NCBI GenBank assembly: GCA_016946835.1
Contig: JACVTC010000100.1
Location: 72,501-136,500, forward strand
DNA from: Neocallimastix lanati (nom. inval.)
Taxonomy: Eukaryota; Neocallimastigomycota; Neocallimastigomycetes; Neocallimastigales; Neocallimastigaceae
DNA length: 64,000 nt
Direction: 5' to 3'
In this document: positions 1 through 64,000 of the stretch, in pieces
How positions within the stretch are numbered: position 1 is the first letter of the stretch
How the letters are laid out: every line of letters begins with the position of its first letter
Position numbers and translations under genes: made by a program
The notes under the pieces: model-generated
What the model saw: only the letters and a program-made list of their open reading frames with translations
The model's database searches: none
What the model was told of the DNA's origin: nothing

Positions 1-1101
1 TTATTTATTTATTTATTTAAATATATAATTTTTGATTATTATTTATTTATTATTATTAAATATTTGAAAAAATAATATATTATTTATTTATTTATTTATT
101 TATTTATCATTTGTTTTAAATTATCGTTCATTCACAGATTGGATTTATAAAATAAAAAATTATGAATTGTAAAACCACAAAAAAAAAAAAAAAAAGTAAG
201 AAAGAAAGAAAGAAATTAGTAATTTATATTTATTTTTTTAATTATTATTTATACTTTTTTTTTTAAAAAAAAAATTCTTTTCAAGAAATCAATTTACATT
301 AATATTGTATTGTATTTTTAAATATCTGTGCTATATATTTTATTATTTATATAAAAATATTTTATAATTTTTTTTTATTAAAATAAAATTTTTGAAATTT
401 TAAATTAAAACTGAAAAATAATAATAATGATAAAAAAAAAAAAAAAATACTAAGAAATATGCTTATTTTTATATTTAAAAAAATGTATATATATTTTTTT
501 AAAAATAAATAAATAAAATGAATAAATTATTAATAATTATTGATTTATTAATAATGGATTATGGAATAGTTAAATTTTGATTTGATCAAATTTATTCGAT
601 CTATCTTTTGTTAACTTAAATTTAAATTTTATATATTAATAATATTTTATAATATTTAAAATATTATTGATATTTTTAAATTTCTTAACCTCTTTAATTG
701 TTTAGTTATTTTATTTTTAAATTAAAATTAAAATTTTTTTATTTTTTTTTTTTTTTTATTTTTTTTTTTAATTTGGCACCCATCATTTTTAAAGTTTTTA
801 ATTTAATAAAAATTTATATATTAATATATTTATCATTTTTCATTTATTACCACATAAATCAATGAAATTTTTTACTTTTTACTATAAAACTAAAAAATAA
901 TAATAAAAAAAAAAAAATTCTAAATAAGGAATAAATATGATTTTTTTTGTTTTATAAACTTTATAAGCATTTATTATATATTGATTAATAAATAAAAAAG
1001 AAAATAATTGAAAAATATAGAGAAAAAAAAAAATTTTTTTTCAAAATATTATTATAATATTACAATTAATATTAATTTTATGATGGCAAAAAAAATATTT
1101 G

Positions 1102-1133
<32 letters not shown>

Positions 1134-2022
1134 AAATCATATTAAAAATAATACTTAGATTATTATAAGTAAATTATTCTTATAAGCAATAAAAATTTTT
1201 TTAAATTACAATGATATTAAGTGTCTAAATATATTACATTTATAGAGATAAATTTGTATAAATATTAGAAAATGCTTTTAATGTAAATTTAAAACTTTTA
1301 TTTAATATTTTGTTTTTTTTTTTAACGCTTAAAGAGCAATGACAATGAAATACTAGTCTTTTTAACTTTAGAGGGAATAAGAATTTTTATATTTTTATTA
1401 ATTTTATTTGAAGTAGTTATAATAAATTAATTAACCATTTCACTTACTAATATGTTATCCTTCTTAAATTCATATTTATCTACCAAAACAAAGAAATAGT
1501 TATAAAAAAAAATATTTTTGTATTTAATATTACAAATAATTTAATAATTTAAACTTTTATCTTTCTAAGATCAAATTTCCTGAATTAAAATAAATATTAA
1601 AATTTAAAATTATTTATTTCATAAAATATGTAAAAAATTTTTAAACATATAATACAATAAATAATTCTATTTTAATATTTAATATTATAAAAAAGATAAA
1701 AATTTACAGTGAATTTATATTAATACGTATAAAAAAAATAAAATAAAATAAAATAAAAACATCTTAATCCATATATTTTAAAATATAGAGTTATCTACGT
1801 ATATTTAAAATTTTGTACTTATTAGATTATTGAAGACATATGGTATATTGATTTTATATAAAATTAAATTAATTTTTTTAATATTCAAGAAATTAAAATT
1901 TATATATAAAATTTCAGAATTTTAAAATTTTATATATAGAATTTCTAAATTTTTTTTTTAACGTCAGCAAACTTGTTTCATCTTTATTAATTAATACTTG
2001 AAAAAATACATGTAATAAAAAG

Positions 2023-2063
<41 letters not shown>

Positions 2064-2160
2064 TAAAAAAATATATAAAACAAAAAAAAACACAAAATAA
2101 AATAAAATAAAATAAAATAATGGTATAAAATATTCTAGTTTCATTTAATTAATATCTGTA
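1..2160. other. A/T-rich intergenic DNA, no gene seen
   Basis: The stretch consists of A/T homopolymers and short (TTTA)n and (TAAAA)n runs. The only long open frame here is a translated poly-A/poly-T tract. No splice-bounded coding exon, tRNA or protein motif was recognised. Confidence 0.6.
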
Positions 2161-2720
2161 AGACTTCACAAGGGCATTATTATACTGAAGTATAATAATT
2201 AATTTTGACTTCACAATGATAATCATAATTTTAAGATACGAAATTATGATCTTCATTGGCTTGTCTTACTGTTTCTTCAGCATTGACGCTCTTGGTAGTA
2301 GTAGTACGATTCGATTTGAACCTTTGAACAAAGACCATTGCTGGCCAATAGCAATAGGTATAATCGATTGAAGAAGAGCCGCAGTAACCACCAAGAATGG
2401 AGTATCAGAATAAGCACCTGATTTCATCTGGCACTTAAATAGATCCTTCCATTCCCTTGTACTGTTATTAATACTTCTTCCTCCAAGAAGGAAATTAAAC
2501 ACTTTTTCACACACACTAGAATCAACATATACATTATTTTCAATACTATTACAAACATTACTAATATTACTATTACTAATATTACTATAACTATTATTAC
2601 TATTACTATTAATACTATTACTAATATTACTATAACTATTATTACTTTTACTATTAATACTATTACTATCATTATTGTTGCTATTATCATTATTACTATT
2701 AACAGTATCATTTGTTAGGT
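2161..2720 (-). mobile_element. LINE 3'-region fragment (copy A)
   Basis: This is a diverged fragment of the non-LTR retrotransposon family also seen at 19.6-21.5, 27.2-30.2 and 38.6-39.4 kb. On the minus strand an Asn/Ser-rich low-complexity stretch (about 2700-2530) leads into an open stretch containing the residues FLLGGRSINNS, then GAYSDTPFLVVTAALLQS. The same order (Asn/Ser spacer, then a GR/KR-x-IIN motif, then a 'SGxxS..PFLV' segment) occurs in the copies near 20.95-21.1 kb and 39.2-38.9 kb. At DNA level it shares a 'GCATTGACGCTC(C/T)TGGT' block with 38.9 kb. It is a fragment with no intact ORF. Confidence 0.6.
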
Positions 2721-2917
2721 TGCCACGGTTAAAAGCATTATGAATATATATATTTTGTTTTAATTATTATTTAAAAGAAAAAGAAAAATATATTAAATTG
2801 ATTGGTTAATAATATTTAAAATTTTATTTATCTATTCATTTAATAAATTTATTTATATATATATATAATTATTTTTATTATTTTTTTTTATTTTTTATTA
2901 TTTATTATGTATAATTT

Positions 2918-3022
2918 ACAAATAAATTAAATTAAATGGACAAAGATTAAATAATATCAACAACCAAACAAAAAATTTTTAAATTCGTGGGGAAAAAAAT
3001 ATAAATATTGAAAATTTCATAT

Positions 3023-3053
<31 letters not shown>

Positions 3054-3079
3054 TATTTTATTTATTTATTTATTTATTT

Positions 3080-3151
<72 letters not shown>

Positions 3152-3275
3152 TTAATTTAGTATTTATGGATAATTTATATAATAAAACAAATTAAATTAA
3201 ATGGACAAAGATTAAATAATATCAGTTATTATATAAAAAAATTCTAAATTTGTGGGGAAAAATATATAAATACTT
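2918..3275. repeat. Direct repeat flanking a (TTTA)n microsatellite upstream of hydE
   Basis: About 95 bp beginning near 2918 recurs near 3170. Both copies contain ATTAAATGGACAAAGATT and a '(C/T)GTGGGGAAAAA' block. Between them lies a (TTTA)n tract at about 3017-3152. The second copy ends about 165 bp before the hydE start codon, so the unit may carry promoter elements. That role is inference. Confidence 0.7.
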
Positions 3276-3439
3276 AATATTTTCAAAAAGTTCAAAATAT
3301 ATATATATATATATAAAATCATTAAATAATAATATAAGAAAATAAGAAAAATAAAAAAAGAAATAATCTATAATAAAATAGATTATATTAAAATATAAAA
3401 AATTTTATATAAATGAAATAATACATATTAGAAAGTACA

Positions 3440-4925
3440 ATGTTGCTAACTAAATTAAATAATATTTATCATTCAAAATGTTCTATATGTCCAATAATAA
3501 ATCTTAAAAATAATTTATTTCATAATACCAATATAATTAATAATAAAATAGTTTCAAATATATCTATTAATAAAGATCAGAAATTTCATTATTCAATCAT
3601 TCAAAAAGTCAAATCAAATAATAACATATATAATAGTAAGTATTTTCATTTTTTAATAAAATGAGCATTACAATAAACATATCAAATTATAAATATATAA
3701 TATTTATATTTAAAAAAGAAAAAAAAAAAGAAAAAAATTAGTAAATTATAATATTAACAATATATTATTATTATAATAAATATAAAAATTAATAATACTT
3801 AATCAATGAATTTTATTTAATTTTTTATCATTATGTATTATTTTATTTTATCACATTTATTTTTAATTTATTTTGATTTCATAAAAAATAACAGAAATAG
3901 TGGAAAAATTAAATCGAGAAAATAATATATCTGATAATGAACTTAAAACCCTCATTGAAATGAAAAATACAGAAACAGCTAAACTATTAAAAAAATATGC
4001 TGATGAAACTAGACAAAAATATTATGGTAAAAAAGTTTTTATTCGTGGTTTAATTGAGATTTCATCATATTGTAAAAATGATTGTTATTATTGTGGTATT
4101 CGAAGAAGTAATTCGAAGGCTGAACGTTACCGACTCAGTCGGGAAGAAATATTAAATTGTTGCAAAACTGGTTATAATTTGGGTTTTCGTACATTTGTAA
4201 TGCAAAGTGGTGAAGATGGATTTCTAACTGATAGATTTTTATGTTCAATTATAAAAGAAATACGTGAAAAATATCCAGATTGTGCTATTACTCTTTCATT
4301 TGGTGAACGTTCATATAATAGTTATAAACGTTTAAAAGAAGCCGGTGCCGATCGATATTTACTTCGTCATGAAGCAGCTGATCCAACACTTTATGACAAC
4401 TTGCATCCCGATAAAATGAGTCTTACAAACCGTAAGCAATGCTTATTTAATTTAAAAGAACTAGGTTATCAAGTTGGTGCAGGATTTATGGTTGGAGCTC
4501 CATATCAAACAACTGAACATCTTATCAGAGATCTAAGATTTTTACAGTTACTTCAACCTCATATGATTGGTATTGGACCATTTATACCCCATCATAACAC
4601 CATGTTTGCTAATCATAAAAGTGGTACAGTCGAACTTACCTTACGACTTTTAAATATAATTCGTTTAATGTTTCCAAAAGTATTACTACCAGCAACCACA
4701 GCACTAGGGACAGTAACTCCAAATGGTAGAGAATTAGGTCTTCAAAATGGTTGTAATGTAGTAATGCCAAATCTTTCTCCGGTTAAAGTGAGAAAGAAGT
4801 ATGATCTATATGATAATAAAATTTGTACTGGGGAGGAAGCTGCTGAATGTCGCGGATGTCTTAATAGACGTGTAAAATATGCTGGTTATAAAATAGTTTC
4901 TGATCGTGGGGATTGCGTTGTTTAA
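3440..4925 (+). CDS. hydE: [FeFe]-hydrogenase maturase HydE, hydrogenosome-targeted, two exons
   Basis: Radical-SAM maturase that acts with HydF and HydG to build the H-cluster of FeFe-hydrogenase. In anaerobic fungi that enzyme works in the hydrogenosome. Exon 1 is 3440-3635 and exon 2 is 3901-4925. The 265-nt intron starts GTAAGT and ends AATAG. The joined frame codes for 406 residues. Residues 1-65 (exon 1) are rich in Asn, Ser, Lys and Ile and poor in acidic residues, fitting an organellar presequence. The split codon A|TG encodes Met66, where the bacterial-type protein begins. The radical-SAM cluster is CX3CX2C at Cys123, Cys127 and Cys130. MQSGED follows. A C-terminal CX7CX2C (Cys374, Cys382, Cys385) has the spacing of the second cluster of Thermotoga HydE. 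BioB and PylB are related families, but these two motifs favour HydE. Confidence 0.93.
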
Positions 4926-5353
4926 TATATATAAAAAAATTCATATCTATATATGTAAAAATACAATTATTTCAATATATTTTTTAATTAAACACCAAAT
5001 ATATATGTAATTATTATTGTTGAGTTTAAAATATTTCATTAATATGAGCATTATTAAAAAAAAAAAAAAAAAAAAAAAAAATAGGTTTATGTTCTTAATT
5101 ATAATTATTAATGTTGATTAAAAAAAAAAAAAAAAAAAAAAAAAATCTAATTGTTATTTCTATAGCAATTATAAATCTAACCATCAACCGATTAATTATA
5201 TTATCTAAAGTTAAAGTTTTATTTTCTGATAATAGTACTTATAATATGTACTTAACTACTTTTTTTTCATATAATTCTAAAAACGTAGTTTTTATTGAAA
5301 AGAGAATATATCTTTTTATTAAATAAATTATTTAATGGATAATATTAATAAAA

Positions 5354-5399
<46 letters not shown>

Positions 5400-5410
5400 A
5401 TTTAAATTAA

Positions 5411-5450
<40 letters not shown>

Positions 5451-6289
5451 TTGCATTTTATTATATTATTTTTTCCTAGAAACTAATACCAAAAAACATG
5501 CTGAAATATATATGAGATACCCCCTAACATTATAAACATTATCTCATGACATTAATTACATAATTAATGCCAAAAGAAAATAGTAATTATAATTTGAAGA
5601 GGAATTAATTTTAGAATAATATTAAATAATCTTGATTTTTATTTCTTTTCAATTTAGATACATTTATATTTCCATTTGTATAATAAAATGCATTAAATAT
5701 TATTATAAATCAACTAAAAATTTAATGAAAATACTTTCATCATTATAGTAACCATAATCATCATCATCATCATCATCATAATAATAATAATAATATGAAA
5801 GTTAAGATTATTGAAATGTCTTTGACTTTTGAGTATTATGCTTGTTTTATCTTATTATAAGTTATAATTATAAAGATAAAAGTAAAAACGAAATAAAAGT
5901 TTTTTAATATTTACAAATAAAGAAATTAACGAAAAACTTTTTTAAACTTTTTGAAATATTAATAGTAATAATAATTATAAAAAAAAAAAAGATAATTTTT
6001 AAAATAAAATTTAATTATTTGAATTGTATAGATAAAAATTAAATAAAAATTAATAGCACAAAAAATATGAAATATAAATAAAAAAATTTTTTTTAGTTAA
6101 CATTTCATTTTCATTTATGTAATATTGCTATATAAAATTTAATAATAGTATCCTATGTTATTAAATATTTGATTTAAATTTTTAAAAATTATGTTCCATT
6201 CAATATAAAGTAATATTGATTATATTATTTTTACTTTTTTTTTATAATATGGAAATTCGAAGTTAAATTTTATTTTTCAAAATTGAAAA
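4926..6289. other. Intergenic A/T-rich DNA with a poly-A/poly-T inverted pair
   Basis: A run of 42 A (5356-5397) is followed after about 16 bases by a run of 34 T (5414-5447), so transcripts could fold into a simple hairpin. Poly-A runs also lie at 5056-5081 and 5120-5144. Translated frames here are homopolymer artefacts. No gene was recognised. Confidence 0.6.
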
Positions 6290-7375
6290 TCTGTAGTAGT
6301 ATTAAAGTTATTGAGGTAATTGTTCTTACATAATGGTTTATCATTAACTATCATATTTTCAGAAGGAATAAGATCTAAAGCTTCAGTCCATAATACTAAA
6401 ACTTTTTTTTCATATTTTCCATGTATTCCTTAACTTGTCTTTTTTTATCATCAAAATCTGTATTCTCAATATTCAATGGTAAATATTCCCATTTATCGAA
6501 ATAAACAAATTATCTTTAAATTCATTATTGTTAAAGTCAAAATAGTTTGCAATACCATTTTCAATATTATTTAAATTTTTTTGAAAAAAATCATAACGAC
6601 ACCATATCTGAAGTTTTCCATCATTTTAATAATAGAAACCTGATAAGGTAATATTAAAATTGTTTGATAAGTAGCAAGGTTAATGGACCACTATATCCAT
6701 AAGGTAATTTAGTAAAGTTAATACCAATATTTCCTAAATTAAGAAGAATAATAGATTCATCATGGTATGAATGATTAATAAAAGCAATTTCATCATTAAC
6801 TTCATTATGTTCTTCATGTAACCAAGTAGGTGGAGCATAACCAACTATTCCAATTAAGTAATATATTGGAATAAACATTCACAAGTAAAATAGGTTTCAA
6901 ACAGATTATTTTCTACAACAACGACATTTTCATTTTCCATAAACGCTTTTCCAAATTTATATAAATAATTATATTTGTTTTCATCAATAACAAATAAATC
7001 AAATCCAAAATAATATAATTTTATAAATAAATAAAAAAAATATTTAAAATTATACTATTTATTATAATAAATAATATAAAATCATAAAAATATTTTTTTA
7101 ATTTTTAATATATAATAAATAAATAAAAAAAAATTTTTATTTAAAAATTTCATAGTTTTTAACTTTTTTAAAATTAGTTAAAAAAAAAATCATTTACCTA
7201 TTAGATATTTCTATTATAATTTTAGCATTACAAGGATTTGTAAGATAGATATATGAATCAGGTATAGTATCAATGATGGCAATATAATCGTATTGATTAT
7301 ACATCATCTCAACATCTATCTATTTTAAAACATTCTCATCTTCAAAGTTATACTAATTAATCGATTATAAAAAAA
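6290..7375 (-). pseudogene. Broken gene remnant, perhaps glycosyltransferase-like
   Basis: Read from 7375 downward, an upstream exon-like stretch gives DYIAIIDTIPDSYIYLTNPC and ends with a donor-like AG|GTAAAT near 7198. The frame resumes near 7014 with FDLFVIDENKYNYLYKFGKA. It continues in several frames through IGYAPPTWLHEEHNEV, then NHSYHDESI and KLPYGYSGPL, to about 6300. In-frame stops and frameshifts break it at least four times. At the expected acceptor the sequence is TTTTGG where AG would be needed. A beta-strand, then an Asn-Arg, then an 'ENNLFETYF' pattern reminds me of glycosyltransferase-type folds, but I cannot assign a family. It is almost certainly non-functional. Confidence 0.4.
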
Positions 7376-7787
7376 AAAATTTAAATTAATAATTTATTGC
7401 TTAAATGAAATTATTAAATATAATTAGAAAATAAAAATTATTATTTTGAAACTGTTTCACAAATTTTTTAAAATGTAAAATTAAAATTAGTAAAATAGGA
7501 AAAATAAATAAATAAAAATAAAAATTTTAAAAAAGAATAAATCATTATCTAAATTATTAAATATATTTTCAATATTCTGTTTTTACAAAAACTATAAAAT
7601 AAAAAAAATTACAAAAAAAAAAAAAAAATAAAAATAAAAATAAAAAAAATATATATATAAATTCAAATATCGTTTAAATTGTAATATGAAAATAAAAAAC
7701 TTTAATTATTAATAAATTATTTTGCTAATAATTACATAAAAATAAATTAATAAATCATTAATTAATCATTTGATTAATTATCACTGT

Positions 7788-8774
7788 GATATAAAACAAA
7801 TATGTGTAGTAACATATTTGTATATTTAATAATAATTATTAAATATTAAATTTATATCTTTTTGATAATAATTATTTTATTTTATTTTATTTCAATATGT
7901 ATTATTATAATTATAATAATTATAATACTTTATTTCATATAAAATTTATATAGTTCTATATATTAGAATATATAATTAATATATTACCTATTTCTTATAA
8001 ATTAAATTATTTATATTAGAAATAGAGAACTCGCTTGTAAATTTTTAGGAATTAGAATTATTATTTTAATTGTACGAATTTATAATTTTATTAATAAAAT
8101 TTACTAAACTACCATTATTTAAAACCCACTGCTTATAAATTATTGCACATAAAAGTCCCGCATATCAACTGATTTATATTGTGATTTAATGTAACGTGAT
8201 ATAAAATAAGGTATACTGGACTTTTATGTGCTATTAATTTTTACTAGTCTTTTTATTAATATTAATATTAATATTTACTATCCTAGAAAATAACCAAATC
8301 AACCTCCGTCCAATAATTCACATGAAGGATGATTATTAATAGGATTAGGATTATTTACATACAAAAATTATAGTTTAATCATATAAATAAATATAAAGTA
8401 ATAATATATAAGAATATAATAATTATATAATAAATAATATCAATTATATATATTTAATTATAATTTAATAAGTAATTAAATTATCTCATATTATAATATA
8501 TAAAATAATTATGCATATTTAATATATACTTCAAGATAAATAAGAATAATTAAGTTATATATAAGAATATTATATAATATATATAATATATAGGTATATA
8601 ATAATTATTTAATATATTTAATAATAGTTTATAATATATATGAATATTAAAATAATATAATATATGAATAAGAATATATTTTAGAAATTATTATAGACAA
8701 AAAGATATAAATTTAATATTTAATAATTATTATTAAATATATGAATATGTTACTATACATATTCGTTTTGTATC
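7788..8774. mobile_element. Inverted-repeat element (MITE-like), about 1 kb
   Basis: About 77 bp at 7788-7864 is repeated in reverse complement at 8698-8774 with roughly 90% identity by eye. It includes the shared block TAATAATAATTATTAAATAT on both arms. No coding frame lies between the arms. Long terminal inverted repeats around non-coding DNA fit a non-autonomous DNA transposon. No clear target-site duplication could be confirmed, because the flanks are low-complexity. Confidence 0.65.
8145..8231. repeat. Nested small inverted repeat, 14-bp perfect arms
   Basis: GCACATAAAAGTCC (8145-8158) is perfectly inverted at 8218-8231, giving an 87-bp unit inside the larger inverted-repeat element. 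The arms are less A/T-rich than the surroundings. It may be a small MITE inserted in the larger one or a structural hairpin. Confidence 0.7.
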
Positions 8775-8784
8775 AAATAGTGCG

Positions 8785-10267
8785 AAAATTTTCATTTCGG
8801 AAAGTTGCATTCAGGAAAGTGAGAGGCATTTCGAAAAATTTCATTTAGGAAAGTTGCATTCGCAAAATATTTTGTGGTCATTTCGAAAAATGTCATCTCG
8901 GAAAAGTTTAATTTTAATATAGCAAAATTTTTTTTAAAAATTATTAAATAGATAAATTAATAATGAAACAAATAAATAACATATATAATTTAAATAAATA
9001 AATAAAGTAAATAAATAAAACTATAATAAATAAATAAATAAAATAAAATTAAAATTAATAGTTATTTTTTTTCCAATAAATAAAAACATATAAAATAAAA
9101 AATATCTATTTAATTATTAAGTGTGTGTCATTTCGCAAAAGTTTCATTTCGGAATAGTTTCATTTCAGAAAATTTTAATAAATAGATAAATAAATAATAA
9201 AATAAATAAATAAATAATAAAAGAATAAAAAAAATAAAATATAAAATATAAAATATTAAATAAAAAATATAAAATATAAAATATAGATACCACCTAAAAT
9301 CATCCTAACTTTGTGCTACTTTTAACTCCCTTTTTTTATGATGTCCTCATCTTTTTTTTTTTTTTTTTTTTTTTTTAATGGATTATTTATAAATATTTCC
9401 TTTATTAAAAAAATTTATTAGTAATTTAAGATTTTTTTTAAAATACTGGGCAAGGACTTAAAAGGTGTAAAATGATCAATTATTTAGATATTATTTTTTA
9501 ATCTTTATAATAATTATTTTTTAATTATTTTTAATTTTAATAGTTATATTTTAAATTATTTTCCTTTACATCTTTTAAAATATTAATACTTATTTATATA
9601 TATATATATAAATTTATTATTAATTATATATATTTATTGAAATATTATAAAACAATTAAAATGTATGATAAAATATTTTTTTTTTTAAAGCTTTAATTCT
9701 AATGAATATTTGTACCTCCTTAATTATTTATTATTTTTAAATTTTTTATTTTCTTAAATATTTTAACAAATTTATTATTTATTTATTTTATTATTTATTT
9801 ATTTTATTATTTATTTATTTTATTATTTATTTATTTTATTATTTATTTATTTTATTATTTATTTATTTTATTATTTATTTATTTTATTATTTATTTATTT
9901 TATTATTTATTTATTTTATTATTTATTTATTTTATTATTTATTTATTTTATTATTTATTTATTTCATTATTTATTTATTTTATTATTTATTTATTTTATT
10001 ATTTATTTATTTTATTATTTATTTATTTTATTATTTATTTATCTATTTGTTAATTTTTTTTTAACGAATATTCCGAAATGAAATTTTTTGAGATGCACTA
10101 CATATATATTTTTATATCTATATATTTATTGTATTATTTATTTTTATTTAGTTATTTAGTTATTTTTTTAAAATTTTATATATTATTTATTTGTTTTGTT
10201 ATTAATCTATTTATTTATTAACTTCTAAAAAAAATTACGAAATGCAACTTTCAGAAATGAAAATTTT
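8785..10267. mobile_element. Second inverted-repeat element with sub-terminal repeats
   Basis: The left end reads AAAATTTTCATTTC then GGAAAGTTGCATTC. The right end (10240-10267) is its reverse complement with one mismatch over about 27 bp. Variants of 'CATTTCGGAAAGTTGCATT' recur inside at 8830-8910, 9127-9170 and 10070-10090 in both orientations, as sub-terminal repeats often do in DNA transposons. The interior is non-coding and holds a long 16-bp satellite. The left end begins about 10 bp after the preceding element ends. Confidence 0.6.
9773..10041. repeat. 16-bp tandem repeat, about 17 copies
   Basis: The unit is ATTATTTATTTATTTT, almost perfectly repeated. One T-to-C change near 9964 is the main interruption, suggesting recent expansion. 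It lies inside the second inverted-repeat element. Confidence 0.9.
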
Positions 10268-13200
10268 AGAAAAGAATATCATAAATTCTATACAAACACA
10301 TAAAATTAATGTAAACATAAAATTTATAACATAAACTTTATGTAATTATAATAATTTATATTTTATTTTTATTTTATTTTATTTTATTATATTTTTATAT
10401 ATTTTTATATATTTTTATATACTTTTATATGTTATAATTATGATTATTATAAATCTTTTATTACTAATATCATAATTTTCATAACATTCAACTAAATAAT
10501 TAATTCTTATTATTTTAAAATAGTTTATAATTAAAGAGTATTATATATATATTATACTCTTTAATTATAAACTAGAATACTTTTCTTTATATTTATTCTT
10601 TGCTTTTTGTCTTTTTTTCCAACATTTATTTATATTAATATTATAATAACATAAATTATTAATAAAATTTCTCCCTAAAAGAGATTATTCGAACAGAGCT
10701 TTATCATTTATTTTATAGAATGTAAAAATCATACTGCAACTATTATATATGAAATTAATAAATTAAAAATAATTATTTTTTTTTTTTGTAAAAAAAAAAT
10801 TATATTATTTAATATTTTGAACAAAAAAAAAATTAAAAAGTAAAATGTAATAAAATTTTTATAAATTAATTTAATCAAGCTATTTAAAACTATAGAGTTT
10901 TTATGTTATAATAGTGTCATTTAAAAAGACTATCTTTAACTAGTAAATACGGATACAATTTTAGTTAAACAAAAAGTTAAATATTATTTATATAGAATAG
11001 AAAACTTTGAACTTTATTTAAAAGAAATTCTTTCAAATGTTCTTTGTTTTTCATTAATGTATTATATTTATTTAAAGCTTAAGTTCCTTAACGACAAAAT
11101 ATCTGAAAGTATTCAAATGATTATTTTTTATTGTCATCAAGAATAAATTTTTATTATTTATTATTAATCAATACAAACCAAGAATAAAAATAGTTTAATA
11201 TAGTCAAAAAAAAAAAAAAAAAAAAAAAAAGAAAAAAAAAATTATGTAAATCTTCACAATCTAAGTCGAAGTCATAGATTTTAAAGGAACTATTATTATT
11301 TCTGGTATAAATAATACATCCATTCCCTAAAAGGAAATTATTGTTAAGACGAAAAATATTATTACATATAAATATAAATAATTATTAAAAACTCAGAGGA
11401 AAATACACTTCCATTGTTTTATTTATATTTAAAATTATTATAAATATATCAACTAATTACATTATAAAAAAATGATAGATACATTATAGATATATTAGAG
11501 ATAAGAATAGATAAAAAATATATAAAAATATTAATATAAATAATATTATACCATTAAAGATAAAATTTTACAAAAAATAAAAATAACATAATAGAATAAA
11601 AATATGATGAAAATTATATGAAATAACTATGGTATTATGATATATATTATTATTATTTCTTCTAAAAAAATTATTAACAAAATAAAACAAAGATGTAATA
11701 TTTATATTAAAATTAAAAATATTTAAAAAAAGAAAAAAAAAAAGTAATAAAGTTAAAATACATAAAAATATTTATATTTAAATAAATTATTTAAATTAAT
11801 TTGTAATTAAAAAAATTATAGTATTAAATAAGTAAATAATAAAAACTAAATAATTAGCAAAAAATTTAAATAAAAAAGATTTTATAAAATATATGTTATA
11901 AATAATAAATAATTATTATATTTATATATTTAAAATATATTTAAAACAAAAGAAATTTTTTTTTTAATAAATATGGAATATAATTTTAATAGTTAATACA
12001 ATATCATACAATATTATATTATTAAATTTTTTTTTTATTGGATTAATCGGAAAAAAGTAACATACAGACGTAACAGATCATAAAAAAATTTTCTCTAAGT
12101 AGGAAATAAATTTCAATTATAATATTATTACAATGTATTATTATTTAATTCGATTTAATTAAAGCAATTAACTTAAACTTTAATATATATTATTTAGTAT
12201 TTTTTTTTATAATTTAATTGATATGTAACTTTTAAAGATAAAACTATTTTTATTATTCTTGATTTTGTTTTATTTTAAAAAATTATTAATTAAACTTTTT
12301 TTTTTTTAATTAATTTTTTATTTTCTATTAGTGGAAGGATTTTTTTTTTTTTACTTATTAATTGAATTTCAATTAATTTAAATTAAACCTATTAAGATAT
12401 AAAGACAGTATATATTCATACAATATTATAATATAACCCTTATATTGAATATTAAAAAAAAAAAAACATATACCAACTAATAGTAATTCCAATTATTTAT
12501 TTAAAAATGAAAGTAATATAATGAAAAACAAATAATTATTTTTTTTAATATTTTTAATTAGTTATTATTTTTTTCTTTTCTTTTTTTTTTTAATTTTTTA
12601 AAATAAATTCTTTTATTTCAAATAAAAGAATATCAAATGAATGCTGATATTCTTTAAATATTTAAATATATTTATTAAATAGTATCCATTTAATTATGTT
12701 AATGTAGTAGTGATTAATCCTACGTTTAATAGTGTTTAAATATATTTATTTAATTCAAATTTTTTATTTTTATTTTTGATTTGTCTTTTTTTATTTAAAT
12801 TTAAAAAAAAATTTTTTTTTGAATTAAAATGACTTTTAAAGTTAAAAATAGTGGCAAAAACTTATATACTTTTCATATTTACATATATATTTAAAAAAAT
12901 ATTCATATTTATTTTTTTGTTTTTAATAATATATTAATATATTTAATAATTTAACCTGTTATATATTTAATTATATATTCATAAAAATCGTAAATGTAAG
13001 CAATAATATATTCATTTATGTTTTCATTTTAACCACTTTTTTAAAAAAATGTATTTAAATTTATAAATTTTAAAAGAGTAGTACATATTGAGAAATGACT
13101 TGTAAAAATTGTAATTTAACGTCATATCAATATTATTTACTTCAAAATTTATTAATATCAATATTAATGAAAATTATTAAAAAAATAATATTTTATAAAA

Positions 13201-14589
13201 ATATATCTTAAAAAAGCATTTATTTTTTATTGTAATATAAATTCAGTTGCTAATAAAATAAAACAATATATAAAATTTTATTTAAATATAAGTGTTATAT
13301 ATTAATTAAAAAAATAAAATAAATATTAATAAAAAAGAAAAAGAAAAAAAACTTTCTGAAATAAATCGTATTTATTATATTTATTTATTTAGTATATAAT
13401 CTGGATTTTCAAATATATAAAGGATTTGTTACAATAATATTTTATTAATATTTCGATATATAAGTGATATTTAATAAGTTTATAATAATTTTAAAAACTC
13501 TTTCATTGATTCCTGTTAATTCAAATGATATAAAATTATTACTTTCATAATTAAATATTTTTATATGATCAATTATCCTTTTTTTAATTTATAATTCCTT
13601 TATATTTTAAATAAATATTAATTATTCATTTTTTTTAATATACCAAATATATAAAGCATTGAATCTATGAAAATATTTTATTTAAATTCTGAAAATATTT
13701 AAAATCTTTTTGATTATTATTTTTAATTATAATTATCTTATTTATTAGTATTATTAATTATAATTTTGTTATTATCATTTATTTATTTATTAAAAAATTT
13801 AAACGCCACATTTTCTGAGATGTACTACATTGAAATAAATTCTTGGTATATACAAATTAATTTTTAATTAATCTTAATTAAATTTAATTAAATAAAATTA
13901 TTTTAAAATAATATTTTAGAAATATGATTTATATATATTGAAGTGCATTTATTCATTTATCTCTATAAACCATCTTTAAATTTTATATAAATTTTTAGTT
14001 TTATCTATTTTAAGTAATATTTAATAAATTTCAAATCACTAATTCTTAATTCATCTATTTATCAATTAATTTATTTATATAGGATTTATTATTATAAGAC
14101 TTATTTATTTATTTGCAAATTTTTTTATCTATTTATTTATTTAAATAGAATTAATAATCAATAATTTATATATATATATAATTTATTTAACTTTTTTTTT
14201 TGTCTATATACTTATTTATTTAGGATAAAGGATTACTTATTTATTACTAAAACTAACTATTTCAAATCTATTGAGTTAATTAATTTAACCATAAACCATG
14301 CAAATTTTTTTTAAAAAATTATTGTATGTATAAATATTTGAAATAAATTGTATTCTTCAATTATATAAATTTATATATATATATATATATTATAAAACTT
14401 AAAAATAGAAAAAATTATTTGGATCATACATCATGTAAAAAAAATATATATATATGTATATATCTTCATTTTTATTTTATCTTTTTTTATTATTTTATAA
14501 TTATTTTATTTATTAGTAAATATTAATCTTTTATTTTTTTAATTATTATAAGTGCTTAATAATATTTTAAATAATAAAAATCTTTTAAA
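10268..14589. other. Long A/T-rich intergenic region
   Basis: I see no gene here. Contents are an almost perfect 54-bp palindrome at 10521-10574, a poly-A run at 11206-11230, a somewhat more mixed stretch at 11240-11345 that may be a very diverged LINE scrap, and a second copy of the 'TTTTCTGAGATG(C/T)ACTACAT' motif near 13810, which also occurs near 10085. No chain of GT/AG-bounded coding segments like the one after 14590 was found. Confidence 0.5.
10521..10574. repeat. 54-bp near-perfect palindrome
   Basis: The 21-base arm starting TAGTTTATAATTAAAGAG is exactly inverted at the other end around a short (AT)n centre. It could extrude as a cruciform or form a long RNA hairpin. It could also be a remnant of a foldback element. 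Confidence 0.8.
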
Positions 14590-15466
14590 ATGTTTAATAA
14601 AATATTAAGAAATAAATATTTATGGTGAGTTTTATTGAAAATTAAGTGTATATACTGTAGAAACAAAAGTTTTAAATAGCATAAATTCTAAAACTTACAA
14701 ATTTATACATATATTTTAATAATATAATTTAATTTTTTAATAAATAAATATATAAACATTATATATATTTATAATAAAAAGTCTTTTTATGTTAATCTAT
14801 ATTCAAATATTCTTGGAAAAAAAGGTTTCTGCCGAAGGTAATGAAATTTTTTTTATTAAATATTTCTATTAAAATAATAATAATAGCAATAATAATAAAA
14901 TAAAATAATCAAATTAATAAATTAAAATATATTATTTTATTATAAAAAAAAATTTTTATTATTTAAATATATATATATGATATTTATTAAAGTCAACTGC
15001 TATAGTGGTAAATAAAAATAATAAAATTATATAATTGTTAAATTAAGAATAAATTAATATATATTAATTATTTAATATTTAATGTTTTAATAAAATATTA
15101 AATAATAATATATAAAAACTAAAATAAAACAAGGATGTATTCAAAGTAAGTAAAATGAATTTATTTTTTATATATATTAAAAAAGTTTTAAAATTTTATT
15201 TTATTAATTTTTTTTATTGCTATTGTTATATATAATATATAATTATTTATAGAGATTGGAAGTAAATATAACTGAATTACTGTTATTATTAATAAAAAAA
15301 AAATATTAATAATATTAATGAAAAAAAATCATTCATAAATAAAAAATAAAAAAAAAATAATATTTATATTTTTTCATATAACTGTATAATTTTTAAAAAA
15401 ATAAAATTAAATATATATAAACAAAAAATGATAGCTGAATATAAATTTGATTATAGTAAGTTTTTT

Positions 15467-15503
<37 letters not shown>

Positions 15504-16717
15504 AATTAATATATATATGATATATATAAGTTGTATATTATATTTATTAAATAATAAAAATAGAAAATAAATTTAATTTATTTGTTAAATAATTTATTTT
15601 ATATATATTTAAAAATTATTTAATGAAATGATTATTATATTTATTATTTTTATTAAATAATTATATAAATATATTTTATAATTATATTTTTTAATAATAA
15701 AAAATATTAATAAAATATTATTTACTAATATTATCAATTTAATATTATTAACAATGCTTGTAATTATTGGTAAATAGGTTGTGATAAACGTAAATATTGT
15801 TATATAGCCTTAATAATAATAAATCATTTTAATCACAATATTTTATATATGAAAAGTTTAACTTTTTGATATAAACTCTAACTAATAAAATCTATTATTT
15901 TTATTTGAATTAAAAAATATTATTAAATTGTTTTTTTATTATTTACTTTTCTTTGAAATAGAGACTAATGATTGCTTTAGTAAAGAGAAAAAAATTATTT
16001 TAATTTTTATAAAAATTATAATATATTAAAATTATTTAAATAATAATAAACTAATTTATTTATTATTCATTATATATTTTAATATTTATATTTTTTTAAA
16101 ATATATATATATATTTTATATATTTAATAATAATAATAATAATGAATATATATATAATTTTCTTAATATTTATTAAAACAGTGGAACAAGAAAGTTTGTA
16201 TTAATTATTTATATATTAATATTCATACTTTATTATAAATTTATATTATGTATAATTTGAAAAGTGTTAACAATTTTTAATTTGTTATATTAATATATAT
16301 TTATTTTTGTCATAATAGAAAGTTTTAAAGGTTAGTGTAAAGTTTATAATTTTTAAATTAATTTCACTTAAATAAATCTAAAATAATACATTTTTATTAT
16401 ATATATAAATGAATTAATTTACCTTGGAAAATGTACTATTTTATATTAACTACAAACAAATTATAATATTTTTTCTATTTCTTTTATGTCCATTAAGCTT
16501 ATGACGATGGTAAATATTTTAGAATAAAATTGTTATATATATATAATATTTTTAGTTTATAAATAATATTATTAAAATTCTTAGCTTTTCTATTTTATTA
16601 AATCATAAAAATAAAATAATATCTAAATTATTATTTTATAATTATACATATAAACGAAACAATTAATAATTATTTTCCCTTAGCAATGCAAAAATGTTTA
16701 GGTAATTAAATTTATTG

Positions 16718-16758
<41 letters not shown>

Positions 16759-19016
16759 ATAATATATAGAATAAATAATTTTTTATCTATTTAAAATATT
16801 TATTATAAATTTTAATTTAAATTATAGGTTCAATTCTTCTTTCCAAATCATGTTCTGAAGGTATATAATAACTTTATATGTACATTTATTAGAAAAAAAA
16901 TTTTTTTATAAATAATATAATAATTAAAATTTTTATTATTATAATATTATATAGAAACATTTAACCAAGGTAAGTCATAGTTATAATATTTAGTAATTAA
17001 ATATAATTTCTAAATTTTGTACTTGGTCATTCTTATAAAATACTAACTTTACTATTATTATTATACATTGTTCATTATATAAATTATATATATATACATT
17101 TATCTAATTTTATATATCTATATTCATATAATATAATCATTATTAATTAATTTCCTATTAATAATCTAAAAAAAATATTACTTAATAATAATTATTAATA
17201 TTTTTTTATTTTTAAAAAAAAAAGATGGCTTTAATTGTAATATCATTGAATTTAATATAATTTATTTTATAACGAGATAGAAAAGATAATAAAAATTAAA
17301 AAATAAAATAAAAATATATAATTATAATGTAATATTAAATATTAATATATAAATTATTTACATATTTTACATATTTTAAATTAAATTTCAAAATCTTATA
17401 GCATGTTCAAATGGTAATCTATTAGCAACACTTTATATTTTTATATATTTATTATATATATTATGTTTTTAAACTTATAATATAATTATGGGAAATTTAA
17501 AAAATTAAATACTAATTATTATTAATAATTATTAATAATTGTATTTTACTACTAAATTTTAAACTATACTATTTTGTAAATATAAGATGCCAAAAAAACT
17601 GCTGAATGTATATTTCATATCAATCAGATATATAAAAGAATTATTTAAATATAAATTTTTTAAATAAATTTTGTTTACTAATTTTTTTTTTTTTTTTTAA
17701 ATTTTGAAAATAATTTTTAAAAAAAAATCATAATACAAAATATTAATTATATATATTTATATAATTAAAATAATATTAAACATGACATAATATCAATAAT
17801 AAAATAAAATAATAATAAAAACAGCCTGTAAAAGTAAATAAATTAATATATTTACAATTATATAATAAATATATGAATATTAAAAGTTCATACTTTTTTT
17901 TTAAAAAAATTAATATCAATATATAAAAAGAGAATTGTAATGAAACTGGTAAGATATTATATATTTAATATTAAAAAAATTTAAGTAATTGTAATAATTT
18001 CTTTTTATATATAAAAAAATTAAATGAAAGTATTAAGTATTATTAACATTCTAAAATATATTTTATTTATAATTTTTAATTCTTTATATTGATTTAAATT
18101 GTTTATTAAATAATTCGAATATTATGGAAATAGATGAATGCATATTTGGTATCGTATTGTATAATTATTTATTATTAGAATAAAATAAATTAAAAATATA
18201 TATATATGAATATTGTTCTATTTAAGAGAAAATGTATTAATTAAAATTATAATTTAAATCTTCTTTTTTTTATTTTTTAGGATGTGCAAATGGTGAGTGT
18301 CATTTTTAAAATAATTAAAATAATATGATATAAAATAAACTATTCAATAATAATTATATATATAATCCAAAATATTTAATTAAAAAAAAATTCTATTATT
18401 ATCTAATTTTCATATAATATTTAACTTTCGAAAATAATAATAATAATATTAATATTCTATTATTGAATTTTCTAATGACTTTTTTTTTAAAAAAAATATA
18501 TATATATATAATAATTTTTATTATTTTTCATTTATTAGATTTTAATAAAGGTAAATATATATATATATATATATATTATAATTAATATAAAAATTTAAAA
18601 TATTTATAAAATAAATTTAATTTATATAACTTTTAAAATTAATTTTAAAATAAAATTTTATTAATAATAATTTTTTTTTCTTCTAAAATAGCTAGAAAAT
18701 CTTGTTATCAAAGTATAATAAAATAATTTTATAATTTTTTTTTTTAAAAAAAAAAAATTAATAAATATTAATTATAAATTATAATTTTTTTATTATTATG
18801 ATATTTCTTATTATGAATATAGCATATATTGTTAAAAGTAAGTATAAACAATCATACCAATATCATTTATAATTAATTGTTAAACAATAATAATGACATA
18901 ATTTTTAAAACATTTTTTAATTATAAATTTTTTTTAATTAATTATTGATATATATAGTTAAGAAATCTTCTATATTTGATGATACTACTATTGATAAAAT
19001 TGTCAATGACCATTGA
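14590..19016 (+). CDS. Micro-exon gene: secreted Cys-rich protein, about 25 exons
   Basis: Proposed exons: 14590-14624, 14782-14837, 14993-15007, 15134-15145, 15253-15261, 15435-15455, 15778-15789, 15962-15979, 16182-16193, 16319-16330, 16498-16509, 16684-16701, 16828-16860, 16955-16969, 17225-17236, 17402-17413, 17587-17607, 17825-17833, 17931-17948, 18134-18148, 18281-18292, 18539-18550, 18692-18712, 18823-18837, 18958-19016. All 24 introns are GT-AG, many with GTAAGT or GTAAAT donors and TATAG or AATAG acceptors. The joined frame is 486 nt, 161 residues, ending in TGA. Intron 1 is phase 2 and all others are phase 1. All 22 exons between phase-1 introns are multiples of 3 (9-33 nt). Residues 1-29 look like a signal peptide: basic start, hydrophobic core 10-23, then VSA before Glu30. 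The remainder has 12 Cys (33, 37, 51, 58, 76, 86, 99, 110, 114, 120, 124, 135), including three CX3C pairs, and a Lys/Asp-rich tail. I recognise no family. Least certain are exons 1-3, 6 and 19. Confidence 0.85.
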
Positions 19017-19055
<39 letters not shown>

Positions 19056-19103
19056 AGAACTTATCAGTTGATATATTAGGGCCAATGATATAAAAATTAA
19101 ATT

Positions 19104-19246
19104 ATATTAAACTTTAAAATAAATTATATCCTCTGCTTTTGGTTTCAATTGATAAGGATCTCCTATAATTTCTGATTCACTTTTATTAAAATCATTCTTT
19201 AGAGATGTATTTCTTTCAAATGGAATTAATGAAATTAAAAGTGACA
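19104..19246 (-). CDS. Small hypothetical ORF or last exon, 46 codons plus stop
   Basis: On the minus strand an ATG at 19246 opens a frame ending in TAA near 19106. It contains ISLIPFERNTSLKNDFNKSE and later DPYQLKPKAED. The residue mix is ordinary rather than low-complexity, unlike the noise frames around it. It converges on the micro-exon gene with a gap of under 100 bp, and a LINE begins about 350 bp upstream. It may be the 3' exon of a gene truncated by that insertion. No function can be given. Confidence 0.3.
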
Positions 19247-19589
19247 TATATATTTTTTTATTTATTTGTTTAATATTATTATTTAAAAATTTATTTGGTT
19301 ATTTTTAATTATTACTTTTGTAAATTTACAATTAGTTTTTAAATAATAAAATAAAATATTTATAAATATATATATCTTTTTTATTAATTTCAATTATTTA
19401 TAAATTAAAATTTTTTAACTTTTAAACTTGTTTTAATTCTTTATTACATTATATTATCCATGATCAATAAAAATTTGTTTTTTTCTTTTGATTTTTATTA
19501 TCTTTATTTTACTTATTTTTTTACATTCATTTTATATTATCTTTAAATTATATAATGTATTTTTTTAAAAAATTCAATACATAAAAATT

Positions 19590-21525
19590 TATTTATTTAT
19601 TTAATAAAACACTGAAACTGTATTCTCTTCCTAGTCTAAATTGTATAGTTGAAAAGTTAATCAATACAACTAATTCCATTGGTAAGGATCTATCCATTAC
19701 ATCGTCAACAGAAATCAGAAAAGATTTTATAAAATGTTCCAAAAAATTTATTGACTTCATGTTTTCAAAAAGCAAAACATTTAAAGTATAAACAAATTAA
19801 AAGTTATACATCTTCATGTGATTCCAATGAATATGCTAAAATTGTTGACTCGTATGATAGACTATGTGAATCAATTCATAAAAAATGTAACGAATTTAGG
19901 AAAAAAGAATATTTATATTGAATAAAATTGGACGCTCGTTAGCTCTTAAAAATAATGGATGGAAATCATGGAAATGGGTAAATAATATAAATAATAAAGA
20001 ATTCACAGTCTTTCATTATATAAAAGGCAACAATAATGAATTAATATTTTTAATATGAAAAATTAAAAACTTGGCATTCTCAATATAAATTTCTACAATC
20101 AGATTCTTCAGGTCATAGTCTTTCTAAAGGTTTCTAGAAAAATTCAGATACGCTTCGAAATAAGATATAAGTCATGAAGATATTAGTGAGGCGATCTTAT
20201 CTACCCTAACTTTAAAGTATGAAGTCCTGACGGGATTCCAATGGAATTCTTTAAAACTTTGATTCCTGATAAAAATGATTTAGAAGAATCCAGTGAAAAT
20301 AATAGTAATATTTCATCCGGCATTAAATGTCTCAAAACCTTAATCAATCGTATTTGGAATGGCGATTTCCCTAAATCTTGGAATAACTCATCGATAGTTT
20401 TTATACATTAAAAAGGGAGATCAATTAGATTATAATAACTATAATTGCATCTCTCTTATTAACAATGGGTAAAAAATTGTTGTGAAAATTGCCATTAGTA
20501 GAATTTCTAAATATGGAATTGATAAAGAATTTATTAAACCAGAGCAATTTGGATTTCGCAACTGAGAAGGATGTAAGAATTATATGCCAGTGATAAAAAT
20601 TCAAAAATAAAAAAACGTACCTTACTTTTTTGGTTTTTCTAAATGTTATCTTTTCCATAAATTTCGAATGAAATATTTTATATATATTGAAATTCTTTAT
20701 GAAATTTTTTTGTAATTACCAAATATTGTCCAATATCAAATAGTAATGTAAACACTGTTGTCACAGATATAGAATCAAGTACTGATTCTGATAATAATAA
20801 CGAAGTGTATAATATTATTAATAATAGTAATAGTATTGATAGTGAAAATAGGAATATAAAAATTATGATAATGAAAATTATAGTATCATTACTAATAATA
20901 TAATTAATAAAAATTTTGTTAATTTTAGTAGTTTTCTGAATAATGAGTGTGTAAATATGTGACCTTGTACCGATCATAAAACTTTCTTCTTGGTAAAAGA
21001 GTTACAGATATTATTAATTTAGATTTTAAAAAAAGAATTATATACTTTGTTGAATAATCAAATCATTTCTGGTGATTATTCTAAAATATCATTCTTAGTG
21101 CAATTTGCGACTCTCTTTACAGATATTATGCCTAAGGCTAGTATTCGACAGGAATTGCAATTTCAATGATATAAACACCAAATAATCAGAAGCATCATCG
21201 CTGAAAATGCACAGTAGGGCCAATACCTCTGAATAAGAAGACCATAATTTCTTTCAAATTGTCAATTCAAACCCTAATCCGGAATAAAAATTCCTTTTAA
21301 ATAGAATTCTTATAATTTGGAGGTGTGGTTCGTTGCATATGGACTTTTTTCTTATTTTATTCATGCATCTTAAATTTCTTTCTTTTTTTTTTTTTTTTTC
21401 TTTTTTTCACATTACTATTCAAATTGGATAAATAATATTTATTATTTTTTTTTATTAATTCTGTGTTTTTTATAAAATATTCATATAATTAATAAATGAA
21501 TAAATAAATAAATAAAGTTAAAGTT
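19590..21525 (+). mobile_element. Degenerate LINE (copy B) with internal deletion
   Basis: Reading all three plus frames gives a decayed non-LTR retrotransposon. Around 20330-20575 reverse-transcriptase motifs appear: NRIWNGDFPKSWN, then KGDQLDYNNYNCISLINNG, then ISRISKYGIDKEFIKPEQFGFR. Shortly after, near 20660-20730, the frame has already reached the C-terminal 'KYCPISN' segment, followed by an Asn/Ser/Asp spacer and the LGKRVTDIINLDF motif near 21000. Compared with the copy at 27-30 kb, about 1.2 kb carrying the catalytic RT core is missing. The 3' tail (21200-21525) matches the 38.64-38.9 kb copy in reverse complement. Many stops make it dead. Confidence 0.8.
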
Positions 21526-21537
21526 AGCACTAATTAC

Positions 21538-21583
<46 letters not shown>

Positions 21584-22452
21584 CTCTTTAAGTTTAAATG
21601 ACAAAAGCTTATTTTTAAACTAAACCTTATTACAAATATATCAAAAATTTTAAATTCATAATTCTTTAAATAGATCTTTATATTATAGGCTAATTATCAA
21701 TAATAATAATATCATTAATACCATTATTATTTTTTATAATTGATATTATTGATTATTATTATTGATTATAAATATCAATTATTATTGATTTTAATATGAC
21801 ATAAAAAAAAAAATTAATAAAAAATATGTAAATTTCCTAAGTGACCTATCACTCTGGAATCAACATAAATAAAATATATTTTTTTCAAATTTATTATTTG
21901 GTTTATTAATAAAAATTATATTGATACTAACTACTAACTATTAACCACATAGTTCTTATGGACATTTTTTTTAATTTTTTTTTTTTTTTTTTAATATTAT
22001 TTGAAAAATTTTATTATAGTGTTTAATATACATATTTAAAATATTTCTTTTCAAACCTAATAATAAATATATATATAATATATATATATTTATTATTTAA
22101 ACAATTATATATTATTTTATTATTAATCTATTCATTTTTATTTAGTGTAACAAATAATTAAAATAACTGCAACACTTTAAGCTATATAATATTTGTTAAT
22201 ATATGAATGTTGAACAATTAATAAAACATTACATTGAAAAAAAATCAATATATCAAAATAGAAAAGTTTAATAATATTATACATGTCTAAAATATATATA
22301 TTATTTCTAATAGTATTATATATTAATATAATTTACAAATAAATAATTTATTATATATTATTTTCATATTATTTTAATCAATAATAACATAAATAAAAAT
22401 TTAATTGACTTTTCATTTAATATTGTTTATATTATGTAATAATAGTATAAAA

Positions 22453-22488
<36 letters not shown>

Positions 22489-22761
22489 TAAAAAAGATGA
22501 AATTTACATTACACAATACATAAATATTAATATTATTAATAATAATAATGATAATAATGATAATGATGTAGTAATCTTTTATGTATTTATATATTATGCT
22601 ATTAATATTAGATAAATAAAAGATTTATTTTTTTATTTTTTTCTTTATTTTTTTTATTTAAAATCTTATATTTCTTATTTTTATAATAATAAATATAAAA
22701 ATTTATATAATAAAAATTTAAAAGAAAATCAATAATTATATAAAAGATACTGTTATTCCTT

Positions 22762-22796
<35 letters not shown>

Positions 22797-23656
22797 TTTT
22801 ATTTTATTTTTATTAGGGAGTTCATATGCCGTTTTTTTTGTATTTTCATTTATTTTTGTAATATATTAAAATATAAATTAAAATTACTTTATTTTTTAAT
22901 TTTAATATCATTATGTTATTTTACAAAAAAAAAAAAAAAATAGTAATAATAATAATAATAATAAATGGTAATTTCTCCTTAAAAATGAAGATATATAGAT
23001 TTACATTATTAAAATTTCTTTTTTAAAAAAAAAATATAGTATTAATATCATATTTAATATATTATATAATATATTATAATAATATTTACGTATAATATTA
23101 TGTACTTATTCTTTAAATTATATTTAAAATAAATTAAAATGGAAAGATAAATTTTTTTTCAATAAATCAAAATATATTTTTATTTTTTTAAATTAATCAG
23201 TAATTTTATTTTTATTTATTTAACTTTTTAATTTACATTTATATTTTACATATCGAAAGTTCTTTTTTTTCATCTGAACACAATTTATTAATGGTTATAT
23301 TAATAGGAAAATAATAAAATAAAAATTAAATTATAAAGTATTATTGAACAAATAGTTTTATTTTAAAAAATAAAAAAAAAAAAAAAATAATAATAATAAT
23401 AATTAAAATTAAATAAAAAAAAACATTAATATTATTAATAAATAATATATTAAATATTATATAATTAAATATATTGATTAGTTTTATTTAATATAATCCC
23501 ACGTTTTATATTAATACAACCTAGATTGGTTTATTTTAGTCAATAGTAATTATCCATATATATTAAATTTTGTATTTATTTCCTTTTTGGTGTAGAAAGA
23601 TAAGTAATATTGTAATTATTACAGAATACTGTATATACATTAATATATTAATAAAA

Positions 23657-23705
<49 letters not shown>

Positions 23706-23887
23706 ATATAAGAACCAAAAATTTCTTCCCTTTTTGTACGTATAATAAAGATAAAGATAAATAAAAAAAAATAATTATTATATATATAATTAAAAATATA
23801 TATATAATAATTTATAAACAAATAAATATTATAAAATAAAAACTAATTGAGATATAAAACAATAAAATATAATTATAAAATAATAAA
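21526..23887. other. A/T-rich intergenic region upstream of the GH3 gene
   Basis: The stretch contains poly-A at 21542-21580, 22458-22484 and 23660-23704, a (TTTA)n tract near 22763-22810, and (AAT)n runs. Open frames are homopolymer artefacts. The GH3 promoter must lie in its last few hundred bases, but no distinct element stands out. Confidence 0.5.
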
Positions 23888-26517
23888 ATGAAATTTTTAA
23901 ATGTTTTGTTAATAAGTGTTCTAAGCACTTTAGTATATTCTCTTCCAAGTATGTTTATGTATTAAAAAAGAATATTATTGATGTATTTAACAAATATCAA
24001 ACAAAACATATTTATAATAATTATAATTAAAAATATATATATATAAAATATATAGGTAATGATAAGGCTAATGATGCTAAAGTTGTCATTGAAGAATCAA
24101 ATGAAGAACCAATTAATGACTATGAAATGAAACATCAAAATATTTTAGATAAATATTTAAGTGAATGTACCGTTTTATTAAGAAAGAATGGCGATTTCCC
24201 TATTTCTTCAAAAGAAAAGAAAATTTATTTATATGGTAATGGTGTAAGAAAAACTGTAAAAGGTGGTCTTGGTTCTGGTGATATTAATATAAGATCATTT
24301 GAAACGATTGAAACAGCTTTTACAAAGAGTGGATTTAAAATTTTATCAAATGATTATTTAGATGCTTATGATATCTGCTATGAAAAAGCACATAAAGAAT
24401 ACATTAAAAAACTTCAAGATGAATTTGATTATGAGAATGGTTATGGGTATGTTATAAATCATTTCAGTGTAGTTATGAATGAACCAGAATGTGATCTTCC
24501 AGTTAAAGAGAAAGGAGATCTTGCTATTTATGTCTTATCAAGATCATCTGGTGAAGGTATTGACAGAAATGTAGAAAAGGGTGACGTTTTCCTTACTGAT
24601 ACTGAAAGAAAAACCATTAAGACTTTAGCTAAAGGATTTAAGAAATTCATGCTTGTATTAAATACTGTTGGTCCAGTTGATTTATCAGGTCTTGATGAAG
24701 TTAAAAACATTTTAGCTCTTTCTCAACTTGGAGCTCATACTTCTAAAACATTAGTTGAACTCGTTACCGGTAAAAAGTATCCATCTGGTAAACTTGCTAC
24801 TACCTGGACTAAGAAATATGATGATTATAATGTTAATTTTGGTAATGTCACAGATACAGATTACCTCGAAGGTGTCTATGTAGGTTACCGTTACTTTGAT
24901 TCAGCTGATGTTGATGTTTTATTCCCATTCGGTTATGGCTTAGGATACACCGATTTCAAGATTAAATATAATAAAGTTAGTTTAATCGGTGATAAAGTTA
25001 GTGTTAATGCTTCTGTTAAAAATATTGGTAAGTTCAAAGGTAAAGAAGTTTTGGAACTTTATTTATCTAAACCAAACACTAAATTAATGGATGAACCATA
25101 CCAAATCTTAGTTAATTTTGCTAAAACTAAAGAACTTAAACCAGGAAGAAAGGATAATGTTAAATTACAATTTAAATTATCAGACTTTGCTAGTTATGAT
25201 AGTAAGAGTCAATCCTACATTTTAGAAGCTGGTTCCTACATTGTTCGTCTTGGTAATTCTAGTAGAAATACAGTTCCATGTGCTGTTATTAAAGTTCCAT
25301 CAAGAGTTACTGTTAAAAAGGTTAAGAACCAAATTGGAAATTCTGGATTTAAAGATATGAGTTTCCATTCAAAGAAGAGAGATAACTTAAACGGAGTTAA
25401 GAGATTCAAACTTAATGTTAAAAGTATAAAAATGGAAGTTATTGATTATGATACCCCATATGAAATTGATGAAACCATTAAATCGTTATCCGTTGAAGAA
25501 AAAGTAAAATTTGTTATTGGTGCTCATAGTCCGGAACCATTTGGAAATTACGCCAAACTTATTGCAGGTTCCTCGGGAGAATTTTACAAGTTCAGAGATT
25601 TAAAGCCAGTTGTTTTATCTGATGGTCCAGCAGGTATTAGTATTGCTAGAGATTATTTCATTGATGAAAATGGTGTTCCTCAAAGCACTTCAGGATCATT
25701 TTCTGATTCCACCTTGGAAATTATTCCAGATGATGCCAAACCATCCCTTAGTTTCTTATTCCCAAATATTCCTGAAGGTGTTAAACTCCACCATCAATAC
25801 ACTACCGCCATTCCAATTGCCACAGCCTATGCTCAATCATGGAATGTTGAATTTGCTCAAAAGATTGGTGACATTATTGGTTCTGAAATGAACATTTTCA
25901 AAATTAATTTATGGCTTGCTCCAGCTTTAAATATTCACAGATCAATCTTAAATGGTAGAAACTTTGAATACTACTCTGAAGATCCATACATTAGTGGTAT
26001 AATTGCCTCATCTGTTATTAAGGGAGTTCAAAGTCATAAGAATGCCTATACTACTCTTAAGCATTTTATTGCTAATAATAGAGAAACTAACCGTTCATTT
26101 AACAGTAGTAATATGTCTGAAAGAGCCTTCAGAGAAATTTATTTAAAGGGATATGAAATTGCTATTAAGAATGCCAATCCAAAAGCTATTATGTCCTCTT
26201 ACAATTTAGTTAATGGAAAGCACGTTAATGAAAATGCTGGTATTATTAATAATATTTTAAGAAAAGAAATTCATTTCAATAATATTGTAATGACTGACTG
26301 GCTTTTTACTGGCATGGCTGCTAACGATCCAGGTCATAAATACCAAGAATACAGTCCATATGAAATTATTAAATCATCTGTTGATGTTATCATGCCAGGT
26401 AACAAAGACTTCTACGATAATGTTTTAGAAGCTGTCAAGACAAATAAATTAAGTATTGAGACTGTAGAGGCTAGCGCTACTAGAATTTACAAATTTACAA
26501 AGGATATTCAAGAATAA
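23888..26517 (+). CDS. GH3 beta-glucosidase-type enzyme with permuted domain order, secreted
   Basis: Likely beta-glucosidase releasing glucose from cello-oligosaccharides. Exon 1 is 23888-23948 (20 codons plus one base) and exon 2 is 24056-26517. The 107-nt intron runs from GTATGT to TATAG in phase 1. The 840-residue product starts with a signal peptide (MKFLNVLLISVLSTLVYS). The usual GH3 C-terminal alpha/beta domain comes first (about 50-290, with TVLLRKNGDFPI and LATTWTKKYDDYNV). A fibronectin-III-like module follows (about 300-400), then the catalytic (beta/alpha)8 domain (about 470-840). That last domain holds LSDGPAGI, the KHFIANNRE substrate-binding motif and VMTDW, whose Asp768 (codon 26296-26298) is the expected nucleophile. 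This inverted order is known from Ruminococcus albus and Butyrivibrio enzymes, so transfer from a rumen bacterium is likely. The substrate is inferred. Beta-xylosidase activity is possible. Confidence 0.93.
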
Positions 26518-26727
26518 GAAAAAATAGTAAATAAAAAATAAAAAAAAAAGAATTAAAAATCTTGAATAATATTTTAAGAATTATGTATATTACAAAATAT
26601 ATATATATATATACAAATTTAAACTATGATATAAAAAAAATTAAAAAAAAAAAATAAAAATAAAAATAAAAAATAAATAAATAAATTATTAGAGTAATAG
26701 AAATTTAAATTATGATATTATATGTAA

Positions 26728-26801
<74 letters not shown>

Positions 26802-27235
26802 ATATAAATAAAAATAATTATATAAAAATTAGTATTAATTAGTATTATTATTTAAAATATTTAATTATATGATATTTGAATAGAATGAAGTATATAAAAA
26901 ATTATATATATACTGTTTTTTGATATTACTATTTTAAAGTTTAATCATGAATTTGTTATAATCAAAAATTAATTAAAAGTAACTATTAAAATGAATTTTA
27001 TAGAAGAGTTGTTGTAATACTTAAAATTATAATTATTTATTTAATTTAATTAATCATTGGAAATGTATTCTAAAAAAAAAAAAAAAAATAGAAAAGTTGT
27101 TAAACATGTAAATCAAAAATCTTTAATATATTTGAGGTACTAATATATTATATTTTCTTCAATTATACAAATCTTATTTCATGTATATAATATAAAAAAA
27201 GGTTATTTTTCTCTCATGTTTTATTAAAAAAATAT
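26518..27235. other. Intergenic region with a 69-base poly-A run
   Basis: Downstream of the GH3 stop there are A-rich tracts, including an uninterrupted run of 69 A at 26731-26799. No gene was seen before the LINE at 27.2 kb. Polyadenylation signals cannot be singled out in such A-rich sequence. Confidence 0.6.
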
Positions 27236-30190
27236 TTATGATGAAAGAAATTTTTCATATATATATGCATCAACATCAATTGATTTATTCATTACATTAT
27301 TAGTAACAATACTATTATTTTCACTATCGCTAATATTAATATTCCTATTTTCACTATCAATACTATTACTATTATTAACAATATTATTTCTAATGTTATT
27401 ATCATTAATATTATACTCTTCGTTACTACTATCAGAATCAGTACTTGATTTCATATTATTCATACCTATGACAACAGCGTTTACATTTCAATTTGATATT
27501 GGACAATATTTGGTAAATAGAAAAAATTTTTCATAAAGAATTTCAATATCCATAAAATATTTCATAAAAAATATAGTATTTAGAAAACCAATATTCAGAT
27601 CGAAGATGACAATTTTCACTATAACTACCAGGAAAGCGTTCTGGACCAGTCATCTTCAATCATATTGGCAGCTTTGGCAACACAAACATCATATTTATAT
27701 TCATATCTGTCACGAAGTACCCATTGAAAAACAATGTTATATTTAGGATACTTAAAGTTGAGCTTTAAGTAGTCTCTAGTTTTCTCAAATTTATCTTACT
27801 TACTTTTTCCCATGAATGACATCTACAACGTGATATATCTTTAAGTAAAACAGAGATAATACAAATCGAGTTTTCCATTTTTTAAACACTTCACCTAAGC
27901 AATCGCACATTTCACCTATAGAGGAGGAATGTTATGTTCTTTAGAAACAAAATAAAGGGATGTAAAGCTAATCCCATTAGAAAATCCTTTGATCCAGTAT
28001 AATCCTATATTAACTAGTATTTCTGTACTATTCTTTCTTTCTTTGTTAAATCCAAGTAGAGGTGCATTATACGAAACTTTCCCAATTACTATAGTAAAAA
28101 ATAACATTCGTTTATAAAAGATAGAAATATGAGGTTTCTTTAGAAATCTTTTAATGGAATAAAGTGCTTTTCTAACCTTATTATTTATTCTTTGAATGAT
28201 CAATTTCATTTCTAAATCATTTGAAAACTATACACCTAGGTAGGTATAGCAATTCGTTTTTGGTGGCTCTTGTCTTGAAAGATAAAAGGAAAGGACATTA
28301 TTATTACGAAATTTGGAAACCTCCCCTCATACTACTAAACTTGAACATTTATTGATACCAAATTGCATTTCATTATTTCTAGTCCACTTACTAGGTAATT
28401 TTAACAATTTCTTAAGTTTAGATCATGTTGGAGCACATAATACAATGTCATCTGCAAAGAGATCCGGAGCGTTTGTTACCAATTGAGATTCCATATCCGT
28501 CACATTTATTAAAAATGTCATTAATGGATAAGTTATATAAGGTGATAGGGAACAACCTTGGCGAACACCTTTCTTAATACTAAATAATTCCGATAATTGT
28601 CAATCAACCTTTACATAAATCTTGAAAGATAAATATAAGTTTTCAATAAAATTATAGCACTTATCTCTGATACCAGAGTGATAAATCTTCATTAATACAT
28701 TACATAAGAACTGAGTCATACGCTTTTTTAAGTTCCAAAAAGGCAAGGTACCTATCTTTATTTTCAAATTTTTGTCTCTGACATATAATTCTTAATGAAG
28801 TGTAAAGACCTATACATTCTTTTCCGTTACGAAATTCAAAATATTCTAATCTAATAAATCCTTTATCAATTCCATATTTAGAGATTCTATTAGCTATGAT
28901 TTTTGCCAAAATTTTTAATCCATTATTGATAAGAGAGACGATACGATAGTTATTACAATCTACAGGATCGCCCTTTTTATGAATAGAAACTATCGATACA
29001 TTATTCCATAATTTTGGAAAATCACTATTCCAAATACGACTGATTATGGTTTTGAGACGTTCTTTTCTGGATATATTTATAATTAGGAAGTGTTACTTTA
29101 CATGGATATCTAATAACCTTGGTACCATTACCTGTTTCCTGAAAATGTTGGAATAATGGTTTAAAAATGGTACTGAAGTACTCAATACTATCTTTTTTCA
29201 CAAAATTTCATATAGTGGTATTCCAACCAAGACAGAAAGAATACTTTTCTGTGTTAGAATGTGAATTTGAATTTCCAGAATTAAGATTAGATATATTGGG
29301 AGCATTGAGTTCATTATTGGCATTTATAACATTTACTAAATTAATTGAACTGGGATTAGCTGAGTTTATATTATTGGATGTATTATTAAATATTAAAATT
29401 TGTTTTAAATACTGTTAAGAAACCTTATTATTCCATTTAGAACATCTTCAATATGAAATTTTAACTCCTAATATTGCTTTTTCAATACAATTATTACAAA
29501 TTTTGTATGATTGATATTTGGAGCGTATACTTTAATCCTGAAGAAATTATCATTGAAATTAGTAATTCGTTTCACTAACAAAATATTATTCTTTAATTAT
29601 TTTGTATCTAGAATGAATAAAATCATTCAATTAATAAGATCCCAATAAATAAGACCCTATTTAATTATTATCAATAAAATAATCATATATTAACTAAAAT
29701 GTATCAATAGATAAAATGTTAGTAGTGAAAAACTATAAAAAGATTCCCATTTTTTAAATAAAGTCTTAAACACAAGTCATCATCATGGAGTGAATCAATC
29801 TCCTATATTTTCATTTTACAATAACTACATAAGTTGAAATAATACTATAAAAAATATATATACAAAATAATGCTAAAGTTAAAAAAATATAATTGATTTA
29901 TTACAATGTTAATATGTAGAAATTATATGATATTATTAATTATACAACTCTAATGTTACTACATATCCAGTTTTAAAACAGTATAAGAAATCAGATGCAC
30001 TTTCAATAGTCTTCCTATATTCTAAATTTTTTCTGTCTTCGTACTAGAAACCACTTAAGAAAGGATAACCATATATTATTATCAGAATTACTGAAAACTC
30101 TAATTAATACACCTATTTTGGGCTAGTCCCTTTTTTTCAACCCTCAATAGACCTGGAAAAATAGTCCATATCATTGGGTTTTTTATCTTT
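27236..30190 (-). mobile_element. Degenerate LINE (copy C) with endonuclease and RT motifs
   Basis: This is the longest copy, reading from high to low coordinates. About 30190-30000 gives a WLSFLKWFLVRR block shared with 39.3 kb. Near 29550 there is an endonuclease-like FFRIKVYAPN. Then YFSTIFKPLFQHFQETGNGT is followed by the RT: WNNVSIVSIHKKGDPVDCNN, NRISKYGIDKGFI and LAFLELKKAYDSV. KKGVRQGCSLSPYI lies near 28570, and FADD, the RT catalytic motif, is at 28447-28458. A post-RT region includes RDRYEYKYDVCVAKAAN near 27690, and the element ends in an Asp/Ser/Asn-rich tail (27463-27236). Stops and frameshifts are frequent, so it is not functional. The clade cannot be named from these motifs alone. 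Confidence 0.85.
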
Positions 30191-30466
30191 CACTGTTATG
30201 TTCCTTCATTTTCCACTAAAACAAATTTTTTATTATACTTTCATCTTCAAATCTTCACTACTGTAAGTATTATATAAAAATGAATATATCCATCATATTG
30301 ATTTTCCCTATTTATATTTGCTCCCTCTTCTATTAACTATCTAAAGTATTATATTTATTTTATCTGATTGAAATAATTAAAGTAATCATTCTATGCTTAT
30401 TCACCATTATTTATATAGGACTTCATTAATAACTAAGAATTTCATCATATATATATATATATATTT

Positions 30467-30499
<33 letters not shown>

Positions 30500-31436
30500 T
30501 GTTTTTGTTTTCTTTTCATTATAAAATAAATAATATATATCATCATTGTTAATTTTTTTGAATTGAAACTGTTATTTAAATTTTTATTTAAATATCTTTT
30601 TTCAAATAATAAATAAAATCATTTCCTTATTTTAATTCTTTTTATTTATATCTGCCTTTTTAATTATTTTTCAATAGTTATTATCTATTAGATATCCATG
30701 TATCAAATTTATTTACAAATAATATCAAAAATAGAAGTCTTAAAAAATTTTTTTCAAAAAAATAAAAAAATCTTTATCATTTACCCCTCTAATTTAAACT
30801 CAATATAATTTTATTGTTATTATTAAAAAAGAAATTATTATAACTAAAGATAAAGACTTTAATGAAATTAAATACATCCCCAATTATTTTGAAATTTACA
30901 TTTCACAAAAATATAATGAAATGTATAATAATAATATAATAATAAATATTATAAAAAGAATAATAAGAATAAAAAAATTAATAATAAAATAATTATATAT
31001 AGCGATATTATTATTTTATAAAATTCTTAAATCTATTATGTAATCTTAAAATCGTTTATTATTATTACTATTATTATTATTGATAACACCTTTTTATTAA
31101 ATCTTCATTATTAAAAAATTATAATTTATATTTAAATTTTATTATTTTTCTTTGAAATCATTTATTTTTCCTTTGAAATTATTTATTTCTCCTTTAAAAT
31201 TATTTATTTTTTTAATCTTTACTATGAATCTATTAAATTTTAATTTTTTTTTTTTTTTTTTATCATTTTGTAATGTTTTATTTTATTTTATTTTGTTTTG
31301 TTTATTTATTGATAAAAAATATAAAATATTTTTCTTATTTTAATAATTTAATGATCTATTGATCTATTGATTATTATTATTATTATTATTTTTTATTTTA
31401 AATTTAATTAAAAAAAGTTAGTTTTTTTTAATTCAA
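30191..31436. other. Intergenic A/T-rich DNA
   Basis: The region downstream of the CBM18 gene has a (TTTTG)n run near 30470-30510 and many T tracts. No coding segment was recognised. Confidence 0.5.
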
Positions 31437-33686
31437 TTATTTACAAATACCATATTTTGGTTGACATCCAGTACCACAATATTCATCAGTCTTACCACAA
31501 TAGTTATATTTACTACAACAGTAACCAGATTTGGAGCAAGCTCCATAATTTGGTCCACATCTATCAGAAACTGTGGAAGTTGGAACTTTCACAGTAGTAG
31601 TTTTAGACTTTTTAGTAGTAGTTTTAGACTTTTTAGTGGTAGTTTTGGACTTTTTAGTAGTAGTTTTAGACTTTTTAGTGGTAGTTTTGGACTTTTTAGT
31701 GGTAGTAGAAGAGGAGGAAAAACAAATACCGAATTCATTTTGACATCCATTACCACAATATTCATTTGTAGTACCACAATAACCATATTTACTACAACAT
31801 TGATTAGATTTAGCACAAGCTCCGAAATTTGGTCCACATCTATCAGAAACTGTGGAAATTGGAACTTTCACAGTGGTAGTTTTAGACTTTCCAGTGGTAG
31901 TAGATGAGGAGGAAAAACAAATACCGAATTCATTTTGACATCCATTACCACAATATTCATTTGTAGTACCACAATAACCATATTTACTACAACATTGATT
32001 AGATTCAGCACAAGCTCCGAAATTTGGTCCACATCTATCAGAAACTGTGGAAATTGGAACTTTCACAGTGGTAGTTTTAGACTTTTCAGTGGTAGTAGAT
32101 GAGGAGGAAAAACAAATACCGAATTCATTTTGACATCCATTACCACAATATTCATCTGTAGTACCACAGTAACCATATTCACTACAACATTGATCAGGTT
32201 TAGCACAAGCTCCGTAATTTGGTCCACATTTACCGGAAACCGTAGATATTGGTTGTTGTTTTTTTAAAGTTGTTGTCTCAGTTTTGGTTGTACCGGTTGT
32301 TTTTTTGGATGTGGTGGACTTTCGTGTGGAAAGTTTATTAGTAGTATTAATAGTAGAAGAAGAAGTAGTAGTAGAATTAGTAGTAGTAGAATTAGTAGTA
32401 GTAGAATTAGTAGTAGTAGAATTAGTAGTAGTAGTGGAAGTAGTAGTAGTGGAAGTAGTAGTAGTGGAAGTAGTAGTAGTGGAAGTAGTGGTAGTGGTAG
32501 TTTCAGTGGTTTCAATTTTTACTGGTGTATTATAGCAAATACCATAAGGAGATTGACAACCATTTATAATTTCACATTCACTTTTTGATGGATAAGCCAT
32601 TACACAAATACCATCAGCACTACAGCATTCAAATTCACCACAACTTTTTTCAACATCTGATCCACATTTTCGTGAAATTGATTTTTCAATGTATTTAGTA
32701 TTTTTAGCATCAAGTTCTTCTTTAGAAGAATATTTAGAATAGCATTCACCAAATTCACTTAAACAACCTTTGCCACAATAATCTTCTCCTATACCACAAA
32801 TGCCATCTGGACCACAGCATTCATAATTATTACAAACCTCATAGTCATTTTCTGGACCACATCTAACGGTAGCCCAAGAGCAAATACCATAGCCCTCTTG
32901 GCATCCATATTTTGGATTACAATCAGTAACTTCAAAACCGCAGTGACCTGTCTTGCTACAACAATTTATAGGTCTAAATATATTACATACACCATATCCT
33001 GGACCACATCTATCTGAATAATGGTCATCAGCATTTTCACAAGTGTTAGAAGATAATTTGCCAAGAAGATCCTTAGCGATACTTAATTCTTCATCATCTT
33101 TAATACCGAATCTATATCTGAAGTATTCTCCATTTTCATAAGATGAAATGAGACCTTCATAGAAGGATTGAAGTCCTAATTTACATTCATCATAACGACA
33201 AACTCCATAAAAAATATCATTGAAATAATATTTATCTAAAACTTTTGGATTTCCATAATTAATCATATTATGTACGAAAGGACAGGCTAATCTAAAATAA
33301 GTTTGACTTTGATCACTATCACATAACAATTTTCCAAGACCATATTTAGCATCTAATGAAGTAAATAATTCAAATTTATTGATTGATTCAGAATTTTTTA
33401 ATTCCTCAAAATCTTTTTTAGCATATTTTATTTGTTTTGGATATAAGATACGATAGCATGACCAATAAATAGGGTTATCATAAAAATCTTGACATTCTTC
33501 TGAATTGAAACTTTCACAAAAGCTATCAATATATTCTGTAGTATATGGTTTTTTACTTTTTAAAGCGCATGCTTTAAATTCTTCGAAATAATCCTCACAA
33601 TTTTTAAGTCTTGTTTCAATAGTATCCTCTCCTGAAACCAAGGAAACAAAAAGGAAAATATAAATTGTAATCAAATATTGTTTCAT
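31437..33686 (-). CDS. Secreted multi-CBM18 chitin-binding protein, 749 aa
   Basis: Single-exon gene with a signal peptide (about residues 1-19). A Cys-rich, probably helical domain (about 25-216) has the pattern of paired Cys seen also in the proteins at 52.8-54.6 and 60.2-60.9 kb. Seven CBM18 (hevein-like) modules follow. Three lie at about 227-385, then a Ser/Thr-rich linker, and the other four are beyond about 480. Each has the RCGPxxGxC, CCSxxGYCG, CGxGCQxxFGIC cysteine frame. The third module is the most diverged. Modules 4-6 sit in a 195-bp tandem repeat. A (KKSKTTT)n linker precedes module 7. No catalytic domain is present. Binding of chitin or GlcNAc is family knowledge. Acting at the fungus's own wall, or shielding it from chitinases, is inference. 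The coding strand's ACC/ACT runs create long mirror frames on the opposite strand that are not genes. Confidence 0.92.
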   Translation of the reverse strand: MKQYLITIYIFLFVSLVSGEDTIETRLKNCEDYFEEFKACALKSKKPYTTEYIDSFCESFNSEECQDFYDNPIYWSCYRILYPKQIKYAKKDFEELKNSESINKFELFTSLDAKYGLGKLLCDSDQSQTYFRLACPFVHNMINYGNPKVLDKYYFNDIFYGVCRYDECKLGLQSFYEGLISSYENGEYFRYRFGIKDDEELSIAKDLLGKLSSNTCENADDHYSDRCGPGYGVCNIFRPINCCSKTGHCGFEVTDCNPKYGCQEGYGICSWATVRCGPENDYEVCNNYECCGPDGICGIGEDYCGKGCLSEFGECYSKYSSKEELDAKNTKYIEKSISRKCGSDVEKSCGEFECCSADGICVMAYPSKSECEIINGCQSPYGICYNTPVKIETTETTTTTTSTTTTSTTTTSTTTTSTTTTNSTTTNSTTTNSTTTNSTTTSSSTINTTNKLSTRKSTTSKKTTGTTKTETTTLKKQQPISTVSGKCGPNYGACAKPDQCCSEYGYCGTTDEYCGNGCQNEFGICFSSSSTTTEKSKTTTVKVPISTVSDRCGPNFGACAESNQCCSKYGYCGTTNEYCGNGCQNEFGICFSSSSTTTGKSKTTTVKVPISTVSDRCGPNFGACAKSNQCCSKYGYCGTTNEYCGNGCQNEFGICFSSSSTTTKKSKTTTKKSKTTTKKSKTTTKKSKTTTKKSKTTTVKVPTSTVSDRCGPNYGACSKSGYCCSKYNYCGKTDEYCGTGCQPKYGICK
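31731..32315. repeat. 195-bp tandem repeat encoding 65-residue CBM18-plus-linker units
   Basis: The block starting GAATTCATTTTGACATCC recurs at 31731, 31926 and 32121, an exact 195-bp spacing. The copies at 31731 and 31926 are almost identical for at least 150 bp. The third is slightly more diverged. The unit equals one CBM18 module plus its Ser/Thr linker, so module number in this gene may vary by unequal crossing-over. Confidence 0.9.
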
Positions 33687-37243
<3,557 letters not shown>

Positions 37244-38400
37244 TTAATAAAAATTATTATTTAAAAATTTGTATAAATTGTCAATATTTTGATAATTCTT
37301 TATTATTTTAAAGTTATATAGGTCGGGATTATATTTATTTTTATTTAAATATTTTGGTTCAATTTCTATCTTATCTTTGTTAGAATAACTGTTTAAATAT
37401 TTAATCTTTGAATTATAAACACTGTTTAATTGATAATTAAAACCTTCGGTCATTGTTATTTACTGAACTTATTAAGTTATTATTATTTTTTGGTTGTATA
37501 TTGATAATAAAATTAAAATTTATCCTCTATGATTTGTTAATGAATTTTTTGATATAAGTGATATTTTCGAATGCTCTGCAATAATATAACCATTCAGCTG
37601 TTTCCTCCCTATTATAAAATATATTAAAAAAATACTTTCTTCAATATTTTCGTACCATTCTTTATTTTGGGTTTTCTCTATTAAATTTATATTCCCTTCA
37701 GTAAGTTGGAGTAATTTCATCATAATCCAAAGTATCAATGTAGTCTTTTTCATTATTCTATTTTTAAATTTCTCCATTAAACCTATTGGTATTGGAATTA
37801 TTTCTTTTGAAATTTGAATTCTTTTTTTTTTTTTGTAAAAAATATCTTTTATTTTCTTTTCCCTTAGGTTTTGTTTATTATTTTTGATATTGTATTGACA
37901 TTCACATGTAATATGACCAAAGATTTCACAATGTGGCAAAATCGTTTTTCTCCACAGTTTTTAATATAATTTTTATGTAATTTTTTCTCTATTTTTTTTA
38001 TAATTTTTATTATTCTTTCTTGCTCTTTCTACTCTATCTATTTTTATTGGGCCATCATTATATTAATAATTATAATCTTCCCCTTCTTCTTAATAAGCTA
38101 TCTTTGTTAACTTTTTTTGTTTATTTTATTTTACAGATCAGTTGAATTCTTATCTTGGTCAATATTTAAATAGTTTCTGAAGTTTTTCATCATTGATTCA
38201 TACATGAATTTTAATTTTTCTCAATCAAAGATAACATGTTGCTTTCCCTTTAAAGTTTCAAATATACTAAATATCTTGTCATATACATAGGTAATTTCTT
38301 ATGCATTTTTAGTCTTTAAATGATTTAATTTTCTGATTCAAAATCTAGTATAGGTTTTATCTCTTCCATACTTCTTTCTTAACTTATTCATGATTTAGAA
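37244..38400 (-). pseudogene. Retrotransposon gag-like remnant with zinc knuckle
   Basis: Read from 38400 downward, the fragments include IFETLKGKQHVIFD, then KLKFMYESMMKNFRNYLNID, a Lys-rich stretch, then CGEKRF. After a one-base shift comes PHCEIFGHITCECQYN. If one C is missing at the shift, the latter would be a CX2CX4HX4C zinc knuckle as in Gag proteins. Two open stretches follow (37939-37520 and 37453-37244), Lys/Asn-rich and without protease or RT motifs. Family knowledge points to an LTR-retrotransposon Gag. The superfamily is uncertain. It is broken by frameshifts and stops. Confidence 0.5.
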
Positions 38401-38639
38401 AGAAGATTTAATATTATATTACATTTATTTATTTTAATATTAGTAAATTAAATTTGAAAGTTATTTTAATTATTTTAATTAATTATTATTATATTATTAT
38501 TATTATTATCGTTGTTGTTGTTGTTATTGTTGTCGTTGTTATTGTTATAAATTTTTTTTTTTTAATGCTGTATTATTATTACGAATAACTTATCTGTTTA
38601 TCAATTATATAAATGTTTTATAAAAAACACAAAATAAAT

Positions 38640-39432
38640 AAATAAAAAAAAAAAAAAAAAATAATGCTATTTGTCCAATTTGAACATAATAGTATTTTAA
38701 ATAGTAATGTGACATTAAAGTAATACTCAAAATAAAATATATAAATAAATGCAGAAAAAGAAGTCCATAGGCAACGAACCTCACTTCACCTCCAGATTAT
38801 AAAATTTCTGTTTAAAGAAATTCCTATTCCGGATTTGGGTTTGAATTGACTATCTGAAAGAAAATACGGTCTTCTCCTTCAGAGACATTAGTCTTAATGG
38901 TATATATCTCTTGGGCTTCAGCATTGACGCTCCTGGTTAATTTGGTTTTATTCCGTTGGAATAGCAATCCTTATTTAATACTAATCCTTAGGTGTAATTT
39001 CTTTAAAAAAAGTCGCAGATCTCACCAAGAATGGAATTTTAGAATAATTACCAGAAATGATATGGTAAATAACCAAAACACTCCATTCCTTTTTATAATT
39101 TAAATTAATAATGTCTGTATCTTTTCCACCAAGAAGGAAGTTATATATTCAGTATCATGTCGCATATATATTTACACACTTATTATTAATAAAATTTCTA
39201 ATATTAACACGATTATCAACATTTGATCTATTCATACATATTAATAACGATACTATTATTTTCATTATCACTATATTCCAAATTTTCTCTCTTTGTACTA
39301 GAAGCCACTTAAGAAAGGATAACCATTGATTATCATCAGAATTATAGAAAACTGTGATTAGTACATCTGATATAGGTCATTCTTTTTCTTTCAACCCTCA
39401 ATGGAAAAAACAGTCCATATCAACTGGGTTAT
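38640..39432 (-). mobile_element. LINE 3' end (copy D), internally deleted
   Basis: At 39432-39290 it matches the 30190-30000 segment (shared ACTAGAA(A/G)CCACTTAAGAAAG and 'CAACCCTCAAT'). It then goes straight to the Asn/Ser spacer and the conserved 3' block (39200-38880), and on to the tail at 38880-38640 shared with 21200-21450. The endonuclease and RT are absent. The family's 3' terminus, on the element's strand, runs through CAAATTGGACAAATAGCATT into a T-rich tract. Confidence 0.7.
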
Positions 39433-39481
39433 AAATCAATTAAAACTTTCTAGTAATACAATATTAAAGTTTTTATAATCT

Positions 39482-39482
<1 letters not shown>

Positions 39483-39523
<41 letters not shown>
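39483..39523. repeat. 41-base poly-T run
   Basis: An uninterrupted T run next to the LINE 3'-type fragment. It could represent a poly-A tail of a minus-strand insertion, though such runs are common throughout the window. Confidence 0.9.
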
Positions 39524-39526
<3 letters not shown>

Positions 39527-39659
39527 CAGGGAAGAGAATACACTTCCATAACTTTATTAATTTTATTATAAAAAAAAACGTGTAGGTGAAAAGTACATTT
39601 AAAATTAATAAATAAAAAATAAAAGTTAAAAAATAAATAATAAAAAAGCTCGAAAATAC

Positions 39660-39975
39660 TATGCATTTCGGCAAGTTGTACTATGCGGGAATTTTTCCCC
39701 TTCCTAACAAATAAAAAAGAAATAAAGCCTAGAAGTAACATCTTTAAAATAGATAGTGTGGTGACCACTAAACTCTCCCCGGATTCATCATTTATTGAAC
39801 TACTAGGGCGAGATTCACCCTTCGTAGAAATAGATGATGATCCTGTATTATCATTATGCCTTATCAGTACGACGTCGACGCTCTTGGTTAAGTTTGGTAA
39901 TTTGGAATACCTATCAAATAATAGCTTAAACGAACAACTCATGATAGGTATTGCCCTTGTTAAGAATTTATAATC
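39660..39975. other. Relatively GC-rich fragment with ORFs on both strands
   Basis: About 300 bp with clearly higher G+C than its surroundings. The plus frame (39683-39973) gives 96 residues including SPDSSFIELLGRDSPFVEID. The minus frame is open from 39942 through to the poly-T at 39523. It shares the 'GACGCTCTTGGTTAA' block with the LINE copies at 2.3 and 38.9 kb, and starts with a GCATTTCGGCAAGTTG similar to the 8.8 kb repeat ends. It is probably part of a mobile element. Strand and frame cannot be decided. Confidence 0.35.
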
Positions 39976-40615
39976 TAACTAATTATTAATATTTTATTTT
40001 ATTTTTAAACAAAATTGTTATTATCATGATAACTTATAAATCTTGTACTTATATATTTAAATAAAAATAAATCCACAATTTAATTTATATTATATGATTT
40101 ATTTATTTATTTATTTATCAATTTACAATCTATATATTTATATTTTAATCTTTTAAAATCTAAAATAAATATCAAAATAAATTAAATGATATACTTTAAT
40201 TAATAAAACTCTATTATAAATATAAATTTTTATATTTACAAAGGAATTAAAAAATAACTAATTAATATACATCTATTAAAATATATATAATTGTTGATCG
40301 ATTGTTCTTATTTTTCTTTCTCTTTTTCTTATTTAAGAATAATATATTATTGTCTATTTAATTTTTTTTATTTTTTTACTATTATTTTTTTTTTTTATTA
40401 TAATTATTTTCATTGTAATTTGTTATGTTTATTATTTTTTATTTATTTTTTTATTGTATTTAATCTTATCTAATATTATTTATTTATTTACTTATTTATT
40501 TGCTAGCTTATTGCTTATTTATTTAATTTTAAATTTAATAATTATAAAATTAGAATAATATTTAATATTTTTTTTTTTTTTTTAAATATTTATTCATATT
40601 TATATATTAAATTAT

Positions 40616-40652
<37 letters not shown>

Positions 40653-40723
40653 GTAAATAAATAAATAAGTAAATAAATAAATAAGTAAATAAATAAATAA
40701 ATAAAAATTTAAACTAATACTAT
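39976..40723. other. Intergenic A/T-rich DNA downstream of the esterase gene
   Basis: Includes an (AAAT)n run at about 40619-40705 with AAGT variants. No gene was seen. Confidence 0.5.
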
Positions 40724-42982
40724 TTATTGATCTAAAACTCCCCATAAAGTGGAAAGGAAGTTGTAATAACCGGTAGTACAGGCAAGGTCATCATGAAGAG
40801 CACCTGGAACTGTAAACCAAATATGAGGTTGTCCATTTGTAGCTAAAGCTTCATGGTAAAGTTTTGGATTCTTTTGAACAGCAAAGTCCTTAGTTCCAAC
40901 TGTAATCATAGAAACAATTGGTTGAACTTCAGCATCAGCTTGTAATTCTTCTGGTTTCATTAAACCAGGTTGATGACCAGCCATAATATCATAACATGGG
41001 AAAATACCTTGAGCAGGTGAAAAAGCACCAAGGTATCCGAATAATTCTGGATGTTTGTAACCAATATAGATAGTGTTACGGCCACCTTGAGAGAAACCAG
41101 CAAGAGCAGTATTTTCTCTTCCGAGAGCAACAGAATAATGAGATTCAATATATGGCATAACATCATCAATTAATTCATAGAGGAAGTTATCATAAGCCTT
41201 CAAATATTCTGGTGAAAATTGTGGTCTATCGAAAACACCATCTAATGGGACATAACAATCTGGAAGAACAATAATCATTTCCTTAGCTTTACCTTCACTA
41301 ACTAAATTACCATAAATTTCAATAGTGGCTCTTTCTTTTGCTAATAATGAATCTTCATTACCAGAAAGACCATGTAAATAATATAAAACAGGGTACTTCT
41401 TATCTTCAGTGTAACCTGCAGGTAAGATAACATTCATTTTACGGTCCATTTGAGCTGTAGTAGAGAAATAGGTAATCTTTTCAGCTTCACCGTAGGCAAC
41501 ACCTTCTCTTCTGACCTTAATTTCGGATGGACAGAGATCAACAACTTCAAGTTTGCTCATGTAACCTTCCTTAGGAAGTTCTTTTTCATAAGGAGCATTA
41601 TAATCTGGGAATTTACCAAAGTCTGGTTTGTCTTCTGGTAAGACAAAAGTTTCATCAGGATTACCCCAAGTTCCAGAAGGATCATTAGCAGTTCCGGTTG
41701 GTTTTGGATCATCTAAGATCTTCCATAAGGTAGAAATGAAGTTATAGTAACTAGCTGAGCAGGCATCACTATCATGAAGAGCATCAGGAACAGTAAACCA
41801 AATATGAGGTTGTTCATTAGAGGCGAGAGTTTCATGGTAAAGTTTTGCTGATTCTTGAGCTTCAGTATCTTTTGCACCAACAGTAATCATAGTAACGATA
41901 GGTTGAAGTTCAGCATCTTCAACTTGTAATTCTTCTGGTTTCATTAAACCTTGTTCTTTATTGTATGGTAAAAGACCTTGAGTAGGTGAGAAAGCACCAA
42001 GGTATCCAAATAATTCTGGATGTTTGTAACCAATGTAAAGAGAACTACGACCACCTTGACCAAAACCAGCAATTGCGGTATTTTCTCTACCAGAATCTAC
42101 AGAATAATTTGATTCTATGAATGGCATTACATCTTGAAGCAATTCATTAATAAAGTTATCATATGCAGCATTATATTCTTCTGAATTTCCTGGTTCTATT
42201 TTAGCACCATCTGCTGGAACAATACAATTTGGAAGAACAATAATCATATCCTTAGCCTTACCTAAATTAACTAAATTACTATAAATTTCAAGAGTACCAA
42301 TACTTTTTTCTAATAATCCATTTTCATCACTTAATAAATCATGTAAATAATATAAAACAGGGTATTTTTTTTCTTTAGAATAATCTGGAGGTAAAATGAT
42401 ATTCATTTGACGTTCAGTGTGAGTAGTGTTAGAGAAATAAGTAACTTTTTCAGGTTGAGCATACATAATACCTCTAAATGCCTTAGCTTGTGGTGGACAG
42501 GTTTGTTCAACCTTAAGTTGACTCATGTAACCTTCTTTTGGAATTTCTATATCAGAAGAAACATCGTCATTAGGGGTTTCATTGGATGAAGAAGTTTCTG
42601 TTGGTTCTAATTCTGCTAAAGTTTGAGTTGGTTCCACATCACTTTCGGTTTGTTCCACATCACTTTCGGTTGGTTCAATTATACCACACCATTGATCTTG
42701 TTCAACACCCCAATCACCACTAGCATCACTAACAGCTACACTTGTGGTATTTTCACAACAAGGATAACCTAATGAAGCAGACCAACATTTTTCAGCTGTT
42801 TCATGGTCTGTTACACCACACCAATCATCATTTTCAACACTCCATAAACCATCATTATCAGTAATGACAGTTGCATAGCCGATACTACAACAAGGGTATC
42901 CTAATTTTTCAGAAAAGCAAGTTGCATATGCTTTTAAATTAAAAAGTATACTTGTTAAAGTCAAAATTTGTAAACTCTTCAT
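40724..42982 (-). CDS. Dockerin-bearing tandem feruloyl/CE1 esterase, 752 aa
   Basis: Probable cellulosomal esterase releasing ferulate or acetate from xylan. After a signal peptide (about 1-20) come two CBM10-type fungal dockerins (about 21-57 and 65-101). Each has C-x6-LGYPCC, a WxVExxxWCG end and the expected Trp/Cys spacing. An acidic Glu/Pro/Thr linker follows (102-150), then two homologous esterase-D-like alpha/beta hydrolase domains (about 150-425 and 470-750). Domain 2 has the full set: LHGLSGN oxyanion loop, GFSQGG with nucleophile Ser631, and a His at 730. Domain 1 has LHDLLSD and GFGQGG with Gly308 in place of Ser, though His403 remains, so it is very probably inactive. The Gly codon is GGT where domain 2 has TCT. 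Dockerins attach such proteins to the extracellular gut-fungal cellulosome. Ferulate specificity is inferred. Acetylxylan esterase is the alternative. Confidence 0.93.
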   Translation of the reverse strand: MKSLQILTLTSILFNLKAYATCFSEKLGYPCCSIGYATVITDNDGLWSVENDDWCGVTDHETAEKCWSASLGYPCCENTTSVAVSDASGDWGVEQDQWCGIIEPTESDVEQTESDVEPTQTLAELEPTETSSSNETPNDDVSSDIEIPKEGYMSQLKVEQTCPPQAKAFRGIMYAQPEKVTYFSNTTHTERQMNIILPPDYSKEKKYPVLYYLHDLLSDENGLLEKSIGTLEIYSNLVNLGKAKDMIIVLPNCIVPADGAKIEPGNSEEYNAAYDNFINELLQDVMPFIESNYSVDSGRENTAIAGFGQGGRSSLYIGYKHPELFGYLGAFSPTQGLLPYNKEQGLMKPEELQVEDAELQPIVTMITVGAKDTEAQESAKLYHETLASNEQPHIWFTVPDALHDSDACSASYYNFISTLWKILDDPKPTGTANDPSGTWGNPDETFVLPEDKPDFGKFPDYNAPYEKELPKEGYMSKLEVVDLCPSEIKVRREGVAYGEAEKITYFSTTAQMDRKMNVILPAGYTEDKKYPVLYYLHGLSGNEDSLLAKERATIEIYGNLVSEGKAKEMIIVLPDCYVPLDGVFDRPQFSPEYLKAYDNFLYELIDDVMPYIESHYSVALGRENTALAGFSQGGRNTIYIGYKHPELFGYLGAFSPAQGIFPCYDIMAGHQPGLMKPEELQADAEVQPIVSMITVGTKDFAVQKNPKLYHEALATNGQPHIWFTVPGALHDDLACTTGYYNFLSTLWGVLDQ

Positions 42983-43298
42983 TTTATTTTGAAATATTTA
43001 TATTGGATGAAGATTTAATGAAATGCGGATTATTTATTCAAAATAATATATTTGATATGTCAAACAATGGAATATATTTAATATTATGCGTTTCTATTAT
43101 TTATTTATTAAATAATTATTTTATTTTTTAAGATTAAATTAAATTTTAGTTTTGGTATATTTTTTTAAATTTAATTTTATATTTCTATTTTTATTTCTAA
43201 TTTCAAAATTTCAATTTATCAAATATTTAAGGATGATAAATATTAAAAAAAAAGATATATATATTTTTTAAATTATTTTGAAATATATAATTATAAAT

Positions 43299-43331
<33 letters not shown>

Positions 43332-44167
43332 GAAAGGAATATATACTTATATATAATATTAGATTTATGATAAATTATAAATGAAGTGGATTATTCTAAA
43401 TCACATAAATCGTATGATGAACTATATAATTAATAATATAGTTAATAAAAATAAAACAAAATATTTATTTATTTATTATTTATTTATATATTTATTCACT
43501 TATTTAATTTATTTATTTATCTATTTATTTTTTGAAACAAAAATAAATATTTTTTTATTTTTTAATAAATATATAAATAAAATATAATAAATTATAATTA
43601 TTTATATTAGTAAAAAAAAAAAAATTATATAATAGATTATATAGCATATATCATCATAAAAATATTAATAATTAAAATAACTTTAAATATTACAAATATT
43701 ATTTTAATATTATTTTAATATATATAAATATTTATAATATCAATATCAAGAGTTTTTATTCCATTTTCAGTAAAATTCTCTATTTCCTTTTTTTTTTTTT
43801 TATTATATAGAATATAGTTTAAAAACTTTAAATTAACACCTTAGAAAAAATTTTTTTCTATTTTCTTTTATGTTACACCAATCTTAAATAAGAAAAAGAT
43901 TAAAAATTTAAATAAAAAAAAAAAAAAAAACGAATTAAAAAGTAAAAATTAGAATTATTTAATTTAATATTTATGTGAAATGGAAAATTGTTTGATCGAG
44001 TTTTGTACCACTCATGTTGAAGTTTAATAAAAATAAATAAATTTATAAAATTTTAATTTTTTCTTCTTTTTATTATAGTTAAAAACTTTATAAATTATAT
44101 ATTATTTAATCAAATATTAAAGTAATCATAATAATCAAAATATCAAAATATCAAAATATAATAATGT

Positions 44168-44206
<39 letters not shown>

Positions 44207-44774
44207 TATTTGGTTTTACTTTTTTAGAAAATATTAATAAATAAAATTTAATTGTTTTAAAAAGCTAAATAAAATTTTCAATAAGCAAAAAAAAAAAAGA
44301 AAATAAATTTTTTTTATAATATATATTAATAATTATATTGATATATTACATTTCATTTATTTATAATTAATTTTAATAATTAAAAAATAAAATAAGTAAA
44401 AAAAGAAAAAAAGAAAAAAAGAAAAAAAGAAAAAAGAAAAAAACGAATAAAATAATAATAAAATAATAATAAACAAAAAAAGAAAAACAAAAAAAATAAA
44501 ATAAAATAAAATAAAATAAAATAAAGAATAAACAAAAAAAGAAAAAAGAAAAGAAAAGAAAATAAAGAATAAAAAAAAGAAAAAATAAAAATAAAATAAA
44601 ATAAAATAAAATAAAGAATAAACAAAAAAAGAAAAAAAAAAGAAAAGAAAAGAAAAAATAAAAGAAAAGAAAAAATAAAAAAAAAAAGAAAAGAAAAGAA
44701 CATAAAGAATAAATAAATAAAAAAAAAAAGAAAATAAAAAAATAAAATAAAATAAAATAAAATAAAGAATAAAT

Positions 44775-44808
<34 letters not shown>

Positions 44809-45600
44809 TAAAGAATAAAAAAAAAAAAAAAGAAAAAAGAAAAAAATTAAAATTAAAATTTAAATAAAATATATATTATTAAAAAAGTTAATATTAAATG
44901 AGTAAAAATTAAAAATAAATTTATTATGAACTAAAAACAATAGAGGAACTAAAAATAGAATTACTTATAAAATAGATTCTGTATAACATTATTAGCACCT
45001 TATATCAATAATATAATATTTTTATCCCACCAAATTCAAATTGTTTGTTTTCTTTTGATTACTTTTTTTTAAAAAAGTTCTTTTTTTTTTTTTTGTTTAA
45101 AAAAAAAATTATATAAATAATATAATTAAAAATTAATTTAGTTTATTTGATAAATAAATTCATTGGATCTAAAAATAAGATTTGTATTGAAATTTTTATT
45201 AATAAAAATATGATATATAATAATAACAAAAACATTAATTATTAATACATATAAAAATATTTATATATTTAATGAATTAAATTCAAAATAAATATTTATT
45301 AGAAAAATTCAAATATAATATATTATATATTTATTTATTTATTTATTATATCATTACTTTATATATAATGAAAAAAATAAAAAAGTAAAACCATTTTAAA
45401 TATCTAGGAAATTAATGACACAAAATTTAAAAGAGACCAATAAGAACATAAATTAAAAAAAAAAAAAAATACTAATGACGTGTGTATATTAATATGATAA
45501 AGTAAAAGTGGATCAGATATTTTGTTAAGCAAAGATTTTTAGGGTTAAGTGTTAAGTAATTTAAATAATTGACCTTAATCACATGATTTATGATATACAA
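42983..45600. other. Intergenic region with A-rich minisatellite
   Basis: No gene recognised. It contains poly-A near 43303-43331 and a 450-bp A-rich tract at 44395-44850, built of AAAAT, GAAAA and 'AAAGAATAAA' units that repeat in a loose higher-order period of about 75-100 bp. Confidence 0.5.
44395..44850. repeat. A-rich degenerate minisatellite
   Basis: Arrays of (GAAAAAA)n, (AAAAT)n and AAAGAATAAACAAAAAAAG blocks alternate several times. One strand is almost free of C. The mirrored Phe-rich frame is an artefact. Confidence 0.85.
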
Positions 45601-45608
45601 TTATATAA

Positions 45609-45643
45609 ATGCTTCATATTCTAGTAATATGAATGTGAAGCAT
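45609..45643. repeat. Short hairpin next to a MITE
   Basis: ATGCTTCATATTC is inverted as GAATGTGAAGCAT with 12 of 13 bases matching around a 9-base centre. It overlaps the left end of the neighbouring inverted-repeat element. Confidence 0.7.
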
Positions 45644-45863
45644 TTCGACATAATTTATGTATAATCATCATAAATATTTGTACAATGTGTAAAATATATG
45701 TAATACGCCACTATTTTCAACGTATATTTTTATTTATTGTATTTTAGCATTAAAAAATAAAATAAAAACAAAAATAAATTTAACCCTATTCCTATTCATT
45801 TATTAATACAAGCCACATTGTAATACATGAATAAATGATCAAACATAAATTATGTCGAAATGC
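45640..45863. mobile_element. 224-bp MITE-like element with 20-bp perfect terminal repeats
   Basis: GCATTTCGACATAATTTATG at 45640-45659 is exactly inverted at 45844-45863. The similarity weakens but continues inward for about 30 more bases (shared ACAATGTG). The interior is non-coding. Size and structure fit a MITE. A clear target-site duplication was not seen. Confidence 0.8.
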
Positions 45864-47592
<1,729 letters not shown>

Positions 47593-47919
47593 ATGGTTTT
47601 ATTTTTATTTTTTTATTTGTATTTTTTTGTATTTTTTGTTTTTTGTTCCTAAATAAATAAATTTAATGATGATAATACTTTTTTTTTTCCCCTCCCCTGA
47701 TATCATTCCCTATTCATTATCAAAACAATATTTTTAAATTAATTCAATAAAATAATTCTCTCGAATTCTATGGTGTTTATAATCCTAGCATTTCCATATT
47801 TATCTTTACAGAATTTTTAAAAGTGATATTCTTAATAATAATAACTTAAACAAAAATGATATTAATAGCATTAATATACTGCCAAGAAACTTTATCAAAA
47901 ATCAGTAGAAAATGAATAT

Positions 47920-49930
47920 AAATATAAGTACAGATTAAATAAGATAAAATAAAATATATAAAATAGTAAAATATGAATTTAAATATAAAATACATATTGA
48001 ATAATATAAGATAAAATAAAATAAATAGTTGAAATATTAATATAAAGTACAGATTGAATAATATAAAATAAAATAAAATAAAATAAAATAAAATAAAATA
48101 AAATAAAATAAAATAAAATAAAATAAAATAAAATAAAATAAAATAAAATAAAATAAAATAAAATAAAATAAAATAAAATAAAATAAAATAAAATAAAATA
48201 AAATAAAATAAAATAAATAAATAAAATAAATAAAATAAAATAAAATAAAATAAATAGTAGAATATTAAATATGAAGTACAGATTGAATAAAATAAAATAA
48301 AATAAAATAAAATAAAATAAAATAAAATAAAATAAAATAAAATAAAATAAAATAAAATAAAATAAAATAAAATAAAATAAAATAAAATAAAATAAAATAA
48401 AATAAAATAAAATAAAATAAAATAAAATAAAATAAAATAAAATAAAATAAGATAAAATAAAATAAAATAAAATAAAATAAAATAAAATAAAATAAAATAA
48501 AATAAATAGTAGAATATTAAATATGAAGTACAGATTGAATAAAATAAAATAAAATAAAATAAAATAAAATAAAATAAAATAAAATAAAATAAAATAAAAT
48601 AAAATAAAATAAAATAAAATAAAATAAAATAAATAGTAGAATATTAAATATGAAGTACAGATTGAATAAAATAAAATAAAATAAAATAAAATAAAATAAA
48701 ATAAAATAAAATAAATAGTAGAATATTAAATATGAAGTACAGATTGAATAAAATAAAATAAAATAAAATAAAATAAAATAAAATAAAATAAAATAAAATA
48801 AAATAAAATAAAATAAAATAAAATAAAATAAATAGTAGAATATTAAATATGAAGTACAGATTGAATAAAATAAAATAAAATAAAATAAAATAAAATAAAA
48901 TAAAATAAAATAAAATAAATAGTAGAATATTAAATATGAAGTACAGATTGAATAAAATAAAATAAAATAAAATAAAATAAAATAAAATAAAATAAAATAA
49001 AATAAAATAAAATAAAATAAAATAAAATAAATAGTAGAATATTAAATATGAAGTACAGATTGAATAAAATAAAATAAAATAAAATAAAATAAAATAAAAT
49101 AAAATAAAATAAAATAAAATAAATAGTAGAATATTAAATATGAAGTACAGATTGAATAAAATAAAATAAAATAAAATAAAATAAATAGTAGAATATTAAA
49201 TATGAAGTACAGATTGAATAAAATAAAATAAAATAAAATAAAATAAAATAAAATAAAATAAAATAAAATAAAATAAAATAAAATAAAATAAAATAAAATA
49301 AAATAAAATAAAATAAAATAAATAGTAGAATATTAAATATGAAGTACAGATTGAATAAAATAAAATAAAATAAAATAAAATAAAATAAAATAAAATAAAA
49401 TAAAATAAAATAAAATAAAATAAAATAAAATAAAATAAAATAAAATAAAATAAAATAAAATAAAATAAAATAAAATAAAATAAAATAAAATAAAATAAAA
49501 TAAATAGTAGAATATTAAATATGAAGTACAGATTGAATAAAATAAAATAAAATAAAATAAAATAAAATAAAATAAAATAAAATAAAATAAAATAAAATAA
49601 ATAGTAGAATATTAAATATGAAGTACAGATTGAATAAAATAAAATAAAATAAAATAAAATAAAATAAAATAAAATAAAATAAATAGTAGAATATTAAATA
49701 TGAAGTACAGATTGAATAAAATAAAATAAAATAAAATAAAATAAAATAAAATAAAATAAAATAAAATAAAATAAAATAAAATAAAATAAAATAAAATAAA
49801 ATAAAATAAAATAAAATAAAATAAAATAAAATAAAATAAAATAAAATAAAATAATCAATTAAATATTAAGTAAAAAAGTACAGATTGAACAAAATAAAAT
49901 AAAATAAAATAATATAAAATAAAAATGTAT
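47920..49930. repeat. Compound minisatellite: 36-bp unit alternating with (AAAAT)n
   Basis: Thirteen near-identical copies of a roughly 36-bp unit starting AAATAGTAGAATATTAAA and ending AAGTACAGATTGAAT occur at about 48254, 48505, 48631, 48713, 48830, 48917, 49029, 49121, 49183, 49320, 49502, 49599 and 49681. They are separated by (AAAAT)n blocks from about 25 to 210 bp long. Diverged units flank the array at 47920-48060 and 49850-49890. No ORF crosses it. Confidence 0.95.
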
Positions 49931-50522
49931 ATTTAAAGTAGTCAACAACTATTTCAAAAGGAATCAATATAATATACTCGAAAGAAAATAAGTATTTAAA
50001 TAATACATACATAAGAAACTCTAATAGCAAATAAATAAAGGAATAAAAAAGATTAATGTACCATGGATTTATTCAGAACTCAAAATAAGGTTATTAATTT
50101 ATCTTATTAACTAATATTTAATAAACAAAACAAAAAACAAAAAAAAAAAAATAACAAAAAACTCTTTATTAACAATAATTTCAAATATATATATATATAT
50201 GTAAATTTTTTTTCTTTAAAAATGGATCAAATCTAATCTAAACGGAGCATAATTTTAATGAGAATTTAATTGAAATAATTATATGAGATCATCACAAGAT
50301 CACAAATTGTACAATAAGAAGTACAGAAAATTAAATAAAAGGTTATAAAAATAGAAATAGGACAATATTGTACAGAATGAAACTGTTTCGTTCTGTGCAA
50401 TATTATACTTGACTAAATATAGAAAAAAAAATTAATGAGCTCATCAGAGAATTATACCATTATGAAAAAAAAAATATAGTGAACGATTATTGAATCTATC
50501 TAATTTTTATATAAAAAACAAT

Positions 50523-50566
<44 letters not shown>

Positions 50567-52791
50567 ATTTAAATCAATTTGAGGAATAAGAAATTAATTA
50601 AAAAACAAAAAAGAAGATTAAAAAAAAAAAAAAAAAAAAGTAAAAATAAAAAAGGAAATTTAATAAAATAATTTATCAACCAACAATCATAAAATTTTAA
50701 AGAAAATTGATATTAATAATTTATATCCAATATAGAGATTTATAAAACAAAATTGATTTTATTTTTTTTTATTTTTATTATTATTATTTTTTTTTAATAA
50801 ACAAAGTCACCAAAAAAAAAAAAAAAATTAAAAAATTAATATATTTAAAACCTTATTCATGAGGATTAGTTCAATATAGATAAATATATATATGAATTCT
50901 AATATTTAAAGATAACAGAATACTATAGAATAAAGTTTTCAAACAAGCATATTAAAGGTTTTTTTTTTTTGATACAGAATATTCTGGCGGATATAGACTG
51001 TATGAAGTTAAACTCATATTATGTAATAATGTGGAATTCATCATGAGAAATATCAATGATAATATCAAACAATTTAAAATCAAAACACATCAATATAAAA
51101 TATCATCAATCTATAAAATTAAAATAATATAAAATATTAAAATACATAAATTAAAACTCAGAAGTTAATCTAGTGAATAGTGAATGGTTTTACTATAAAG
51201 AATCAAAATAATTCACTCATCAATAAATTTATATTAGGAATAAGTTTACTTTTGAAAATTGAATATTTATAATAAATAATAATAATAAAAATAATAAATA
51301 GTTTAATTTGGATAGTAATAAATAAATAAATAAATAAGTATATATATATAAATAAATGTTAATTTAAAATAAATAAATAAATATATATATATATAAATAA
51401 ATGTTAATTTAAAATAAATAAATAAATAAATAAATGTTAATTTATTATACTTTATGAAATTAAATAAAAATTTTCTTATTGAAATACAATAGTATGTTTA
51501 TTTTATTATTTCAGATATAAATCAAAAAAAAAAAAAAAAAAAAAATTAAGTCCAAAAAATGTCATAAAAATTATTTATTTTTTTTTTATAAAAAAATTTT
51601 TTTTTTTCAAACAAATGACTAATTTAAATAAAAAAAATAATATTATATATATAAAAATAAAATAGATTAATACTATGAAAAGACCTTTATCTTTTATTTT
51701 ATTTTATTTAATTATATATATATTATTTATAATAAATTATTAATAATTATTAAATTATTTATTAATTATTTTTTTTTATTAATTATCATTAATATTATTA
51801 ATACTAAAAAATAGTTATAAAAAATAAAAAAATTTATATTCATAGGGTGCTTTTTAAAAAAAAAAAAAATATTTAAAAAAGTCTATTTTCTTTATAGCTA
51901 ATTGTTAATATATTTAAACAGAAAAAAGAAATTTATATATTTATATAGTTTTTAATTTTATTATTTTACATTTTTATATTTTATATAATTCAATTCAAAT
52001 TCAATTATAGTTTATTTAGTGTAACCGAAATAAAAATGATACTTAATTTATTTAAATTAATTTTTTTTTTTATTTTGATTACTCCTAAAAGTATATTATA
52101 TTATATTATATTATATATATAATTATTTAATGAAAATATGAATATTATGTATTAAGGTATATTTTTTTATTTGCTTTTTATTTATTTACTTATTTATTAA
52201 TTTATTATATTGCGTTTATTATATTTATTATATTTATATTATAATTTATTGATAAAATAAAAAAAAATATTTTATTTTTAATATTTTATTTATTATTATC
52301 ATATATAAAAATTTATATATATATATTATACTTTAATAATAATGTATTACATATATATATGGGTTTATATATTTTTATCTTATAAAAATGTTTTATTATT
52401 TATACAAAGTATATTTAATTTTAAGATTACTTATTATTATATTATACTTTTTCTAATAAAAAAAAAAAAAAAATAATATAAAATAAAAAAAATAGAAATT
52501 GAAAATATCTATTTTTTATTTATTTATTTATTTATTATTATTATTTATTGGGAATAATATAAACAGAAAATAAAATATTATTTTTTATTTAATCTGTTAA
52601 ATAAAATATTAAAATATATATATATTCTAATAATAAAAATTTTGAATTTTATAAGAAATTTTTTTTTTTTATTATTATTATTCTTATTTACTTTTTTCTT
52701 TTTATTTTTTTTTTGTATTTTTTATTTATTTATTATTTTTTATTTAATGAAATTATTATTTCATTTTTTTCTTTTATTATTTTTTTTTTAT
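49931..52791. other. Intergenic region with a strong hairpin
   Basis: Contents are a 45-nt hairpin at 50362-50406, poly-T at 50527-50562, a short open stretch near 50970-51140 (EYSGGYRLYEVKLILCNN) that may be a gene scrap, and a 50-bp tandem repeat at about 51330-51440. No confident gene. Confidence 0.5.
50362..50406. repeat. 45-nt hairpin with 21-bp stem and 3-nt loop
   Basis: The arm beginning ACAATATTGTACAGAATG pairs with the following arm through 18 Watson-Crick and two G-T pairs, with one mismatch. The G-T pairs occur if the plus strand is read as RNA. The loop is CTG. It is richer in G+C than its neighbourhood. It may be a structured RNA or a transposon end remnant. No flanking gene uses it obviously. 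Confidence 0.7.
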
Positions 52792-54627
52792 TTACTTGCA
52801 GCGACCAAATTCACTTTGGCATCCTCTGCTAACCTTACAGTGATCCTTAGAAGTACCACAGTAATTATACTTACTACAGCATTCACCCTTTGGGCAAACA
52901 CCGTACTTACTTCCACATCTACCATTAGTAGAAGTTTTACGTGCCTTAGCAGTAGTCTTACTAGACTTCTTAGTAGTCTTGGTGGTCTTCTTAGTAGTCT
53001 TCTTGGTAGACTTCTTAGTAGTCTTCTTAGTAGTCTTCTTAGTAGTCTTCTTAGTAGACTTTGTAGTCTTCTTGGTTGAAGTGGTTTTCTTAGTAGAAGT
53101 AACATTCTTACATTTACCAAATTCACTTTGACAACCAGAACCACAATATTCAGTAGACTTACCACAGTAACCATACTTACTACAGCATTGGCCCTTTGGA
53201 CAAATACCATACTTAGCACCACATTTACCATTAGTAGAAGTTTGAAGTGACTTCTTAGTAGTGGTAGTAGTTGACTTCTTAGATGAAGTTTTCTTAGTAG
53301 ATGACTTCTTAGTAGAAGACTTCTTAGTAGAAGTTTTCTTAGTGGAAGACTTTTTAGTAGAAGTTTTCTTAGTGGAAGACTTCTTAGTGGAAGACTTCTT
53401 AGTAGTAGTAGTAGTAGATTCAACCTTTTCACCTTCACATCTACCAAATTCACTTTGACAACCCTTGCTAACATCACAATGATCGCTAGATCTACCACAG
53501 TAACCATACTTACTACAACATTCATTTCTTGGACAAACAGTACCGAACTTGACACCACATCTATCATCAGTAGAAGTTGGAATAGAGTTTATAGAGGTAG
53601 TAGTAGTTGTAGTAGTAGTAGCAACTGGTTCTTCAGAAGTAGTAGTTGTAGTAGTAGCAACTGGTTCTTCAGAAGTAGTAGTTGTAGTAGTAGCAACTGG
53701 TTCTTCAGAAGTAGTAGTTGTAGTAGTAGCAACTGGTTCTTCAGAAGTAGTAGTTGTGGTAGTAGCAACTGGTTCTTCAGAAGTAGTAGTTGTGGTAGTA
53801 GCAACTGGTTCTTCGGAAGTAGTAGAAGTAGTTACTGGTTTTTCAGTAGTAGTGGTAGTGGTAGTAGTAGTTTTTGGTTTTTTAGAGGTAGTAGTGGTAG
53901 TAGTAGTGGTAGTAGTAGTAGTAGTGGTAGTGGTGGTAGTGGTAGTGGTGGTAGTAGTAGTGGTAGTTGTGGTAGTAGTAGTAGTGGTGGTGGTAGTTGG
54001 TTTAGCGATAGTAGTAGGTCTAACGAAAGTAGTTGGTCTAACGATAGTAGTAGGTCTAGCAACAGTAGTAACTCTAGTATTGGCTGGTTTTTTTCCACTA
54101 CCACGACATTGTGCAGAATTAAGATAATTAATATTATCTTGGATACCTTGTTTATTGGAAGCGTAATTTATATATTCTTTGTAGAAGAGAATAGCTAATT
54201 GAGTACATTGTGGGGATTCACAATTTAAATCGAAGGCTTGATCAAAACTATTGAAATTTCTTAACTTCAAAAAGTATTGAACAAGTGGACAGGTATTACC
54301 CTTTTCATCACCTAAACAATATAAAGCACGTTGAAAAGCATATAATCTACGATCTTCAATTTCTGGCATAACCATTTTATTGGTAACAAAACTACAAGTA
54401 GGACAATAATTGTAAGGATTATCATAGAAAACCTTACATTTATCAGAGTTAAAAGCTCTACAGGCATTATTTAAATCATTTGCACTTTCAATCATGTAAG
54501 AACATTCATGAACATTATTTAATTCAGTTTGACACATACGCTTGCGACGTCTGGTTCTTTCTTGTTGAGTTTCAGCAAAAACTGTGCCAAGAGTTAATAA
54601 ACCAATTAAACATTTATTTAATCTCAT
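52792..54627 (-). CDS. Secreted CBM18 chitin-binding protein with Thr-rich linkers, 611 aa
   Basis: Single-exon gene with a signal peptide (about 1-18). A Cys-rich N-terminal domain (about 30-172) is homologous in cysteine layout to the N-termini at 31.4 and 60.2 kb (shared CxxFNSxxCxxFYDNP-type motif and 'TCP' block). A very long Thr tract with six SEEPVATTTT repeats follows, then three CBM18 modules (RCGVKFG, KCGAKYG and RCGSKYG starts, each with CCSKYxYCG) separated by Lys/Ser/Thr linkers of the (KKSST)n type. No catalytic domain is visible. The basic linkers (about 50 residues each) could bind acidic wall polymers, but that is inference. ACC-rich repeats produce long false mirror frames on the plus strand. 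Confidence 0.92.
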   Translation of the reverse strand: MRLNKCLIGLLTLGTVFAETQQERTRRRKRMCQTELNNVHECSYMIESANDLNNACRAFNSDKCKVFYDNPYNYCPTCSFVTNKMVMPEIEDRRLYAFQRALYCLGDEKGNTCPLVQYFLKLRNFNSFDQAFDLNCESPQCTQLAILFYKEYINYASNKQGIQDNINYLNSAQCRGSGKKPANTRVTTVARPTTIVRPTTFVRPTTIAKPTTTTTTTTTTTTTTTTTTTTTTTTTTTTTTTTTTTTTSKKPKTTTTTTTTTEKPVTTSTTSEEPVATTTTTTSEEPVATTTTTTSEEPVATTTTTTSEEPVATTTTTTSEEPVATTTTTTSEEPVATTTTTTTTSINSIPTSTDDRCGVKFGTVCPRNECCSKYGYCGRSSDHCDVSKGCQSEFGRCEGEKVESTTTTTKKSSTKKSSTKKTSTKKSSTKKTSTKKSSTKKSSTKKTSSKKSTTTTTKKSLQTSTNGKCGAKYGICPKGQCCSKYGYCGKSTEYCGSGCQSEFGKCKNVTSTKKTTSTKKTTKSTKKTTKKTTKKTTKKSTKKTTKKTTKTTKKSSKTTAKARKTSTNGRCGSKYGVCPKGECCSKYNYCGTSKDHCKVSRGCQSEFGRCK

Positions 54628-56379
54628 TTTTATTAATTTATTTTTTAATATATTTATTATATATTTTTATTATTATATTTATTGTTTATTTTTATTTATT
54701 ATTTTTTAATTATATATTTATTTAAAAAAAGAAGAAAAAAAAATATTAAAGAATCAAATATAATAAAATATATGATTTGATTTAATTTTATTTTATTTTT
54801 TCTTTTTTTTCCTTTCTTACTTTTTTTTTTTTATTTCTGATTTAGTTTTTGAACTTTTTTCCCCATATTTATACTAAATTTAAATTTCAGTTATATATAT
54901 ATAATAAATTATTAAATATATAAAATGTATATATTTTTACACCTTTTTTTTTTACTATTAAAACTTAATTATTATTTTATTTTATATATTTAATGCAAAT
55001 TAAGTAAATTAATATATAAATTGATAAAATTAAATAAATTAAAAATTAAAATACTTTATAATATATTTATTCATTAGTTTTTTTTTATTTTAATTAAAAA
55101 ATACTTGTATAACAAAAAAAAAAAAAGAACTATTTTTTTTTCTAATAAATAATCTTTAAAGCTATTAAATATATTATTAATATATTATAAATATATTTAA
55201 TAATATATTATATATCATATATATTCTTATAAATAATATAAAGTAGTAACAATAAAAAAAATTTTTCATCTATCTAAATTTATTTATGTATTGAAGTTTA
55301 TTAATAAATGAAATATTAAATTAATTTTGTGTATGAAAATTATTTATTTTTGTTAAAAAAATAAAAAAAAAAAAAAAATAAAAAAAAAAAAACTTTTCAA
55401 TATATTTTAATTTGTGTTCTCTTTCATATAGTTAGTTATAACTATTTTAAAATTGAATTACTCTCTATTAAATGTGTTCTTTGAAATAGAAAATAATTCA
55501 ATATATTAAAATAACTTTTTTTATGTTTATAAATATTATGGATATATATAATTAATTATAATAAATTCCTCTTATGTACTAATAACAAACTAAATATAAT
55601 TATTTTTGTTTATGTAAATTCCATTAGTATAAGTATATTAATTTAAAATTTTAATTTAATATTCTTTAATTGTCTATTAATCTAGACAATATAAATAAAG
55701 AAAAATAATTGATTAAAAAATAATTACTAAAAAATTGTTCGTGTTTTCAGTATAATTTAATTAAAAATAATCTCATTTTTTTATATTATCTTGAAAAAAA
55801 AAAAAAATTAAATTTAAACCTTAACTTATATTTTTAATAACTTAAAGTAAATTTAAACGGAAAAAAATTTTTTTTAATTAAAACAATAGAATATTAAGTG
55901 GTAAAGTCACAAATTAAATTTTTATTATTTAAAGTTTACAATCACATATAATTTGTGTAACTTTTCATTTCATTATTGTAAGTCTAGTCAAAAAAAAAAA
56001 AAAAAAAATTTCGTGTTTACCTGTTATATTAAAAAACTTCAATAAATGGATAGAAAGAGAGAAAAATAAAAAAAAAAAACTTAATAATTATATTATAAAT
56101 GTATAATTAAATTAATATAAATGAAATTAAATTAATATAATAAATAAAATTAAAATTGGTTTTCTTTTTATAATCAATTGAGGATAGTGAAATTTAATTT
56201 CATTTTTCATATATATTTAGTATTAATAAGGTTTTTTTTATTATTATAGATATTATTAATTTAATAAATTGAAAATCCATCATTTTTGAACGGATATAAT
56301 TATTCTAAAATTATTTAATAAAAATTGATTATCTACAAGGAATTGTGGTTTTTCTTATGGTTAAATTGTAACACTATAT
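54628..56379. other. Intergenic A/T-rich DNA
   Basis: Upstream flank of the CBM18 gene. It contains poly-A runs near 55365-55391 and 55990-56008. No gene, tRNA or splice chain was recognised. Confidence 0.5.
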
Positions 56380-56645
56380 TAAATATGTTCAACATGTCTG
56401 TTCTTCACTAGTCAAAAATGTTCCTTATACAAAACTTGAAAAATATGAATTTTATTCATAGTTTCAGAAGCATTAATAAAAAAATAGTTTATTGTATTAT
56501 TGTATTGATATAAATCTTTTTCTAGATAAAAACAAAGTTATAGTCAATCCTTGAATGGCCAACTCCAAGAAAAAAATAAATGAATTTCATAACTTTCTCG
56601 GATTCTCTAACTACTACAGAAATTTTTATAAAATAGAATTAAGGA
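56380..56645 (+). pseudogene. Ty3/gypsy-type reverse transcriptase remnant
   Basis: Plus-strand frames give KLEKYEFYS, then a degenerate 'FLGxIVxxxGI' region, then KNKVIVN and LEWPTP. NEFHNFLGFSNYYRNFYK follows at about 56575-56632. This is the standard order at the end of the RT domain and start of RNase H in Ty3/gypsy elements (KLxKCEF, FLGxxVSxxGI, WPxPxxxxxxxxFLGxxNYYRxFI). Stops and a frameshift break it, and no LTR was found. Confidence 0.8.
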
Positions 56646-56813
56646 AATTTTTAATTATTAAAAGATAATGATTGAAATTAAAATTAAAGCATGAATAGAT
56701 TTATAAATAATCTATATTAATGAAAAAAAATACTATGCCATACTTTTAAAACTAAAAAATTAAAAACATTTACAAAAGAAAAAAAAATTATAATTATTTA
56801 TAATTAATTTTAA

Positions 56814-56853
<40 letters not shown>

Positions 56854-56975
56854 AAGATAAATATTATTAAAGATTTAATAATTTATTATAATATTTTATA
56901 TAATATATAACTTATATAACTTTTTACTTATAATTAACAATTTTATATTAAATATAAAAATATAATTAATATATT

Positions 56976-56977
<2 letters not shown>

Positions 56978-57036
<59 letters not shown>
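56978..57036. repeat. 59-base poly-T run
   Basis: Uninterrupted T run between the Ty3/gypsy remnant and the ankyrin pseudogene. Confidence 0.95.
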
Positions 57037-57040
<4 letters not shown>

Positions 57041-57299
57041 ATTTTTTAAAATTTAATATAAAATCAAGTATTAATGGTTTAGTCCCATATAATATGACTA
57101 AAAAATGATTATTTTGTTTTTACTTATTATTCTATTATAAATTAGATAATTAAGAAGTAAGGAAACATATTAAAAATAAAAAAAATAAAAGAATATTCTG
57201 AAAGTTTTTAGAGGTAAAAATATTATAATAATTATATAGTAAAAATATTTTTGTATGTAATTAATACGTTATATTTATTATTATTATTATTATTATTAT

Positions 57300-58520
57300 T
57301 CCTAATTTAATCATTTATTAAACTTTTAAATATCTTTGTAGCTTATATTATTAGAATCTATAATAACTGAATTTAATACTTCAAATATGGAAACAATCTA
57401 TAATAAGAATATTGGTGAACTAAAAATAATGATTTTTTAAAAAAAAAAAGTTTTTAAAGATAATACTCTTACAATATACAATAATGGTTTAGTAATTTCC
57501 AAAAAATAAAAATTTATAGTTAAATACATTTACAGATATTTAAATGTTTCGTCAACTTTAAAAGAATAACTAACAAAAAAACACAATTTAGAAATTATTG
57601 GATATTATTTTTAATAATATTTTATTATTTAATAAATGAATTTTATTATAAAATTACTTAATAATTATAGAAATAACATTATTACCAATAAAAAAATTAA
57701 AAATTATAAACTATTAATAAAATAAAAAAAGGATAATATTTGAAATATAATTGAAAGGATAATGACTATTATAATTTAGGCAATACTTAATTAGGTAATA
57801 CATGATTAGAAAAAAAAAAAAAATATTTTTAAGTAACATAAAAAGTATACTTAGATTGATAATAAAGTATAAATATATAAAATTGATTCAACATTCTTAC
57901 ATTATTAAATAGTAAAAAATTTAAATTTTATAAGATATATTTAGCTAAACATAAAGCTGATATAAATGTAAAAAATCAAGAAGAAGAAACTCCATTGATT
58001 GTTGTGTGTAGAAGAGAAGGTTAAAAATAATAGTAAAATATTTCATTGAATAAGGAGCTGATATAAATAATAATGATGAATTTTATTTATTTATTTATTT
58101 ATTTTTTATAAAATACCATTATTTCATGTATATAAAAATGGAAATGAAAACATAACAAGATATTTAGTTGAGCATGGTTCTGATAATGATAATTGATTGG
58201 TTTGAATCACTATTATTTTCTTTTGTATGTGATGGGTGGAAATGAGAATATAGTAAAATATTTCATTGAACTTTGGAGTTGACATAAATAGAGAAAATCG
58301 TCACATGAAACATTATTATTTAATGCCTATAAAAAGTGGAATGAAAATTTAGTAAAATGTTTATTTGAACATGGGGCTAATATAAATTGATATGATGACA
58401 TAGGTAAAATATTATTATTTTATACTTAATAGAAGAGAAAATGAATATATTAAAATTTTTTTTATTTAATATGGAGTAGATATTAAAAGATAAGACTTAT
58501 ATTCTAGCTTAAAAATATAA
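57300..58520 (+). pseudogene. Ankyrin-repeat protein pseudogene
   Basis: Plus-strand frames contain several ankyrin units: KADINVKNQEEETPLIVVCR, then IVKYFIE and GADINNNDE, then NENITRYLVEHGSDNDN, 'ISLNFGVDINREN', and IKIFFI near 58460. The typical 'TPL...A...G...IVK.L...GADIN' periodicity of about 33 residues is clear. Upstream (57380-57520) NKNIGELK and DNTLTIYNNGLVISKK may be its N-terminus. Frames change every repeat and stops are common, and a (TTTA)n insertion interrupts it near 58082-58105. No intact product is possible. Confidence 0.75.
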
Positions 58521-58589
58521 AAAATATTATTATGAAGTTAAAAATAATTTTTTTTTTTTTTTTTTTTTTTTAGAAATAATGTATAGAAT

Positions 58590-59000
58590 AATGAGGAGTA
58601 GCTAATTTAATCAATTAATTAAATTATTAATTGATAAAATCTTTAAAAATCATTGATTTAATTAATGATAATACATAATAAGTTGAGCAAATAATGTTCT
58701 AATACTCTCATTAAATTTATCAAGGTAAAAATCTGCTAAACTCTCCGTATCTTGTGGTTGAGATAGTGGATTCTAACTTATTAATAATACATTTATTGAG
58801 ATGACATCTTGCATAGGGCTCTGTTAATGTTGTGGTTATTATATTCATAAACATCTTAGTATAAATATATATATTACTACTACCGTCCAGTTGTAATTAT
58901 AAGATCATTTTTCTTCGTATTTTTTAAACACGTCATTATATACAACTGTTCTATTTGCACTATTATATGAATCAATGCCAATATCAAAAAATCACTATAA
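58590..59000 (-). pseudogene. Unidentified coding remnant
   Basis: Read downward from about 58995, one frame gives FFDIGIDSYNSANRTVVYND and KKYEEK. After a stop it gives YNWTVV, a hydrophobic stretch, and TEPYARCHLNKCIINKLEST. The second part looks like a membrane segment followed by a basic region. It has an ordinary residue mix, but is interrupted and has no recognisable family. Confidence 0.3.
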
Positions 59001-59193
59001 ATAAATGAAATAAAAAATATAGATAAGAAATAAAAAAAAAAAAAAAAAAATAAAATTTAAACAAAAAAATTTATTATTTATTATTATTATTATTAAAATT
59101 CAATTTTTAAAGTTTTATTTGTAATACTTTTTGTTATATGTCAAAAATTTAATACATATATATATATATTAAATGAAATTAGGTACATTAATG

Positions 59194-59199
<6 letters not shown>

Positions 59200-59242
<43 letters not shown>
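59200..59242. repeat. Poly-T run
   Basis: About 43 uninterrupted T bases in the A/T-rich region between the remnant at 58.6-59.0 kb and the gene at 60.2 kb. No coding content was recognised from 59000 to 60188. Confidence 0.9.
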
Positions 59243-59243
<1 letters not shown>

Positions 59244-59685
59244 GAATTTATAATTTTATTTTTTTAAAAATAAGATACCCTAGATGTCAATATTAAGACA
59301 ATATTAATCATTTTAAAGTTATTTTATAAATTTTAATTTTTTTTTTTTTTGATTGTTTTATCAAAAGTAATATAATATTTATAATAAATTTATTTGGTTT
59401 AATAAAATTTTATAACAGTGTATATCATTAATATATAATTATATATATATATAAAACTTTAAAATTCCTCTTATAAGTATATGAATTGAATTTTTTTTAT
59501 TTTGTGATTTATATATAAAGAAAGAAAAAAAGTTAGTAAAATTTATCAGATTTCATTTTTTAAATTATTCAATAATAATAATTATATATAATAAAACAAA
59601 ATAAATAAAATAAAAATATAATGTCATTCCTTTAAAATAATAAAATTAAACAAAATATAATAAAATAAATTGTTAAATAAAGATA

Positions 59686-59812
<127 letters not shown>

Positions 59813-60188
59813 TTCTTATAATTAAAAAGTATATTAATAAGAGATAAACAAAAGTTGAAAACAAACAAAATTAAAGTTCATAATATTATTTTAAAAAAAA
59901 AAATTTATTTCACAATAAAATAATTAATAGTAATATTTACACAAAAGCAAATTCTATTTATTAGATTATATGTTAAATAATATTATATTACTTTGATTTT
60001 TATAATTTATTAATATATTTTATTATTTTTATTTACTACTAATTATGTATTATTCTAATTTTATTATTCTAATTATGTATATTAATTAATATCTATTAAT
60101 TATTTACTAATTTACCTATTGTCTATTAATATTTATTAGTAAATATTATTAACTACTATCATTTATTATCATTTATTATTTAATACTT

Positions 60189-60938
60189 CTAAATTAAAAT
60201 AGATAATAAAATTAAAATTATAAAGAATGATATATTTATTATCTTCTTGGAAGAAGCATTACTGGTATTGTAACTATTAGTGGTTTGTGGTTGATAAGTA
60301 TTTGTATAAGGACTGTTTTGATTATGTGAAGAGCAATAGTTTGACTTTAAAAAGGCAAGGGTATAATCAATTTCATATTCACTATTGACTATCGATCCAT
60401 CATAGGGTTTATTGAGGCTAGAGCTGTCCACTGGTGACTTTGTTTCATAATCTGAACCTTTAAATAATTGAATATCTTTTTTAGTTGCATCTATTGCAAT
60501 CTCAGTGCATCTTTTAGATTTACAGGTATCATTGATATATTGATTAAAAACCTTTCTTGCCTCAGATTGATTTGAATTTCTAAATATATGATAATATGCC
60601 ATTGGACAGGATTGATTAAATTCATTTTTTGAGCAGATAACTTCAAAATTTATAAAATAATCAACATATTTTTTTTCAACAGATGATCTTGACTCTAAAT
60701 CTAATACTTTGCAATCATTAAGAATTGTAATACCTTCATTATATAATTTTTGACAATTTGAAGAATGATAGAAATTACAATAGGATTCCAAATTATCCAT
60801 AGTGATACCTTCATAATCAAAACATTTTTTGTAATGTTCATTTAATGTAATTTCACATTTGTTTGCTTTTAATATATCAACCCTAGCATAAGTAATAGAA
60901 GCTGCAATGAAAAACAAAATTTGATTTATTAATTTCAT
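60189..60938 (-). CDS. Probable GPI-anchored Cys-rich surface protein, 249 aa
   Basis: Signal peptide (about 1-19), then a Cys-rich domain (about 27-205) whose cysteines follow the layout of the N-terminal domains of the two CBM18 proteins in this window. The layout is a C-x10-C start, a 'CxxxxSSNCQKLY' motif, a 'SCPMAYY' block, and CKSKRC. It then differs, because there is no CBM18. A short Asn/Ser/Thr/Gln linker with five Tyr leads to a small-residue SSNAS-like site and a C-terminal hydrophobic segment (about 233-249), as in GPI-anchored proteins. A simple transmembrane tail is the alternative. The function of the shared domain is unknown to me. The gene is intact and single-exon. Confidence 0.85.
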   Translation of the reverse strand: MKLINQILFFIAASITYARVDILKANKCEITLNEHYKKCFDYEGITMDNLESYCNFYHSSNCQKLYNEGITILNDCKVLDLESRSSVEKKYVDYFINFEVICSKNEFNQSCPMAYYHIFRNSNQSEARKVFNQYINDTCKSKRCTEIAIDATKKDIQLFKGSDYETKSPVDSSSLNKPYDGSIVNSEYEIDYTLAFLKSNYCSSHNQNSPYTNTYQPQTTNSYNTSNASSKKIINISFFIILILLSILI

Positions 60939-63130
60939 TTTTTTTTTTTTTTTATTTTTTGAAATTTATTTTAGAAAATATATGTTTTATTTTTAAATAT
61001 TAATATTTCTTACACATAAAAAAAAATTTTTTTTTTTAATACTATTTTTAAATAATTAAAAAAATTAAAATAAATAAACATTATGATGGTTACACGAATG
61101 TTCTATAATTTATTGAATAAAACAAATATATTTATTATTTATTATTAATTAATTATTTAATTTCTTCCAATAACAAAAGGTATAATTTATTAATATAATT
61201 ATAATAAAATGTTTTTTTTTTTATTTTTTATTATTTTTTTTTTTTGTAATTACATAAATTACATTAAAACACTAAAAAATGATTGAGTAAACATAATTTT
61301 ATTAAAACATGTGATAATATGTGTCATTTATTATGCAACAATAAAAAATAAAAAAAAAATTTTAATGAATAATTAATTTTTATGTATAAACTATATAAGT
61401 GAATTTTATAATATTATTGAACATATAATGAATTTAAATTTTTTTTTTTTTTTTTTATTAATACAATATTTTATATATTTTAAATATATTTATATATATA
61501 ATACAAAAATATTATTTATTTTTTATTTAATAAATTGATAAATAATATATAAAATATCATAAAATAACGAAAGTATAAAATTTTCAATTATTAAATATTA
61601 ATATTTATATATTTATTATAATTAAATTATCAAATTTTTTAATTTAATATTTAACACTCATTTTTTTTTATATATATTTTACAGAAAACTTTTATTAAAG
61701 TTAATAATATACCTCTAAAAGAAAATTCTTTAAAAAATTTTTTAACATTTAAAAATTTATTATAAACTTTATTGTTAATTTTACTGTTATAGTTATGTCT
61801 ATTATTATCATTGTTACTGTTATTATAATATTTTTTATTATTAGCAACAATATTTTTGACTGTACTTGGCAATTTTACCAATATCTTCCATATACAAATT
61901 AGTATACTTACCAATTCAACTTTATCTTACAATTAACCATCTCATTACCCATTTCATTAACCTATATATAGAATTATGAATTTTATCAAAATTTTCTTGT
62001 TTCTTTTAAAAGCAATAACATATTTCAAAAGACAATATGATTAGTTTTTCTGGGATGATATTAATTATATAAATATATATTATTATTTCATGATATATAT
62101 TTTTAATTAAAAATTTTAATTCATAAATAATTTAACAATAATAATATATAATAATAATAATGTATTAACAACAAAAAAAAATAAAACATGTATATATTCA
62201 ATTGAAATATATGAAAAAAGTATAAATATAATTTAAAATAATATATATATATATATTTATATATATAATCAGATTTTGTAAAAATTATAATAACTATAAA
62301 AGAATAATGAAAAGACTATTGAAATTATTTAAACTCATGAAAGATTAAACAATGAATGATATTGATATAAAAAAAATAAATTTAAATAAAATGAAATAAA
62401 ATAAAAATTTTAAAGCAACCATGAAATTATAGATTGGAATTATTAATATTACTTCACTGTATTCTTCCTCAAATAAATAGAGTTAATTAATTCATTTTTT
62501 CTATTGATTCAATATGTGACGAAAGATTATTTTTGCTTCTTTCTTTTATATGCTTGAATATGTTTCTTTTTTCTATTTATTATCAAATAATATGTATTGA
62601 AAAAAATATTTATATAAAATATTAAAAGTCAAATATAAATATTTTGTACAATATGTTTTTTTTATATTTAATGATATTTTTTCTTTATTTATTTAATTAT
62701 TATTATTGTTATTATTATTATTTTGCTATTATATAAAATATAACGCTTTAAAATTTTTTAGAATTTATATAATAATATTTTTATATTTATTTTATAAAAT
62801 TAACAATTTGACATTTATATATTCTAATATAGTATATTTAAATTTTTTAGAACTATTAGATCAATTTTTTTTTTTTTTTACATTTATATTACAAAATTTA
62901 CAAAGTTTTTCAATTTATATTCATAAATATGTTATATTCGAATATTAAACAAAAAAATATACATATATATATATATATTTATTAAATTTAACAATATATA
63001 ACATTGTATAATTATAAAAGATTAAAAAAAAAAAAAAATTATTTAAAATTGTTCATTTTAATAAAAAGAAAAAGTAGAAATTTACTCTAAAATATTAATC
63101 TATAATATTCTAATTTCAAAAAGTTATAAT
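60939..63130. other. Intergenic A/T-rich DNA
   Basis: Contains a minus-strand open stretch at 61914-61651 (LVKLPSTVKNIVANNKKYYN, then an Asn-rich run and FKEFSFRGILL) of unclear origin. It may be a scrap of the LINE family's Asn-rich spacer region. Nothing else recognisable. Confidence 0.45.
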
Positions 63131-64000
63131 TTATTGGTAGGCACTTAATCCGAGACATTGATCCATAGTAACCGATTTATATCCTTTAGATAACATAATA
63201 TCAATTTCAGCACTAACTAAGGCAACAATACTTTCTTGAGTACTTCCATTATATTGTAAGTGATTTAAGGAAATAGAACCTTGTCCGTTAGCTCCACTGA
63301 AAACTTGTTTAGCATAGTTGATGTCTTTGTTATCCCAATCTCCAGAATCAAGATTCCAAGTAATAGCCGCAGTGTATCCAAGACTTCCAAGAGTACTCAT
63401 AACATTTTGATTTCCATTACCTGATCCATATGGTGGACGCATGAATGCTGGTTTCTTACCAATAGCTTGAGAAATAGCTCCTTCTAATTGTGTCATTTCA
63501 CTCTTAATTTGATCAGCTGAAAGGGTGGTTAAATCTTTATGATTAAAGGTGTGACTACCAACAACATGACCTTCATTATACATTCTTTGAACAATTCTAG
63601 CCCAGTTTGAATCAGCAGTATTCATATAAAGATTACCAACAACGAAGAAAGTAGCCTTAACATTCTTTTCCTTTAAGAGATCTAAAATAGCATCGGCAAA
63701 TTGAGTTGGTCCATCATCAAAAGTCATAGCCCATTCATTTGGATTAACACATTGAGAGTAGAATTTAAGACCACCGCCTTGACCTCCTTGAGCAACTTGA
63801 CCACCATTATTGTTCCATTGATTATTATTGTTATTATTCCATTGATCATTATTGTTGTTCCATTGATTGTTATTATTCCATTGATTATTGCCATCCCATT
63901 GATTATTATTGTTCCATTGATTGTTATTATTCCATTGATTATTGCCATCCCATTGATTATTATTGTTCCATTGATTATTGCCATCCCATTGATTCCATCC
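63131..64000 (-). CDS. CE4 polysaccharide deacetylase with Asn/Gln/Trp repeat linker (partial)
   Basis: The 5' end lies beyond the window. The frame is open from 64000. About 75 residues of repeats (NNQWNNNNQWDG-type) lead through a Gly/Gln-rich stretch to the NodB/CE4 domain (63731-63131). Visible CE4 motifs are TFDDGP (motif 1, catalytic base and metal Asp), SHTFNH (motif 2, metal His pair), RPPYGSGN (motif 3), LDSGDW (motif 4) and SLNHLQ (motif 5, where LLHD is more common). The domain is complete and ends LSAYQ just before the stop. The family removes acetyl groups from chitin, peptidoglycan or xylan. In gut fungi acetylxylan esterase is plausible, and chitin deacetylase cannot be excluded. 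A dockerin or signal peptide may lie outside the window. Confidence 0.92.
   Translation of the reverse strand, partial: GWNQWDGNNQWNNNNQWDGNNQWNNNNQWNNNNQWDGNNQWNNNNQWNNNNDQWNNNNNNQWNNNGGQVAQGGQGGGLKFYSQCVNPNEWAMTFDDGPTQFADAILDLLKEKNVKATFFVVGNLYMNTADSNWARIVQRMYNEGHVVGSHTFNHKDLTTLSADQIKSEMTQLEGAISQAIGKKPAFMRPPYGSGNGNQNVMSTLGSLGYTAAITWNLDSGDWDNKDINYAKQVFSGANGQGSISLNHLQYNGSTQESIVALVSAEIDIMLSKGYKSVTMDQCLGLSAYQ
63770..64000 (-). repeat. Asn/Gln/Trp coding repeat
   Basis: Roughly 15-30-bp units with CAATGGAACAATAA and CAATGGGATGGC variants encode alternating NNQWN and QWDGN blocks. The regular Trp spacing is unusual for a linker. The array continues past the window edge. Confidence 0.9.

Follow-up and report, generated by a model that had tools for sequence, protein, structure and literature searches.

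We find that positions 14590–19016 of the window (the whole 64,000-nucleotide stretch of Neocallimastix lanati DNA analysed here) very probably hold an intact protein-coding gene of this gut fungus, divided into 25 exons by 24 short, AT-rich introns. The gene appears to belong to a family whose products would be spliced from tiny exons, secreted and diversified. The initial annotation had already read the locus as a micro-exon gene of a gut fungus; for this anaerobic fungus, that is the best reading and is supported by the results described below. The presence of the gene and of its predicted family in the same 199-Mb genome is well supported.

All 25 segments of the initial annotation were recovered when the locus was read again (Table 1), and with them its account of segments of 9–59 nt, of an open 161-codon frame and of introns 2–24 in phase 1. 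The frame runs from an ATG to a TGA stop codon. GT...AG borders are present at all 24 introns, the first of which is in phase 2. The 22 internal exons (exons 3–24) measure 9–33 nt, and every one of them is a multiple of three flanked by phase-1 introns. The introns are 94–322 nt long, and the coding share of the locus, put at about 11% in the initial annotation, was measured as 11.0%. Base composition shifts at each boundary, with a GC content of 26% in the exons (28% in exons 3–24) versus 8.6% in the introns. A comparison of the introns with one another was saturated in this AT-rich DNA. When the 22 internal exons are joined, phase 1 contains no stop codon, phase 0 contains one and phase 2 contains 26. 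By codon position, the GC content of these exons is 0.33/0.37/0.14, and that of a comparison set of 2316 codons from five window ORFs is 0.44/0.36/0.18.

Table 1. Exons of the predicted micro-exon gene (window positions; peptide letters in brackets)
Feature	Position	Strand	Description
Exon 1	14590..14624	+	35 nt; carries the ATG and the opening of the signal-like N-terminus; phase 2 at its 3' end
Exon 2	14782..14837	+	56 nt, entered in phase 2 and left in phase 1; rest of the signal-like N-terminus, with its hydrophobic core
Exon 3	14993..15007	+	15 nt (NCYS)
Exon 4	15134..15145	+	12 nt (CIQ)
Exon 5	15253..15261	+	9 nt (IG)
Exon 6	15435..15455	+	21 nt (EYKFDY)
Exon 7	15778..15789	+	12 nt (CDK)
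Exon 8	15962..15979	+	18 nt (TNDCF)
Exon 9	16182..16193	+	12 nt (EQE)
Exon 10	16319..16330	+	12 nt (SFK); missed by scanner at penalty 12
Exon 11	16498..16509	+	12 nt (YDD)
Exon 12	16684..16701	+	18 nt (MQKCL)
Exon 13	16828..16860	+	33 nt (SILLSKSCSE)
Exon 14	16955..16969	+	15 nt (TFNQ)
Exon 15	17225..17236	+	12 nt (GFN); missed by scanner at penalty 12
Exon 16	17402..17413	+	12 nt (CSN)
Exon 17	17587..17607	+	21 nt (AKKTAE)
Exon 18	17825..17833	+	9 nt (CK); its pattern led to relatives
Exon 19	17931..17948	+	18 nt (NCNET)
Exon 20	18134..18148	+	15 nt (ECIF); missed by scanner at penalty 12
Exon 21	18281..18292	+	12 nt (CAN)
Exon 22	18539..18550	+	12 nt (FNK); missed by scanner at penalty 12
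Exon 23	18692..18712	+	21 nt (RKSCYQ)
Exon 24	18823..18837	+	15 nt (YIVK)
Exon 25	18958..19016	+	59 nt, last exon, stop TGA

We scanned the window with a chain scanner based on textbook splice weights and the codon usage of the other window ORFs, on both strands and in three phases, with an exon penalty of 12 or 10. The scanner needs a limit on intron GC, without which ordinary coding DNA swamps its output. At penalty 12, the gene scores 75.9 bits and 18 of its 22 internal exons are found (the four missed are marked in Table 1), together with spurious exons appended beyond its stop codon. Elsewhere in the window, no chain of more than one exon is present among the three listed per strand and phase at this penalty. 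At penalty 10, one other chain is listed; it has six exons, a score of 37.1 and an internal stop, and it runs across ORFs on the minus strand (60857–63216). Scanned alone, the locus reaches 65.9 at penalty 12 and 103.0 with 20 exons at penalty 10, compared with maxima of 8.7 and 15.1, respectively, in 200 dinucleotide shuffles each.

At penalty 10 and in phase 1, the longest chain among 29 AT-rich loci of the same genome has 6 exons (score 19.3), and the longest among 30 pattern loci (L037–L066) has 7 (28.5, at L037, with longer exons). Six 10-kb neighbours on the contig give at most 3 exons in phase 1 and up to 5 exons (30.6) in the other phases, and no chain resembling the gene is present in these adjoining 60 kb. 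Chains of only two or three exons were found at L071, L075 and L077. L074 is ordinary coding DNA, which scores 98.1 with only 4 exons; since the score rewards any coding DNA in this way, the telling figure is how many exons a chain has in AT-rich DNA.

The predicted protein begins with MFNKILRNKYLCLFMLIYIQIFLEKKVSA, which we read by eye as a signal peptide, and has 12 cysteine residues after this signal-like start. Three C-x3-C pairs are present (33/37, 110/114 and 120/124). With the protein alone as query, we found no homologue in the protein collection at E ≤ 10 (13 candidates), no Pfam family above cut-off (the best, GMC_oxred_N, reaches 16.3 bits versus a cut-off of 23) and no PDB entry with an E value below 0.29. 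A six-frame protein search of the whole genome gave no match at E ≤ 0.001, which is to be expected since the exons encode 3–11 residues. The genome holds no second copy of the locus, the best full match being the locus itself, and a 63-base query over exon 25 has no match in the genome at E ≤ 10 other than its own position. The whole locus returned 363 DNA matches at E ≤ 10, itself possibly included, and 40 candidates were scored. The non-self matches listed are 65–96% identical, most of them below 75%, and many lie on both strands; we read these as AT-rich noise and not as relatives, and none of the 29 loci scanned has a like chain.

The initial annotation regarded the gene as an outlier. It is indeed unusual inside the window, but it is not alone in the genome, since relatives are present there. 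In one of these, g1, a 23-nt exon 1 starts with ATG TTT, as in the window gene, and ends in phase 2. Both genes have a 56-nt signal-peptide exon that leads from phase 2 to phase 1, which supports the earlier assignment of exon 2 as a single exon. When the window protein and g1 were used to query the protein collection, one protein alone passed E ≤ 1: U3516DRAFT_196409 (Neocallimastix sp. 'constans', 89 aa, E 1.9e-27). Profile searches of the collection likewise returned only this Neocallimastix protein. The g1 model had been fixed before the search that returned it, and the protein belongs to an assembly other than that of g1, since its contig measures 194,592 bp and C1 measures 4.0 Mb. Joined together, 15 pieces of g1 DNA (23, 56, 21, 9, 15, 9, 6, 12, 21, 12, 24, 12, 18, 12 and 20 nt) encode it exactly. 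Of its 14 junctions, 13 were already in the g1 model, and the 14th skips a predicted 6-nt exon of low score (1.0), which may be a modelling error; the 3' end of the annotated model continues into a g1 intron. Judging by its name, the protein stems from the published constans project, whose genome is described as annotated with the JGI pipeline and as having RNA reads (PMC12341934). The accessions given for N. cameroonii var. constans are SRP483209–SRP483218 and SRP557719–SRP557723.

Family loci were located by short patterns. A 9-nt pattern from exon 18 has 19 matches in the genome versus 18 in the control, i.e., no enrichment. A 12-nt cysteine-exon pattern has 62 matches versus 24 in the control; 28 of these belong to one telomere-linked repeat, and 15 lie at C1, C104 (two places), C235, C268, C351, C431 and C643, where the 9-nt pattern also matches. 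The family places thus number nine, window gene included. Sequence was read at C1, C3 and C643 and over 1.1–1.3 kb of the two C104 copies, the other places being pattern matches. C351 and C431 resemble the first C104 place, with the same exon letters and spacing; since they look like copies of it, the independent family members number fewer than nine. A chain of small exons, all multiples of three, between phase-1 introns is present as the family feature, and C-x3-C pairs also occur in g1, in a further relative, g2, and in both C104 copies. The C104 copies have five exons each (CSDICESDDNCQTCCKSAC). Across 66 exon nt they differ by 2 substitutions and have no indels, compared with many indels in the introns, although these exon bases are too few to prove much. 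In g2 there is additionally a glutamate-rich exon, at least 1.29 kb long.

Two other patterns gave no further members. A stricter 12-nt pattern has 31 matches versus 3 in the control; 28 belong to one repeat, and no family gene is present at any of the remaining three (L037, L052 and L064). With cysteine in the second codon, there are 51 matches versus 29 in the control; 15 belong to one rDNA-like repeat, and none of the 51 coincides with a family locus already identified.

Seven of the nine family places (both at C104, C235, C268, C351, C431 and C643) lie downstream of same-strand arrays of AG-NNN-GT units, and such arrays are also present at C70, C112, C445, C571 and a second place on C643. 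Some are near contig ends, that at C70 within 1 kb of the end, and the array loci may be subtelomeric. Since neither the window gene nor g1 has an array, it does not define the family as a whole. In g2, 18 units lie upstream of the domain at spacings of 130–167 nt, with one spacing of 317 nt that spans a unit without acceptor. We regard these units as probable one-codon exons. It is likely, in our view, that stretches of secreted proteins are built one codon per exon, with tens of 3-nt exons and introns of ~135 nt feeding in phase 1 into the 6–33 nt exons of a cysteine-paired domain; such proteins would diversify residue by residue, and the window gene would represent the array-less form of the family.

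Alternatively, the arrays could be a minisatellite, located upstream or within an intron, whose sequence resembles splice sites by chance. The units, known here from their DNA sequence alone, are tandem repeats of about 139 nt, and the order of the g2 triplets is uninformative, with 18% of order shuffles scoring as well; both are consistent with a minisatellite. Nevertheless, we consider it a rather unlikely explanation. When the 18 g2 units are set in register, AG and GT are invariant, whereas the bases that vary most among all 49 columns are the first and third of the triplet between them (entropies of 1.95 and 1.77; 1.10 for the middle base). The units agree in 37% of bases in the triplets versus 70% in the flanks, and triplet GC is 39% versus 8.5%. 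Translated in phase 1, in which the downstream exons are also read, the g2 triplets spell DIETGDLVSPTGSVGEI and use common codons (mean log2 frequency −5.17) with no stop; the mean is −7.89 in phase 0 and −7.33 in phase 2, where three of 17 codons are stops. In other arrays, 13 further neighbouring pairs give phase-1 codons without a stop, although the five of them at C268 yield mostly rarer codons that end in C.

The length of the gap argues against a minisatellite as well. Genome-wide, a gap of exactly 3 nt gives 81 matches versus 1 in the control, while other lengths stay near the control (2 versus 2 for 0–2 nt and 9 versus 5 for 4–11 nt). Contigs with at least two matches hold 78 of the 81, and none of the 11 matches with other gaps is on an array-bearing contig. 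Among the 66 matches left after 15 at likely copies were dropped, there are 29 different triplets. A looser array pattern has at least 127 matches versus 20 in the control, including at least 39 in one array at C445, many of them 134–136 nt apart. In the virus and GTDB collections, the array pattern matches 5 and 10 times, respectively, each time singly, and none of these 15 matches is part of an array. If the units are one-codon exons, the protein would lengthen by one amino acid with each unit duplicated and would be recoded at one residue by a point change in a triplet. If spliced, the arrays would be denser in exons than any arrangement known to us and would provide a direct test of the spliceosome on exons below its footprint.

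For the gene itself, we propose that the spliceosome takes each short AT-rich intron as a unit (intron definition), in any order of removal. Since introns would be recognised as units, exon size would be immaterial, and exons of 3–33 nt could be joined. Exons 3–24 can be skipped or duplicated with the frame kept, since they are multiples of three between phase-1 introns. The N-terminal signal, as read by eye, would direct the product into the secretory route, and the product would be a small protein with about six disulfides, also judged by eye, and with its C-x3-C pairs on helices. Among the relatives, the mature part diverges fast, and other modules (one-codon arrays, a long glutamate-rich tail) are present or absent; the architecture thus probably serves diversification, which may proceed as tiny symmetric exons are duplicated, lost or skipped. 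We infer that the product functions as a secreted, disulfide-rich, diversifying protein. By analogy, it would most likely act at the surface or in the medium, where it would encounter rumen microbes or the host.

An ordinary gene for a cysteine-rich secreted protein might instead have been invaded by many introner-like introns, leaving the tiny exons as useless left-overs. The introns are similar in size and as AT-rich as spacer DNA, and the long single-exon ORFs elsewhere in the window imply that a special process must have acted here. However, random insertion would not place 23 introns in one phase, and the tandem repetition of intron and 3-nt exon in g2 points to duplicated exon–intron units, which makes invasion unlikely. 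A decaying relic, i.e., a former gene that is no longer transcribed or spliced, is more improbable still: the window gene is known here only as DNA, and it is single-copy in the genome, but every splice site and the frame are intact over 25 exons, and its third codon positions are AT-rich while the first two are not, as in working ORFs. Finally, short AG–GT segments are common in AT-rich DNA and a few boundaries were chosen with the frame known in both readings, but an open frame threaded by chance is already contradicted by the shuffles and control loci, which fall far below the gene, and by the annotated protein that matches its sister gene g1, and can practically be dismissed.

In a literature search that covered subscription journals little, we found no paper joining micro-exon with Neocallimastigomycota or microexon with anaerobic fungi, and no fungal micro-exon family of this kind. 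As far as the literature examined goes, micro-exon gene families have so far been described for schistosomes and aphids. Since current gene finders miss such genes, part of the gut-fungal secretome may be unseen.

The aphid bicycle genes, which are putative gall effectors, are reported to have about 17 exons on average (PMC9168663). Like the fungal family, they are described as having many micro-exons, nearly all of which start at codon position 2 after a phase-1 intron, and as encoding cysteine-rich, fast-diverging proteins with an N-terminal signal (PMC9168663). This parallel, drawn in the initial annotation, is closer than had been claimed: with the printed coefficients of the bicycle gene-structure classifier (PMC9168663), the window gene has a logit of 20.7 and is accepted, and the same exon lengths with even phases give −31.8. 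The bicycle genes differ in that they belong to another kingdom, the fungal introns are far smaller and there is no sequence relation (the window protein has no homologue at E ≤ 10). The fungal family has C-x3-C pairs where bicycle genes have the CYC motif; the letters C-Y-x-x-C, which may or may not correspond to that motif, are present in all three of the window gene, g1 and g2. Some fungal relatives carry candidate one-codon arrays, unlike bicycle genes. Saposin-like folds have been reported for bicycle proteins in a preprint.

The micro-exon genes (MEGs) of schistosomes, 35 of which are reported for S. mansoni, share with the fungal family short exons that are mostly multiples of three, and their products are described as secreted and as varying by splicing (PMC10526429). 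For symmetric-exon skipping in the fungal family, the annotated g1-type protein lacks one predicted, low-scoring exon, as noted above. MEG introns are given as 0.1–5 kb and MEG exons as mostly 15 nt (PMC10526429), whereas the window gene has introns of 94–322 nt and mostly 12-nt exons. The same account gives an exon range of 3–81 bp, and arrays of 3-nt exons are not among the features it describes (PMC10526429). Again, there is no sequence relation (window protein versus the whole protein collection, E ≤ 10). In Trichoderma, Xlr2 contains a fungal exon of microexon size, as here, but this is one regulated microexon in a transcription factor (PMC11121469). According to that report, functional microexons were undescribed in filamentous fungi before Xlr2, and earlier fungal tests concerned only fission yeast (PMC11121469). 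Since the fungal family has no sequence relation to bicycle genes or MEGs, it would be a third, independent case, now in a fungus, and would show that such gene structures evolve again and again in settings of secreted-protein diversification.

Tandem arrays of 3 nt set between a splice-like acceptor and donor (AG/NNN/GT) recur in the genome searched for relatives of the micro-exon gene, and they look like one-codon exons in tandem. In g2, a family gene on C643, the long open exon encodes a product that is almost purely glutamate, asparagine and aspartate. The chain at L077, which contains NECNKKCNND, is a possible additional member of the family.

Tandem arrays, the g2 exon and a possible family member in the searched genome (G000)
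Feature	Contig	Position	Strand	Remark
AG/NNN/GT array (L082)	C643	669347-672359		
AG/NNN/GT array	C445	11755-20132		
AG/NNN/GT array	C268	221451-227486		
AG/NNN/GT array	C112	493095-494150		
Further AG/NNN/GT arrays	C571, C70, C104, C235, C351, C431			
g2 long open exon	C643	675206-676500		in frame with g2 micro-exons
L077 three-exon chain	C588	596150-597750	minus	phase 1

The genome-wide cysteine-exon searches also caught repeats. With the 12-nt pattern, locus L063 and 27 other matches share the letters TTTTAG[T/C]TTGTTCGTAAAG; this repeat looks like a telomere-linked element, and its L063 copy adjoins TTAGGG runs and open coding DNA. A single sequence accounts for 15 matches to the cysteine-in-second-codon pattern (C287, C340 and others); spaced about 6.9 kb apart in C287 and C340, these look like rDNA repeats.

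Elsewhere in the window, in a glycoside hydrolase family 3 ORF (24127-26517, plus strand), the C-terminal domain comes first and the N-terminal domain follows it without a change of frame. On the minus strand, 40724-42982 encodes a double esterase that carries a pair of CBM_10 (dockerin-type) domains, and two other stretches encode proteins with threonine-rich linkers and four (31437-33686) or three (52792-54627) chitin-recognition stretches. Positions 48001-50000 are strongly AT-rich (GC 5-7%) and purine-skewed.
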